From a virus: 35,614 nucleotides of DNA. Below the pieces are notes generated by a model. It was given only the letters and a program-made list of their open reading frames with translations. It searched no databases and was not told where the DNA came from. Made by a program: the position numbers and the translations under genes. Below, piece by piece: positions 1-35,614 of the stretch. The stretch is taken from positions 1 through 35,614 of IMG/VR virus record IMGVR_UViG_3300032334_000964; one strand, written 5' to 3'. The number at the start of each line of letters is the position of its first letter. Positions within the stretch are counted from its first letter, which is position 1.

Positions 1-16
1 CTAGACCATGGAGACT

Positions 17-90
17 TGGAGCGGATGATGAGAATCGAACTCACCCCTTCTGCTTGGAAGGCAGAGGCACTACCAATATGCAACATCCGC
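17..90 (-). tRNA. tRNA-Gly (anticodon TCC)
   Basis: Cloverleaf on the minus strand. The 7-bp acceptor stem (GCGGATG/CATCCGC) closes perfectly, the T arm carries GTTCGATTC, and the anticodon stem TCTGC/GCAGA encloses loop CTTCCAA, giving anticodon TCC. The 3' end is T followed by an encoded CCA (17-19), unlike the other tRNAs here. First of three tandem tRNAs. Confidence 0.93.
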
Positions 91-94
91 ATCG

Positions 95-168
95 TACATC
101 TGGAAGGACTTGAACCTTCGGCTCTCTGCATATAAGGCAGGTACTCTAACCAACTGAGTTACAGATGC
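95..168 (-). tRNA. tRNA-Ile (anticodon TAT)
   Basis: Acceptor stem GCATCTG/CAGATGT (one G-U pair), T loop GTTCAAGTC, anticodon loop CTTATAT giving TAT, which reads the AUA codon. AUA is usually rare in high-GC actinobacteria but common in AT-rich phage genes such as these, so the gene probably compensates for codon bias (inference). No encoded CCA. Confidence 0.9.
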
Positions 169-172
169 TTAG

Positions 173-246
173 TACACCAGGTAGGACTTGAACCTACGAT
201 AACCGAATTATGAGTTCGGGGCCTTGACCAACTTGGCTACTGGTGC
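173..246 (-). tRNA. tRNA with CAT anticodon (elongator Met or Ile2)
   Basis: Acceptor GCACCAG/CTGGTGT, anticodon stem CCGAA/TTCGG with loop CTCATAA, T loop GTTCAAGTC. The sequence cannot tell tRNA-Met from a lysidine-modified tRNA-Ile2. The first pair is G-U rather than the C-A mismatch of initiators, so an initiator is unlikely. Confidence 0.88.
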
Positions 247-252
247 TAGACC

Positions 253-396
253 TTATTTAATTAATAAGCCAAAGAATGTTCCTATTAGGAAGCAAAGAAT
301 TCCAACTGTCCAATGGTAATAGGTTTTCATATGCTCTTTAATTATTGCATGCTTTAGTTCGTCTGGAATTTTTTTTAGTTTCTCGTAATCTACCAC
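253..396 (-). CDS. small single-span membrane protein
   Basis: 47 codons from GTG. The N-terminal half is charged (EKLKKIPDELK), followed by a hydrophobic helix at about residues 31-46 ending in LLIK, so it is a predicted inner-membrane peptide. AGGA lies 7 nt before the GTG, inside the stop region of the upstream basic-protein gene. Function unknown. It is the last gene of the 707-to-253 operon. Confidence 0.6.
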   Translation of the reverse strand: MVDYEKLKKIPDELKHAIIKEHMKTYYHWTVGILCFLIGTFFGLLIK

Positions 397-405
397 GACT
401 ATATC

Positions 406-573
406 CTATATATTTTGAGATGCTTGAAATAGCGACTGCTGAATAATTTGTTCCCTCAAGAAAGCCTGCTTTCTTTCAAACTTAGAAAGGTGTGGCTTTG
501 CCTGAACCCTCTTCTTGTTTTTGTTTGCTCTCTTGATCTTATGCTGAGATACCTTATCGTTAGACTTTTTCAT
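406..573 (-). CDS. small highly basic protein
   Basis: 55 residues, very rich in Lys and Arg (several KKxR/RANKNKK patches), followed by a Gln-rich amphipathic C-terminus. It resembles a nucleic-acid-binding peptide by composition only; I recognise no family. It starts 5 nt after the stop of the zinc-ribbon gene and so is probably translated from the same message. Confidence 0.6.
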   Translation of the reverse strand: MKKSNDKVSQHKIKRANKNKKRVQAKPHLSKFERKQAFLREQIIQQSLFQASQNI

Positions 574-578
574 TTAGA

Positions 579-707
579 TCACTGGCTTTCTGCTACTTTG
601 TCACAAGGACAAATGATTGACTCTGGAAGTTCATGTACCTTTGTTACAATTGTAATCATGGTGTTGCAGTCAACACACTTATAGACTTTCTTAACTCGTT
701 TGCTCAT
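579..707 (-). CDS. mini zinc-ribbon protein
   Basis: 42 residues with CVDC (residues 11-14) and CPC (residues 35-37), a probable single zinc site. The ATG lies exactly 6 nt after a TATGAT -10 box, so a leaderless start is likely. It heads a three-gene operon with the basic protein and the membrane peptide. Confidence 0.65.
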   Translation of the reverse strand: MSKRVKKVYKCVDCNTMITIVTKVHELPESIICPCDKVAESQ

Positions 708-713
708 ATACTA

Positions 714-742
714 ATCATACCATATGTGATTTTGTGTGTCAA
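714..742 (-). promoter_or_regulatory. promoter TTGACA-17-TATGAT, leaderless gene at 707
   Basis: -35 TTGACA at 737-742, 17-nt spacer, -10 TATGAT at 714-719, then 6 nt to the ATG at 707. The TGA stop of the phosphatase gene (739-741) lies inside the -35 hexamer. Confidence 0.75.
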
Positions 743-1194
743 GACTTGTCTCCATCCCATGTGCCTATTTTTGTAGTTGGAATCCCATTGGCACCCCAAA
801 GAGTAATTATGCTTGGGTTATCATCAACGGCATGAACAACATGCCAATACTTCTTAATTTCATTTAAAATATCCGACTTAACTTCGTAATCAGGTCTAGT
901 GTCATTGTCTTTACGCATATACAACGCATTATGTCCAATATCATTTTTAGCAAGCCAATATGATGTCAGACCACGCCACTTCTCCATTCTAGATGTAACA
1001 ACAAGAACATCCATCTGATCAAAGAAAGCATGATTAAGCATTTCAACAACTTCGATATTTGGCAGGGCATCTACAGAAGCCTCATGAAAGGCATTGTAAT
1101 CCTTATTAGAGCCACGAACAAGGTGAATATATGGATCTACATTGGCAAGTGTTCCATCTACATCAAATATGTATGCTGGTCGTTTTTGATTAAT
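739..1194 (-). CDS. HAD-family polynucleotide 3'-phosphatase domain (Pnkp/PseT-like), AUU start
   Basis: About 151 residues. The HAD nucleophile motif FDVDGTLANVD is at about residues 9-19, followed by VVTSRMEKWRG (motif II region), LYMRKDNDTRPDYEVK (motif III Lys) and VDDNP (acidic motif IV). This order and the LYMR..D.R.D..VK signature match the C-terminal phosphatase domain of T4 polynucleotide kinase. The N-terminal kinase domain is absent. The reading frame containing the catalytic Asp has no ATG, GTG or TTG before that Asp: it runs from an in-frame TAG just upstream, and the plausible starts are ATT at 1194 (overlapping the TAA of the preceding peptide gene) or ATC at 1200. An ATG at 1041 would remove the active site. 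Adjacent tRNA genes suggest a role in RNA end repair (inference). Confidence 0.75.
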   Translation of the reverse strand: MNQKRPAYIFDVDGTLANVDPYIHLVRGSNKDYNAFHEASVDALPNIEVVEMLNHAFFDQMDVLVVTSRMEKWRGLTSYWLAKNDIGHNALYMRKDNDTRPDYEVKSDILNEIKKYWHVVHAVDDNPSIITLWGANGIPTTKIGTWDGDKS

Positions 1195-1279
1195 TTTGAT
1201 CTACCTTATATGTCATTGCAAAATAACAAGCAACATATCCCATAACAAATGCTGGAATTAAAAATAGTACATGTATCAT
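1190..1279 (-). CDS. 29-residue transmembrane peptide
   Basis: It begins MIHVLFLIPAFVMGYVACYF, an almost uninterrupted hydrophobic span, and ends in a short polar tail (KVDQN). The ATG overlaps the stop of the upstream gene (ATGA-type overlap at 1276-1279), and its TAA overlaps the proposed ATT start of the phosphatase gene, so all three are probably translationally coupled. Function unknown. Confidence 0.5.
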   Translation of the reverse strand: MIHVLFLIPAFVMGYVACYFAMTYKVDQN

Positions 1280-1449
1280 TCGAAGTCCACCTGTGTCTCA
1301 AAATATTTGCTCATATAGTTGTCTTCTCCCCTTGCAATTTTAGCAGCAGCAATACGCATGCCTAAAGCATTAGTTTTTGATTCTTCAATAGGCAAAGCCT
1401 CAATAGCCCTTGCAATCTCTTCTCTTAGTGTCATTTCATCTATGCTCAT
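1276..1449 (-). CDS. small helical protein, leaderless
   Basis: 57 residues, begins MSIDEMTLREEIARAIE; charged and helical with no recognised family. The ATG at 1449 is preferred over a GTG 15 nt upstream because it sits exactly 6 nt after a TATAAT with a consensus -35. It heads the operon leading into the membrane peptide and the 3'-phosphatase. Confidence 0.6.
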   Translation of the reverse strand: MSIDEMTLREEIARAIEALPIEESKTNALGMRIAAAKIARGEDNYMSKYFETQVDFE

Positions 1450-1455
1450 ATATAT

Positions 1456-1484
1456 ATTATACACTTTCTAGGTCTATCTGTCAA
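1456..1484 (-). promoter_or_regulatory. consensus sigma70-type promoter TTGACA-17-TATAAT
   Basis: TTGACA at 1479-1484, exactly 17 nt, TATAAT at 1456-1461, 6 nt to the ATG at 1449. The -35 lies within the last codons of the upstream zinc-finger gene. Confidence 0.85.
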
Positions 1485-1596
1485 CCTTATTATTTTTATG
1501 ATCTGACTTTATATGTTTATTTAAACTTTCATGCCCAAATCCAACACGGAAGTCCCACTCTTTTTTACAAATAGGACATATTAGAGTTCTAGCCAT
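1474..1596 (-). CDS. C2H2-like zinc-finger mini protein
   Basis: 40 residues: CPIC at residues 7-10, then about 15 residues to HESLNKHIKSDH, a CxxC...H...H arrangement typical of single C2H2 fingers. Probably binds nucleic acid (inference). It overlaps the end of the upstream gene by 8 nt, and its tail contains the -35 of the next promoter. Confidence 0.6.
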   Translation of the reverse strand: MARTLICPICKKEWDFRVGFGHESLNKHIKSDHKNNKVDR

Positions 1597-1834
1597 TTAG
1601 ATCCTTCTTCCATGCTTCCATATCGATTATATAATATGTTCCCCACCATTCGTACGGCTTGTTAAGATACTTCCACATTTTTGCATGGTACTTATATCGC
1701 CACCCATACTTTTCATCTTCGTCCATGTTAACACACTTAACTATATGATTACCAGCAAACTCTCCAGATATATTTCCGATCCATCGTAATGGAAGTATCT
1801 TAGTTCTCTGTATCTTGGTTGAATGATTTATCAT
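1589..1834 (-). CDS. conserved-looking small protein, unknown function
   Basis: About 81 residues from ATG 1834. The C-terminal half is rich in aromatics (YGWRYKYHAKMWKYL, then YEWWGTYYI). The start is uncertain: the chosen ATG overlaps the upstream gene by 35 nt and has a weak ribosome site, and an internal ATG near 1726 is the alternative. No family recognised. Confidence 0.5.
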   Translation of the reverse strand: MINHSTKIQRTKILPLRWIGNISGEFAGNHIVKCVNMDEDEKYGWRYKYHAKMWKYLNKPYEWWGTYYIIDMEAWKKDLNG

Positions 1835-1928
1835 CTTTAGGAACCCACACCTTCTTTCCATCTTTCCAAATAGGCCAATAGCCAAGGCTACGCCAGTCCA
1901 TAGTCATTATCTTAGGATCTTTTGGCAT
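1800..1928 (-). CDS. small Trp/Lys-rich protein
   Basis: 42 residues beginning MPKDPKIMTMDWRSLGYW and containing KDGKKVWVPKDD. It overlaps the end of the preceding zinc-ribbon gene by 17 nt. An alternative ATG lies 21 nt downstream. Function unknown; kept because it fills the gap between coupled genes in the same orientation. Confidence 0.5.
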   Translation of the reverse strand: MPKDPKIMTMDWRSLGYWPIWKDGKKVWVPKDDKSFNQDTEN

Positions 1929-2028
1929 TAACGCACCAAATCTTTCCATCACTCATTGTTTGGTGGGCATTCCAAAACCACTCTGATGTTTTGCTTAGGC
2001 TACATATTTCACACTGATCAGTATTCAT
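1912..2028 (-). CDS. mini zinc-ribbon-like protein, leaderless
   Basis: 38 residues with CEIC (residues 6-9) and later H (20) and C (32), a possible treble-clef or HNH-like remnant. The ATG lies 6 nt after TATAAT. It is first in a tandem run of small overlapping genes ending at 1474. Confidence 0.6.
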   Translation of the reverse strand: MNTDQCEICSLSKTSEWFWNAHQTMSDGKIWCVNAKRS

Positions 2029-2034
2029 ATATTA

Positions 2035-2063
2035 ATTATACCTTTATCAGGCAAATAAGTCAA
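2035..2063 (-). promoter_or_regulatory. promoter TTGACT-17-TATAAT
   Basis: -35 TTGACT at 2058-2063, 17-nt spacer, TATAAT at 2035-2040, 6 nt to the ATG at 2028. The TGA stop of the SGNH gene (2060-2062) is inside the -35 box. Confidence 0.8.
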
Positions 2064-3067
2064 GTTTCAGTGTTATTTTTTTTGTGTAAATCGTAGAAAA
2101 AATCTGCAACATGATGATGAAAATGAATTCCTGGATGAGCAGAGTATGGTTTTCTTTTATAATCTACAACAACATAGTCAGACCCTTCGTGCCAACATGG
2201 ACTATCTTTAAATTCAGAATCATGATCAGAATTACAAATATCTTTTATATAAAGATTAGGGCTTTCTGGTTTGTCTTTTAACAAAAGCGGTGAATAATTT
2301 TTTAATTTAAAATTTTTTACTTTCATAAGTTTTTTCATGATTAAAAAACTTGTTGTATGCAATGTTGTCCAATGTAGTTTGATATTGTTTGACAAGCAAA
2401 ATGACTCTAAGATATAAAGACTATTTATAGAATTGAAAATTAGTTGATGTGGAGAAATTGAATCTTCAATATATTTTTGATCCTTCATTTCAACCATAAA
2501 AGCAGTTTCTTCATCATAACTTATAACTTTTGGACCACAAAACATTAATTGCAAGCCATTAATTTGTCCAAGATTTCTATCAACTTTTGACTTATAAAAC
2601 TCTTTATCTACCACGACCATACTTCTAAAAAAATCTGGCATTAAGCAAAAAATTTCTTTAGGCATTTTGTTATTCATGCAATACCGTATTATATCGTTAC
2701 AAATAGTTTGTACAGATGCCCCAGGATTTCCTATATTCATAACGCTTTTATTAGTTTTTTTACTTAAAAGATCTGTCCATCTTGCTGATTCTGGTACACC
2801 AATACCAAATGTTACAGAACAACCAGATACAAGTATTTCTGCATTTTCATCAACCTTTCCACGGAGACCAAGGCTATTTATTTCGTATTTATTGTACGGA
2901 TCCACTGTACCATTAAAAGATTTACCGTCTGGCTCTACAAGAAAAACATCTTTAGAATTTGGACTATAAACTCCAAGTATCCCGCTGCTCGTAAAATGCT
3001 TATCTAAGTAAAAGGCATTCTTTGGATTATATGTGTAAAAATCTAAAATGTTACTTGTTTCGTTCAT
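2060..3067 (-). CDS. SGNH/GDSL-type hydrolase or acyl-transferase-like protein
   Basis: 335 residues. Block I is ILVSGCSVTFGIG (about residues 78-90) with the predicted nucleophile Ser84, followed by ARWTDLL and a block II-like IGNPGAS. Near the C-terminus AHPGIHFHH supplies the HP..H of block V. Family members remove or transfer O-acyl groups on glycans and lipids. No signal peptide, so a cytoplasmic role is expected. A paralogue with the same motif order lies at 31884-32831 beside a glycosyltransferase and a GDP-sugar epimerase, which suggests a carbohydrate substrate (inference). It is leaderless from ATG 3067. Confidence 0.75.
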   Translation of the reverse strand: MNETSNILDFYTYNPKNAFYLDKHFTSSGILGVYSPNSKDVFLVEPDGKSFNGTVDPYNKYEINSLGLRGKVDENAEILVSGCSVTFGIGVPESARWTDLLSKKTNKSVMNIGNPGASVQTICNDIIRYCMNNKMPKEIFCLMPDFFRSMVVVDKEFYKSKVDRNLGQINGLQLMFCGPKVISYDEETAFMVEMKDQKYIEDSISPHQLIFNSINSLYILESFCLSNNIKLHWTTLHTTSFLIMKKLMKVKNFKLKNYSPLLLKDKPESPNLYIKDICNSDHDSEFKDSPCWHEGSDYVVVDYKRKPYSAHPGIHFHHHVADFFYDLHKKNNTET

Positions 3068-3073
3068 TATTTA

Positions 3074-3082
3074 ATTATATCA
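3074..3082 (-). promoter_or_regulatory. extended -10 promoter TGATATAAT
   Basis: TGN plus TATAAT (hexamer 3074-3079), 6 nt before the ATG at 3067. No convincing -35, consistent with an extended -10 promoter. Confidence 0.65.
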
Positions 3083-3105
3083 CATAGAGTTATTGTTTAT
3101 GTGCA

Positions 3106-3639
3106 TCAGGGCTTTGTAAAATCTATTGCTCTTGATAGCAGTTTTTTGTATGGCTCATAGCATTCTTCTATATCTTCTATTTTAAAATGCTTTTGATCAT
3201 ATAGGGAGGATGTTTTGCTTGACACAAGGTGGTCAAACTTCTTATTATCTGCAAGAGTTTGAATTTTTTTGTTGTCTAGGCTTTCTACCAGCCCTAATAT
3301 ACTACAAACCCTTTCTAGAACTTCTTGTGGCTTTTGTATTAAATCGTTATAGTTAATAATAATTTCTGCATTTTCATAAGCAAAACCATATACTTCTTTA
3401 TATTGATCAATGTATGATTTATTAAAAGATTGTTCTGGGTAATAGTGTCTCTTCATAGTAACATGAGAGTGGATTGAGTCAAATGGGTCTCGTGCAATAG
3501 ATATGATTACAGCATTATCAATATTAGCCAAATCAATTGTGTGAGAATACGGAACAAGTTCTCCAGTTTTATTAATCAGCAAGTTTTGTAGATAGTTTGC
3601 CCCAGACCTGGGGTAGGTAATCATTTTTGCCTTGCTCAT
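3106..3639 (-). CDS. small PAPS-dependent sulfotransferase-like protein
   Basis: 177 residues. TYPRSGANYLQNL (residues 8-20) matches the 5'-phosphosulfate-binding loop, and IARDPFDSIHSH (48-59) matches the 3'-phosphate-binding motif with Arg50 and nearby Ser. INYNDLIQKPQEVLERV follows as in family members. It is shorter than typical sulfotransferases (about 250-300), so the acceptor-side elements are reduced. It starts 1 nt after a zinc-finger mini gene in the same operon. A second copy is at 7080-7631. Acceptor unknown; the neighbourhood suggests a glycan or protein-linked hydroxyl (inference). Confidence 0.75.
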   Translation of the reverse strand: MSKAKMITYPRSGANYLQNLLINKTGELVPYSHTIDLANIDNAVIISIARDPFDSIHSHVTMKRHYYPEQSFNKSYIDQYKEVYGFAYENAEIIINYNDLIQKPQEVLERVCSILGLVESLDNKKIQTLADNKKFDHLVSSKTSSLYDQKHFKIEDIEECYEPYKKLLSRAIDFTKP

Positions 3640-3640
3640 A

Positions 3641-3766
3641 TTAAGAGATTAACCCCATTGACAGATGATTTAAACAAACATCTGCAACAATATAGTCCTG
3701 ATGCTCTACAACGATATCGTAATGAGTTGCATCATTTTCACAAAAGAAGCATTTTGACTTTTTCAT
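3641..3766 (-). CDS. mini zinc-finger protein, leaderless
   Basis: 41 residues with CFFC (6-9) and CLNH (31-34), a CxxC...CxxH zinc knuckle. The ATG lies 6 nt after TATAAT and the stop is followed by one base and the sulfotransferase ATG. Function unknown. Confidence 0.6.
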   Translation of the reverse strand: MKKSKCFFCENDATHYDIVVEHQDYIVADVCLNHLSMGLIS

Positions 3767-3772
3767 AAAGTA

Positions 3773-3778
3773 ATTATA
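3773..3778 (-). promoter_or_regulatory. -10 box GGTATAAT for leaderless gene at 3766
   Basis: TATAAT at 3773-3778, 6 nt before the ATG. No clear -35. Confidence 0.55.
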
Positions 3779-3781
3779 CCA

Positions 3782-5182
3782 TTATACAAAATCAAACCAT
3801 ATAGGCATTATATATCTTGATCCATTTGCTGGTGTAACATTATACCAATAGTGCATATTACCAGGGAACATAACAAGATCACCAGTCTTAGGCTTAAACG
3901 ATATATCTTGATTGATAAAAGAAAGAGTTCCTCCATCGTAATCATCATTCAGATATACCCAACCAGCCATATGGTTGGAGTCTTTAGATCCCATATCGTC
4001 TATAGGAATTATTTGACTATTATTATGCCTCCACTCAGCAAAGCGAGAGTGTCTTGGTTTTACTGATATTCCATACTCTTTTTCTAGCATAGAGTGAACA
4101 CCAGGAACATACTTATCTGGTAAATCAAGTGAGTCATAATAGATTAGAGACAAGGCTTCGGATTGAAGTGGTCTTACATTGCTTGTCTCAGTTTCCTTAA
4201 TCATTCTAATTATGTTGTCACATGTTTCTTTGCTAAGGTAGTTACTGAATACTTTAACATTATTTGATCCGCTTCCAATTTTACTAAAGTTCTGGTGCGT
4301 TAGGCTTGGTTTGATAGCACTAGGGATTTCTCCATTGAACTCTTTAACTAGTTTAAGAAGTTGGCTAATATCTTTTTGATCTGTATGAATCATAAAGTCA
4401 TAAACACCAAACTTTGTAGAAAGTTCCCTTATTTGCTTCTTTACTTCTTCCATAGTTCCTTTTACATGATGGTGTTGTCTTCTTACTGGTGCATTTTCAT
4501 CATACTTAACATTTGTTTCGTCATCTGGATTATTAATAATTAGTGGATCAATAATGACTATTGGTTTTACTCTATCAAGGTTAATCTTTTTAAACTGATC
4601 ACTATAGAGCAGATTGTCATCAACATATGCATACTCACAGTGTTTGTTTGCTATCTCAATTGTGGTATCTGAAGAACCAACAACTGCCATATGTGTTTTA
4701 TGTTTGTGGGTCTTCATTAAATTCATAAACTTGTCCATCCAGACTGCAGATATCGCTACTCTTTTTTCTAGAGTATCAATTAAACTTGAGTCATGCATGT
4801 AATGATCTAAAACTATTTTTTCAGAAGGCCCATTGCCTTCATCTCCCCATCTTCCAGCAACCATATTTACACCAATTCTTCCAGGTGCAAACTGATTCAA
4901 TGTGTCAACAATTTTAGCAGCATAGTCTGGACTTACCCCATATGCTGGTAAGGCAATTGTCATGATTAGTTGATTTGTTTTTTGTAGCGCTTCTTGTATG
5001 ACTAAAGAAAAATCAATACCGCCTGGTCCATAAGGAAGCAAAACAGATTTAACATTTGCACCATCTAGTTCTTGCGCCATGCCAAGAATACCCTTTAGGT
5101 CTAGGTGCTCAGTACTATCATTTACTTGCCAGTGCCTTCTCCACATCCAGTGAAAAGTTATAGGATTGTTATTATTTTCCAT
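3782..5182 (-). CDS. fusion: luciferase-like (SsuD-type) monooxygenase + degenerate 2OG-Fe(II) oxygenase domain
   Basis: 466 residues. About 1-290 form a bacterial luciferase-like/alkanesulfonate monooxygenase TIM barrel: FHWMWRRHW, then LLPYGPGGIDFSLVIQEAL, IALPAYGVSPDYAAKIVDTL, and RIGVNMVAGRWGDEG, which parallels the SsuD NLVTGG region. Family members are FMNH2-dependent. About 310-466 form a prolyl-4-hydroxylase-like domain ending in GDLVMFPGNMHYWYNV and GSRY. Compared with the intact paralogue at 5438-6061, the first iron-ligand His of HxD is Pro (PID, about residue 393) and the distal His (HEV) is Tyr (YNV, about 447). The Asp (395) and the 2OG-binding Arg (456) remain; His444 is the only nearby His. 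The second domain may therefore be a non-catalytic binding module or use a rearranged site. The gene overlaps the end of the 88-residue gene by 11 nt. Confidence 0.8.
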   Translation of the reverse strand: MENNNNPITFHWMWRRHWQVNDSTEHLDLKGILGMAQELDGANVKSVLLPYGPGGIDFSLVIQEALQKTNQLIMTIALPAYGVSPDYAAKIVDTLNQFAPGRIGVNMVAGRWGDEGNGPSEKIVLDHYMHDSSLIDTLEKRVAISAVWMDKFMNLMKTHKHKTHMAVVGSSDTTIEIANKHCEYAYVDDNLLYSDQFKKINLDRVKPIVIIDPLIINNPDDETNVKYDENAPVRRQHHHVKGTMEEVKKQIRELSTKFGVYDFMIHTDQKDISQLLKLVKEFNGEIPSAIKPSLTHQNFSKIGSGSNNVKVFSNYLSKETCDNIIRMIKETETSNVRPLQSEALSLIYYDSLDLPDKYVPGVHSMLEKEYGISVKPRHSRFAEWRHNNSQIIPIDDMGSKDSNHMAGWVYLNDDYDGGTLSFINQDISFKPKTGDLVMFPGNMHYWYNVTPANGSRYIMPIWFDFV

Positions 5183-5438
5183 TGTTTATTACTCTTCCTT
5201 TAGTTTTAAACCAAGAACCAATTTTAGACTTTGCCACTTTAGTTCTTAATAGTTCTCCAAATGTTTCGTGAGAAATTTCTGATCCAAGGTATTCCTGGCC
5301 AGTCTCAAGGTCTATAAGTTTCCATTTGCCAGGTGCTTTTGTATGCAGAATTAAATCGATTGGATAGTCGTAATCGTTTACCTCAGAACCATCCAAAAGT
5401 TTTCTTTTTTTATTACTACTTTCTTGGCTATTTATCAT
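5172..5438 (-). CDS. unknown 88-residue protein between two oxygenase genes
   Basis: The basic N-terminus (NKKRKLLDGSEV) is followed by a compact mixed domain (LILHTKAPGKWKLIDLETGQ). Its ATG overlaps the TAA of the 2OG oxygenase (TAATG at 5438), and its end overlaps the fusion gene start, so all three are co-translated. No family recognised; it may be a partner of the oxygenases (inference). Confidence 0.7.
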   Translation of the reverse strand: MINSQESSNKKRKLLDGSEVNDYDYPIDLILHTKAPGKWKLIDLETGQEYLGSEISHETFGELLRTKVAKSKIGSWFKTKGRVINNGK

Positions 5439-6061
5439 TATTCAACTGTGTTCTCTGGTATTGTAAACCAAACAGGAACTGTGTATCTAGTGCCAGACAA
5501 AACCTCTTTAACCTCATGGGCGTAGTGCATATTCCCAGGGAACATGATGAGGTCACCCTTCTTAGGTTTAATAGTAAAATCATGTGTAGCAAAACTTAAC
5601 TCTCCACCCTCATAGTCATCATTAAGATATATAAGAGTTGGAAGATGGTTGTCTGTTACATAGCCAAGATCGTCTACATGTAGTGTTAGTTTTGTTCCTA
5701 CATCCCACCTTGCAATATTTAGCCTATCGCTTTTTGCTCTAGCATTTTCAACTCCGTAGGCCTTTTTTATTTCTTCTAAGATTCTGTCACTTATTTTGTC
5801 TTTGTCAATAATTGCTTCATAGTTGTGAATCCATGCAGTAGGGTTGCCTTCATTGTCTTTCTGAGAAACAAAACTAGTTCTTCTTCTTTCGTCGATATGA
5901 GACACAAGATATCTAATTTCTTTTGCAGTAAGAAAGTCTGGCACCACCTTGATGTTGTCCGAAGAGTTTCCTACTTTTTCAAAAAATTCTATGTATGATG
6001 GCGCTCTTTCGATCTCACTTGGATGATGGCCTACGGCTTGATTATTAACAATATACGGCAT
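5438..6061 (-). CDS. 2OG-Fe(II) oxygenase, prolyl 4-hydroxylase-like
   Basis: 207 residues from ATG 6061. The facial triad is visible: HVD (His128, Asp130) and the distal His in AHEV (about 182), with SGTRY supplying the 2OG-binding Arg (about 192). The YLNDDYEGGELSF strand pair is typical of the P4H superfamily. Members hydroxylate Pro or other side chains using O2, 2OG and Fe(II). Substrate unknown; collagen-like and Pro/Thr-rich virion proteins in this window are candidates (inference). The ATG lies 6 nt after TATAAT, so the upstream GTG is rejected. Confidence 0.82.
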   Translation of the reverse strand: MPYIVNNQAVGHHPSEIERAPSYIEFFEKVGNSSDNIKVVPDFLTAKEIRYLVSHIDERRRTSFVSQKDNEGNPTAWIHNYEAIIDKDKISDRILEEIKKAYGVENARAKSDRLNIARWDVGTKLTLHVDDLGYVTDNHLPTLIYLNDDYEGGELSFATHDFTIKPKKGDLIMFPGNMHYAHEVKEVLSGTRYTVPVWFTIPENTVE

Positions 6062-6067
6062 ACAACT

Positions 6068-6073
6068 ATTATA
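6068..6073 (-). promoter_or_regulatory. -10 box TATAAT, leaderless oxygenase operon
   Basis: TATAAT at 6068-6073, 6 nt before the ATG at 6061. It drives the 2OG oxygenase, the 88-residue gene and the fusion gene. Confidence 0.6.
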
Positions 6074-6159
6074 CACTATGAATCAATCTTTAGAGTTCGG
6101 CGCAAAATAGAGTTAATAAACCTTTCAATGCCCTAGACGGGCAATAGTGGTTAGTGTCC

Positions 6160-6630
6160 CTAGTTCGCCCATTTTCTCAAATTACATAAAGCATGTGCTG
6201 GTCTTACATTGTCTAATGTGTCTGAGCCACCCTTTGCAATAGGAACAAGATGATCAATGTGCAAACCTTGCTCCCAACCTTTAACGCCACATTTTCGGGG
6301 AGCCATAAAGTCAATGTCTAATCCACATAAGTAGCAATTACCACCATATGTAGATATAACCTGGAGTTCATTATAGTCATTCGTAATCTTTGCTCTGCGT
6401 CTTCTACTCTTGGATCGTTCCCTATCTCTTACCTTATCAAGGTTTGAGGCACGATACTTGGCTGTCACATGGGCACGATTATTCTTGGCATATCGTAATC
6501 TATTATAGACACTTGATGCAGCCAAACACTCGATGCATGGTTTAGTCTTGTGGTTATGGTGTTTACGATAGCCAGCATAGGTCCCACAGTTGGGATAGAT
6601 TTTATTGTCTATGTCGTTTTTTGTTTCCAT
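6160..6630 (-). CDS. HNH homing-type endonuclease
   Basis: 156 residues from ATG 6630 (AAGG 6 nt upstream); a TTG at 6663 is an alternative. The N-terminal part has CGTYAGYRKHHNHKTKPCIEC, a zinc-ribbon DNA-binding arm common in phage HNH enzymes, followed by a very basic linker. The nuclease core has CYLCG, HIDHLVPIAKGG, DN, PAHALCNLRK with all expected His, Asn and Cys positions. It probably nicks or cuts DNA as a homing or packaging-associated nuclease. It is the last gene of the 7048-to-6160 operon. Confidence 0.85.
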   Translation of the reverse strand: METKNDIDNKIYPNCGTYAGYRKHHNHKTKPCIECLAASSVYNRLRYAKNNRAHVTAKYRASNLDKVRDRERSKSRRRRAKITNDYNELQVISTYGGNCYLCGLDIDFMAPRKCGVKGWEQGLHIDHLVPIAKGGSDTLDNVRPAHALCNLRKWAN

Positions 6631-6724
6631 AGCGAGCCTTAATCTCAGCCTTAGCCTTATCAACTATGGCGTTCGTAATGTCTTCAACGCTAAACTCTTG
6701 ATCGAAGGTTTGTTCAGTATCCAC
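6602..6724 (-). CDS. small charged 40-residue protein
   Basis: Starts GTG (MDTEQTFDQEFSVEDITN) and ends with a basic helix (KAKAEIKARYGNKKRHRQ). It overlaps the preceding gene by 11 nt and the HNH start by 29 nt. The codon pattern and acidic-then-basic layout look protein-like, but the overlap with the HNH leader makes it uncertain. Confidence 0.42.
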   Translation of the reverse strand: MDTEQTFDQEFSVEDITNAIVDKAKAEIKARYGNKKRHRQ

Positions 6725-6920
6725 CTAGGCACTCATTTCTTGTATGGTATAGTCGAATCTTGGTCATAGTCTTTTTGTTCGGGGCATTTAGAGGTTCACC
6801 GCAAGCAGCACATTCCATGTCCCATTCACCAGAGAAGAAGTCATATCGTAATCCTTTTGTGCTGTTATATTTTTCTATACGAAATGCTGTAAATGGGTCA
6901 GGGATTTCCATGTTAATCAT
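6714..6920 (-). CDS. small Cys-motif protein, unknown
   Basis: 68 residues. The centre has CAACGE (CxxC) and the C-terminus HTRNEC, together a possible zinc site. The ATG overlaps the TAA of the upstream gene (TAATG). Function unknown. Confidence 0.65.
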   Translation of the reverse strand: MINMEIPDPFTAFRIEKYNSTKGLRYDFFSGEWDMECAACGEPLNAPNKKTMTKIRLYHTRNECLGGY

Positions 6921-7048
6921 TAGAACTCCTGACCAATATACCAGAAGCCAAGATCAAGACTCCAGTGATATTTGTCAATATCAAACCCAATACCAAACCC
7001 AGACTTACGACCCCATGCAAACCAGTATTTTCCTATTTTCTTTTCCAT
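6920..7048 (-). CDS. small aromatic/Gly-rich protein, leaderless
   Basis: 42 residues: MEKKIGKYWFAWGRKSGFG followed by GFDIDKYHWSLDLGFWYIG. The alternating aromatic pattern suggests a beta sheet. I have the impression that similar peptides occur in actinophages but cannot name a family. The ATG lies 6 nt after TATGCT with a consensus -35. Confidence 0.65.
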   Translation of the reverse strand: MEKKIGKYWFAWGRKSGFGIGFDIDKYHWSLDLGFWYIGQEF

Positions 7049-7054
7049 ATGCTA

Positions 7055-7083
7055 AGCATATCAAGTTTTTAGTTTATTGTCAA
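7055..7083 (-). promoter_or_regulatory. promoter TTGACA-17-TATGCT
   Basis: TTGACA at 7078-7083, 17 nt, TATGCT at 7055-7060, 6 nt to the ATG at 7048. The TGA stop of the upstream sulfotransferase (7080-7082) is embedded in the -35. Confidence 0.75.
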
Positions 7084-7631
7084 TGTATGGCTCTATCTAG
7101 CATGGCATGGTAAATATCATATAATCTAGATATGTCTGTATTTTCTACATATTCTCTGATCATTTCATACTCTCTTACATTCTTGCTGGATACAATATGA
7201 CCATGCTCAGTGTAGTCCTTAAGGCGACCAGACTCATAGTCTTCAGAAGTAATATCAATATTCATATGGTTGGCTAGGGACTTGATCGTTTCAATGGGGA
7301 AATTTATTAGCCTATCGTAATCTATTATAATGTCAAACTGGTCAACTATAGCCAGATCATCTGTGCCAGTAAAGTAGGCAGAGTAATCATTTAACCAAAG
7401 ACTTCTTAAGTTATTATTAACCAGTTTGTCTAAAGTAGTACTTGAGGTATCGTAGAAGTATCTCATAGAAACCTCAGATGTAAGAAACTCTACTGGGTCT
7501 CTGGCTATCGTTATCATTTTGTTATCTTGAATAGTGTGGAATCTTTCAACGAACAAACCAGTATGTTGGAGTATCCTATCTTGAAGGTAGTTAGAGCCAA
7601 CTCTAGGCAGGGTAACTATCGAATAATCCAT
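7080..7631 (-). CDS. small sulfotransferase-like protein, second copy
   Basis: 183 residues. VTLPRVGSNYLQDRI (6-20) is the phosphosulfate loop and ITIARDPVEFLTSEVSM (40-56) the 3'-phosphate motif. IDYDRLINFPIETIKSLANH parallels the other sulfotransferase (3106-3639). Both are short and share the FHTI / SHTI segment after the first motif, so they are diverged paralogues. Probably uses PAPS; acceptor unknown. Leaderless start at 7631. Confidence 0.75.
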   Translation of the reverse strand: MDYSIVTLPRVGSNYLQDRILQHTGLFVERFHTIQDNKMITIARDPVEFLTSEVSMRYFYDTSSTTLDKLVNNNLRSLWLNDYSAYFTGTDDLAIVDQFDIIIDYDRLINFPIETIKSLANHMNIDITSEDYESGRLKDYTEHGHIVSSKNVREYEMIREYVENTDISRLYDIYHAMLDRAIH

Positions 7632-7637
7632 AAATCA

Positions 7638-7643
7638 ATTCTA
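7638..7643 (-). promoter_or_regulatory. -10 box TAGAAT for sulfotransferase
   Basis: TAGAAT at 7638-7643, 6 nt before the ATG at 7631. It is back-to-back with the plus-strand promoter at 7666. Confidence 0.5.
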
Positions 7644-7665
7644 GCATATTTTGCGGGAGATAAAG

Positions 7666-7671
7666 TATAAT
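7666..7671 (+). promoter_or_regulatory. -10 box TATAAT for GIY-YIG gene
   Basis: TATAAT at 7666-7671, 6 nt before the ATG at 7678, giving a leaderless start and deciding against the TTG at 7651. Confidence 0.6.
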
Positions 7672-7677
7672 GTACAT

Positions 7678-7992
7678 ATGACCCTACTATATATACTATA
7701 CAGCCCTGTGCATAAGGCTGTCAAAATAGGGATATCTGATGTAAGCGGAAGAAGGTTTGCAGCCCATAGGACCAAGGGTTGGATACTGATTAAGTATTGG
7801 TGGTTTTCCGAACGGGATAAAGCAAGAGCAGTAGAATCCCTAGTAGTAAATACACTTACTAAGAAGTACGGACATTTCCTAGATAAGGCGGATATGCCAC
7901 AAGGCGGTTATACGGAGACATTTGATGCATCTAAAGTGACTAGACGAGGTTTGATCCGTATGGTCAATAAGGCTATTCGAGAGTGGTCGTAA
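7678..7992 (+). CDS. GIY-YIG/T5orf172 (MUG113)-like protein
   Basis: 104 residues from ATG 7678. LLYILYSPVHKAVKIGIS parallels the GIY-YIG core (YIL...KIG), and RRFAAHRTKGWILIKYWWF followed by AVESLVVNTL matches the R....E region of T5orf172-type nucleases. It would cleave or nick DNA, perhaps as a homing enzyme. It is the only plus-strand gene in the first 20 kb, as expected for a mobile insertion (inference). Confidence 0.65.
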   Translation: MTLLYILYSPVHKAVKIGISDVSGRRFAAHRTKGWILIKYWWFSERDKARAVESLVVNTLTKKYGHFLDKADMPQGGYTETFDASKVTRRGLIRMVNKAIREWS

Positions 7993-7995
7993 TCT

Positions 7996-8094
7996 TTATT
8001 TGCCCTGGCATTTTGGACACTGCTTCGTAATCTCTTTTGTGCCATAGGGAACTTGGAACATACCACCACAGTTAAAGCATAGGACATCTAGCAT
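7996..8094 (-). CDS. 32-residue zinc-ribbon peptide
   Basis: CFNCGG (6-11) and CPKC (26-29) form a minimal four-Cys ribbon. The ATG lies 2 nt after the stop of the upstream gene. Convergent with the GIY-YIG gene, 3 nt apart. Confidence 0.55.
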   Translation of the reverse strand: MLDVLCFNCGGMFQVPYGTKEITKQCPKCQGK

Positions 8095-8096
8095 AG

Positions 8097-8285
8097 TTAT
8101 CCACAGGCTACACAGTAGTATGGGACACGGAAGTTGTCCTTGTTGGTATAGATGGTTTGAGAGCATTGAGAGCATTTAATATGCCCCATAGATGGATCTT
8201 TAAGTTCCCTTTGAATTTTGAACTGCTTTGTATAATAAACCTTTGTTATATACCATGTGATTGCGATTAAGAGTAAAGTTGTCAT
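8097..8285 (-). CDS. membrane-anchored zinc-ribbon protein
   Basis: 62 residues: hydrophobic N-terminal helix (TTLLLIAITWYITKVYY), then CSQCSQTI and YCVACG, a cytoplasmic four-Cys ribbon. Its final codons and stop form a TTATCCACA DnaA box (8097-8105). The ATG at 8285 lies 6 nt after TATGAT. Confidence 0.65.
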   Translation of the reverse strand: MTTLLLIAITWYITKVYYTKQFKIQRELKDPSMGHIKCSQCSQTIYTNKDNFRVPYYCVACG

Positions 8286-8291
8286 ATAGAC

Positions 8292-8297
8292 ATCATA
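8292..8297 (-). promoter_or_regulatory. -10 box TATGAT, leaderless gene at 8285
   Basis: TATGAT at 8292-8297, 6 nt to the ATG. A DnaA box (8318-8326) covers roughly the -35 position. Confidence 0.5.
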
Positions 8298-8317
8298 TCA
8301 TATCAAGATGAACAAAG

Positions 8318-8527
8318 TTATCCACAGGCATTGATACCCTTGATAACACAGGCTTCAACACCATCTCCATATCTATGATCAAACTCTTTACCTACACTCC
8401 ATAGTTGATCATCTTGGATAACCAGATATTTATTGATAGAATCAGGATTAGCATCTCCTGCTATGCGTCCAATATGATAGGTTTTGATGAGTTTGTCATT
8501 GATGTAGATTGGGATATGTATAGGCAT
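8318..8527 (-). CDS. unknown 69-residue protein
   Basis: Starts MPIHIPIYINDKLIKTYHIG; a beta-rich small protein with YLVIQDDQLWSVGKEFDHRY in the middle. The ATG at 8527 is chosen over 8557 because of the perfect promoter. Its stop is formed by a DnaA box. Function unknown. Confidence 0.6.
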   Translation of the reverse strand: MPIHIPIYINDKLIKTYHIGRIAGDANPDSINKYLVIQDDQLWSVGKEFDHRYGDGVEACVIKGINACG

Positions 8528-8533
8528 AAAACC

Positions 8534-8562
8534 ATTGTATCGTAAAGTTATCCACATGTCAA
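8534..8562 (-). promoter_or_regulatory. promoter TTGACA-17-TACAAT containing a DnaA box
   Basis: TTGACA at 8557-8562, 17 nt, TACAAT at 8534-8539, 6 nt to the ATG. The spacer holds a perfect TTATCCACA (8548-8556 on plus), so DnaA binding would block RNA polymerase (inference). Confidence 0.75.
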
Positions 8563-8834
8563 TAAGGCAGAAATATCATAGTTATCCACAGGTTTATCCA
8601 CAGATTAATCTTACTGATTATATATTTAGACATTCTAGAAGTGGAGCATTGTGGAGGATAGTGGAGCATAGAGCATATCATAGAAGGCGTCGTAATGTCA
8701 AACCGAAAAACCTTCCTATCCCCAAACCTTCATAGCGGGGATTTTATCACAAACCTTCATATCTGTCAAACCTTAATATGCAGGGTTTGGGCATTATAGC
8801 CTATATTGTATGGTTTGTCAAGCCCTTTTGCTGC

Positions 8835-8861
8835 AAAAAAAAATCCCCCAAAACTAGGGGA
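8835..8861 (-). terminator. intrinsic terminator after gene 8953-9180
   Basis: Minus strand: TCCCC, 7-nt loop, GGGGGA, then a run of nine T. It lies 91 nt downstream of the 75-residue gene. Confidence 0.7.
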
Positions 8862-8952
8862 AAATTTGCTCATATCGTAATGTTTTTTAATAAAACTATT
8901 ATGGTTTTTCTAGAAACCAAGGAGAAATGGTTTGTTATTCTATAGGGGTTTG

Positions 8953-9180
8953 TTATTGTATGGTTTGGTCTTGATCCCCTGGGATTTCGCCTGGGGCGAA
9001 GCGGCCTGTGGCCTGCTTTTCTTCACGGGCCTGCAAAAATTCGGGGGTAAAAGTAAAGAAAGGTGACAAACCTATAGCATGTGTAACAGTAACAAATGTA
9101 TTCCACATAGAGTCAGAGAAAGCCTTATACTCTTTTGGCTGTCTTTTAGCATATTCTGCAAAATGATGTCTTGGACTCAT
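8953..9180 (-). CDS. unknown 75-residue protein in the iteron region
   Basis: Begins MSPRHHFAEYAKRQPKEYKA; basic helical N-terminus, hydrophobic centre (ITHAIGL/SPFFTFTPEFL-like), acidic Gln-rich end. Leaderless from ATG 9180 and flanked by iterons, so it could act at the array (inference). No family recognised. Confidence 0.6.
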   Translation of the reverse strand: MSPRHHFAEYAKRQPKEYKAFSDSMWNTFVTVTHAIGLSPFFTFTPEFLQAREEKQATGRFAPGEIPGDQDQTIQ

Positions 9181-9186
9181 AATACA

Positions 9187-9192
9187 ATTATA
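9187..9192 (-). promoter_or_regulatory. -10 box TATAAT for gene 8953-9180
   Basis: TATAAT at 9187-9192, 6 nt from the ATG. The region just upstream is an inverted pair of iterons (9197-9209), a likely operator. Confidence 0.55.
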
Positions 9193-9339
9193 ACATGGTT
9201 TGACAAACCTTCAAACCTATGGTATAAGGGTTTGGGGATATAAGGTTTGGATCGTAATCTTCTGGAGGGGGAAGGTTTTGGAGGTTCGTAATGTCTTTTA
9301 GAAATGAGGTTTGACAAATTGATCAATATATGGCACGTG

Positions 9340-9353
9340 GGCCCTTTCGGGCC
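9340..9353 (-). terminator. GC hairpin after gene 9359-9619
   Basis: GGCCC/GGGCC stem with a 4-nt loop directly after the stop at 9359, next to a GCACGTGG motif (9333-9340). It lacks a U-run, so terminator strength is doubtful. Confidence 0.4.
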
Positions 9354-9358
9354 AAAGA

Positions 9359-9619
9359 CTAGTCGTCTTCGAGTAGGTCCTCAATGCTTTCAAAACCTTC
9401 ATCATCAGCACCCAAACCTTCAAGGAACAAATCCCAAGTTTCGTTTATGTATTGCTCTAGTGTTGGAGTATGATTAATTATTCCCTCCGCAAATGCGAAA
9501 GCAAGTGGCAAACCTAAATCGTTGTAAATAAAGAAATCAATCCACTCTTCTTCGGCTTTGTAGTTAATCCATAGTTGTCCTAGAATTAAAGCCTTGTTCT
9601 CAAAAGTTGTTGTGGGCAT
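9359..9619 (-). CDS. unknown acidic 86-residue protein
   Basis: Strongly acidic, ending FESIEDLLEDD; the middle is hydrophobic/aromatic (WINYKAEEEWIDFFIYND). It overlaps the end of the upstream gene by 20 nt. Contains two more CAAACC copies in its coding sequence. Function unknown. Confidence 0.65.
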   Translation of the reverse strand: MPTTTFENKALILGQLWINYKAEEEWIDFFIYNDLGLPLAFAFAEGIINHTPTLEQYINETWDLFLEGLGADDEGFESIEDLLEDD

Positions 9620-9806
9620 AATTTGTACCTTCCTTAGTTTCTTTGGCTGACTCTGCTATTACCTGTAACCGATTATACACTACATAGGGTTGGGACTTGG
9701 CTAAGTATTCCCCGACCAATTCCAAATCAACTCGCAGGTCAGAAATAGTATTGCCAAGTTTATTGGCAACTTTCTCCTCATCTGTAATTCGTCTGCTTAT
9801 ACGCAT
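9600..9806 (-). CDS. unknown 68-residue protein
   Basis: From ATG 9806 with GGGAG 6 nt upstream (an in-frame upstream start at 9833 lacks a site). It begins MRISRRITDEEKVANKLGN, a charged helical protein. It forms a two-gene operon with 9359-9619 after the hairpin at 9836-9875. Confidence 0.6.
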   Translation of the reverse strand: MRISRRITDEEKVANKLGNTISDLRVDLELVGEYLAKSQPYVVYNRLQVIAESAKETKEGTNYAHNNF

Positions 9807-9823
9807 AGTTCTCCCTTGTATCC

Positions 9824-9852
9824 ATTGTATCAAAAGGTGGGGGAAAGAGCAA
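9824..9852 (-). promoter_or_regulatory. promoter TTGCTC-17-TACAAT
   Basis: -10 TACAAT at 9824-9829, -35 TTGCTC at 9847-9852, followed by a short leader carrying GGGAG. The -35 lies inside the terminator hairpin. Confidence 0.5.
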
Positions 9853-9875
9853 GCCCCACGCTTGCCCCCTCCACC
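9832..9875 (-). terminator. strong hairpin ending the 12589-to-9900 operon
   Basis: Two stacked stems on the minus strand: outer GGTGGAGGGGG/CCCCCACC with one bulge and inner GCAAGC/GCTTGC, followed by TTTT. It lies 25 nt past the stop at 9900. Confidence 0.65.
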
Positions 9876-9899
9876 CGATTAGCCTAGGTGACCCAATAC

Positions 9900-10247
9900 C
9901 TAGACTAGCGCTGGGCTATAAGCAGCCACAAATTTATCAAAGTCTACCGAAACATTGTCAGTGATAGTCTTGTTAGTGAAGTCAATGAGGATAGTTTGTT
10001 CACCTAGGTCATAGCCATCATTATCAATAGCATAGATGCCAAACCCTGTCTCCTCCATGACGCTATCTTGAATAAGATAACTAATAATCATGCGGGTGCC
10101 ATAGGATGAATCTCCTAGTCTAGGCTTAGCATGCTGCAGGGCCATTGCCAGGTCCCGCTGCCATTCTGTCTGGCCCCAGTGACTGTACAATACGACCATA
10201 GGTCCTTGCTCACTGTCTTTAAATACAAAGTTGATCCGTGCTCCCAT
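9900..10247 (-). CDS. conserved phage protein, unknown function
   Basis: 115 residues: MGARINFVFKDSEQGPMVVL, then YSHWGQTEWQRDLA, and RMIISYLIQD. I recognise the general pattern from actinophage early regions but no named domain. Its ATG overlaps the stop of the preceding gene; it is the last gene of the operon before a strong hairpin. Confidence 0.75.
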   Translation of the reverse strand: MGARINFVFKDSEQGPMVVLYSHWGQTEWQRDLAMALQHAKPRLGDSSYGTRMIISYLIQDSVMEETGFGIYAIDNDGYDLGEQTILIDFTNKTITDNVSVDFDKFVAAYSPALV

Positions 10248-10432
10248 TATGCTAACTCCTCTTCCTCGTTAATCTCATCAATTTCTAGTGGGTACCAATC
10301 GTAGGCATATTCCTCAATATCTTCAGTGAGTTCAATGCGGTTTACTTCAGCAATGGCTTCCTCTTCAGATTCCGCCTCAAAGTTAAATTCATACAGGGTT
10401 TCTCTTTTTGCTATGATTGTGTATAGTGGCAT
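10247..10432 (-). CDS. small DpnD/PcfM-like acidic protein
   Basis: 61 residues. YEFNFEAESEEEAIAEVNR resembles the short repeat-like domain of DpnD/PcfM proteins (strand, then a SEEEA helix). Very acidic tail. TAATG-style coupling at both ends. The family call is tentative. Confidence 0.65.
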   Translation of the reverse strand: MPLYTIIAKRETLYEFNFEAESEEEAIAEVNRIELTEDIEEYAYDWYPLEIDEINEEEELA

Positions 10433-10770
10433 TACTCATCATCCTCATCTAGGTCGCCCTCAAAGTCAATAACTACCTTAACAATTCGTCCGTCCTCATT
10501 ATACTTAACATAGACAGGGTAGTAGCCGTCGCCATAGCCTGTATTAAAGACTACCGCACTGCCAGTGCCTAGGACGCCTGCGTCATTAGCAATTGTGGTA
10601 GCACTAGCGCCGTGGTAGGAGTAATCTCCAGCCTTGCCTTCTAGGTTCCACTCCTCGCCCTCATTAGTTTTCCATTGGTCTAGATAGCAGGGGTCGCCTA
10701 CCATTGCCTGACCGCTGTCAACAGCGAAAGAGCCTACAAGTTCTAGTTCATCTATTACATACTTAGTCAT
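10432..10770 (-). CDS. DUF4241-like protein
   Basis: 112 residues. VDSGQAMVGDPCYLDQW, then VVFNTGYGDGYYPVYVKY and VVIDFEGDLDED follow the DUF4241 pattern (VDSG..., DP.Y, GDG.YPVY, Phe-Asp end). Function of the family is not established. Overlaps its neighbours by one base each. Confidence 0.75.
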   Translation of the reverse strand: MTKYVIDELELVGSFAVDSGQAMVGDPCYLDQWKTNEGEEWNLEGKAGDYSYHGASATTIANDAGVLGTGSAVVFNTGYGDGYYPVYVKYNEDGRIVKVVIDFEGDLDEDDE

Positions 10771-11213
10771 TATTTTTCCAATCCTACTAGGGTCATTTCA
10801 TCAAGTGTAGCGCACTCTGGACATTTTTGCAAGTCTGCCTCATCAAAGGCATCTCTAATAGTATTATCAGGGTCCTCAAACTCAGCCCCGCAGCCCTCAC
10901 AGTAAAACCAGTTATAACTTACACGGATTTGAATAGTTGTATCAGGTGGGCATGGTACCTCAGTGATGAAGTATCCTAGTCTATTTACAAATCCCCAGCC
11001 TGACCAGATATAAGACCCACCATCATCGCCATCGCCATACATCCAGATTTTGTCAGGGGACTGAGACTTAACAAAGGCAACCTCATCACCATATGTCTCA
11101 AACATAATGCCGCCCTCCCCATTATCAAATGAGGCATGTTCGTCTATATGATTAACGATTGGCTTGTAGGTTGCAGCCCACTCATCAAAATCCATTTCAA
11201 TAAAGTTACTCAC
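10770..11213 (-). CDS. protein with C-terminal zinc ribbon
   Basis: 147 residues. The N-terminal domain has IMFETYGDEVAFVKSQ and repeated Trp/Gly; the C-terminal part holds CEGCGAEF and CPEC, a four-Cys ribbon. Function unknown; overlaps the upstream gene by 8 nt. Confidence 0.75.
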   Translation of the reverse strand: MSNFIEMDFDEWAATYKPIVNHIDEHASFDNGEGGIMFETYGDEVAFVKSQSPDKIWMYGDGDDGGSYIWSGWGFVNRLGYFITEVPCPPDTTIQIRVSYNWFYCEGCGAEFEDPDNTIRDAFDEADLQKCPECATLDEMTLVGLEK

Positions 11214-11496
11214 CTAGAATCTCCTTGCGGTTTTTGATATCTTCCTTGGCAAAAGCGATAGCATATGTTAAAGCATATACATGAGATAGGGCGTCTAGAT
11301 AGCCAGTAGCCTCTGTGCGCTCCATAGATTCCATAGCGTCTGAATAGTCATTCTCTTCCTCAACCTCAATACAAGCATTGAGAATCTTTTCAGCCTCATA
11401 CATAAGGGTCTTTAGATGTCCGTGCAGGATGTCTGCTCCGTCCATACCCATTTCTACCTGTCTCATTAAATATGGGTCTAGTGTCATGTTATCCAT
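11206..11496 (-). CDS. unknown helical 96-residue protein
   Basis: Met-rich start (MDNMTLDPYLMRQVEMGMDG) followed by long helices with acidic runs (CIEVEEENDYSDAMESM). No catalytic motif seen. It overlaps the upstream 49-residue gene by 8 nt. Confidence 0.7.
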   Translation of the reverse strand: MDNMTLDPYLMRQVEMGMDGADILHGHLKTLMYEAEKILNACIEVEEENDYSDAMESMERTEATGYLDALSHVYALTYAIAFAKEDIKNRKEILGE

Positions 11497-11638
11497 TAAG
11501 AACCTCGATTAGGTGTTTAGTAGCATAGATTTGTCCCTCGATATCTACCACATGGATAGAAGCAGGGTTTTCTTCAAGGTCTTGTTCAAGACTTATTAGG
11601 TGTAGGTTTATATATTCTTTGAATGTGTTTAGGTCCAT
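11489..11638 (-). CDS. small acidic protein, leaderless
   Basis: 49 residues, MDLNTFKEYINLHLISLEQD start, ending TKHLIEVLNG. Its own promoter lies inside the end of the upstream gene, with the ATG 6 nt after TATAAT. Function unknown. Confidence 0.6.
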   Translation of the reverse strand: MDLNTFKEYINLHLISLEQDLEENPASIHVVDIEGQIYATKHLIEVLNG

Positions 11639-11641
11639 ATA

Positions 11642-11860
11642 TTAATTATAGGGGTTGGAGTTGATTTTGACAACTGTACGGGGTGTGACCTTGCTCACAT
11701 CCGTAATGATAGGGGCATTGCCATCTGATACCCCAATATAAATAATACTAGCAGATCCACAAGGGCACTGAGGCTCAAAGCATTCAGGCAAACTATCCAG
11801 GGTAGTGATCTCAATCAATGCATCACAATGAGTACATACATAATCATGCTTATACCACAT
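11642..11860 (-). CDS. zinc-ribbon protein
   Basis: 72 residues: CTHCDA (9-14) and CPCGSA (32-37) build a four-Cys ribbon, followed by a beta-rich tail. Its C-terminal codons contain the promoter of the next gene. TAATG coupling to the gene before it. Confidence 0.68.
   Translation of the reverse strand: MWYKHDYVCTHCDALIEITTLDSLPECFEPQCPCGSASIIYIGVSDGNAPIITDVSKVTPRTVVKINSNPYN
11645..11673 (-). promoter_or_regulatory. promoter TTGTCA-17-TATAAT inside gene 11642-11860
   Basis: -35 TTGTCA at 11668-11673, 17 nt, TATAAT at 11645-11650, 6 nt to the ATG at 11638. Confidence 0.7.
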
Positions 11861-12015
11861 TAGTCAAAGTACCCTTCTGCCCATAAGCCCTGGAGAAAGT
11901 CGTGAGCCTTATCTAAACCAGTATTGATTCTTGCTTCCTCATTAGAGATAGACTTCTTGGCTAAGCCAACAGATCTAATCATCTCATCTAACTCATCTAG
12001 TGTATATCCTAGCAT
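11860..12015 (-). CDS. small helical protein, unknown
   Basis: 51 residues: MLGYTLDELDEMIRSVGLAK, then EEARINTGLDKAHDFLQGLW. Two amphipathic helices. It directly follows the TAA of the upstream gene and ends in a TAATG overlap. Confidence 0.65.
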   Translation of the reverse strand: MLGYTLDELDEMIRSVGLAKKSISNEEARINTGLDKAHDFLQGLWAEGYFD

Positions 12016-12222
12016 TTAGTCCTCTATATATTCTATTGAGATGTTGCCTAACACTTCATCATACTTTACCATAGTATCTATGTCTTCAGCAAATCTAGCC
12101 ATTAGATAATCTACTTTATCTTCCGTGCTCATATCAGAGGGACCATAGAGTTCAAACCCTATATCATTAGACATTGCTTCATCAATATCTATGGTTTGTT
12201 CAAGACTGATTCTAACTTTCAT
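12016..12222 (-). CDS. small acidic protein, unknown
   Basis: 68 residues; MKVRISLEQTIDIDEAMSND reads like a strand plus acidic helix, a pattern shared with several neighbours (DpnD-like). RBS AGGAGA lies in the end of the upstream gene; ATGA overlap. Confidence 0.65.
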   Translation of the reverse strand: MKVRISLEQTIDIDEAMSNDIGFELYGPSDMSTEDKVDYLMARFAEDIDTMVKYDEVLGNISIEYIED

Positions 12223-12374
12223 TCTCCTACCTCAATTCCAGCATAGTGGGCAATAGTGTTTAGTGTAGTGTGGATATGGCAGTCACAACCTTCTCCCCCC
12301 ATATTTTCTTCAAACTCTAGGTGAGAGAAATTGCTTTCATATATTTCATTGATTAGGTCATCTATAGTATTCAC
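12219..12374 (-). CDS. small His/Cys protein, GTG start
   Basis: 51 residues: MNTIDDLINEIYESNFSHLE, then GCDCHIHTTLNTIAHYAG, with a Cys/His cluster that might bind metal. The GTG overlaps the TGA of the upstream gene (GTGA), and its own end overlaps the next ATG. Confidence 0.6.
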   Translation of the reverse strand: MNTIDDLINEIYESNFSHLEFEENMGGEGCDCHIHTTLNTIAHYAGIEVGE

Positions 12375-12589
12375 GCATATTCCTTTTCATAGGCAGGTAG
12401 TGAGGTTACTACTAATTCTAGTACTTCATCAGGGTATCTGTCAAGTACCCAATTAAGGGCCTGTCCAGCAGTCTTAAAGTCAGAGGCGGTAGTGCTAGTC
12501 CCATAACCTTGAATAGTTGTTTCCCAGCAGTCAACACCACCAGGAGAGCAGGAGTAGTTCATTTCATATATTGCAACTTGTTGGGTCAT
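12371..12589 (-). CDS. first gene of the 12.6-9.9 kb operon, unknown
   Basis: 72 residues: MTQQVAIYEMNYSCSPGGVD, then KTAGQALNWVLDRYPDEV. Mixed alpha/beta, no family recognised. Leaderless from ATG 12589 under a near-consensus promoter. Confidence 0.65.
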   Translation of the reverse strand: MTQQVAIYEMNYSCSPGGVDCWETTIQGYGTSTTASDFKTAGQALNWVLDRYPDEVLELVVTSLPAYEKEYA

Positions 12590-12595
12590 ATATTA

Positions 12596-12624
12596 ATTGT
12601 AGCCTAGATCCTGGGAAATGTCAA
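12596..12624 (-). promoter_or_regulatory. promoter TTGACA-17-TACAAT for the 12.6-9.9 kb operon
   Basis: TTGACA at 12619-12624, 17 nt, TACAAT at 12596-12601, 6 nt to the ATG at 12589. Confidence 0.8.
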
Positions 12625-12629
12625 CTCTA

Positions 12630-12705
12630 TCGTAAAGATTTTTTGGTTTGACATTTTTGGGGATCTTTTATAGTCTTCGTAAAGATTTTTTGTTTTGACA
12701 TTTTT
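12630..12705 (+). repeat. 29-nt direct repeat, two copies 47 nt apart
   Basis: Copies at 12630-12658 and 12677-12705 differ at one base. Each starts TCGTAAAG and contains TTGACA. The second TTGACA (12695-12700) is 17 nt before TACTAA (12718), a possible plus-strand promoter with no gene after it. The gene-free stretch 12590-12769 contains nothing else but a GCACGTGG motif (12727-12734). Confidence 0.6.
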
Positions 12706-12769
12706 ATGTCCAATTTGTACTAATTTGCACGTGGCATTTTTATGCATTGTTTTGCATATTTATTTATTG

Positions 12770-12843
12770 CGATTCCAACGGGACTTGAACCCGTAGCCTC
12801 TACCGTGACAGGGTAGCGATCTAACCAATTGATCTATGGAACC
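12770..12843 (-). tRNA. tRNA-Asp (anticodon GTC)
   Basis: Acceptor GGTTCCA/TGGAATC (one G-U), discriminator G as expected for Asp, anticodon stem CTACC/GGTAG with loop CTGTCAC, T loop GTTCAAGTC. It stands alone, 12.5 kb from the other tRNAs. No encoded CCA. Confidence 0.92.
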
Positions 12844-12847
12844 AAGC

Positions 12848-12868
12848 GAGCAGTTTTATATCTTGCTC
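12848..12868 (-). repeat. GAGCA-loop-TGCTC hairpin, copy A
   Basis: Stem GAGCA/TGCTC with an 11-nt loop, 14 nt past the DUF932 stop and just before the tRNA-Asp. Same stem as at 14095, 15313 and 18714. Possible 3' end or processing signal between mRNA and tRNA. Confidence 0.5.
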
Positions 12869-12882
12869 AGGATATTTTTTTG

Positions 12883-13905
12883 TTATGCTAAAGACATAAC
12901 ATTCTGCACAACTTTTAGCAAACGATTTTTCTCTGCGTTAATTGCAGGGTCAAATCCTGATGCTGATGCAAGGATAGATTCGTTAGAACCACCACGAGCA
13001 GAACGATACCAGTCAAGGCGTTCGGTGAGTGCATTGAATGCGCCCCATGCGTTACCCGCAATCATACCATTAAATTCACCTGTGTAGATGTCGTTAATTG
13101 TATCGACCTTGTTTTCCCACTTCTTGAACGCACCCTTAGAATCCTTTTCAGGCTTTGGGTATGCAGCAAGAATGATGTCATTGAAAGACTTAGCATTGAC
13201 TTCCTTCTCGAACATAGCCTTAGCCATGATGTCGAATTCGTCCATGTAGGCATTAGCAAGACCAAGAGTTTCACGAGCAATCTGCACCTTACCTGATGCA
13301 GTTTGAGTGTGGCGAATCTTGAAAGATTGCTTGATGCCCTTATTCTTCTTACGACCTACGCCACCAAGAGCAAGGTTAAGAGTGTTAGCGCATACAACAC
13401 GAACGGGAGTAATTGAGGCTTGAATCGCAATAGAGCCGTCGTGTGATGTGTTGATGAGTAAATAAGTTTTTACCTTATCTGCAACACCGCTAGGGTCAAG
13501 AACAGTTTCACGCTCTAGTGCAAGAGAGCCGAATACAACACGACCACCCTTGATTGAGCCAGCAGTTTCCCAACGACCTCCGCCGTCTAGAATGTTATCA
13601 CCGAATGAGAATAAATCTTCATTCTGCATTACATGGTAACGCTCACCAACGACACCAAGAATGTCGGTCTGAGTGTTGTCAGTAGGATTGGTACGCAATA
13701 CATACTGATAGTTTTTGTCGCTTGTTAGATGTGAGGGGGTTTCCAAATCTTCCAGACGAACATTCCAACCATTGAGGTTTGCAGCCTCTAGCATTTGTGC
13801 GGTTGTTTTTTCTTCTGTAAATACGGTACCCAATCCATGCCAAGCGGGTTCACGGAATGATGCAAAAGATGCAACGCCGTTTTGTGTTTCTAGGTCATGT
13901 GCCAT
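12883..13905 (-). CDS. DUF932 / TIGR03299 phage-plasmid protein
   Basis: 340 residues. The start MAHDLETQNGVASFASFREP, the AWHGLG motif, VVGERYHVMQNEDLFSF and the VVCANTLNLAL segment are typical of the DUF932 family found on phages and plasmids. The biochemical role is not established; replication or anti-defence roles have been guessed. Strong SD (AAGGAG, 7 nt) and its own promoter with the TTGTCAG-N10 box. Codon use is less AT-biased than in the left arm. Confidence 0.88.
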   Translation of the reverse strand: MAHDLETQNGVASFASFREPAWHGLGTVFTEEKTTAQMLEAANLNGWNVRLEDLETPSHLTSDKNYQYVLRTNPTDNTQTDILGVVGERYHVMQNEDLFSFGDNILDGGGRWETAGSIKGGRVVFGSLALERETVLDPSGVADKVKTYLLINTSHDGSIAIQASITPVRVVCANTLNLALGGVGRKKNKGIKQSFKIRHTQTASGKVQIARETLGLANAYMDEFDIMAKAMFEKEVNAKSFNDIILAAYPKPEKDSKGAFKKWENKVDTINDIYTGEFNGMIAGNAWGAFNALTERLDWYRSARGGSNESILASASGFDPAINAEKNRLLKVVQNVMSLA

Positions 13906-13938
13906 GAGTTTTCTCCTTTTTGTTTTGTTGATAATTTA

Positions 13939-13961
13939 AGTATAACAGGACGGGCTGACAA
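13939..13961 (-). promoter_or_regulatory. TTGTCAG-N10-TATACT promoter (DUF932)
   Basis: TATACT at 13939-13944, exactly 10 nt, TTGTCAG at 13955-13961. A TTGCAT at the normal -35 distance is also present. SD-bearing leader of about 25 nt. Confidence 0.6.
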
Positions 13962-14035
13962 ATGCAAATCGGGATAACTAGATATGGGATAAATCGGACA
14001 TTTTATGGGGTGTCGTAAATCACATCGTAAATATC

Positions 14036-14073
14036 GGTGTGTCGGCTTGACAAGATCATTTTTGCGGACGTGC
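14036..14073. repeat. intergenic motif module GGTGTGTCG ... GGACGTGC
   Basis: GGTGTGTCGG at 14036-14045 and ACGTGC at 14068-14073 with TTGACA between them. Variant of the module seen at 15963, 18645, 19664 and 20692. Confidence 0.45.
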
Positions 14074-14094
14074 AATTTTTCGGGAATAAAAAGT

Positions 14095-14117
14095 GAGCAG
14101 TTTACATGGCCATGCTC
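14095..14117 (-). terminator. terminator of gene 14172-14594 (GAGCA hairpin, copy B)
   Basis: Minus strand GAGCA/TGCTC stem followed by CACTTTTTATT. The only copy of this hairpin family with a clear U-run. Confidence 0.6.
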
Positions 14118-14171
14118 AGGGCCCTTACCTAGTTTAAAGACATGCGGCAGGTCTATGTTAGTAGCCCCCTA

Positions 14172-14594
14172 CTAAATATCTACCCTGTCAATTGAGGATG
14201 ACAAATAAGAAATATTATCTGAGTTGTAATCGACAGTATCGAAATCGATATCATGAATTGCATTTTGTGCTTCTTCTTCATTGCGAGCATTAACAGTCAC
14301 TGAATACATCACTGTAACTTCAACTTCGAATTCTTTTGTTAATTCAAAGCCCATGATTTCAGCAATTTCTTCTGCTTCTGTTTCAGTGATTGAACCTTGG
14401 GACAAAGCCTCAAAGGTCCACTCTTGCATTGATTCAACCATACGGTTACGGTCTGCAGAATCTGCATATGAGCGCTGAGTTACTTTCTGAATGTGCTCTT
14501 CTAGTTGAGCAATGCGGTTTTTATTTTCTACTAATTGAGACTCAAGAAATTCTCGTGTCATGTAGTGATTGTCTACTATTGTTACTTGGTCCAT
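14172..14594 (-). CDS. coiled-coil protein with DpnD-like C-terminus
   Basis: 140 residues. About 12-45 form a predicted coiled coil (LVENKNRIAQLEEHIQKVTQ). The C-terminal part reads EFEVEVTVMYSVTVNARNEE then EAQNAI, a strand-plus-EEEA-helix unit like that in several small neighbours. Monocistronic, with promoter, SD (GAAAGAGG) and terminator. Function unknown. Confidence 0.7.
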   Translation of the reverse strand: MDQVTIVDNHYMTREFLESQLVENKNRIAQLEEHIQKVTQRSYADSADRNRMVESMQEWTFEALSQGSITETEAEEIAEIMGFELTKEFEVEVTVMYSVTVNARNEEEAQNAIHDIDFDTVDYNSDNISYLSSSIDRVDI

Positions 14595-14625
14595 GGGGGC
14601 CTCTTTCTGTTAGTTGTTTAAATTA

Positions 14626-14655
14626 ATTGTACTAGGTACCACTGACAATTGTCAA
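14626..14655 (-). promoter_or_regulatory. promoter TTGACA-18-TACAAT with TTGTCAG box
   Basis: TACAAT at 14626-14631, TTGTCAG at 14642-14648 (10-nt gap), and TTGACA at 14650-14655 (18-nt gap). It carries both the canonical -35 and the 10-nt-spaced box. Confidence 0.65.
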
Positions 14656-14678
14656 GGCCCCTTGCGGGGAGCCTTTTT
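14656..14678 (+). terminator. plus-strand intrinsic terminator
   Basis: GGCCCC, loop TTGC, GGGG-A-GCC stem with one bulge, then TTTTT. No plus-strand gene precedes it, so it may insulate against antisense transcription into the gene 14172-14594. Confidence 0.5.
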
Positions 14679-14824
14679 GGATCCTGCTCAGGATGTCTGC
14701 TTCTTTGGGCCTGCAGGAGCCCTGCTCTATAGTATTTCTATTAAATCGCCCTAATCAGCCTGGCGATCATCATCTCAGGCATACCCACGCATCTTGGCCT
14801 GGGGCTTAGCAGAGATGAAAGTTA

Positions 14825-14846
14825 GGTGGGGCTTTTACACCCCACC
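14825..14846 (-). terminator. hairpin after gene 14856-15278
   Basis: Perfect 7-bp stem GGTGGGG/CCCCACC, 10 nt after the stop at 14856, followed on the minus strand by TAACTTTC. The 145 nt between here and 14678 contain no supported gene. Confidence 0.6.
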
Positions 14847-14855
14847 CAATTTCAT

Positions 14856-15278
14856 TTATAGATAACGAGCAACTGCGTTGTATGTAGAAGTATTAACTAC
14901 TTCCTCATCTGTCATCTTGAGAATACGAATTGCGTTCTCAATTTCCTCTTTTTGCTCACGATAGTTATAGATAGAGATTGACTCAAAATCCTTTTCAGGC
15001 TCTTTTGGAAAATCTGCCTCATTGAGAGTGAGGTCAAAATCAACATTGAGAGTCTTGTTCCAATTACGATAAGATGTGCGGAAGTTTTCAGCCTTTGAGA
15101 TGTGTGCTACTGCAAACTCTCCAACTGCCTTCTGCCAAGCCTTGCGAGCCTCATCATACTTTGCTTCGTTTGCTTCTTGATTAGCATAAGAAGTTTCTAG
15201 TTTTGCTAGAGCGTTTTCTAATGCGGTGATTACTCGTTGAGTAGGGACTTTTACTGAGATTGCTTTGCCTCTTGCCAT
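14856..15278 (-). CDS. conserved helical protein, unknown
   Basis: 140 residues, MARGKAISVKVPTQRVITAL, then a long coiled-coil-like helix (ENALAKLETSYANQEANEAK). No enzyme motif. SD AAAGGAAAG about 8 nt upstream. Monocistronic, ending in a GC hairpin. Confidence 0.75.
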   Translation of the reverse strand: MARGKAISVKVPTQRVITALENALAKLETSYANQEANEAKYDEARKAWQKAVGEFAVAHISKAENFRTSYRNWNKTLNVDFDLTLNEADFPKEPEKDFESISIYNYREQKEEIENAIRILKMTDEEVVNTSTYNAVARYL

Positions 15279-15312
15279 TTGGGTCTTTCCTTTTCTGTTA
15301 GGGGGGTTAGGT

Positions 15313-15333
15313 GAGTAGTTTTACAACTTGCTC
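15313..15333 (-). repeat. GAGCA-type hairpin, copy C
   Basis: GAGTA/TGCTC stem (one G-U) with an 11-nt loop, 73 nt downstream of the stop at 15406. Confidence 0.4.
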
Positions 15334-15405
15334 AGGTTGTCCCACTCTATTTATTTAGACACGCATTTCTGTGGGGCGTGTTTTGCTTTAGCGTTATTGC
15401 TAAAC

Positions 15406-15570
15406 TTACTTAGCCGTCCAAGTTGTATAGCGAGCCTGTCCATTGACATCTAACTTTACACGAACATTTCCGTTAGCCTGTGGGTTAATTTCGGTAATGA
15501 TACCTGTAACCTTTGACTTCTGTGTTGTGAAAGTGTCGCCTACCTTGTAAGTTGCTGTTGCTACTGCCAT
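15406..15570 (-). CDS. small KOW/SH3-like protein, copy 1
   Basis: 54 residues from ATG 15570 (AAAAGGAAA upstream). TYKVGDTFTTQKSKVTGIIT, then NGNVRVKLDVNG resembles a KOW-type SH3 barrel. It is a paralogue of the next gene upstream (15676-15846). Possibly binds RNA or the transcription machinery; unproven. Confidence 0.65.
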   Translation of the reverse strand: MAVATATYKVGDTFTTQKSKVTGIITEINPQANGNVRVKLDVNGQARYTTWTAK

Positions 15571-15614
15571 TTGTTTATTTCCTTTTCTGTTAGGGGTTGT
15601 TTTTGTTATACCTA

Positions 15615-15644
15615 AGTATAACATTTTGGATTAAAAAATGTCAA
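15615..15644 (-). promoter_or_regulatory. promoter TTGACA-18-TATACT
   Basis: TATACT at 15615-15620, TTGACA at 15639-15644, 18-nt spacer; leader of about 40 nt with SD. Confidence 0.7.
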
Positions 15645-15675
15645 ATCCATTTCTGACATTTCTCACATTTTGAGA

Positions 15676-15846
15676 TTACTTAGAGGTCTTGACCATAGCA
15701 AAGCGGTGTGCGCCGTTTGCGAGTTGCAAAGAAACTCTAGTTAGTTTAGAATTGATTGGTGTGAAGTTTTTAATTCGTCCTGTTACACCTGTCTTGCTTG
15801 TAGTGAATAGGTCGCCGATTTGGTATGTGTATCCGTGAAGTGTCAT
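15676..15846 (-). CDS. small KOW/SH3-like protein, copy 2
   Basis: 56 residues from ATG 15846. GYTYQIGDLFTTSKTGVTGR, then NSKLTRVSLQLANGAHRF aligns along its whole length with 15406-15570 (GD.FTT.K..VTG.I, RV.L..NG). Tandem duplication with separate promoters. Confidence 0.65.
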   Translation of the reverse strand: MTLHGYTYQIGDLFTTSKTGVTGRIKNFTPINSKLTRVSLQLANGAHRFAMVKTSK

Positions 15847-15884
15847 TTGGGTCTTGCCTTTCGTTGTGGGGGTTAATTGCTTAT

Positions 15885-15911
15885 AGTATAAGTTTAGCAG
15901 AAAAATGTCAG
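15885..15911 (-). promoter_or_regulatory. candidate promoter for KOW copy 2
   Basis: TATACT at 15885-15890 with CTGACA at 15906-15911 (15 nt); TACTAT two bases downstream gives a 17-nt spacer. Confidence 0.45.
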
Positions 15912-15962
15912 AAATACCAATTCTGGGGAGGTTCTGGGGTGTGTTCTTAAACACATCTTAAA

Positions 15963-16002
15963 GGCGTGTCGTAACTTGACAAACTGGATTTTGCGGACGT
16001 GG
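15963..16002. repeat. intergenic motif module GGCGTGTCG ... GGACGTGG
   Basis: GGCGTGTCG at 15963-15971, TTGACA, then ACGTGG at 15997-16002. Confidence 0.45.
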
Positions 16003-16004
16003 AT

Positions 16005-16070
16005 CCCTTCAAATTTATTGGTTAATAAAAATAAATATAAATAACCAAAATAAAAATATTACTTGAAGGG
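16005..16070 (-). terminator. long AT-rich hairpin after GP88 gene
   Basis: Nested stems CCCTTCAA/TTGAAGGG (8 bp), TTTATT/AATAAA and GGTTA/TAACC spanning 66 nt, 13 nt past the GP88 stop. Terminator or transcript-stability element. Confidence 0.5.
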
Positions 16071-16082
16071 TATTCACTTAAC

Positions 16083-16814
16083 TCATTTCTTAGTTGCAGA
16101 AAAAACTACATCGCTCTTAGAGTATACACAAAGTGAACATGAAACGCAAGCGGATCCTGCATTGCTAATTAATGGAATGCGTTTTGCATTTTCAGGACAC
16201 TTAGCGCCAGGCTTATTTGTTAAGGCCTTCATGTCTGCTTGGCCCTCTGCAAAATTCTTAGCAAGATATGCTAACTTTATTCCGTTTTCAGTCTTAAGTT
16301 TAATTCCAGTATCTTTATTTTCACTATCAGTGGAATAGTATAAAGATAGATTAGGTTGGTCCTTAAGCATAAGCGCTGCAGATTCTACACGAGTGTATAC
16401 CCAGAATTGTACAAAACGGTAATCCATGATAACTTGCTTCCATGCATATGCGTAAGTATCGTTAAAGAAATCTCCGTCCCAGTGAATGCGGAATAGAAGG
16501 GGTGCGTCTTTCTTTGCACAATCTTTGATAAAGTCAACGATCATTTCTTTAAGTAGGATGACCATAGTTTCATAGTCTGCGTCTTTGAGCAGGGACCAAT
16601 TGTGAAGAAGGTTAGTCTTTACTCCTGGGAATATCTTTTCCAATTTGCCAGCGTAGCAAACAGTCTCACAGACACTAGTTGCGCCAGGACATGAATAGTT
16701 TTTTCCTGCGGGTAGTCCGAAGGTATTTGCGATACTTGCTTGCTTTCCATTAGGTGTAACAAGGTTAGCGACCTTTCTATCTTTAGAGCGGATTAGTTTA
16801 GTAGTCAAGGCCAA
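16083..16814 (-). CDS. GP88-like family protein (Cys-rich)
   Basis: About 243 residues. N-terminal NTFGLPAGKNYSCPGATSVC and ETVCYAGK, a central LLFRIHWDGDFFNDTYAYAW / FVQFWVYTRVESA block, and a C-terminal CVSCSLCVYSKSDVVF match the phage 'gene product 88' family. Two Cys clusters (about 43-54 and 224-230) suggest a metal or Fe-S site; the barrel-like core and the clusters recall radical-type enzymes, but no canonical CxxxCxxC is present. No ATG fits: the start is TTG at 16814 or 16808, overlapping the upstream gene. Confidence 0.78.
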   Translation of the reverse strand: MALTTKLIRSKDRKVANLVTPNGKQASIANTFGLPAGKNYSCPGATSVCETVCYAGKLEKIFPGVKTNLLHNWSLLKDADYETMVILLKEMIVDFIKDCAKKDAPLLFRIHWDGDFFNDTYAYAWKQVIMDYRFVQFWVYTRVESAALMLKDQPNLSLYYSTDSENKDTGIKLKTENGIKLAYLAKNFAEGQADMKALTNKPGAKCPENAKRIPLISNAGSACVSCSLCVYSKSDVVFSATKK

Positions 16815-16974
16815 GGCTCATTTCTAGTGCAATGTCTTCATTATAAGTTGCAGACATTTCTTCCAATAGGCAATGGGTGCACATTTCTTCAACCTCATCA
16901 ACAGAATTTTCTTTGCATGAAGGACAGATTAGTGCATAGTATTCATCTAGGTATTCATCGTTTTCGAATGTCAT
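16798..16974 (-). CDS. zinc-ribbon protein upstream of GP88
   Basis: 58 residues with CPSC (18-21) and CTHC (34-37). Its 3' end overlaps the GP88 start by 17 nt, so the two are coupled. AAGAAAGG lies in the leader. Function unknown. Confidence 0.65.
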   Translation of the reverse strand: MTFENDEYLDEYYALICPSCKENSVDEVEEMCTHCLLEEMSATYNEDIALEMSLGLDY

Positions 16975-16990
16975 GGGGGCACGACCTTTC

Positions 16991-17137
16991 TTAGTTGTTG
17001 TTATCTTTTAAGTATAGCATTTCTGACTGACATTTTCTACCCTTGCGAGTATATTTCTTTTTAGAAGGCACGGCAGAAGCAGCGTTGCTACGGCGTAATT
17101 CCATAAGCCTGCGTAATTCCTCTGGTGTTTTCTTCAT
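16991..17137 (-). CDS. small basic protein, leaderless
   Basis: 48 residues, MKKTPEELRRLMELRRSNAA, then PSKKKYTRKGRK. Likely nucleic-acid binding by composition. ATG 6 nt after TAAGAT. Its tail contains the TTGTCAG promoter of the next gene. Confidence 0.6.
   Translation of the reverse strand: MKKTPEELRRLMELRRSNAASAVPSKKKYTRKGRKCQSEMLYLKDNNN
17011..17033 (-). promoter_or_regulatory. TGTCAG-N10-TATACT promoter for 16974 operon
   Basis: TATACT at 17011-17016, 10 nt, ATGTCAG at 17027-17033, inside gene 16991-17137. Confidence 0.55.
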
Positions 17138-17143
17138 ATAATA

Positions 17144-17173
17144 ATCTTAGCATACAGGGGGATAAAATGTCAA
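17144..17173 (-). promoter_or_regulatory. promoter TTGACA-18-TAAGAT
   Basis: TAAGAT at 17144-17149, TTGACA at 17168-17173, 6 nt to the ATG at 17137. A CRP-like palindrome (17183-17198) lies just upstream, in an activator position. Confidence 0.65.
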
Positions 17174-17182
17174 ATTCTTAAA

Positions 17183-17198
17183 TGTGATCAATCTCACA
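17183..17198. promoter_or_regulatory. CRP/GlxR-like palindrome TGTGATCAATCTCACA
   Basis: Perfect TGTGA-N6-TCACA, 9 nt upstream of a -35 box. Confidence 0.55.
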
Positions 17199-17212
17199 TC
17201 GGCGGGACGTGC

Positions 17213-17240
17213 ATTTTTGTGCTGGGAAGCACACAAAAAT
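17213..17240. terminator. bidirectional-looking hairpin after gene 17249
   Basis: TGTGCT/AGCACA stem with a GGGA loop, extended by TTTTT/AAAAA arms, 9 nt past the stop at 17249. ACGTGC (17207-17212) abuts it. Confidence 0.5.
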
Positions 17241-17248
17241 ACTTTTAG

Positions 17249-17494
17249 TTATTCCTCTTCTTCTTCAATAAAAACATACAGCGGAATTGAATCAGTGTAA
17301 CTATACTGTGTAACTTCTGTTTCACCAAATTCATTTTCTGTTTGTATGTCGTAGTTATCTCCTGTTGAATCGCTTTCAATAAAAGTAACTTCAACTATGT
17401 CATCACCAATTTTAATTAAATCACCAAGCATTAATTGGTCTGGTGTTAAATCATCTGCGTGGATCAATTCCATAGTTTCCATTGTATCAGACAT
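17249..17494 (-). CDS. acidic 81-residue protein, unknown
   Basis: LTPDQLMLGDLIKIGDDIVE, then a beta-rich stretch, ending in FIEEEEE. Looks like a small beta-barrel with an acidic tail. Abuts the upstream gene's stop. Last gene of the 18510-to-17249 operon. Confidence 0.65.
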   Translation of the reverse strand: MSDTMETMELIHADDLTPDQLMLGDLIKIGDDIVEVTFIESDSTGDNYDIQTENEFGETEVTQYSYTDSIPLYVFIEEEEE

Positions 17495-17779
17495 TTAGTC
17501 CTCCCAATCTGGTAGCCAAAAAGATAAGTGGTGCTGGTCTACAATTGCTCTTGCAGGTGCGTGAGTCATTCCCTTATAGAGAATCTGAAAGTCGCCAACC
17601 ATAGGCATAGAAATCATTCGGTCATAGTCTTCATCATAGTATGCGTCAATAGCCTCGATACAAGGTTTCACCATTTCTGCGGGGACAGGTGGATAGTGAT
17701 TACCTTGCAAGTGGTATAACAATTGTGTTTCTAGGTCTAACACTTCGTCTTTAATTCCTAGTGCGGTTACTGAACCCAT
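17495..17779 (-). CDS. unknown 94-residue protein
   Basis: Start ATG 17779 in a TAATG overlap with the previous gene (a more upstream in-frame start lacks support). MGSVTALGIKDEVLDLETQL, then HLQGNHYPPVPAEMVKPCIE. Helical; no family recognised. Confidence 0.65.
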   Translation of the reverse strand: MGSVTALGIKDEVLDLETQLLYHLQGNHYPPVPAEMVKPCIEAIDAYYDEDYDRMISMPMVGDFQILYKGMTHAPARAIVDQHHLSFWLPDWED

Positions 17780-17994
17780 TATCGTGTTACCACCCTTCCA
17801 TCTCGATAGAATATTTTTGTATAACACTTACCTGTGTGTGTGTAAATATTAACTGTTGAGTATTCGTTAGCCATTCCCCAATCGGTAAAACTGAAGAAAG
17901 ACTTCCAAGCGTCAAATTCGGTTTCATAGCGTTGCTTCCAATGAGGGCTTTCCTCATAGTCGTATTGACAAGTTACTAGGTATTCATAGTCCAT
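17779..17994 (-). CDS. unknown aromatic-rich 71-residue protein
   Basis: MDYEYLVTCQYDYEESPHWK, then FDAWKSFFSFTDWG and a GKCYTKIFYRDGRVV end. TAATG overlaps at both ends. Function unknown. Confidence 0.68.
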   Translation of the reverse strand: MDYEYLVTCQYDYEESPHWKQRYETEFDAWKSFFSFTDWGMANEYSTVNIYTHTGKCYTKIFYRDGRVVTR

Positions 17995-18137
17995 TATTCT
18001 GCCTCTTTCGTTGTAAATAGTGCGCCTTCATTAAGTAAGCCTAATTCCAAATTAAACAATTCATCTGCATTAGCCTGAGCCAAGTCTATCCAACCTGCGC
18101 CCTCGTTGTCAATTCTAAAAATCTCAATGTATCCCAT
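17994..18137 (-). CDS. unknown 47-residue protein
   Basis: From ATG 18137 (TAATG with the upstream stop; AGGA 9 nt before). MGYIEIFRIDNEGAGWIDLA and an acidic tail. Function unknown. Confidence 0.6.
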   Translation of the reverse strand: MGYIEIFRIDNEGAGWIDLAQANADELFNLELGLLNEGALFTTKEAE

Positions 18138-18304
18138 TAGTGTTGTTCCTCGCAATCTGTTGAGTAGTCGAATTCGCAATAGTAGCAACCCATAGCCTCG
18201 CCGTGAGCCTTACAAGTGTATTTAAATTGCGACTCATCACAACAAAATCGCATTTCATCTTTAATTAAATAGAATTCGTTTTCGTCAATGTATTCCTTTA
18301 TCAT
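18137..18304 (-). CDS. Cys-rich 55-residue protein
   Basis: Six Cys: CC (21-22), C31, C40, C43 and C51 with His33, enough for one or two zinc sites (FCCDESQFKYTCKAHGEAMG). TAATG coupling on both sides. Confidence 0.6.
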   Translation of the reverse strand: MIKEYIDENEFYLIKDEMRFCCDESQFKYTCKAHGEAMGCYYCEFDYSTDCEEQH

Positions 18305-18510
18305 TACTCACCAACCTTAACTGCGATAGTCGCAAACTTATTTCGCAAACTGCGAGTGTTAATTTCAATAAGGTATGCTTCGGTGTTATCACCATACCAA
18401 ATTTCTGGTCGTGGAGTAGCCGATACAATTTCGCCTTCAAAGTGGCGATTACGGGAAGTGTAGGTTTTTCCTACAAGTAGGTTTTCGATAGTGTATAGTT
18501 TAGTAGCCAT
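18304..18510 (-). CDS. KOW/SH3-like small protein, first gene of operon
   Basis: 68 residues from ATG 18510. LYTIENLLVGKTYTSRNRHF, then GEIVSATPRPE resembles the small barrel of 15406/15676. AAGG about 10 nt upstream; own promoter of the TTGTCAG class. Confidence 0.65.
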   Translation of the reverse strand: MATKLYTIENLLVGKTYTSRNRHFEGEIVSATPRPEIWYGDNTEAYLIEINTRSLRNKFATIAVKVGE

Positions 18511-18549
18511 AGGGGGCAACCTTCTTTCTTTATTTAACTTGATAATACT

Positions 18550-18572
18550 ATCCTAGCCTATGGCACTGACAA
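18550..18572 (-). promoter_or_regulatory. TTGTCAG-N10-TAGGAT promoter
   Basis: TAGGAT at 18550-18555, 10 nt, TTGTCAG at 18566-18572. A CRP-like site lies 48 nt further upstream. Confidence 0.55.
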
Positions 18573-18620
18573 ATCTCTACTTACTAGCCAGTAAATCCAA
18601 ATAGTGAGACGCTCAAGTCG

Positions 18621-18636
18621 TGTGATTAATCTCACA
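18621..18636. promoter_or_regulatory. CRP/GlxR-like palindrome
   Basis: TGTGATTAATCTCACA, identical to the site at 19675-19690. Confidence 0.55.
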
Positions 18637-18644
18637 AAATTTCG

Positions 18645-18704
18645 GGCGTGTCGTACACAACCTCTTAAACCTATGTGGATAACCCTGTGGATAACTTTGC
18701 ACGT
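18645..18704. repeat. intergenic module with two DnaA boxes
   Basis: GGCGTGTCG at 18645-18653, TGTGGATAA at 18674-18682 and 18686-18694 (12-nt period), GCACGT at 18699-18704. Confidence 0.5.
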
Positions 18705-18713
18705 CCAAAATTT

Positions 18714-18734
18714 GAGCAGTTTTCAATCTTGCTC
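18714..18734 (-). repeat. GAGCA-loop-TGCTC hairpin, copy D
   Basis: Same stem and a near-identical loop to copy A (TTTTnnATCT), 11 nt after the stop at 18746. Confidence 0.45.
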
Positions 18735-18745
18735 AGGATCACAAT

Positions 18746-18871
18746 TTACTTTCGCAAATCGTTTTTTATTTCTTGCCAATCTTCTTTTAACATTGGTAAC
18801 ATCATTCTAAATAAAATAAAAACGCTACCCGCTAAAAATAGTTGAACGATTGTAGTTAGTAGTCTATTCAT
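18746..18871 (-). CDS. 41-residue membrane peptide
   Basis: MNRLLTTIVQLFLAGSVFIL followed by FRMMLPMLKEDWQEIK: one membrane helix and a charged tail. GGAGG 6 nt upstream fixes the ATG. Holin-like in layout, but nothing proves lysis function. Confidence 0.6.
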   Translation of the reverse strand: MNRLLTTIVQLFLAGSVFILFRMMLPMLKEDWQEIKNDLRK

Positions 18872-19028
18872 TACAAGCCTCCATAAATTTTTCCATTTTG
18901 AAATTTGGATTATCTTCTGCGAACCAAAACGCAAAGTCATCAATTAAAATATCTAGTCGGCAACTATCGCCTTTCGAATGCTTTGAGATAATTTTGGCAA
19001 CCTCTACATAGTCTTTGCGTGTCATCAT
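18864..19028 (-). CDS. small conserved protein, unknown
   Basis: 54 residues: MMTRKDYVEVAKIISKHSKG, then DFAFWFAEDNPNFKMEKFME. I believe similar short proteins occur in actinophages, but no function is known. TAATG at its start; overlaps the next gene by 8 nt. Confidence 0.65.
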   Translation of the reverse strand: MMTRKDYVEVAKIISKHSKGDSCRLDILIDDFAFWFAEDNPNFKMEKFMEACNE

Positions 19029-19285
19029 TATGCGATACCTACCAATTCTAGAAACATCTCAGTGCCCCCCTCATTGATAAAGGCAACCTGCTTTTCGATT
19101 GAAGCCCAAGATAAATCTTCAAGGTCAGGCATAAGTTCATCAATTGCACCGATGTTCATTTTGATAAACTCATCTTTGATTGAAAGAATTTGCGGTAGGT
19201 AGCGAGAATTTTCTGAAACCTTTGAAATAAACTGATAGCCCTTATGTTCAAAAGGGAAGATAGCGAATGCAACTGTATTAGTCAT
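19028..19285 (-). CDS. unknown 85-residue protein
   Basis: MTNTVAFAIFPFEHKGYQFI, then ELMPDLEDLSWASIEKQVAF. Mixed alpha/beta. Coupled by TAATG at both ends. Confidence 0.65.
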   Translation of the reverse strand: MTNTVAFAIFPFEHKGYQFISKVSENSRYLPQILSIKDEFIKMNIGAIDELMPDLEDLSWASIEKQVAFINEGGTEMFLELVGIA

Positions 19286-19470
19286 TAGAGTGTAGCCTTT
19301 CCACGAAGTGTTCCAGTAATTCCGAGAGTGTCGCAGGCGACTTTGACAGATACACCAACTGGCAATTGTGTTGGGTATGTTGATAGGAATTGAGCAACCG
19401 CACCACGAGAAGGGAGAGCGATTTTTTTTGTTGAACCATTGAAGGTTTCTAGTGTTATAGTGTAAGTCAT
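19285..19470 (-). CDS. small beta protein; paralogue of 21544-21732
   Basis: 61 residues: TITLETFNGSTKKIALPSRG, then TQLPVGVSVKVACDTLGITG. It aligns with the plus-strand gene product at 21544 (T..G.T..., LP.G..V......GI..G...G). First gene of its operon under a TTGTCAG promoter. Confidence 0.65.
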   Translation of the reverse strand: MTYTITLETFNGSTKKIALPSRGAVAQFLSTYPTQLPVGVSVKVACDTLGITGTLRGKATL

Positions 19471-19504
19471 TTTGACTACCTTTCGTTTGTTTGTTTATAG
19501 TATT

Positions 19505-19527
19505 AGTCTAGCAGTGGGGTCTGACAA
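19505..19527 (-). promoter_or_regulatory. TTGTCAG-N10-TAGACT promoter
   Basis: TAGACT at 19505-19510, 10 nt, TTGTCAG at 19521-19527; CRP-like site 19555-19570 lies 28 nt upstream. Confidence 0.55.
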
Positions 19528-19554
19528 ATTGGGCACTTATTTGCTTAGGCTCAC

Positions 19555-19570
19555 TGTGATTTGCATCACA
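19555..19570. promoter_or_regulatory. CRP/GlxR-like palindrome
   Basis: TGTGATTTGCATCACA: TGTGA-N6-TCACA, perfect arms. Confidence 0.5.
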
Positions 19571-19663
19571 TTTATTTGCTAAGGCTCATTGCTTATTTAT
19601 CTTTATTTAATTGTTATAGTATTAATACTAGCATAAAAATGTCAAAAAGTCAAGTCCAAATAC

Positions 19664-19727
19664 GGCGTGTCGTATGTGATTAATCTCACATTACTTATAC
19701 ACAGCCTGTGGATAACTTTGCACGTGC
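19664..19727. repeat. intergenic module with CRP-like site and DnaA box
   Basis: GGCGTGTCG 19664-19672, CRP-like palindrome 19675-19690, TTATACACA then TGTGGATAA 19707-19715, GCACGTGC 19720-19727. The 297 nt between 19471 and 19767 hold these signals and no gene. Confidence 0.5.
19675..19690. promoter_or_regulatory. CRP/GlxR-like palindrome
   Basis: TGTGATTAATCTCACA, perfect TGTGA-N6-TCACA. Confidence 0.55.
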
Positions 19728-19767
19728 AATTTTTGCAGAGTTTTTATTTCTGCAAAATTGTTTTTAT

Positions 19768-19869
19768 TTATTTTATTTTTTCTAAAAGTTTTTCTAATTC
19801 TTTTAGTTGTTCTAAGTTTAGATGATCTAAATTAATTGCATCTGTAAATCCAAATAAATCTTTTTCCAT
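19768..19869 (-). CDS. 33-residue Leu/Lys helical peptide
   Basis: MEKDLFGFTDAINLDHLNLE followed by a Leu heptad helix (QLKELEKLLEKIK). Good SD (GAGGAAAAG) located in the end of the upstream gene. Last gene of the 20518 operon. Confidence 0.55.
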   Translation of the reverse strand: MEKDLFGFTDAINLDHLNLEQLKELEKLLEKIK

Positions 19870-19870
19870 T

Positions 19871-20011
19871 TTACTTTTCCTCAATTTCTGCAACATAGAC
19901 ATCGCTGCGATTTATGTTTCCATGTTTTAACTTAAAATCAAATTCGTTAATTGCATCATCATAGTTATCGGCAACGATGTCGATAAAAGTAGTGAATTCA
20001 AATACTGGCAT
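19871..20011 (-). CDS. small DpnD-like protein
   Basis: 46 residues: MPVFEFTTFIDIVADNYDDA, ending VYVAEIEEK; strand-helix-strand pattern as in 10247-10432. TAATG coupling upstream. Confidence 0.6.
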   Translation of the reverse strand: MPVFEFTTFIDIVADNYDDAINEFDFKLKHGNINRSDVYVAEIEEK

Positions 20012-20175
20012 TAGTTAGCCTCCTTGTATAGGTAGTCCCATGCCTTACGGCACATCAAGATAGATTGGCAATTATCGCAACAGATAACACCATGAGGGTT
20101 AAGGTCTACATCATAGACATCAACAGAGGCAGAGGATTTGCCACATACAGAGGCAACAGTTAAAAATGTACTCAT
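20011..20175 (-). CDS. Cys-rich 54-residue protein
   Basis: C11, then ICCDNCQSILMCRKAW (C35, C36, C39, C45): probable zinc site. AAGGAGG in its tail serves the next gene. TAATG coupling both sides. Confidence 0.6.
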   Translation of the reverse strand: MSTFLTVASVCGKSSASVDVYDVDLNPHGVICCDNCQSILMCRKAWDYLYKEAN

Positions 20176-20339
20176 TATTTTACTCCTTCGAATAATTCTT
20201 TACACTTATTAGGATTTTCCCAATAAGGTTGCCCTTCGTGATACAGGGCGGGGGCTAATACAACCTGACCGCAAGGGCATAGGTTCATTAAGCCTTTAGG
20301 GTAATCGCTTACAGTAGCAAATTTAGTCCAAATACTCAT
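20175..20339 (-). CDS. small Cys protein, unknown
   Basis: 54 residues: MSIWTKFATVSDYPKGLMNL, CPCGQVV and a later NPNKCKELF. Possible metal site CPC...H...C. Overlaps 20336 gene by 4 nt. Confidence 0.6.
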   Translation of the reverse strand: MSIWTKFATVSDYPKGLMNLCPCGQVVLAPALYHEGQPYWENPNKCKELFEGVK

Positions 20340-20518
20340 TTAGACACCTTCCAATCTGTCCACATAGGTAGACGCTCTGGGTCGGTATCGTTATACCAAC
20401 GCTCAATGTTATTTTCACACACTTCGCAAAAAGTGTATTGGTCATCTCCTACCATAGAGATAGCAGACTTATTAGGGGTGTGTGTCTTACACACTTCGTT
20501 AATTGTTAGTGTAGTCAT
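20336..20518 (-). CDS. zinc-binding small protein, first gene of operon
   Basis: 60 residues: EVCKTHTP, then FCEVCENNIERWYND: C..H...C..C layout. SD GAAAGGTGG. The leader contains a palindrome TATACTTTATAGTATA around the -10. Confidence 0.68.
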   Translation of the reverse strand: MTTLTINEVCKTHTPNKSAISMVGDDQYTFCEVCENNIERWYNDTDPERLPMWTDWKVSK

Positions 20519-20568
20519 TTTAGACCACCTTTCTTTTTTGTTACTATTTAACTTTCTTTATACTATAA

Positions 20569-20591
20569 AGTATAGCAGGGGGGTCTGACAT
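20569..20591 (-). promoter_or_regulatory. TGTCAG-N10-TATACT promoter in divergent control region
   Basis: TATACT at 20569-20574, 10 nt, ATGTCAG at 20585-20591. The gene-free 20519-20860 stretch holds this, two CRP-like sites, a motif module (20692-20720) and the plus-strand promoter. Confidence 0.55.
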
Positions 20592-20630
20592 TTTGGTGGG
20601 TACAAAACGGACATTTGGGATAAAGGGGAT

Positions 20631-20646
20631 TGTGAATCACATCACA
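20631..20646. promoter_or_regulatory. CRP/GlxR-like palindrome
   Basis: TGTGAATCACATCACA, TGTGA-N6-TCACA, between divergent promoters. Confidence 0.5.
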
Positions 20647-20691
20647 TTTTTGGGGGAATTATAACAATAGCGTAACAATCGTAGCATTATC

Positions 20692-20720
20692 GGCGTGTCG
20701 ACTTGACAGAGTAAACGTGC
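20692..20720. repeat. intergenic motif module GGCGTGTCG ... ACGTGC
   Basis: GGCGTGTCG 20692-20700, TTGACA, ACGTGC 20715-20720. Confidence 0.45.
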
Positions 20721-20726
20721 GATCTG

Positions 20727-20742
20727 TGTGGTGTAAATCACA
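20727..20742. promoter_or_regulatory. imperfect CRP-like site
   Basis: TGTGGTGTAAATCACA; one mismatch in the left arm; 31 nt upstream of the plus-strand -35. Confidence 0.4.
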
Positions 20743-20773
20743 TTAAAAATGTCCGATTTGTCCGTGTCTAAAC

Positions 20774-20802
20774 TTGACTTTTTGACATTTTTGTGCTATA
20801 CT
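20774..20802 (+). promoter_or_regulatory. promoter TTGACT-17-TATACT
   Basis: TTGACT at 20774-20779, 17 nt, TATACT at 20797-20802. Leader of about 50 nt with SD GAAAGGTG before the ATG at 20861. Confidence 0.75.
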
Positions 20803-20860
20803 TCTAGTATAAGAAAAATTAAATAAGATTAAATAACTACTAAAGAAAGGTGTTCATTAA

Positions 20861-21076
20861 ATGAATACACTAGATAAAAATACAATCAAACATTCTAAGT
20901 TCGGTCATCTTGACCTAGAACAGCGTATCCACCTCGCTGCAACTATGGTTGCTAATGGTGAGGTAGTATCCTTTAGAGGTGCTAGTGCTGATACCTACCA
21001 AAAGGTACAGGCTCTCGCTAACAAGATTAAGTTAGAGCGTGAGTTTCCACAGTGCCCATGTGGGGAGTGTGAATAA
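20861..21076 (+). CDS. small protein with C-terminal Cys cluster
   Basis: 71 residues: MNTLDKNTIKHSKFGHLDLE, a helical middle, and a CPCGECE end. First gene of the plus-strand operon that ends at the terminator 21754-21788. Function unknown. Confidence 0.7.
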   Translation: MNTLDKNTIKHSKFGHLDLEQRIHLAATMVANGEVVSFRGASADTYQKVQALANKIKLEREFPQCPCGECE

Positions 21077-21077
21077 C

Positions 21078-21200
21078 ATGACTAACCCTTTCACATACAT
21101 GATAGACCTATTAGATGAATACGACTACATGGGTCCAATAGGTGCCTTTATTGGTGTTGCTATTGCAGTTATTACATGTTTTATTTTAGGAGGTAATTAA
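21078..21200 (+). CDS. 40-residue membrane peptide
   Basis: Soluble start MTNPFTYMIDLLDEYDYMG, then one hydrophobic span (IGAFIGVAIAVITCFIL). AGGAGG near its end serves the next gene. Function unknown. Confidence 0.6.
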   Translation: MTNPFTYMIDLLDEYDYMGPIGAFIGVAIAVITCFILGGN

Positions 21201-21314
21201 ATGAATACGCCAATGTTATTTCTATGTGATGAATGTTCTACACTAGCAATCGTTACCATGCAGGGTAACACAATAACATTAACCACCTGCCTATGTACTA
21301 AGGAGAATAAATAA
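21201..21314 (+). CDS. 37-residue zinc-ribbon peptide
   Basis: CDEC (9-12) and CLC (30-32); directly follows the upstream TAA. SD AGGAGG 7 nt upstream. Function unknown. Confidence 0.6.
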   Translation: MNTPMLFLCDECSTLAIVTMQGNTITLTTCLCTKENK

Positions 21315-21461
21315 ATGAAATGTATTATCACAAATTGCGAAAGCACACAGTTAGTTTATAGCGGAACAGATGCGTTCATGCTAGGTATCCCAACAGAGAA
21401 GGTTTGCTATGAGCATGCCAACATCTATGCACAGGTAAGTAACCTAGTAGATGCTCAGTGA
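21315..21461 (+). CDS. 48-residue Cys protein
   Basis: MKCIITNCESTQLVYSG, later KVCYEHANIY: C...C...C..H. SD AGGAG precedes. Function unknown. A run of 82 nt without a supported gene follows. Confidence 0.6.
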   Translation: MKCIITNCESTQLVYSGTDAFMLGIPTEKVCYEHANIYAQVSNLVDAQ

Positions 21462-21543
21462 ACTAGATAGGCGCAGAGCGCACCTCGCAAGCGGGGGAAC
21501 AATAAGCAATTACGACAGAAGCCATTACAATAAGGAGAATACA

Positions 21544-21732
21544 ATGATTAAAGCAACATTAACAACAACACAAGGTTCCACAAGAGGAATGAATTTTGAT
21601 ACTAAAGAACATCTCCTAGAGTTTATTGAATTGTTTGGTGCCACATTACCCATCGGCACAGCAGTTAACATCGATGCCCCACTAGTAGGAATCCATAGTG
21701 GGTGGATACAGGGTAGCGCACCCAAGATGTAG
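21544..21732 (+). CDS. small beta protein; paralogue of 19285-19470
   Basis: 62 residues from ATG 21544 with AAGGAG and the same N-terminal register as the minus-strand paralogue. An in-frame ATG at 21451 would add 31 residues but has no paralogue support. LPIGTAVNIDAPLVGIHSG matches LPVGVSVKVACDTLGITG. Confidence 0.65.
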   Translation: MIKATLTTTQGSTRGMNFDTKEHLLEFIELFGATLPIGTAVNIDAPLVGIHSGWIQGSAPKM

Positions 21733-21753
21733 TGCCTAGTGCATACAAGATCG

Positions 21754-21788
21754 ATAGTGTGTCTATTATGGGCACACTATTTTTTTTG
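21754..21788 (+). terminator. strong intrinsic terminator
   Basis: Perfect 8-bp stem ATAGTGTG/CACACTAT followed by eight T. Ends the 20861-21732 operon. Confidence 0.88.
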
Positions 21789-21888
21789 TTTGTTGTTTTG
21801 TATAGTGTGTATCATACATCTGGACAAAATATTCAGATTTTAGGATATTTGGTTTTTATAATTTTTTTCAGATTTCGACGGAATAAGG

Positions 21889-21894
21889 TATAAT
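21889..21894 (+). promoter_or_regulatory. -10 box GGTATAAT, leaderless gene at 21901
   Basis: TATAAT 21889-21894, 6 nt to the ATG; no clear -35. Confidence 0.6.
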
Positions 21895-21900
21895 ATATTT

Positions 21901-22125
21901 ATGGGAATATTAGACAATCTAGAAAACGCCTGGGACGATAATTTCGGGGAAGATCAAAACCTTGACTGGTGTAAAACAGGTATGCCAGAATTTGAATCAA
22001 CACCTATAGTAGAAACAGACGCTATGGGCAGAGAGATCTTTTGGCAGGATATGGGCAGACCAGAAGAAACAAACCTGCTTGCTCAAACCAGTTGCTCTTG
22101 CTCTGGCTGTAATTGTGGCAAATAA
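21901..22125 (+). CDS. small protein with Cys-rich tail
   Basis: 74 residues; acidic body (MGILDNLENAWDDNFGEDQN) and a tail CSCSGCNCGK with four Cys in eight residues, probably metal binding. Function unknown. Confidence 0.68.
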   Translation: MGILDNLENAWDDNFGEDQNLDWCKTGMPEFESTPIVETDAMGREIFWQDMGRPEETNLLAQTSCSCSGCNCGK

Positions 22126-22140
22126 AAAATTTTTCAGATT

Positions 22141-22326
22141 TTACTTAAATACATCTTTTTGAGCAAGATCATCATAGATCAAACCCATCATATGGTGTAG
22201 CGCTGGATATTGACCATCAATATTTTTTGTAATATCTTCATTACTCATCTTGGCTTGCACCATCAAGTTATAATTATATTCATTTACTGTATCAATCATT
22301 ACTGCTAAAACTTCTTCTCTGTTCAT
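22141..22326 (-). CDS. unknown helical 61-residue protein
   Basis: Start ATG 22326 (AGGA 6 nt upstream; ATGA overlap with the upstream stop) preferred over 22332. MNREEVLAVMIDTVNEYNYN, then LHHMMGLIYDDLAQ. Coupled to the DHH-like gene. Confidence 0.62.
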   Translation of the reverse strand: MNREEVLAVMIDTVNEYNYNLMVQAKMSNEDITKNIDGQYPALHHMMGLIYDDLAQKDVFK

Positions 22327-23093
22327 GCCCATTCCTTTTCTTGGTTGTAAGTTACAGAATACTCTCCTGTAAAAATTTCTGCATATGAGATTATATCTCT
22401 ATTATACCTTATAACGGTTTCTATACCAACTTTGTCACTTATGTACTTAATACCCTGGACTAGTGGCTCAAAAGCCATCTCCTGCGCCTCCAAAGCCTTA
22501 TTAAGGGTATTCAGGTATCTTTCCTTGCCGTACCTTTTAGAAACAAATGCTTGATCAACATAATCAAATCTTGCTTGTGCATCATTTCTTTTTGCAATGT
22601 CCGAATTGTCTATTATGTACTTTGTTGCAGGATGTTCCATCCGTGTAGACCAGTTTCGCATGTTATCGCTGTACTTCTCCATGTTCTTTAGAGTTGAATC
22701 AGCGAAAGCCATGCGTATAAGGTCAGAGTCGGAGGTTTGAACCTCTGTTGCGAACGAAATCAAAAAAGCGGTTGCGAAAGGAAACTTGTCGCTATATGTC
22801 GAAACGCCGACGTGCACATTCGGTTTAAACGACTCGACTGACATATTATCTTCTAAGAGTCGCATATGGTTGCCGAGAGATACATACTCTTGACGATTCA
22901 TATCGCAATCGACAAACAAGCATTCTTCTGGATTGATCCCGTCGGCGAGACATAAAATATTTTTGTCATACGAACCCACTATTTTCGAACCGTTAAAACG
23001 CTCTAATAATTTTGCGGACATAAAACCATCCATGTCGGGGGATATAATTAAATTCTTAGAATACTCTAGTGTGTCTAGTATGTGTGTTTTCAT
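22323..23093 (-). CDS. DHH-like phosphoesterase (tentative)
   Basis: 256 residues. LIISPDMDGFMSAKLLERF parallels DHH motif I (H.D.DG..S), LFVDCDM parallels motif II, and SLGNHM stands where DHH would be. The leading His of motif I and the DHH triplet are altered, so activity is uncertain. DHH proteins are 3'-5' exonucleases or nanoRNases/pAp phosphatases. Codon use in the middle has more CG than its neighbours. Divergent from the 23126 gene. Confidence 0.45.
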   Translation of the reverse strand: MKTHILDTLEYSKNLIISPDMDGFMSAKLLERFNGSKIVGSYDKNILCLADGINPEECLFVDCDMNRQEYVSLGNHMRLLEDNMSVESFKPNVHVGVSTYSDKFPFATAFLISFATEVQTSDSDLIRMAFADSTLKNMEKYSDNMRNWSTRMEHPATKYIIDNSDIAKRNDAQARFDYVDQAFVSKRYGKERYLNTLNKALEAQEMAFEPLVQGIKYISDKVGIETVIRYNRDIISYAEIFTGEYSVTYNQEKEWA

Positions 23094-23110
23094 TTTATTA
23101 AAATACCCCT

Positions 23111-23116
23111 TATAAT
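23111..23116 (+). promoter_or_regulatory. -10 box TATAAT for gene 23126
   Basis: TATAAT 23111-23116, 9 nt to the ATG; near-leaderless. Confidence 0.5.
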
Positions 23117-23125
23117 AATGTTGTT

Positions 23126-23377
23126 ATGACAATCCAGGACTGGGCTTCGTTAATCGTAGCAATACTTACAATTGTATCATCAATAGCCTTTGCGATCAAG
23201 TGGCTGGTGAAACATTATCTTAGCGAACTTAAAACCAATGGTGGCTCAAGTGTCAAGGACCAGATGAATAGACTTGAACAACGTGCCAATGAAGCAGATA
23301 TTAAAAGAAAAGAAATGGATCGCAAATTGGACCATATGTATGATATTCTTATTGAGTATATTTCAAAATCTAAGTAA
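23126..23377 (+). CDS. membrane/coiled-coil protein, holin-like topology
   Basis: 83 residues. One membrane span (residues 7-29, WASLIVAILTIVSSIAFAIK) then a long charged coiled coil (DQMNRLEQRANEADIKRKEM). Such proteins near tail genes are often labelled holins or tail accessory proteins; nothing here decides. Confidence 0.6.
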   Translation: MTIQDWASLIVAILTIVSSIAFAIKWLVKHYLSELKTNGGSSVKDQMNRLEQRANEADIKRKEMDRKLDHMYDILIEYISKSK

Positions 23378-23569
23378 CTATATATATTATATATAAGATA
23401 GTTTTTAAAACTATAAAGATATTCTTTTCTTCTTATATATATTTAAGTATACACCATCCCAATACTGGCATTCTATTCTAAAAGTAACAAATCGGACATT
23501 ATCAATTGTAACAATTTGGTAAACTTTTAATATCATGTCCATTTTGTACCTTTATGGTATAATTTTATT

Positions 23570-23625
23570 ACTGGCTAATACCTTGGTTTGTCCTATACCC
23601 ACCAATCAAGGTATTAGTCTTTTTT
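23570..23625 (+). ncRNA. candidate small RNA made of promoter plus terminator only
   Basis: GGTATAAT at 23556-23563 would start an RNA near 23570. It folds into an 11-bp perfect stem (CTAATACCTTG at 23575-23585 with CAAGGTATTAG at 23607-23617) followed by TCTTTTTT. It is about 56 nt long with no reading frame. Either a small RNA or an insulator separating the tail-gene promoters from upstream transcription. The rest of 23378-23557 is AT-rich with no gene. Confidence 0.45.
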
Positions 23626-23629
23626 ATGG

Positions 23630-23635
23630 TATAAT
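23630..23635 (+). promoter_or_regulatory. -10 box GGTATAAT for gene 23644
   Basis: TATAAT 23630-23635, 8 nt to the ATG, directly after a terminator. Confidence 0.6.
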
Positions 23636-23643
23636 CAATTATT

Positions 23644-24024
23644 ATGGCTACTCATGGACCCGAAGTATTTGGAGCAGACCCTGCTCGTATTAAATGGCAA
23701 ATAGTTAGAGGAGATACCTCTCCGCTTCGTGTGGAATTTTTACAAGATGACGAAGTGACATATTTTGATACATCTGATTGGACCTTTGAGGCTACATCTT
23801 ATGATCCTCAGTCTGATGTTCTTGATTCCCTGGAAGTTACACCAGGAGAAGGATATGTAGATATCTTGGCTCCAGCATCTGTTACTCAATTTTGGGGTAC
23901 TGGTTACAAGTCTATTGTTACAGAACTAACTTTTGACCTTCAGGTTACTATTGATGAAAATACCATTTGGACACCTCTGATTGGAACCATCTCAGTAATT
24001 GGGGATGTGACAGGTAGTCTATAA
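23644..24024 (+). CDS. virion structural protein, Ig-like, 'VRGDTS' family member
   Basis: 126 residues. KWQIVRGDTSPLRVEF near the start and TIWTPLIGTISVIGDVTGSL at the end frame a beta-sandwich. The same plan occurs at 35190-35606 (WTVVRGDTSGF ... KILEDVTD) and, longer, at 26088-26846 (NYYKGDTFEFRI). It resembles BppU-type baseplate N-terminal domains. Probably part of the tail appendage. Confidence 0.7.
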   Translation: MATHGPEVFGADPARIKWQIVRGDTSPLRVEFLQDDEVTYFDTSDWTFEATSYDPQSDVLDSLEVTPGEGYVDILAPASVTQFWGTGYKSIVTELTFDLQVTIDENTIWTPLIGTISVIGDVTGSL

Positions 24025-24110
24025 TGTCGGTAGTTAAAATATCAACTCCAAGAACTGAGTTGCCACCACTGGTTAGAGTAAAAGATAAAACTTTTAAAGT
24101 AAACAAATGA
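24024..24110 (+). CDS. 28-residue peptide between tail genes
   Basis: MSVVKISTPRTELPPLVRVK, very short and basic. The ATG overlaps the upstream TAA (TAATG), and its TGA forms the TG of the next extended -10 box. Could be a coupling leader rather than a functional protein. Confidence 0.45.
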   Translation: MSVVKISTPRTELPPLVRVKDKTFKVNK

Positions 24111-24116
24111 TATAAT
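24108..24116 (+). promoter_or_regulatory. extended -10 TGATATAAT containing a stop codon
   Basis: TGA (24108-24110) is the stop of the 28-residue gene; TATAAT 24111-24116; 7 nt to the ATG at 24124. Confidence 0.65.
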
Positions 24117-24123
24117 CATTTTT

Positions 24124-24396
24124 ATGACAACTCACTCATTATCACAAATAAGCAATACTGAGGCTATACGCCTTACTCCAAATGGAATGCACTCTGGTAT
24201 GGATATTACAGTTCAAAACCTAAGCGATACTTCTTACGTGTATCTTGGTGGAGAAGGAGTCAATCAAGAAGATTTTGGATATCGTCTATCACCTGGATCA
24301 GCATGGTCTGTTGAACTACCTGGACTAGATGCACTTTATGCAATTGCTGATACAAATGGAACATATATTGCAGTTCTTAAGACAGGGCTTGAATAA
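24124..24396 (+). CDS. small tail-associated beta protein
   Basis: 90 residues: DITVQNLSDTSYVYLGGEGV, then YRLSPGSAWSVELPGLDALY. This QN..D..YVYLGG...G..L.PG pattern is common in small phage structural proteins next to fibre genes. Function unknown. Confidence 0.7.
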   Translation: MTTHSLSQISNTEAIRLTPNGMHSGMDITVQNLSDTSYVYLGGEGVNQEDFGYRLSPGSAWSVELPGLDALYAIADTNGTYIAVLKTGLE

Positions 24397-24398
24397 TA

Positions 24399-25328
24399 AT
24401 GGCACGGTTTACTACAACAGGTGGATCAGGGTCTGGAACACCAGGCCCACAAGGACCGCAGGGTCCAGCAGGTGCAGATGGAGCAACCCCATTCACTATC
24501 GTAGGTTCTTATGACAATGGTGTCTCATATAATTTAGGAGTTGCTGTTTATTATAATGGCGGAACTTATGTAAGAACTGGTAATCCACTTAATCCTGGAT
24601 ACCCTCCAGCAGTAGGCTCTGTAAATGAATCATGGACCCCTCTTGCAGAAAAGGGTGAAACACCAGATCTTTCTTCATACTCAGGAGACATTCTTCCTTC
24701 AGCAGACAACCAGTATGTTTTAGGTAATTCAGAAAATAGATGGAAGTCTATATCTGTTGGTGATGGTACGATCTATATTACTGACGCTACCCTGGGAACA
24801 GAAGCAGGTATTACTGTTGACGATGGAGTTTTTCTTATCAACGGTATTGCACAAGCACAGTTGCCAAACCTTGCTGTCACTAATTTAATCTTTAATGATA
24901 ATACAGTTCAAACTACAGCAGCACCTGCAATTAGTGAACCAACTACATATAACCCAGTTTTTAGCGCAACAGGATTAACTTATACTGGCACTCCAACAAC
25001 AGGTTCGTATATGAAAATTGGCAAAATGGTTACATTTAGAATCCATGTTGATTTTGCTACCGTAACCAACTTTGGAACTGGTAAGTACTCTCTTACACTT
25101 CCTTTTGCTCCTGTAGCCCATTACATATTTAGGGATGGTGGGCTTCATCACACTGATACAAACCCAGACGACCATTATCAAGTTGCTGGTGATGCGGATC
25201 CTGGATCAACTACTTTATCTCTTTATTACTCATCTGGTGCTCAAGATTTAGCAATGGACAAAAACTCTCCGCATACTATACATACCAATGACTATCTGTA
25301 TATCTCTGGAACATACGAGACTGCATAA
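24399..25328 (+). CDS. collagen-like tail fibre / adsorption protein
   Basis: 309 residues. Gly-rich start, about five Gly-X-Y triplets (GTPGPQGPQGPAGADG, residues 13-28), then a carbohydrate-binding-like module (IVGSYDNGVSYNLGVAVYYN, GGTYVRT), a trimerisation-type segment with LGNSENRWKSISVGDG, and a C-terminal beta domain ending in ISGTYETA. Probably a trimeric fibre. It follows the upstream gene by 2 nt. Confidence 0.8.
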   Translation: MARFTTTGGSGSGTPGPQGPQGPAGADGATPFTIVGSYDNGVSYNLGVAVYYNGGTYVRTGNPLNPGYPPAVGSVNESWTPLAEKGETPDLSSYSGDILPSADNQYVLGNSENRWKSISVGDGTIYITDATLGTEAGITVDDGVFLINGIAQAQLPNLAVTNLIFNDNTVQTTAAPAISEPTTYNPVFSATGLTYTGTPTTGSYMKIGKMVTFRIHVDFATVTNFGTGKYSLTLPFAPVAHYIFRDGGLHHTDTNPDDHYQVAGDADPGSTTLSLYYSSGAQDLAMDKNSPHTIHTNDYLYISGTYETA

Positions 25329-25333
25329 TCGGG

Positions 25334-25342
25334 TGAGATAAT
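25334..25342 (+). promoter_or_regulatory. extended -10 TGAGATAAT, leaderless gene at 25349
   Basis: GATAAT 25337-25342 with upstream TGN; 6 nt to the ATG. Confidence 0.55.
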
Positions 25343-25348
25343 GTCACT

Positions 25349-26080
25349 ATGGCCGTTTCTAAATCTATGGATTTCCCTGGTGCAAAAAAATCTTCTTATG
25401 CTGCACAAGTAGAGCAAAGTCAAGCAACTGGTTTGCCAGATAATACTTTGTCATTTCTTCCTGTGCCAGGACCAGTAGGGCCAGAAGGACCAGCAGGTAG
25501 AGACGGTAAGGATGGCAAAGAAGGCCCAGAGGGGCCAGAAGGAAAGCCAGGTCCAAAAGGTGCTCAAGGTCCAGCAGGCAAAGATGGCCTGAGTTCTTTA
25601 TCATCTTCAGGACAGCAAGCAGGATGGGCATCTTACATAAACACAATTACCAAACCAACAAAACTTGGAATATCTCAAGGAGATGATGGCTGGGTAACAC
25701 TTCTACTGGACACAAAAGAAAAATACCAAAACGAGACATACCTTCCTAAAGGTTCTACTAGCCTTTGGAACAGCCATCAGAGAGCCCTAAACTTTCACGG
25801 TATAAAGGAAGGATCCCAAATATTCGTAACATACAACTTTGAACTAACTACCTATACATCTAACACAGAGGTTTGGCTAAGAACATACTTTTCAAGTAAA
25901 GATCAGGAGTTTGTGCAGTTTGTAGGCTCACTAAAGTATCAAAATGTATACAATCTTTCAGTCACACAGAATATTTTTATTGAAGACAAGTCTATGTGGG
26001 GTAACGGAGCAGTTCCTCAAATTAGAACAGACTTTGATGCATCAGTAATTCTCAATTCTGTATATGTCAGCGTGGTATAA
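25349..26080 (+). CDS. collagen-like virion protein
   Basis: 243 residues. Thirteen uninterrupted Gly-X-Y triplets at about residues 41-80, mostly GP-x, GKD and GPE. A C-terminal domain of about 140 residues (WVTLLLDTKEKYQNETYLPK onward) looks like a TNF/C1q-like or fibre-tip beta domain. Pro lies mainly at X, with one at Y (GKP). The stop TAA lies inside the next promoter. Confidence 0.8.
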   Translation: MAVSKSMDFPGAKKSSYAAQVEQSQATGLPDNTLSFLPVPGPVGPEGPAGRDGKDGKEGPEGPEGKPGPKGAQGPAGKDGLSSLSSSGQQAGWASYINTITKPTKLGISQGDDGWVTLLLDTKEKYQNETYLPKGSTSLWNSHQRALNFHGIKEGSQIFVTYNFELTTYTSNTEVWLRTYFSSKDQEFVQFVGSLKYQNVYNLSVTQNIFIEDKSMWGNGAVPQIRTDFDASVILNSVYVSVV

Positions 26081-26081
26081 T
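26076..26081 (+). promoter_or_regulatory. -10 box GGTATAAT overlapping a stop codon
   Basis: TATAAT 26076-26081 contains the TAA of the collagen-like gene; 6 nt to the ATG at 26088. Confidence 0.65.
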
Positions 26082-26087
26082 AAAACC

Positions 26088-26846
26088 ATGGCATTTCCAG
26101 CGACCTATGACTTTAACTATTATAAGGGTGATACCTTTGAATTTCGTATCTACCCAAAAAAGAACGATGGAACCGCTCATCTTCTTGGTGCCTTTACAGT
26201 GCCAACAAACTATGCCAATAACCCAGATTATGTTTTAGATACCTCAGCACCATATGACAGTGCTCAATTTACTATTGCAGAAGTTCGTGGAAGTGGTGCA
26301 ACAAAGTCAATTAGATGTTTTGCTAGAATCTCAGATGATGGAACATTTGTTCAGTGTGCTATTAGACCTTCTGACTCAGTAGAACTAGAGGCTGGAACAG
26401 AATATGTATATGATGTTGAAGTAAGAGCAGCAGAAGGAAATTACGATAATCCATTTTATGAAAAAGTATACACACTGATGACAGGAACAATAACTGTTAC
26501 AGATCAGATTTCTGGAGCAAAAGAAAATACTCGTGCAACTTTATCAAACTACAATATTAGAGGAGTCTCTAAGCCAGTTAAGGGAGAAACTCCAGTGACT
26601 GAAGTATTTGCAACAGCAGAACATTCAGGAACAGTTGCATGGTTCCAGTCAGACGGCACTACACCGCTAGTTGGTAATTTTGCTGCATCTACCGTTTATG
26701 TTGCAAAAATTACAATAACTCCAAAAGTTCCATACTATATAAATGGAACTCCAGCAAACAAGTTTACAGTAGAGCATGCAACAGTTGTCACAAATCCAAT
26801 TAACTCAGGAATAGTTACTGCAGTATTCCCTGCAACAGGTGCTTAG
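26088..26846 (+). CDS. structural protein with tandem Ig-like domains
   Basis: 252 residues from ATG 26088. MAFPATYDFNYYKGDTFEFR opens a domain like those of 23644 and 35190; residues about 165-250 (RGVSKPVKGETPVTEVFATA, GTVAWFQSDGTTPL) form a YDG-type Ig-like repeat. Likely exposed tail or fibre component. Confidence 0.72.
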   Translation: MAFPATYDFNYYKGDTFEFRIYPKKNDGTAHLLGAFTVPTNYANNPDYVLDTSAPYDSAQFTIAEVRGSGATKSIRCFARISDDGTFVQCAIRPSDSVELEAGTEYVYDVEVRAAEGNYDNPFYEKVYTLMTGTITVTDQISGAKENTRATLSNYNIRGVSKPVKGETPVTEVFATAEHSGTVAWFQSDGTTPLVGNFAASTVYVAKITITPKVPYYINGTPANKFTVEHATVVTNPINSGIVTAVFPATGA

Positions 26847-26848
26847 TA

Positions 26849-27448
26849 ATGGCAGACATACTTTTATCTAACGACGATCTAACAGTTTTTGGTGGACCAG
26901 AAACAATTAATCTTGATTTAGATTTTGGACCAACAGGTGATCGTGGAAGTATTATCATTGGCGTTCAGGGAGATCCAAGACAGCCAAGTGTTGCAAACTC
27001 AATTTCTCAAGATGTTCAAGCACTGGATATAGCAATAGACTATAGCACAAGTTCCGAAACGTATAAAACTGTTTTTCAAAATGTTATTCAGCCTTCTGGA
27101 ACACCACAATGGAAAGAACTACTTAGTTTAAAATCAAACTTTTACTCAGAAACAAAAGGTCCACTAAGCCCAGTAAATGGAAAGATAGTTATATCACCAA
27201 TAAATCTTGCAAGTATATACAACTTATCAGAAGGAACAATTGACTCTTCAAGATTTACAGTTCACTATTCTCTTTCTTCTCCAGAAAGTGCTGGACCACT
27301 AGCAACCAATCTAATCATAAAAGATATAGATACAACACAAGGCTTTATTGCTTTACCGCTTGAGATAGAAGGAATAGAATATATAGATGGATCCTGGGTT
27401 CCTATGACTGGACCAAAGTCTGTCCATCTTTTTATTACGGTGGTATAA
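26849..27448 (+). CDS. structural protein, unknown fold
   Basis: 199 residues: LDLDFGPTGDRGSIIIGVQG, then a beta-rich body with IEYIDGSWVPMTGPKSVHLF. A GPTGDRGS motif in a fibre-gene cluster suggests a short collagen/phage tail-knob element. It follows the upstream gene with a TAGTAATG junction and has no own -10 box. Confidence 0.65.
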   Translation: MADILLSNDDLTVFGGPETINLDLDFGPTGDRGSIIIGVQGDPRQPSVANSISQDVQALDIAIDYSTSSETYKTVFQNVIQPSGTPQWKELLSLKSNFYSETKGPLSPVNGKIVISPINLASIYNLSEGTIDSSRFTVHYSLSSPESAGPLATNLIIKDIDTTQGFIALPLEIEGIEYIDGSWVPMTGPKSVHLFITVV

Positions 27449-27449
27449 T
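27444..27449 (+). promoter_or_regulatory. -10 box GGTATAAT overlapping stop of gene 26849
   Basis: TATAAT 27444-27449, TAA inside. Here the next ATG is 18 nt away with AGGGTG, so the leader has an SD. Confidence 0.55.
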
Positions 27450-27467
27450 GAAACAGGGTGATTTATA

Positions 27468-29699
27468 ATGGCAGCAGAAAATATTGATAATACCGTCAAC
27501 GGTACTGGTCTGTTTCCCACAAAAGTCCCTGGTCTTTCAGATGCAGCAGATATTCAGGCAGCACTAAGACTATATCATTATGGGTCATATACCTATGATG
27601 GCGCCAATACAAACACCGCAAACCTTGTAAACCCATCTATTGCAAAGCACTTGCAAAATCTTGTAGATGCTGATGCAGCAGAAGTAATAAATAGAAACTC
27701 TGCTATTTCAACACATAACGCAGATACCACAGATGTCCACGGTATAGCAAACACAGCAAACCTAGCAACAAAATCTTATGTAGATGCAGGAATCCTCAGT
27801 GCAATCAATGGAGCAACAGGAGCATATTCTGATCTTGCTGGAACTGGTCTTGACTGGAACTCTGTTGATGAAAGGTTTGATGTCGAGCCAAGAATTTCAA
27901 ATGCTGGAACAATAATAACAAAAACAGCAGGCTTTTCTTTATCTGCAGAAGATGTTGGCAAAACAATTCTTTTGTATTCTTCTAGTCCAATTACCGTAAC
28001 TCTTCCTGCAAATTCTTCAACACCAATTCCAGTAGGGTATGCAGTTGATATAATTCAGACAGGAACTGGAGCAGTTACAGTTTCTGAAGGTAGCGGAGAT
28101 GTTTCAATTAATAGTAAGTCTGGAATAAAGTCATTAGATGGTCAGTATTCAAAAGGCACTTTAGTTAAACTTGACACCAATACATGGTTTTTTTTTGGAA
28201 ACTTACTTAATAATGTAAGTCCGACACCAACACCAACTGCCCCTACTCCAACTGCGCCAACACCAGTTACACCAACCCCAAGTCCAGTAGCACCAACTCC
28301 AACTCCAGTTGCTCCTACACCAATCGTTACACCAGTAGCACCAACACCAATTGTAACCCCAACAGCCCCTACACCAACAGCACTGCCAACTCTGCCAACA
28401 CCAACATTTACTGTTTATACAGGATGGCAAGTTTACCCAGGATCAGTTTATGCAACATTTGATATAACTAACTTTGACACAACATATACAACAACATACT
28501 CATCAACACTTGGAACACAAAACCAAGAATTTCCAGAACAGTTTATTGTAGAAAATCTGACACCAAATCAGTCATACACAGTAAGCATCACTGCATCTAA
28601 GGATGGATATACAAGTTCTACTGGGTCTGTAACATTTACTGCAAATCCTTCTGTTCAGCCCACACCGACACCAACTACCCCAGTAGCACCTACCCCAGTA
28701 GCACCTACCCCAGTAGCACCTACACCAACAACACCAACACCAGTTGCCGCACTTTCATGCCCACCACCAGGAGACACAAGTGGAAGTTATTCAGATCCAT
28801 GTAGTTTTGATCCAACAAGATGTTGCGATAGTGATGGAAGACCTTATGTAGCACCTACTCCAACACCTGTAGCACCTACACCTGTTGCCCCTACTCCAGT
28901 TGTAGTTCAGTGTCCAGACTGTATAGATGATGATGCAGGTTTCTGTCAAGGAAATGATTATTATCAGTATCAATATAGCCCTAGTGGACAATGCCAATGC
29001 TCTCCTAGACTATTAGAAGCAAATGCATTAGGCTGTATTGGCAGCACACCTACACCTACACCAGTTGCTCCTACACCAACAGCACCTACACCAGTTGCAC
29101 CAACTCCTGTAGCACCAACACCAGTTGCACCTACTTATCCACCACTTCTTTCTGGATGGCATACTTGTACACCTGAAGATGTTGCAAATCCTAGCAGCCC
29201 TTGTATCAATACAAGTCAGTGTAAAAATGGTGGAGCCTCTGGAGCAGAGTGTGCAGACCCTACAGCACCTACACCAACCGCACCTACACCAACAGCACCA
29301 ACGCCTGTAGCACCTACACCTGTAGCACCTACACCTGTAGCACCTACACCAACATCATCATATCCAGCATTACTTCCTGGATTGCATTATTGTTCTAATG
29401 GAGATGTTCCAAATCCAAACAGTCCATGTACCTCAGCAAATGTTAGAAATGGTGATTGTTTTGATGGAGGAGCATCTGGCCCATCATGTGCTGCAGCACC
29501 TACACCAGTAGCACCTACTCCAGCAGCACCTACACCAGTAGCACCTACTCCATCAGCACCTACACCTGCTGCACCTGCAGCATGTAATGAGACAGTTGAG
29601 TGCTGTTGGAGCCCATATGACCCAGAAACAGGCACTTATGGCACACAGTGTGACACATATACTGGAATATGTCCAGATCAGGTTAATGGTTGGTGCTAA
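27468..29699 (+). CDS. Pro/Thr-rich repeat appendage protein with FN3 and Cys-rich modules
   Basis: 743 residues. N-terminal 1-235 is a phage fibre base (ALRLYHYGSYTYDGANTNTA, THNADTTDVHGI). Then long (V/T)APTP linkers alternate with folded modules: a fibronectin type III-like domain (about 300-390, containing VENLTPNQSYTVSITA) and four Cys-rich modules, two of which are near-duplicates (CTPEDVANPSSPC...GGASGAEC and CSNGDVPNPNSPC...GGASGPSC). Dozens of APTP units resemble extended O-glycosylated linkers of actinobacterial cell-wall enzymes and plant hydroxyproline-rich proteins. Codons vary across the repeats, so they are protein-level repeats. Likely a long flexible host-binding appendage and a prime substrate for the nearby GT and 2OG oxygenases (inference). 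Confidence 0.82.
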   Translation: MAAENIDNTVNGTGLFPTKVPGLSDAADIQAALRLYHYGSYTYDGANTNTANLVNPSIAKHLQNLVDADAAEVINRNSAISTHNADTTDVHGIANTANLATKSYVDAGILSAINGATGAYSDLAGTGLDWNSVDERFDVEPRISNAGTIITKTAGFSLSAEDVGKTILLYSSSPITVTLPANSSTPIPVGYAVDIIQTGTGAVTVSEGSGDVSINSKSGIKSLDGQYSKGTLVKLDTNTWFFFGNLLNNVSPTPTPTAPTPTAPTPVTPTPSPVAPTPTPVAPTPIVTPVAPTPIVTPTAPTPTALPTLPTPTFTVYTGWQVYPGSVYATFDITNFDTTYTTTYSSTLGTQNQEFPEQFIVENLTPNQSYTVSITASKDGYTSSTGSVTFTANPSVQPTPTPTTPVAPTPVAPTPVAPTPTTPTPVAALSCPPPGDTSGSYSDPCSFDPTRCCDSDGRPYVAPTPTPVAPTPVAPTPVVVQCPDCIDDDAGFCQGNDYYQYQYSPSGQCQCSPRLLEANALGCIGSTPTPTPVAPTPTAPTPVAPTPVAPTPVAPTYPPLLSGWHTCTPEDVANPSSPCINTSQCKNGGASGAECADPTAPTPTAPTPTAPTPVAPTPVAPTPVAPTPTSSYPALLPGLHYCSNGDVPNPNSPCTSANVRNGDCFDGGASGPSCAAAPTPVAPTPAAPTPVAPTPSAPTPAAPAACNETVECCWSPYDPETGTYGTQCDTYTGICPDQVNGWC

Positions 29700-29704
29700 T
29701 ATGA

Positions 29705-29710
29705 TACAAT
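29705..29710 (+). promoter_or_regulatory. -10 box TACAAT for gene 29718
   Basis: TACAAT 29705-29710, 7 nt to the ATG. It starts the enzyme operon ending at 33906. Confidence 0.55.
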
Positions 29711-29717
29711 TGATACT

Positions 29718-29957
29718 ATGAAAATAAATATATACAAAGAAGATACTTTATACATTATTGTAAATGGAGAAAATGGACTAAGCCATTTTTTTAAAAATAT
29801 TGATAACTTAGAATACACTATAGAGCCTCACCCAGAAAACATAGAAAGACATGTTTTAAAATACACACTAGATGGCGAAAACTTTAATATTGGAATTAGT
29901 GAGGTTATTGCAGAGTCTATATTAAATGAGTATAGAACAGAGTTTATAGATGAGTGA
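29718..29957 (+). CDS. unknown 79-residue protein, first gene of enzyme operon
   Basis: MKINIYKEDTLYIIVNGENG, beta-rich, then helix ISEVIAESILNEYRTEF. No family recognised. Overlaps the next gene by 8 nt. Confidence 0.65.
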   Translation: MKINIYKEDTLYIIVNGENGLSHFFKNIDNLEYTIEPHPENIERHVLKYTLDGENFNIGISEVIAESILNEYRTEFIDE

Positions 29958-30189
29958 AGAACTTACGCCTTGGCAAAAATATAAACAAAACTTAGGAGAA
30001 ACAAGACCTTGGGATCTTGCAAACCCTAATACTCAATGGGCCGAAGAAGAAAAAGCAGAAGAAAGATATTCTATTTGTAAAGGTTGTCCAGAACTAATAA
30101 AATTAACAAGTCAATGTAAAAAGTGTGGCTGCTTTATGAAAGTAAAAACAAAATTAGAAAAAGCAGTATGCCCATTGGGAAAGTGGTAA
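29950..30189 (+). CDS. Cys-cluster protein, DUF6171-like
   Basis: 79 residues. CKGC, then QCKKCGCFMKVKTKLEKAVC and CPLGKW at the end: at least six Cys in the order seen in DUF6171-type phage proteins. Probably binds zinc or an Fe-S cluster. It directly precedes the 2OG oxygenase, possibly as a partner (inference). Confidence 0.7.
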   Translation: MSEELTPWQKYKQNLGETRPWDLANPNTQWAEEEKAEERYSICKGCPELIKLTSQCKKCGCFMKVKTKLEKAVCPLGKW

Positions 30190-30190
30190 A

Positions 30191-30781
30191 ATGAAAACTC
30201 CTTATTTATTAAAAACTGTATTGCCACCAGCAGAACATAAAGCATTACAAAATCTTGCTATGAACTTATGGTCAACAGATAAAAGCACTTATGATGAAGG
30301 ATTTGGAAGACATCAGTGGACAATTTGGGACAATACTCACGGACCAAACATAGAGCCGCTTAGAAGATTTCATGAAATGATTTTGCCTTTAGCAAGAGAA
30401 GAGTTTGAGTCAAATACACTGGTGCCATCATGGTGTGTTCTTAGCATTTATGAGGGAGAAAAAGCAAGATTATGGAAACACAAAGATGATAATGCTTGCA
30501 CATATCACATAAATTATACAATTTTTCACAAGACCCCTTGGGATTTTTATGTCGAGGGAATAAAGTTTGAACCAGAAGAGAATGATGCAGTTATATCTTA
30601 TGGAAATGACCAAGAACACTGGAGAGAAGAGTTTCCAAACCCAGAAAACAATTTAGTTGCTAATGCATTCTTTTTTTATACAGAACCAGATCATTGGTTT
30701 TTTAAGCATGGACCACAATATTTATACACAGATATTAGAAAAACAGATAGTAGCCAAAACACAAAAACAGAAACTATGTAA
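30191..30781 (+). CDS. 2OG-Fe(II) oxygenase
   Basis: 196 residues. Iron ligands His97 and Asp99 (KHKDD) and distal His143 (QEHWREEF), with Arg145 near the 2OG site. The central YHINYTIFHKTPWDFYVEG matches the double-stranded beta-helix of this superfamily. Only distantly similar to the P4H-like gene at 5438. Substrate unknown; encoded between the Pro/Thr-rich protein and a glycosyltransferase. Confidence 0.72.
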   Translation: MKTPYLLKTVLPPAEHKALQNLAMNLWSTDKSTYDEGFGRHQWTIWDNTHGPNIEPLRRFHEMILPLAREEFESNTLVPSWCVLSIYEGEKARLWKHKDDNACTYHINYTIFHKTPWDFYVEGIKFEPEENDAVISYGNDQEHWREEFPNPENNLVANAFFFYTEPDHWFFKHGPQYLYTDIRKTDSSQNTKTETM

Positions 30782-31813
30782 ATGAATAAGTTATTCTTTC
30801 AGTTATATAATCCTACAGGTTTAATAAATCAAGTAATGAGTCTTGAGTTAGCAACTGGACTAGCGCATGAACTTAATGTTCCAGTTATAGTTCATTATGC
30901 ACAATATACCGCAGACAAAAAACTTTACAATACGGACAATATTCCAATCTTTACTCCAAGTAGGTTTTATAATAAACAAAGAGAAGGGTTTACAAATCCA
31001 AATCAATATCCTCATCTGCTAGACCTTATGGATTTTGATTCAAACTTGGTTTTTATTAATGAAAAAATAGACCACTTCAAACAAGAAGAGTTGGTAATTG
31101 ACGATATTTTAAATAATTTTTACTACAGCAATCAGCAAGAAATCTCTGATGATGAAAAATATTTTGCAGAAGGAAGAAAAAGGCTACCACTAGATAAGAC
31201 TCTTCATGTAAAACTTACACTTGGTTGGTATTCAAGATTTTTTTATAAAAGAAATAATAGCCTTGACAAAGCAATATCTTCGGTTAAATTTAAACAGGAG
31301 TATATTAACTTAGCAAATAAAATATATCACTCAATTGGAAATTTTCAAGGAATGCACTTAAGACTTTCTGATCACGTAAAAATGTTTGAAACAAAGCAGG
31401 AAATGTTTGAGTCATGGCTAGATAAGTTTGCACAAAATAATCTTCCAATAGTTGTAACAACATGTGAGCCAGGACACAAAATGGTTCAAGATAATAAGCA
31501 CAGATTTATATTGCTAGATGAGTATATAGTAAATAATTTTAGAGATGAGTTTATGGCTTTGTCATTTCAGGACGAAGTTGTTTTTGGTCTTATATGCAAC
31601 TTGGTAATGCACCATGCCACAAATTTTGTCGGTACATCTGGAAGCACTTATACTGCATACATACATAGAAACAGGAATCAAAAAGGAATAGAGAAATGGG
31701 ACTTTTTTGATAATCCACCAAAAGCATTAGGATTACCATACTCATGGAACAGATATCCTCTTGATGATGGAAGAAAAATGTGGTGGAGAGAGTGGCCAGA
31801 GTCAAAATGTTAA
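30782..31813 (+). CDS. GDP-fucose/GDP-sugar O-fucosyltransferase-like glycosyltransferase
   Basis: 343 residues. The N-terminal TGLINQVMSLELATGLA resembles the G..NQ loop of fucosyltransferases; GMHLRLSDH (190-198) is the H.R..D GDP-binding motif and FVGTSGSTYTAYIHR (282-296) the C-terminal G..S.. loop. These three motifs mark the alpha-1,6-/O-fucosyltransferase superfamily (GT-B fold). It would transfer a GDP-activated hexose to protein or glycan. The downstream GDP-mannose 3,5-epimerase fits as donor supplier. No signal peptide. Confidence 0.75.
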   Translation: MNKLFFQLYNPTGLINQVMSLELATGLAHELNVPVIVHYAQYTADKKLYNTDNIPIFTPSRFYNKQREGFTNPNQYPHLLDLMDFDSNLVFINEKIDHFKQEELVIDDILNNFYYSNQQEISDDEKYFAEGRKRLPLDKTLHVKLTLGWYSRFFYKRNNSLDKAISSVKFKQEYINLANKIYHSIGNFQGMHLRLSDHVKMFETKQEMFESWLDKFAQNNLPIVVTTCEPGHKMVQDNKHRFILLDEYIVNNFRDEFMALSFQDEVVFGLICNLVMHHATNFVGTSGSTYTAYIHRNRNQKGIEKWDFFDNPPKALGLPYSWNRYPLDDGRKMWWREWPESKC

Positions 31814-31884
31814 AAAGAATTGTTTATAAGTTTAGAATGTGGCGTAAATATAGGAAGATAAAAAAAGATGGTGTTATTTATTAA
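31807..31884 (+). CDS. 25-residue basic peptide between GT and SGNH genes
   Basis: MLKRIVYKFRMWRKYRKIKK followed by DGVIY. It overlaps the GT stop by 7 nt, and its TAA overlaps the next ATG (TAATG). Either a small basic protein or a coupling leader. Confidence 0.45.
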   Translation: MLKRIVYKFRMWRKYRKIKKDGVIY

Positions 31885-32831
31885 TGCTGTTTGATATGTT
31901 TAATCCAAGAGTTATTCCTCATATGGGAATTGATAAAAATAATCCTAAAAAAGATTATTCTCATACTTCTGCAATTTTAGCATCACACTCAGAAGTAGAA
32001 AGACCAGAATATAGTTACAAATGGAACAGTGATTGCTTGCGATCAATAGAATTTTCTTCAAATCCACCAATAGTTGCACTGGGATGCTCAATAACACTTG
32101 GGCAAGGAATGCCTCAAGAACTTAGATGGACAGATTTGCTTTCAAATAGAATTGGAGTTCCAATAGGAAATATTTCTTATTCTGGTGCTGCTGCTAATAA
32201 ACTGATTTCAAGTTTTTTTGGAATGATTCACCAATATCAATATAAACCAAAGGTTGTAATTGCACATTTTGCAAACTTTGAACGGTTTTATTTTGTTAGT
32301 CCAAATGGCGAGTCAATGCAGGAGTGGTATATTAACCATAAGCCAAAAAAGACAAAGGTATCGGCACCATGGGATTATGAAGAAATACTTCCATATGAGT
32401 GGGTATATTATCAAAATTTAGATCATATTAAAATGCTTGAGGCTTTCTGTGAGTCTAACGATATAAAACTTTTTTGGTCTTGTTGGTCAAATGGTCTAAC
32501 TGACGAGCAGGAGCAATTCTTAAAAGATAATTTTAGACATTATGTTTCAGACACAACAAAAATAGAGTTTCCTACAGACTTTGAATTTGGATGTAATCCA
32601 AAAGATGTTTCTGAACTTACTGGTCGTTTTCAGATGATAAATTGGCAGGGCTGCCACAAAGAGTATAAATACAAGTATCCAGAAATATTTGACTATGGAT
32701 ATGACTATCATAAATTCCCTTATGACTATGGAAGGGTAAAGGGGCCTGGAGCACATTGGCCACATCCTGGACTTCACAAGCATCTGCATATATCTGAGTT
32801 TTGGGAAAAACAGATATCTGGTTTGTTTTAA
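31884..32831 (+). CDS. SGNH/GDSL-type hydrolase or acyltransferase-like protein
   Basis: 315 residues. Block I IVALGCSITLGQG with Ser69, ELRWTDLLSNRIG, ISYSGAAANKL (block II), VIAHFANFERF (block III region), and HPGLHKHLH (block V) near 297-305. Paralogous to 2060-3067: the same GCS.T.G.G...RWTDLL order. In this operon it may add or remove an acyl group on the sugar built by the GT and epimerase (inference). Confidence 0.75.
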   Translation: MLFDMFNPRVIPHMGIDKNNPKKDYSHTSAILASHSEVERPEYSYKWNSDCLRSIEFSSNPPIVALGCSITLGQGMPQELRWTDLLSNRIGVPIGNISYSGAAANKLISSFFGMIHQYQYKPKVVIAHFANFERFYFVSPNGESMQEWYINHKPKKTKVSAPWDYEEILPYEWVYYQNLDHIKMLEAFCESNDIKLFWSCWSNGLTDEQEQFLKDNFRHYVSDTTKIEFPTDFEFGCNPKDVSELTGRFQMINWQGCHKEYKYKYPEIFDYGYDYHKFPYDYGRVKGPGAHWPHPGLHKHLHISEFWEKQISGLF

Positions 32832-32874
32832 AAATATTGATATATACTTTAACTAATAGAATTGTGAGGAAGTA

Positions 32875-33906
32875 ATGAAAACAGCATTAGTACTTGGTGC
32901 AGGTGGCTTTATAGGTAGCCATATGGTAAATAGACTCAAGTCTGAAGGATATTGGGTTAGAGGTGTTGATCTAAAGCATCCAGATTTCTCTAACACACAG
33001 GCAGACGAATTTATTGAAAGAGATCTTTCTGTTTATGAAAATGTTGAAAAGGCAATACAGTTTAAAGGTTATCAGGGAAACTTTTATAATGAAATTCCAT
33101 ATAAACTGATTACAGGTTTTGACGAAATTTACCAGTTTGCAGCAGACATGGGCGGTGCTGGCTACATTTTCACTGGAGACAATGATTCTCAGATTATGGA
33201 AAATTCTGCACTTATAAACCTTAATCTTCTAAGGGCTCAATCAAGACTAAATGCTAAGTACGATATAAATAAGACAAAAATATTCTATTCAAGTTCTGCC
33301 TGTATGTATCCTGATTACAAGCAGTTAGATGTTAATAATCCTGGACTTAAGGAGTCTGATGCATACCCCGCAGATCCTGATAGTGAGTATGGCTGGGAAA
33401 AGTTGTTTAGTGAGAGAATGTTCTTGGCGTTTAATCGAAACAATAAAATTCCTGTAGCCATTGCTAGATACCACAATATCTATGGACCAGAAGGAACTTG
33501 GGATGGTGGAAAAGAAAAGGCTCCTGCTGCAATGTGTAGAAAAGTTATACAGGCAGATAACTTCATAGAAATTTGGGGGGATGGAGAGCAAACTCGTTCA
33601 TTCCTATATATAGATGAATGCATAGAAGCAACAAGAAGGCTTATGCAGTCAGACTTCACTGGCCCAGTCAATATTGGATCTGAAGAGATGGTTACCATCA
33701 ATCAGTTAGTTGATATTGCCTGCAGTATTGAAGGAAAGGTTCTTAGTAAAATGCATATCCCTGGACCTTTAGGGGTTAGAGGCAGAAACTCTAATAACGA
33801 CTTGGTTAGAGAAAAGTTGAATTGGGACTATTCTATGTCCCTTAAAGATGGAATTGAAAAAACCTATAACTGGATACTTCAGGAAATAAAAAAGAACCCC
33901 TCCTAA
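32875..33906 (+). CDS. GDP-mannose 3,5-epimerase (GME) homologue
   Basis: 343 residues, extended SDR fold. NAD loop LGAGGFIGSH (7-16), DMGGAGYIF, SSSACMYP, YGWEK (Tyr172, Lys176), RYHNIYGPEGTW, KEKAPAAMCRK, IWGDGEQTRSF and PGPLGVRGRNSNN follow plant GME almost block by block. From memory, Arabidopsis GME uses Cys145, Tyr174, Lys178 and Lys217; here Cys143, Tyr172, Lys176 and Lys215 sit at a constant offset of two. The enzyme makes GDP-L-galactose and GDP-L-gulose from GDP-mannose. SD GAGGAAG before the ATG. It partners the GDP-sugar transferase two genes upstream. Unusual cargo for a phage. Confidence 0.86.
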   Translation: MKTALVLGAGGFIGSHMVNRLKSEGYWVRGVDLKHPDFSNTQADEFIERDLSVYENVEKAIQFKGYQGNFYNEIPYKLITGFDEIYQFAADMGGAGYIFTGDNDSQIMENSALINLNLLRAQSRLNAKYDINKTKIFYSSSACMYPDYKQLDVNNPGLKESDAYPADPDSEYGWEKLFSERMFLAFNRNNKIPVAIARYHNIYGPEGTWDGGKEKAPAAMCRKVIQADNFIEIWGDGEQTRSFLYIDECIEATRRLMQSDFTGPVNIGSEEMVTINQLVDIACSIEGKVLSKMHIPGPLGVRGRNSNNDLVREKLNWDYSMSLKDGIEKTYNWILQEIKKNPS

Positions 33907-33913
33907 GAGGGGT
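33896..33913. terminator. bidirectional terminator between epimerase and lysozyme genes
   Basis: Perfect 7-bp stem ACCCCTC/GAGGGGT, 4-nt loop, T/A-rich on both sides. The epimerase TAA lies in the loop. Confidence 0.85.
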
Positions 33914-33927
33914 CCTAATTTATTATT

Positions 33928-34491
33928 TTACTTAGGGAACTTGTTCATCCACATTCTGGTCTTTGGGGTTATACCCTTCCATGAAGACCAATCTTCTCCC
34001 CCATTTGTCATGTAGTATGCAATCTCTGCATTCTTTACAGGGTTGAATAGTTCAGCATTTGACTCAATATCAAACTTGGTTCTACGGTCAGGTCCAAGGT
34101 TGTCAATCATATTGATTTGGAACATTCCATAAGATGAGTCACCTGTCTTATGGTTGCCGTTGTAGGCCAATGGTCGCCCATTAGATTCCTTTTTTGCTAC
34201 CGCCCAAGCAACAACAAGGTCATTTCCCTTGAAGCCAACTAGAGATAGTAGTTCTTTCAGTTCTAGATCAGTAAGAGATGTTTTGTTTTCAAAACTCTCC
34301 AACTTTTTTGCCTTAGAAACCAAAAAAACCTCTTTCGAGGCGGTTTCCGATGTCTGAGCCTGTTCCAGGCTAAGATTGTTCTTAGTATCAAGACTTACAG
34401 AAGCATTTGCAGCATTAGAAAATACACTGACAAGTGCAACGATACTGAGTGTGCTAATGATCTCTTTGTTTCTTTCGATAAATTTAATCAT
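33928..34491 (-). CDS. secreted lytic transglycosylase (SLT/lysozyme-like)
   Basis: 187 residues from ATG 34491 (AAGGAGG upstream). Sec signal peptide: basic MIKFIERNK, hydrophobic core IISTLSIVALVSVF, cleavage near ANA-S (about residue 31). The catalytic domain has VVAWAVAKKESNGRPLA with the catalytic Glu, GDSSYGMFQIN, and NPVKNAEIAYYMTNGGEDW, the ESNG...S.G..Q.. order of SLT-type muramidases. Cleaves peptidoglycan outside the membrane: export endolysin or entry enzyme. Monocistronic with a classic promoter. Confidence 0.83.
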   Translation of the reverse strand: MIKFIERNKEIISTLSIVALVSVFSNAANASVSLDTKNNLSLEQAQTSETASKEVFLVSKAKKLESFENKTSLTDLELKELLSLVGFKGNDLVVAWAVAKKESNGRPLAYNGNHKTGDSSYGMFQINMIDNLGPDRRTKFDIESNAELFNPVKNAEIAYYMTNGGEDWSSWKGITPKTRMWMNKFPK

Positions 34492-34539
34492 AGTTTCCTC
34501 CTTAGAAAACAATAACACCCTGGTAGGTGTCTACTACCA

Positions 34540-34569
34540 AGTATAACACAAAATTTTATCAAAAGTCAA
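34540..34569 (-). promoter_or_regulatory. promoter TTGACT-18-TATACT for lytic enzyme
   Basis: TATACT 34540-34545, TTGACT 34564-34569, 18-nt spacer. The leader of about 45 nt contains a TGGTAG/CTACCA hairpin (34522-34540) before the SD. Confidence 0.7.
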
Positions 34570-34582
34570 CTTTAGAGGGTGG

Positions 34583-34588
34583 TATAAT
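34583..34588 (+). promoter_or_regulatory. -10 box GGTATAAT for gene 34596
   Basis: TATAAT 34583-34588, 7 nt to the ATG. Confidence 0.6.
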
Positions 34589-34595
34589 AAAGATT

Positions 34596-35177
34596 ATGGC
34601 TAAATCATCATCTAACTATCCTAATATGAAGTATCCTGAAGCATCAGATCCTGTCAATGTGCACGGAGATATTAAAAGATTGGTTGATGCACTAAATGAT
34701 ATTTTGCCACCTTTAGGAATGACAAGTGTTACATCTCTTGTAAGAAATGCAAGTTCTTCAACTCCAATTTTAGCAGGTAGTCCAGTTTTTATTTCTGGAA
34801 CAGTTTCTTATAAAGGACAAATGGTTCCAAGTGTATTAAAATATGATCCGTCAAGCCCTAATCACAACCCAGATCTTCCAATCCTGGGTTTAATGCAATC
34901 TGATATGTTGCCTACAAATTCTCCTGACCCAAATAAAGCCAACGGAGTTGTTGTTGTTTCTGGAATTATACAAATGAATACAAGTGGTTTTCAGAGTGCT
35001 GGATTAAAAATTTATGTAAATGACACTGGAACTCTTGTTGTTAATCGTCCACAGATTGGACCAGGAAGATACGTTGGAGTAGTTGGAGTTGTTGGACAAA
35101 AAGCACAAGGCGGAATGATAATTGTTCAGACAAAAGGAAACGGTACTTGGGGCGCACTCAAAGACGGTTTATCGTGA
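34596..35177 (+). CDS. virion structural protein
   Basis: 193 residues from ATG 34596. MAKSSSNYPNMKYPEASDPV, DIKRLVDALNDILPPLGM, then a beta-rich body with VVVVSGIIQMNTSGFQSAGL and RYVGVVGVVGQ. Looks like a capsid or tail decoration beta domain that joins an N-terminal helix. No family named. Confidence 0.65.
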   Translation: MAKSSSNYPNMKYPEASDPVNVHGDIKRLVDALNDILPPLGMTSVTSLVRNASSSTPILAGSPVFISGTVSYKGQMVPSVLKYDPSSPNHNPDLPILGLMQSDMLPTNSPDPNKANGVVVVSGIIQMNTSGFQSAGLKIYVNDTGTLVVNRPQIGPGRYVGVVGVVGQKAQGGMIIVQTKGNGTWGALKDGLS

Positions 35178-35183
35178 TATAAT
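35175..35183 (+). promoter_or_regulatory. extended -10 TGATATAAT containing stop of gene 34596
   Basis: TGA 35175-35177 is the stop codon; TATAAT 35178-35183; 6 nt to the ATG at 35190. Confidence 0.7.
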
Positions 35184-35189
35184 AACATT

Positions 35190-35606
35190 ATGGCAACTCT
35201 AAGAGGATCTCAAACATCATACGATATAGGAAATAAACCACCTACAGTTATTTGGACTGTCGTTCGTGGAGATACCTCTGGCTTTAAGGTTTATGTAACA
35301 GATGATGCTCAAGAGCCTTTGATACTAAAGGGCGAGGGGTCAGAGTGGACAATTGCAATGAAGATTAAAAGACCAACTCTTGCAAAAGACAAAGGCACTA
35401 TTACAGATGCAGCAACAACAATAATGGCATTACACCCAGTTGCTGATGAAGATGATTTGGTTGGAGAGTTTACAGTTTGGCTTACAGCAGAAGAATCCAA
35501 TGTCTTACAGACAGGAGACATCTTTGATATTCAGGTTAGCGACCCAACAAGAGTCTGGACAGTTTGCCAGGGTAGCATGAAGATTCTTGAAGATGTAACA
35601 GATTAA
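35190..35606 (+). CDS. structural protein, 'VRGDTS' family
   Basis: 138 residues: PTVIWTVVRGDTSGFKVYVT, then VGEFTVWLTAEESNVLQTGD and DIQVSDPTRVWTVCQGSMKI. Same layout as 23644-24024, including the VRGDTS motif and final (D)VT. Likely baseplate/fibre paralogue. Confidence 0.7.
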   Translation: MATLRGSQTSYDIGNKPPTVIWTVVRGDTSGFKVYVTDDAQEPLILKGEGSEWTIAMKIKRPTLAKDKGTITDAATTIMALHPVADEDDLVGEFTVWLTAEESNVLQTGDIFDIQVSDPTRVWTVCQGSMKILEDVTD

Positions 35607-35614
35607 TGGCAACA
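35606..35614 (+). CDS. start of next structural gene (partial)
   Basis: ATGGCAACA in a TAATG overlap with the previous stop; cut by the window edge. Only Met-Ala-Thr is visible, the same start as 35190 and 23644. Confidence 0.4.

Follow-up and report, generated by a model that had tools for sequence, protein, structure and literature searches.

The window analyzed here, the whole of a viral DNA stretch of 35,614 nucleotides (IMG/VR record IMGVR_UViG_3300032334_000964), carries on its minus strand, at positions 3782..5182, a gene for a single protein of 466 amino acids in which a luciferase-like mono-oxygenase is joined to a pseudo-prolyl-hydroxylase. The assignment is based on the open reading frame and on fold matches of both halves; the plus strand across 3782-5182 contains many stop codons. 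Residues 1-283 (4334..5182, minus strand) represent a short form of an SsuD/YtnJ-like flavin mono-oxygenase barrel, as recognized by Foldseek, VIA-align and TIGR03565, the boundary at residue 283 being taken from the end of the free-standing gene in relatives in which the two halves are split. A linker comprising residues 284-298 (4289..4333, minus strand), which differs in length and sequence between clades, leads to a domain of prolyl-4-hydroxylase (P4H) fold without iron ligands, which extends over residues 299-466 and the stop codon (3782..4288, minus strand) and was identified by a model of the C-terminal part and by PF13640. The neighboring genes lie on the minus strand as well. A small gene encoding 88 amino acids (5172..5438) shares 11 nt with the start of the fused gene and 1 nt with the end of the next gene; the latter (5438..6061), two genes upstream of the fused gene, encodes an intact P4H-like paralogue with the motif HVD...H...R. 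On the other side lies a sulfotransferase-like gene (3106..3639); in 90 of the 107 loci that have the fused gene in full length, this is the next recognized one downstream.

An earlier reading based on the sequence alone had proposed this fusion of an SsuD-type barrel to a P4H-like domain, and the models obtained for each half bear this out, with the strand being minus. The model of the whole protein, built from 49 sequences, was modest (mean pLDDT 75.7, pTM 0.56) and does not fix the mutual arrangement of the two domains. When the C-terminal 182 residues (285-466) were folded and structure-searched on their own, a confident model resulted (pLDDT 89.9, pTM 0.86), which shows a double-stranded beta-helix of P4H type and matched prolyl hydroxylases, among them PHD2 (Foldseek, E 6e-8) and the viral collagen prolyl hydroxylase vCPH (Z 15.1, rmsd 2.9, 155 residues aligned). 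In addition, the domain matched the Pfam family 2OG-FeII_Oxy_3 (PF13640) above its cut-off (E 1.2e-6). No match spanning both domains occurred among the matches listed for the PDB and viral structure libraries.

Alignment of the fused protein to the paralogue encoded two genes upstream showed PID in place of HVD and WYNV in place of AHEV. Both iron-binding histidines of the HxD...H triad are thus replaced in the window copy, His393 by Pro (codon 4004..4006) and the distal His447 by Tyr (codon 3842..3844), resulting in PxD...Y, while Asp395 (codon 3998..4000) and the 2-oxoglutarate (2OG)-binding Arg456 (codon 3815..3817) are kept, just as the sequence-only reading had described. The substitutions are conserved in metagenomic phage relatives. 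Among 60 distinct fused proteins, position 393 is occupied by Pro (43), Ser (7), Arg (6) or Ala (4) and never by His, position 447 by Tyr (58) or His (2), and Arg456 is kept throughout. The earlier claim that the aspartate is kept holds for the window copy and 54 of the 60 relatives and fails for the other six, which have Asn. Each of the 60 proteins retains at most one of the three iron ligands, the two with His447 having none at positions 393 and 395. Half of them (30/60) read PDHYR at residues 393, 395, 444, 447 and 456, with Arg, Ser or Ala at 393 in some of the others. In the adjacent intact paralogue, the corresponding H, D, H and R are all present in 60 of 60 neighbors. The fused domains have, among others, R337, R377, R380, H386, K400, D401, W408, Q425, W446 and D464 as invariant residues that are not invariant in the paralogue, and the bulky W446 and W408 stand where small or aliphatic residues were.

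Pairwise Nei-Gojobori comparisons, restricted to pairs with a dS of 0.15-1.2, gave median dN/dS values of 0.093 (barrel), 0.137 (domain lacking the ligands; 0.116 if only its core is considered) and 0.219 (intact paralogue). Purifying selection on the dead domain is strong and exceeds that on the intact paralogue; of the two halves, the barrel is the better conserved one. In phylogenetic analysis, the fused dead domains formed a single clade (100/100 support) with a long stem. Together, the purifying selection, the single long-stemmed clade and the invariant residues of its own indicate a changed function rather than decay. An isolated error or frameshift as the origin of the altered motifs is ruled out by their conservation in 60 distinct relatives under purifying selection. 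Among intact proteins, the one most closely related to the dead domain (95/77 support) is an extra P4H found in two related loci, L027 (2487-3080) and L081 (2484-3077), where this additional intact gene lies immediately downstream of the fused gene. Two further loci, L079 (5600-7407) and L082 (5114-6915), contain three more P4H-like genes, which are arranged in tandem, overlap and follow the fused gene and an SGNH gene.

A scan with the small neighboring 88-residue gene also reached relatives in which the protein is split. The fusion is not universal: in 10 distinct relatives, the halves occur as separate, adjacent genes. At split loci, the barrel ends after 283 residues at ...LVKEFN, and directly past its stop codon begins the gene for the dead domain, which is preceded by an AAGGAG motif; at one of these loci (L222) the two genes overlap. 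The free-standing domains lack the iron ligands as well, with PIDD/WYNV or SIDD/IYDI in their place and at most one ligand in all 12 split loci examined. An intact HxD...H in separated halves, the observation that the sequence-only reading had named as speaking against it, was accordingly not encountered; separate halves exist, and their domain is equally devoid of ligands. For the same reason, loss of the ligands as a by-product of the fusion is not favored. Among 76 distinct full-length barrels with enough downstream sequence, 66 were fused to the dead domain, 10 were split from it and none stood alone; four further barrels, which stop at a contig edge, are outside this count. The mono-oxygenase barrel is obligately paired with the dead domain, either fused or adjacent. 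A tree of the joined sequences requires at least two fusion or fission changes, forced by well-supported branches, so that the fusion either arose twice or was lost and then regained. The two clades of fused proteins differ in their linkers, and MQISELT, with which the free-standing gene starts, is still present in one fused group. If a given pair of proteins is joined repeatedly, this classically points to a working complex, and the repeated fusion of barrel and dead domain is therefore a sign that both work as a complex.

Residues 5-287 are modeled as a luciferase-like TIM barrel with SsuD (1m41) as the best Foldseek match (E 4.6e-11). VIA-align placed CmoJ/YtnJ first (Z 21.7, rmsd 3.5, 263 residues aligned), followed by SfnG (Z 21.3) and SsuD (Z 20.5). 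F420-dependent enzymes matched about equally well (KvPepI, Z 20.4), so that the choice of cofactor between FMN and F420 is not decided by the fold alone. SsuD/MsuD was the best sequence match; the hit to the NCBIfam model for SsuD (TIGR03565, E 1.2e-6, residues 29-137) did not reach the equivalog cut-off (27.9 vs 518.2 bits), and the barrel also stayed under the curated cut-off of Pfam PF00296 (14 vs 27.9 bits), which none of 17 phage contigs exceeded. With about 283 residues, the barrel is some 100 residues shorter than SsuD (381 aa). In the dioxygen pocket, group C enzymes are expected to have Leu, Thr/Ser, Ala and NxV. In MsuD, this pocket includes Leu46, Ala75, Asn104 and Val106, and a lid and the C-terminal tail shut the active site (PMC8234197). 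The barrel was paired with MsuD via E. coli SsuD, partly by eye and at low identity, the hhalign alignment to SsuD reaching approximately residue 190. In this low-identity alignment, the four pocket residues correspond to L48, A77, N106 and V108, which are invariant, and the Ser-Ser of the FMN phosphate site corresponds to the invariant S170-S171. Other flavin contacts are altered (Thr49 to Tyr51, Arg126 to His130, Tyr127 to Asp131 and Trp195 to Asp188), suggesting that the flavin site is conserved only in part. This pattern would more likely reflect an FMN enzyme that is still active and has a new substrate site. Members of two Pfam families of flavin reductases were not found in 15 phage contigs, which are incomplete, and reduced flavin would thus be supplied by the host.

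We consider it probable that the protein works as an FMN mono-oxygenase and that the pseudo-hydroxylase is its obligate subunit, which caps the barrel or docks the substrate. One part would be an FMN-dependent luciferase-like (group C) mono-oxygenase using reduced flavin from the host; the other would derive from a phage prolyl 4-hydroxylase that has lost its iron site, and would act as a non-catalytic but obligate partner. This partner may have been kept because it positions the substrate, most probably a polypeptide, above the flavin barrel. As the barrel falls short of SsuD by about 100 residues and MsuD is closed by its lid and tail, the partner may also do this closing job in place of the two elements, which seem to be absent from the shortened barrel. 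The active flavin site, the use of FMN rather than F420 and the docking or capping by the partner are what we infer. The sequence-only reading had offered a flavoenzyme steered by a dead domain as one of two options, and the conserved ligand loss, the purifying selection and the obligate pairing make it the best-supported one.

LuxF-type proteins are non-fluorescent flavoproteins within the luciferase superfamily, and it is conceivable, albeit rather unlikely, that the barrel is similarly no longer a mono-oxygenase and that the whole protein serves as a flavin-binding or structural scaffold. The contacts changed to Tyr51, Asp131 and Asp188 (by alignment with PMC8234197) would fit such a role, as would the absence of the two searched flavin reductase families from the phage contigs. 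However, the residues aligned with the dioxygen pocket (Leu, Ala and NxV) and the phosphate-site Ser-Ser are invariant, and it is the barrel that is the more conserved half at a dN/dS of 0.093.

With respect to distribution, 129 relatives were found in IMG/VR, and the carriers are a group of lake viruses infecting bacteria. No cellular homologue was detected by pattern search in 84,980 bacterial and archaeal species genomes (one per species), nor was a stand-alone barrel found in isolate phages by tblastn, even at E 10. The carriers are probably phages of Actinomycetota, as a conserved protein of the window is 52% identical to Streptomyces phage proteins. The window also encodes a nucleotide-sugar epimerase (32875-33906) with about 67-69% identity to cyanophage and marine virus proteins, which is unusual beside genes resembling those of Actinomycetota phages. 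Two SGNH/GDSL-like proteins are encoded on opposite strands (2060-3067 and 31884-32831), with two to three copies in several related contigs. There are further two short sulfotransferase-like proteins of about 180 aa (3106-3639 and 7080-7631), for the first of which isolate phages yielded no match.

The genes for the intact P4H, the small protein and the fused protein follow one another in this order in 106 of 107 loci, several of which are repeats of one contig. This position between both enzyme genes might indicate that the 88-residue protein, itself very conserved, is the shared substrate of the two oxidizing enzymes in a precursor-like arrangement. We regard this as very improbable, since the protein is conserved along its whole length, is present in many related phages without the mono-oxygenase (its family has 372 relatives in IMG/VR, with and without the latter) and is similar to the C-terminal end of RB69ORF052c, a protein of the kinase/nucleotidyltransferase kind from RB69-type phages. 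Its occurrence without the mono-oxygenase also weakens the idea of a dedicated third component. RB69ORF052c itself is a kinase-like gene that adjoins sugar-nucleotide genes in T4-like phages.

If the pseudo-hydroxylase docks a substrate, as we favor, this may well be a protein, e.g., one of the collagen-like tail proteins that these phages encode, with the neighboring hydroxylase perhaps acting on it in turn. Prolyl hydroxylases of the P4H type act on proline-rich or collagen-like chains, so that a virion protein may reasonably be supposed to serve both enzymes as substrate. Of 17 contigs of these phages, 8 encode collagen-like proteins, the window among them; as such proteins are common in phages, their co-occurrence with the fused gene is weak evidence. 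In the window, two structural-block proteins (24399-26080) contain collagen-like Gly-X-Y repeats (GPQGPQGPAG; GPEGPAGRDGKDG), and several related contigs again contain a collagen-like frame of this same length (247 aa). A 743-residue protein with long APTPVAPTP proline-threonine repeats is encoded at 27468-29699; proline-rich APTP repeats were rejected as a common substrate, being found only in the window and in none of 16 related contigs. A more specific and rather speculative version holds that the dead prolyl hydroxylase recruits the substrate, so that one virion protein would be oxygenated by the intact iron enzyme and then by the flavin enzyme. The phage would in this case apply two chemically different oxygenations, the flavin enzyme being recruited via the hydroxylase's own dead copy.

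The second option of the sequence-only reading, a C-terminal domain that still acts as a metal oxygenase with a rearranged ligand set including His444, is very improbable in our view. Asp395 (54/60) and Arg456 (60/60) would be in line with such a site, and an invariant His386 is found only in the dead-domain family. However, His444 is missing in 10 of the 60 fused relatives and occurs just as often in the intact paralogues (58/67), Asp395 is itself replaced by Asn in six relatives, and the bulky W446 and W408 have taken the place of small or aliphatic residues. In addition, the residue two positions past the 2OG-binding arginine, which presumably takes part in 2OG binding (RxS/T motif), is Thr or Ser in 67 of 67 intact paralogues but Ile458 in all 60 fused proteins (RYT/S to RYI). 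This argues against normal 2OG binding, and the proposal that the dead domain still binds 2OG, although consistent with the fully conserved Arg456, is weakened accordingly. Least likely is an auxiliary metabolic enzyme of SsuD type for scavenging sulfur from organosulfonates, with a C-terminal domain that is incidental. The SsuD/MsuD sequence match and the nearby sulfotransferase genes would fit this explanation; against it are a score far under the SsuD equivalog cut-off (27.9 vs 518 bits), a barrel shorter by about 100 residues and an obligate pairing to which it gives no role.

The protein is a new combination of known folds, whose function we infer, and no description of this two-domain architecture was found in the open-access literature. 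Also new are the split gene pairs with an equally ligand-less separate domain. The system represents a natural experiment on pseudoenzymes, in which an oxygenase fold lost its metal site once, has remained more strongly selected than its intact sister and now serves an unrelated oxygenase as obligate partner, in fusion with it as well as in the form of a separate subunit. The two-gene form makes the role of a dead 2OG oxygenase domain directly testable, and the pairing points to an undescribed oxidative modification pathway of phages in lake viruses.

The barrel shares with the two-component group C enzymes SsuD, MsuD, SfnG and CmoJ/YtnJ the TIM barrel fold (Z 20-22) and, in a low-identity alignment, the Leu/Ala/NxV pocket and the Ser-Ser motif, but differs from them in its low identity (15-18%), its length (about 283 vs about 380 residues), several flavin contacts and the presence of a second, unrelated domain. 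Residues 299-466 resemble PHD2, vCPH and bacterial P4H in fold, in the PF13640 match above cut-off and in the retained 2OG-type arginine; unlike these, the phage domain has lost both iron histidines in nearly all members, keeps at most one of three ligands and has RYI instead of RYT/S. The best viral structural matches, A0A6J7WN64 and A0A6J7WQ01 of uncultured tailed phages, are likewise short luciferase-like barrels (249-251 aa), but are only 18% identical and their entries have no fused hydroxylase domain. In bacterial luciferase, LuxAB, the luciferase-like catalytic subunit needs a non-catalytic partner, LuxB, which is a paralogue of the same fold. The phage protein would resemble LuxAB in combining a luciferase-like catalytic subunit with a non-catalytic partner, whereas its partner is of an unrelated fold that stems from another oxygenase.

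Follow-up and report, generated by a model that had tools for sequence, protein, structure and literature searches.

The window analysed here is a stretch of viral DNA 35,614 nucleotides long (IMG/VR record IMGVR_UViG_3300032334_000964, positions 1 to 35,614), in which an initial annotation had marked a candidate replication locus, described as DnaA boxes followed by an iteron array. Five perfect copies of the DnaA box TTATCCACA, all in the same direction on the plus strand, lie within 506 nt at 8097-8105, 8318-8326, 8548-8556, 8582-8590 and 8594-8602, as had been claimed. Three further perfect copies, absent from that annotation, were found on the opposite strand at 18674, 18686 and 19707; the eight copies in the whole window compare with 0.58 expected, and none of 100 shuffles reached eight. 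The two outlying boxes, at 8097 and 8318, contain the TAA stop codons of two minus-strand open reading frames (8097-8285 and 8318-8557, respectively), and the box at 8548 lies in the TTGACA-17-TACAAT promoter spacer of the minus-strand frame 8318-8557, in agreement with the earlier remark that boxes overlap gene ends and a promoter. This box is 46 bp from the last one, about four turns at 11 bp. The final two boxes, both perfect, form a tandem pair (12 bp start to start, with a gap of 3 bp) that is conserved in relatives. Beyond the pair, on the same strand, are an AT-rich DnaA-trio run of six consecutive trinucleotides with a middle T (A on the other strand), together with a TTACTGA block (8605-8622), three [AT]GTGGAG repeats at 10-bp spacing (8640-8666), and the junction sequence TCGTAATG (8690-8697), at the end of which, between 8697 and 8698, a genome terminus or terminal-repeat start is predicted. 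On the predicted terminal-repeat side stands an array of CAAACC/GGTTTG (8699-9313) interspersed with TCGTAA copies in one orientation.

A homologue of phrog_1221, a family of unknown function, at 12883-13905 on the minus strand served as the synteny anchor; its protein is about 52% identical to proteins of the Streptomyces phages Navo, NootNoot and others. Relatives of this protein occur in 427 viral stretches, of which the best 80 were taken for comparison, and several of the contigs that bear it are 108-119 kb long. Judged from these sequences, the window is part of a freshwater actinophage type of 108-119 kb, with the Streptomyces BE phages as distant relatives. The host is likely actinobacterial; the pointers are a WhiB gene in one relative (G001) and the nearest named relatives, which are actinophages. 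The same relative codes for a cytochrome P450 (L093, 555-1739). The comparison set comprised the 80 loci found by homology to phrog_1221 and about 200 found by pattern. Loci with fewer than 400 nt on the box side or fewer than 1000 nt on the array side were dropped (306 to 248), and redundancy was then cut by means of shared 16-mers (248 to 117). Copies of the window (L001-L008) were left out, as were ten cellular-genome loci from the junction set, and one locus (L233) was kept in the junction set and left out of the phasing, weak-site and trio sets. In the pattern-chosen loci, positions 6, 7 and 9-15 after the box were fixed by the search, so that values of 100% at these positions arise by construction.

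In the loci fetched by gene homology, two tandem copies of TTATCCACA, their starts 11 or 12 bp apart, are found again and again beside the densest CAAACC/GGTTTG cluster together with the conserved TTACTGA block. Each of six near-complete contigs had a single copy of the element pattern, at or beside the 1-kb bin richest in CAAACC, and the pattern was found in at least 120 stretches of viral contigs (two narrower forms gave 110 and 24, with contigs partly shared). Among 84,980 cellular genomes (257 Gb), the same pattern gave 10 matches in scattered taxa, where about 7.5 are expected from the base count. Mimicry of a host oriC at the sequence level was considered and rejected, because the element pattern is not above chance in cellular genomes. 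One of the ten cellular matches (L247), a contig from a 'Chitinophagaceae' bin, is 95% identical to the phage locus L041 over 510 nt and is probably a misbinned phage contig.

The spacing of the boxes was examined in 116 non-redundant loci. The nearest partner box, with at most one mismatch, lies at 12 bp in 75 loci and at 11 bp in 38, and three loci have none. More distant perfect boxes (n = 95, within 150 bp) fall at 21-24, 32-34, 44-46, 53-56, 63-67, 77-78, 87-90, 99 and 108-111 bp. The best period for these upstream boxes is 11.0 bp with a resultant of 0.84, a value reached by none of 500 random sets; when each distance was used once, the resultant was 0.73, and none of 1000 random sets was as high. 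Partial box matches, taken at positions of the loci that lack a strong box, likewise gave 11 bp as the best of seven periods tried. The orientation of boxes and trios is uniform across loci.

Trio runs were compared in an unbiased set made up of the window and of loci fetched by an unrelated gene (L009-L088), in which distinct pairs were chosen with the trio sequence ignored, and in which a pair was called array-adjacent if at least five CAAACC/GGTTTG copies lay within the next 1000 nt. Runs of at least five trios were present at 40 of 43 array-adjacent pairs, compared with 2 of 39 other tandem pairs, one of which has a TTACTGA and is possibly an origin pair put in the wrong class, and with 9.9% of shuffles; runs of at least four were present at 42 of the 43. 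Across the 116 loci the mean run was 6.2, against 2.8 in shuffles, a difference partly fixed by the search pattern. At the free positions 16, 19, 22 and 25 after the box, the frequency of T in the pattern-chosen loci was 0.95, 0.95, 0.74 and 0.68, respectively. The spacer between box and trios measures 5 nt in 91 of the 116 loci and 2 nt in 24, and AT content reaches its maximum (88%) near the far end of the second box. Copies of [AG]TGGAG are found between element and junction in relatives as well, mostly at 10-bp spacing.

The minus-strand tandem pair at 18674-18694 lies outside the origin element and is of a promoter-like type, a class without trios. Given the three opposite-strand boxes at 18674-19707, the region 8097-8602 is not the sole box cluster of the window. 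Other TTATCCACA pairs, 11, 12 or 41-42 bp apart, were seen at promoter-like places both in the window (18674-18694 and 19707-19715) and in L009-L088 (at about 2-6 kb and at 9.85 kb); these pairs are often fused to a CRP-like TGATG..CATCACA palindrome and mostly have no trios. Since TTATCCACA pairs also stand at promoter-like places in the same phages, the boxes by themselves are not proof of an origin.

The layout of the element was compared with those of bacterial origins. The trio strand and box orientation of the phage element may match those of B. subtilis. By the published search rule for the bacterial unwinding core, a box must be followed, after a spacer of 0-16 bp, by a minimum of three NAN trios (PMC8287927). 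In the phage element the tandem boxes are at most 3 bp apart, the spacer falls within this range and three or more NAN trios follow in succession; tandem boxes this close, a short spacer and a run of NAN trios are shared with the basal unwinding system (BUS) of bacterial oriC (B. subtilis incC), as are upstream boxes in helical phase. The distal box of B. subtilis acts with helical phasing (PMC6669920). The phage element differs from a BUS in that it is viral, lies beside a probable terminus and has no dnaA gene found in its relatives; its spacer is AT-rich whereas that of a BUS is GC-rich, and its trios mostly differ from the GAT consensus, which may not be the consensus of the host. The arrays of E. 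coli oriC have DnaA sites 2 bp apart, which gives an 11-bp register, and are flanked by an unwinding region rich in AT (PMC6727663). The phage element is similar in its 11-bp register (a 9-mer plus 2 bp) beside an AT-rich stretch, but is far smaller. Taken together, the BUS layout, the 11-bp phasing and the presence of one element per genome (6/6) lend support to the earlier proposal of a replication locus built on host DnaA boxes.

The array side of the locus was less faithful to that proposal. The 16 CAAACC/GGTTTG copies reported in 8699-9313 are indeed there, against about 0.3 expected, and the whole window contains 54, against a shuffle mean of 19.3; an equally dense array elsewhere, which had been named as a point against the locus, was not found in the window. 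Iteron origins have regularly spaced direct repeats of about 17-22 bp, and no such family was found within 7400-10100. In the iteron origins of the P1, RK2 and F plasmids, DnaA boxes lie near a cluster of short repeats; the phage locus is unlike these in that its CAAACC copies are unevenly spaced, point either way and are all confined to the far side of a sharp, conserved junction and of the predicted terminus, and the description of CAAACC as an iteron was rejected on these grounds. Per locus, the 100-nt bin in which the element ends contains on average 0.0 copies of CAAACC and the following bin 3.4, and GGTTTG prevails further out. TCGTAA occurs almost exclusively in one orientation and on the array side in freshwater loci (8690-9290 in the window), and TTATCCACA occurs almost exclusively on the opposite side of the junction from the array, also in one orientation. 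Two distinct things evidently meet at about 8697/8698, a box/trio element present once per genome and a CAAACC array, and we infer that the CAAACC/TCGTAA array is the first kilobase of a terminal repeat rather than an iteron component of the origin. Six letters of the array motif CAAACCT, namely AAACCT, also occur in the DnaA box quoted for Thermotoga maritima (PMC6669920), probably by coincidence. TTACGA was also considered as a promoter -10 and rejected on inspection by eye.

The junction itself was examined in 117 loci. In 110 of these, 72-77 nt separate the end of TTACTGA from CGTAAT, and the other seven have no CGTAAT there. Among 41 array-side contig ends within 1500 nt, judged by hand to be true contig ends, eight fall in the first 100 nt compared with about 2.4 per 100 nt elsewhere (P = 0.003), and six fall at 64-82 nt past TTACTGA (P about 2e-5, for an interval of 62-84 nt chosen afterwards); on the box side, 1 of 14 ends falls within the first 100 nt. 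Two contigs, each from a separate sample, share the same last base, in GGCGT, where CGTAAT is expected. This pile-up fits a terminus, but it could also arise from assembly breaks that mixed strains cause where a conserved block ends. The single copy of the element in each of the six near-complete contigs is expected if assembly collapses a terminal repeat. A leftward promoter at the junction (TTGACA beside 8690) was tried as a candidate and dropped, its -35 not being common to relatives.

The physical ends of the Streptomyces relatives have been mapped from read starts, and the NootNoot repeat is given as 10,787 bp (PMC5764925), equal to the length obtained from the record (131086-120300+1). 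The terminal-repeat boundary is GTAATR in all nine Boydwoodruffvirinae examined. Relative to the right-repeat start, eight of the nine (NootNoot, Samisti12, Targaryen, Yaboi, Daubenski, SaltySpitoon, MulchMansion and Riptide) have an inverted TTATCCACA pair at positions -93 to -95 and -69 to -71; the ninth, Tomas, has the GTAATR boundary and no boxes. Because six of the eight carriers are close relatives, the independent evidence lies mainly in their agreement with two Karimacvirus members. The first 1.2 kb of the repeat holds three to six TCGTAA and no TTACGA in all eight Boydwoodruffvirinae examined for it, as on the freshwater array side; these one-way TCGTAA repeats of both phage groups may be sites for terminase or for something else. 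The boundary in this group, of the Stanwilliamsviridae type, thus resembles the freshwater loci in phrog_1221 synteny, in TTATCCACA on the unique side, in TCGTAA of one orientation on the repeat side and in the GTAATR junction, but differs in that its boxes are inverted and not tandem, no trios were seen and there is no CAAACC array. Since eight of nine of these Streptomyces relatives have their boxes a constant 69-95 bp away from where the right terminal repeat begins, 8697/8698 is probably a genome terminus.

Boxes and terminus do not always go together. Two Loccivirinae, MeganTheeKilla and Blueeyedbeauty, carry their boxes in a gap that holds no genes, about 6 kb away from the boundary, and the Rhodococcus phage Trina has one box, far from the boundary, and none near it. 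The Loccivirinae gap (L266, 1090-2870; L267, 1370-2880) carries TGTGGATAA boxes and GTTGAA/TTCAAC repeats, 12 of the GTTGAA type in Blueeyedbeauty, and looks origin-like too. That the box module and the terminus are separable favours a module with a function of its own. No trio run was seen by eye in the Streptomyces relatives, and as Tomas lacks boxes and the others have them inverted or differently placed, the wider group does not share a box-based origin throughout.

Replication genes of the relatives were also considered. The relative with the WhiB gene (G001) codes for a DnaB_C helicase, a DnaG-like primase, Pol III alpha and a RecA-like protein. A search of ten contigs for the initiator, loader and helicase families DnaA_C, DciA, IstB/DnaC and DnaB_C found DnaB_C in all ten, the C-terminal domain of DnaA in none and DciA in none; IstB/DnaC gave nothing above the cut-off in these contigs, its two sub-threshold matches falling in an open frame as long as the helicase. 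The possession of a phage helicase and polymerase, with no recognised initiator or loader, fits the use of host DnaA, and a phage initiator of unrecognised kind may be present. A GC-skew switch, proposed earlier as a check on the locus, did not appear: skew in the window is merely briefly positive, at 7-9.5 kb, and in six near-complete relatives there is no switch at the element, the extremum lying about 7-17 kb away, roughly at the gene-strand switch. The missing switch counts against an origin, although skew in these genomes seems to be governed mainly by gene strand.

On the evidence of sequence, the reading of the element as an origin that uses host DnaA is well supported, and we consider it likely that 8548-8622 is a phage origin of the bacterial oriC type, opened by host DnaA beside a probable terminus, with the array in the terminal repeat. 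Host DnaA would bind the same-direction boxes on one face of the helix, the final two in tandem, and would oligomerise from the tandem boxes onto the trios at 8605-8622, opening the AT-rich stretch; the DnaB-type helicase of the phage would then be loaded and would take over together with the phage primase and Pol III alpha, at an origin about 75-150 bp outside the probable terminus at 8697/8698. A further conjecture, which we regard as rather unlikely, is that a lytic lineage took the core of a host oriC (tandem boxes and DnaA-trios) as its own origin and set it into its terminus, so that forks fired by DnaA about 100 bp from the repeat boundary would copy the repeat and might even duplicate it, which would couple initiation with packaging.

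The boxes could also belong to the packaging or terminus machinery, with DnaA or another box-binding protein in an architectural role at the terminase cutting site and replication starting elsewhere. The fixed place of the inverted pair in eight of nine Boydwoodruffvirinae, the fixed distance from boxes to CGTAAT in 110 of 117 freshwater loci and the clustering of contig ends 64-82 nt beyond TTACTGA are all consistent with this, but compactness alone may explain a fixed distance, it is not evident what trios next to the tandem pair would do in cutting, and two Loccivirinae have boxes about 6 kb from the boundary while Tomas has a boundary without boxes; we judge this explanation to be unlikely. 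The injection stop signal of phage T5 sits inside the T5 terminal repeat, whereas the boxes of the window lie just outside the predicted repeat. That signal is described as repeat-rich and with DnaA boxes, in a phage with long terminal repeats (PMC13250531), and a repeat-rich region with DnaA boxes is common to it and the phage locus.

Quite improbable, in our estimate, is that the boxes are operators through which host DnaA governs leftward early transcription by way of the 8548 promoter and the outlying boxes. The box at 8548 does lie between -35 and -10 hexamers, and other box pairs in relatives are promoter-like and stand beside TGTGA/TCACA half-sites; against this, promoter-type pairs have trios in 2 of 39 cases compared with 40 of 43 element pairs, the TTGACA context is variable among relatives, and roles as operator and as origin could coexist. 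Very improbable is a datA-like sink in which the boxes titrate host DnaA and block host initiation: the presence of several perfect boxes in each genome, times the number of phage copies, would suit it, but some near-complete contigs have few perfect boxes (for example one in G009 and three in G008, perfect matches counted), and a sink needs neither phasing nor trios.

Judged by title or the opening lines of the abstract, none of the open-access PMC papers listed in literature searches reports a phage with DnaA-trios or a BUS, or deals with the origin of a member of this phage family. Boydwoodruffvirinae grow on laboratory Streptomyces, so that the link between boxes and terminus is directly testable. 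An origin beside the terminal-repeat boundary would bear on how long terminal repeats are copied, and the element would offer a minimal natural oriC core in more than 100 diverged versions, useful for defining what a DnaA origin requires, such as 11-bp phasing and the number of trios. If the host-DnaA origin is real, a phage group widespread in the searched metagenomes would initiate replication with the chromosomal initiator of its host and not with a phage initiator.
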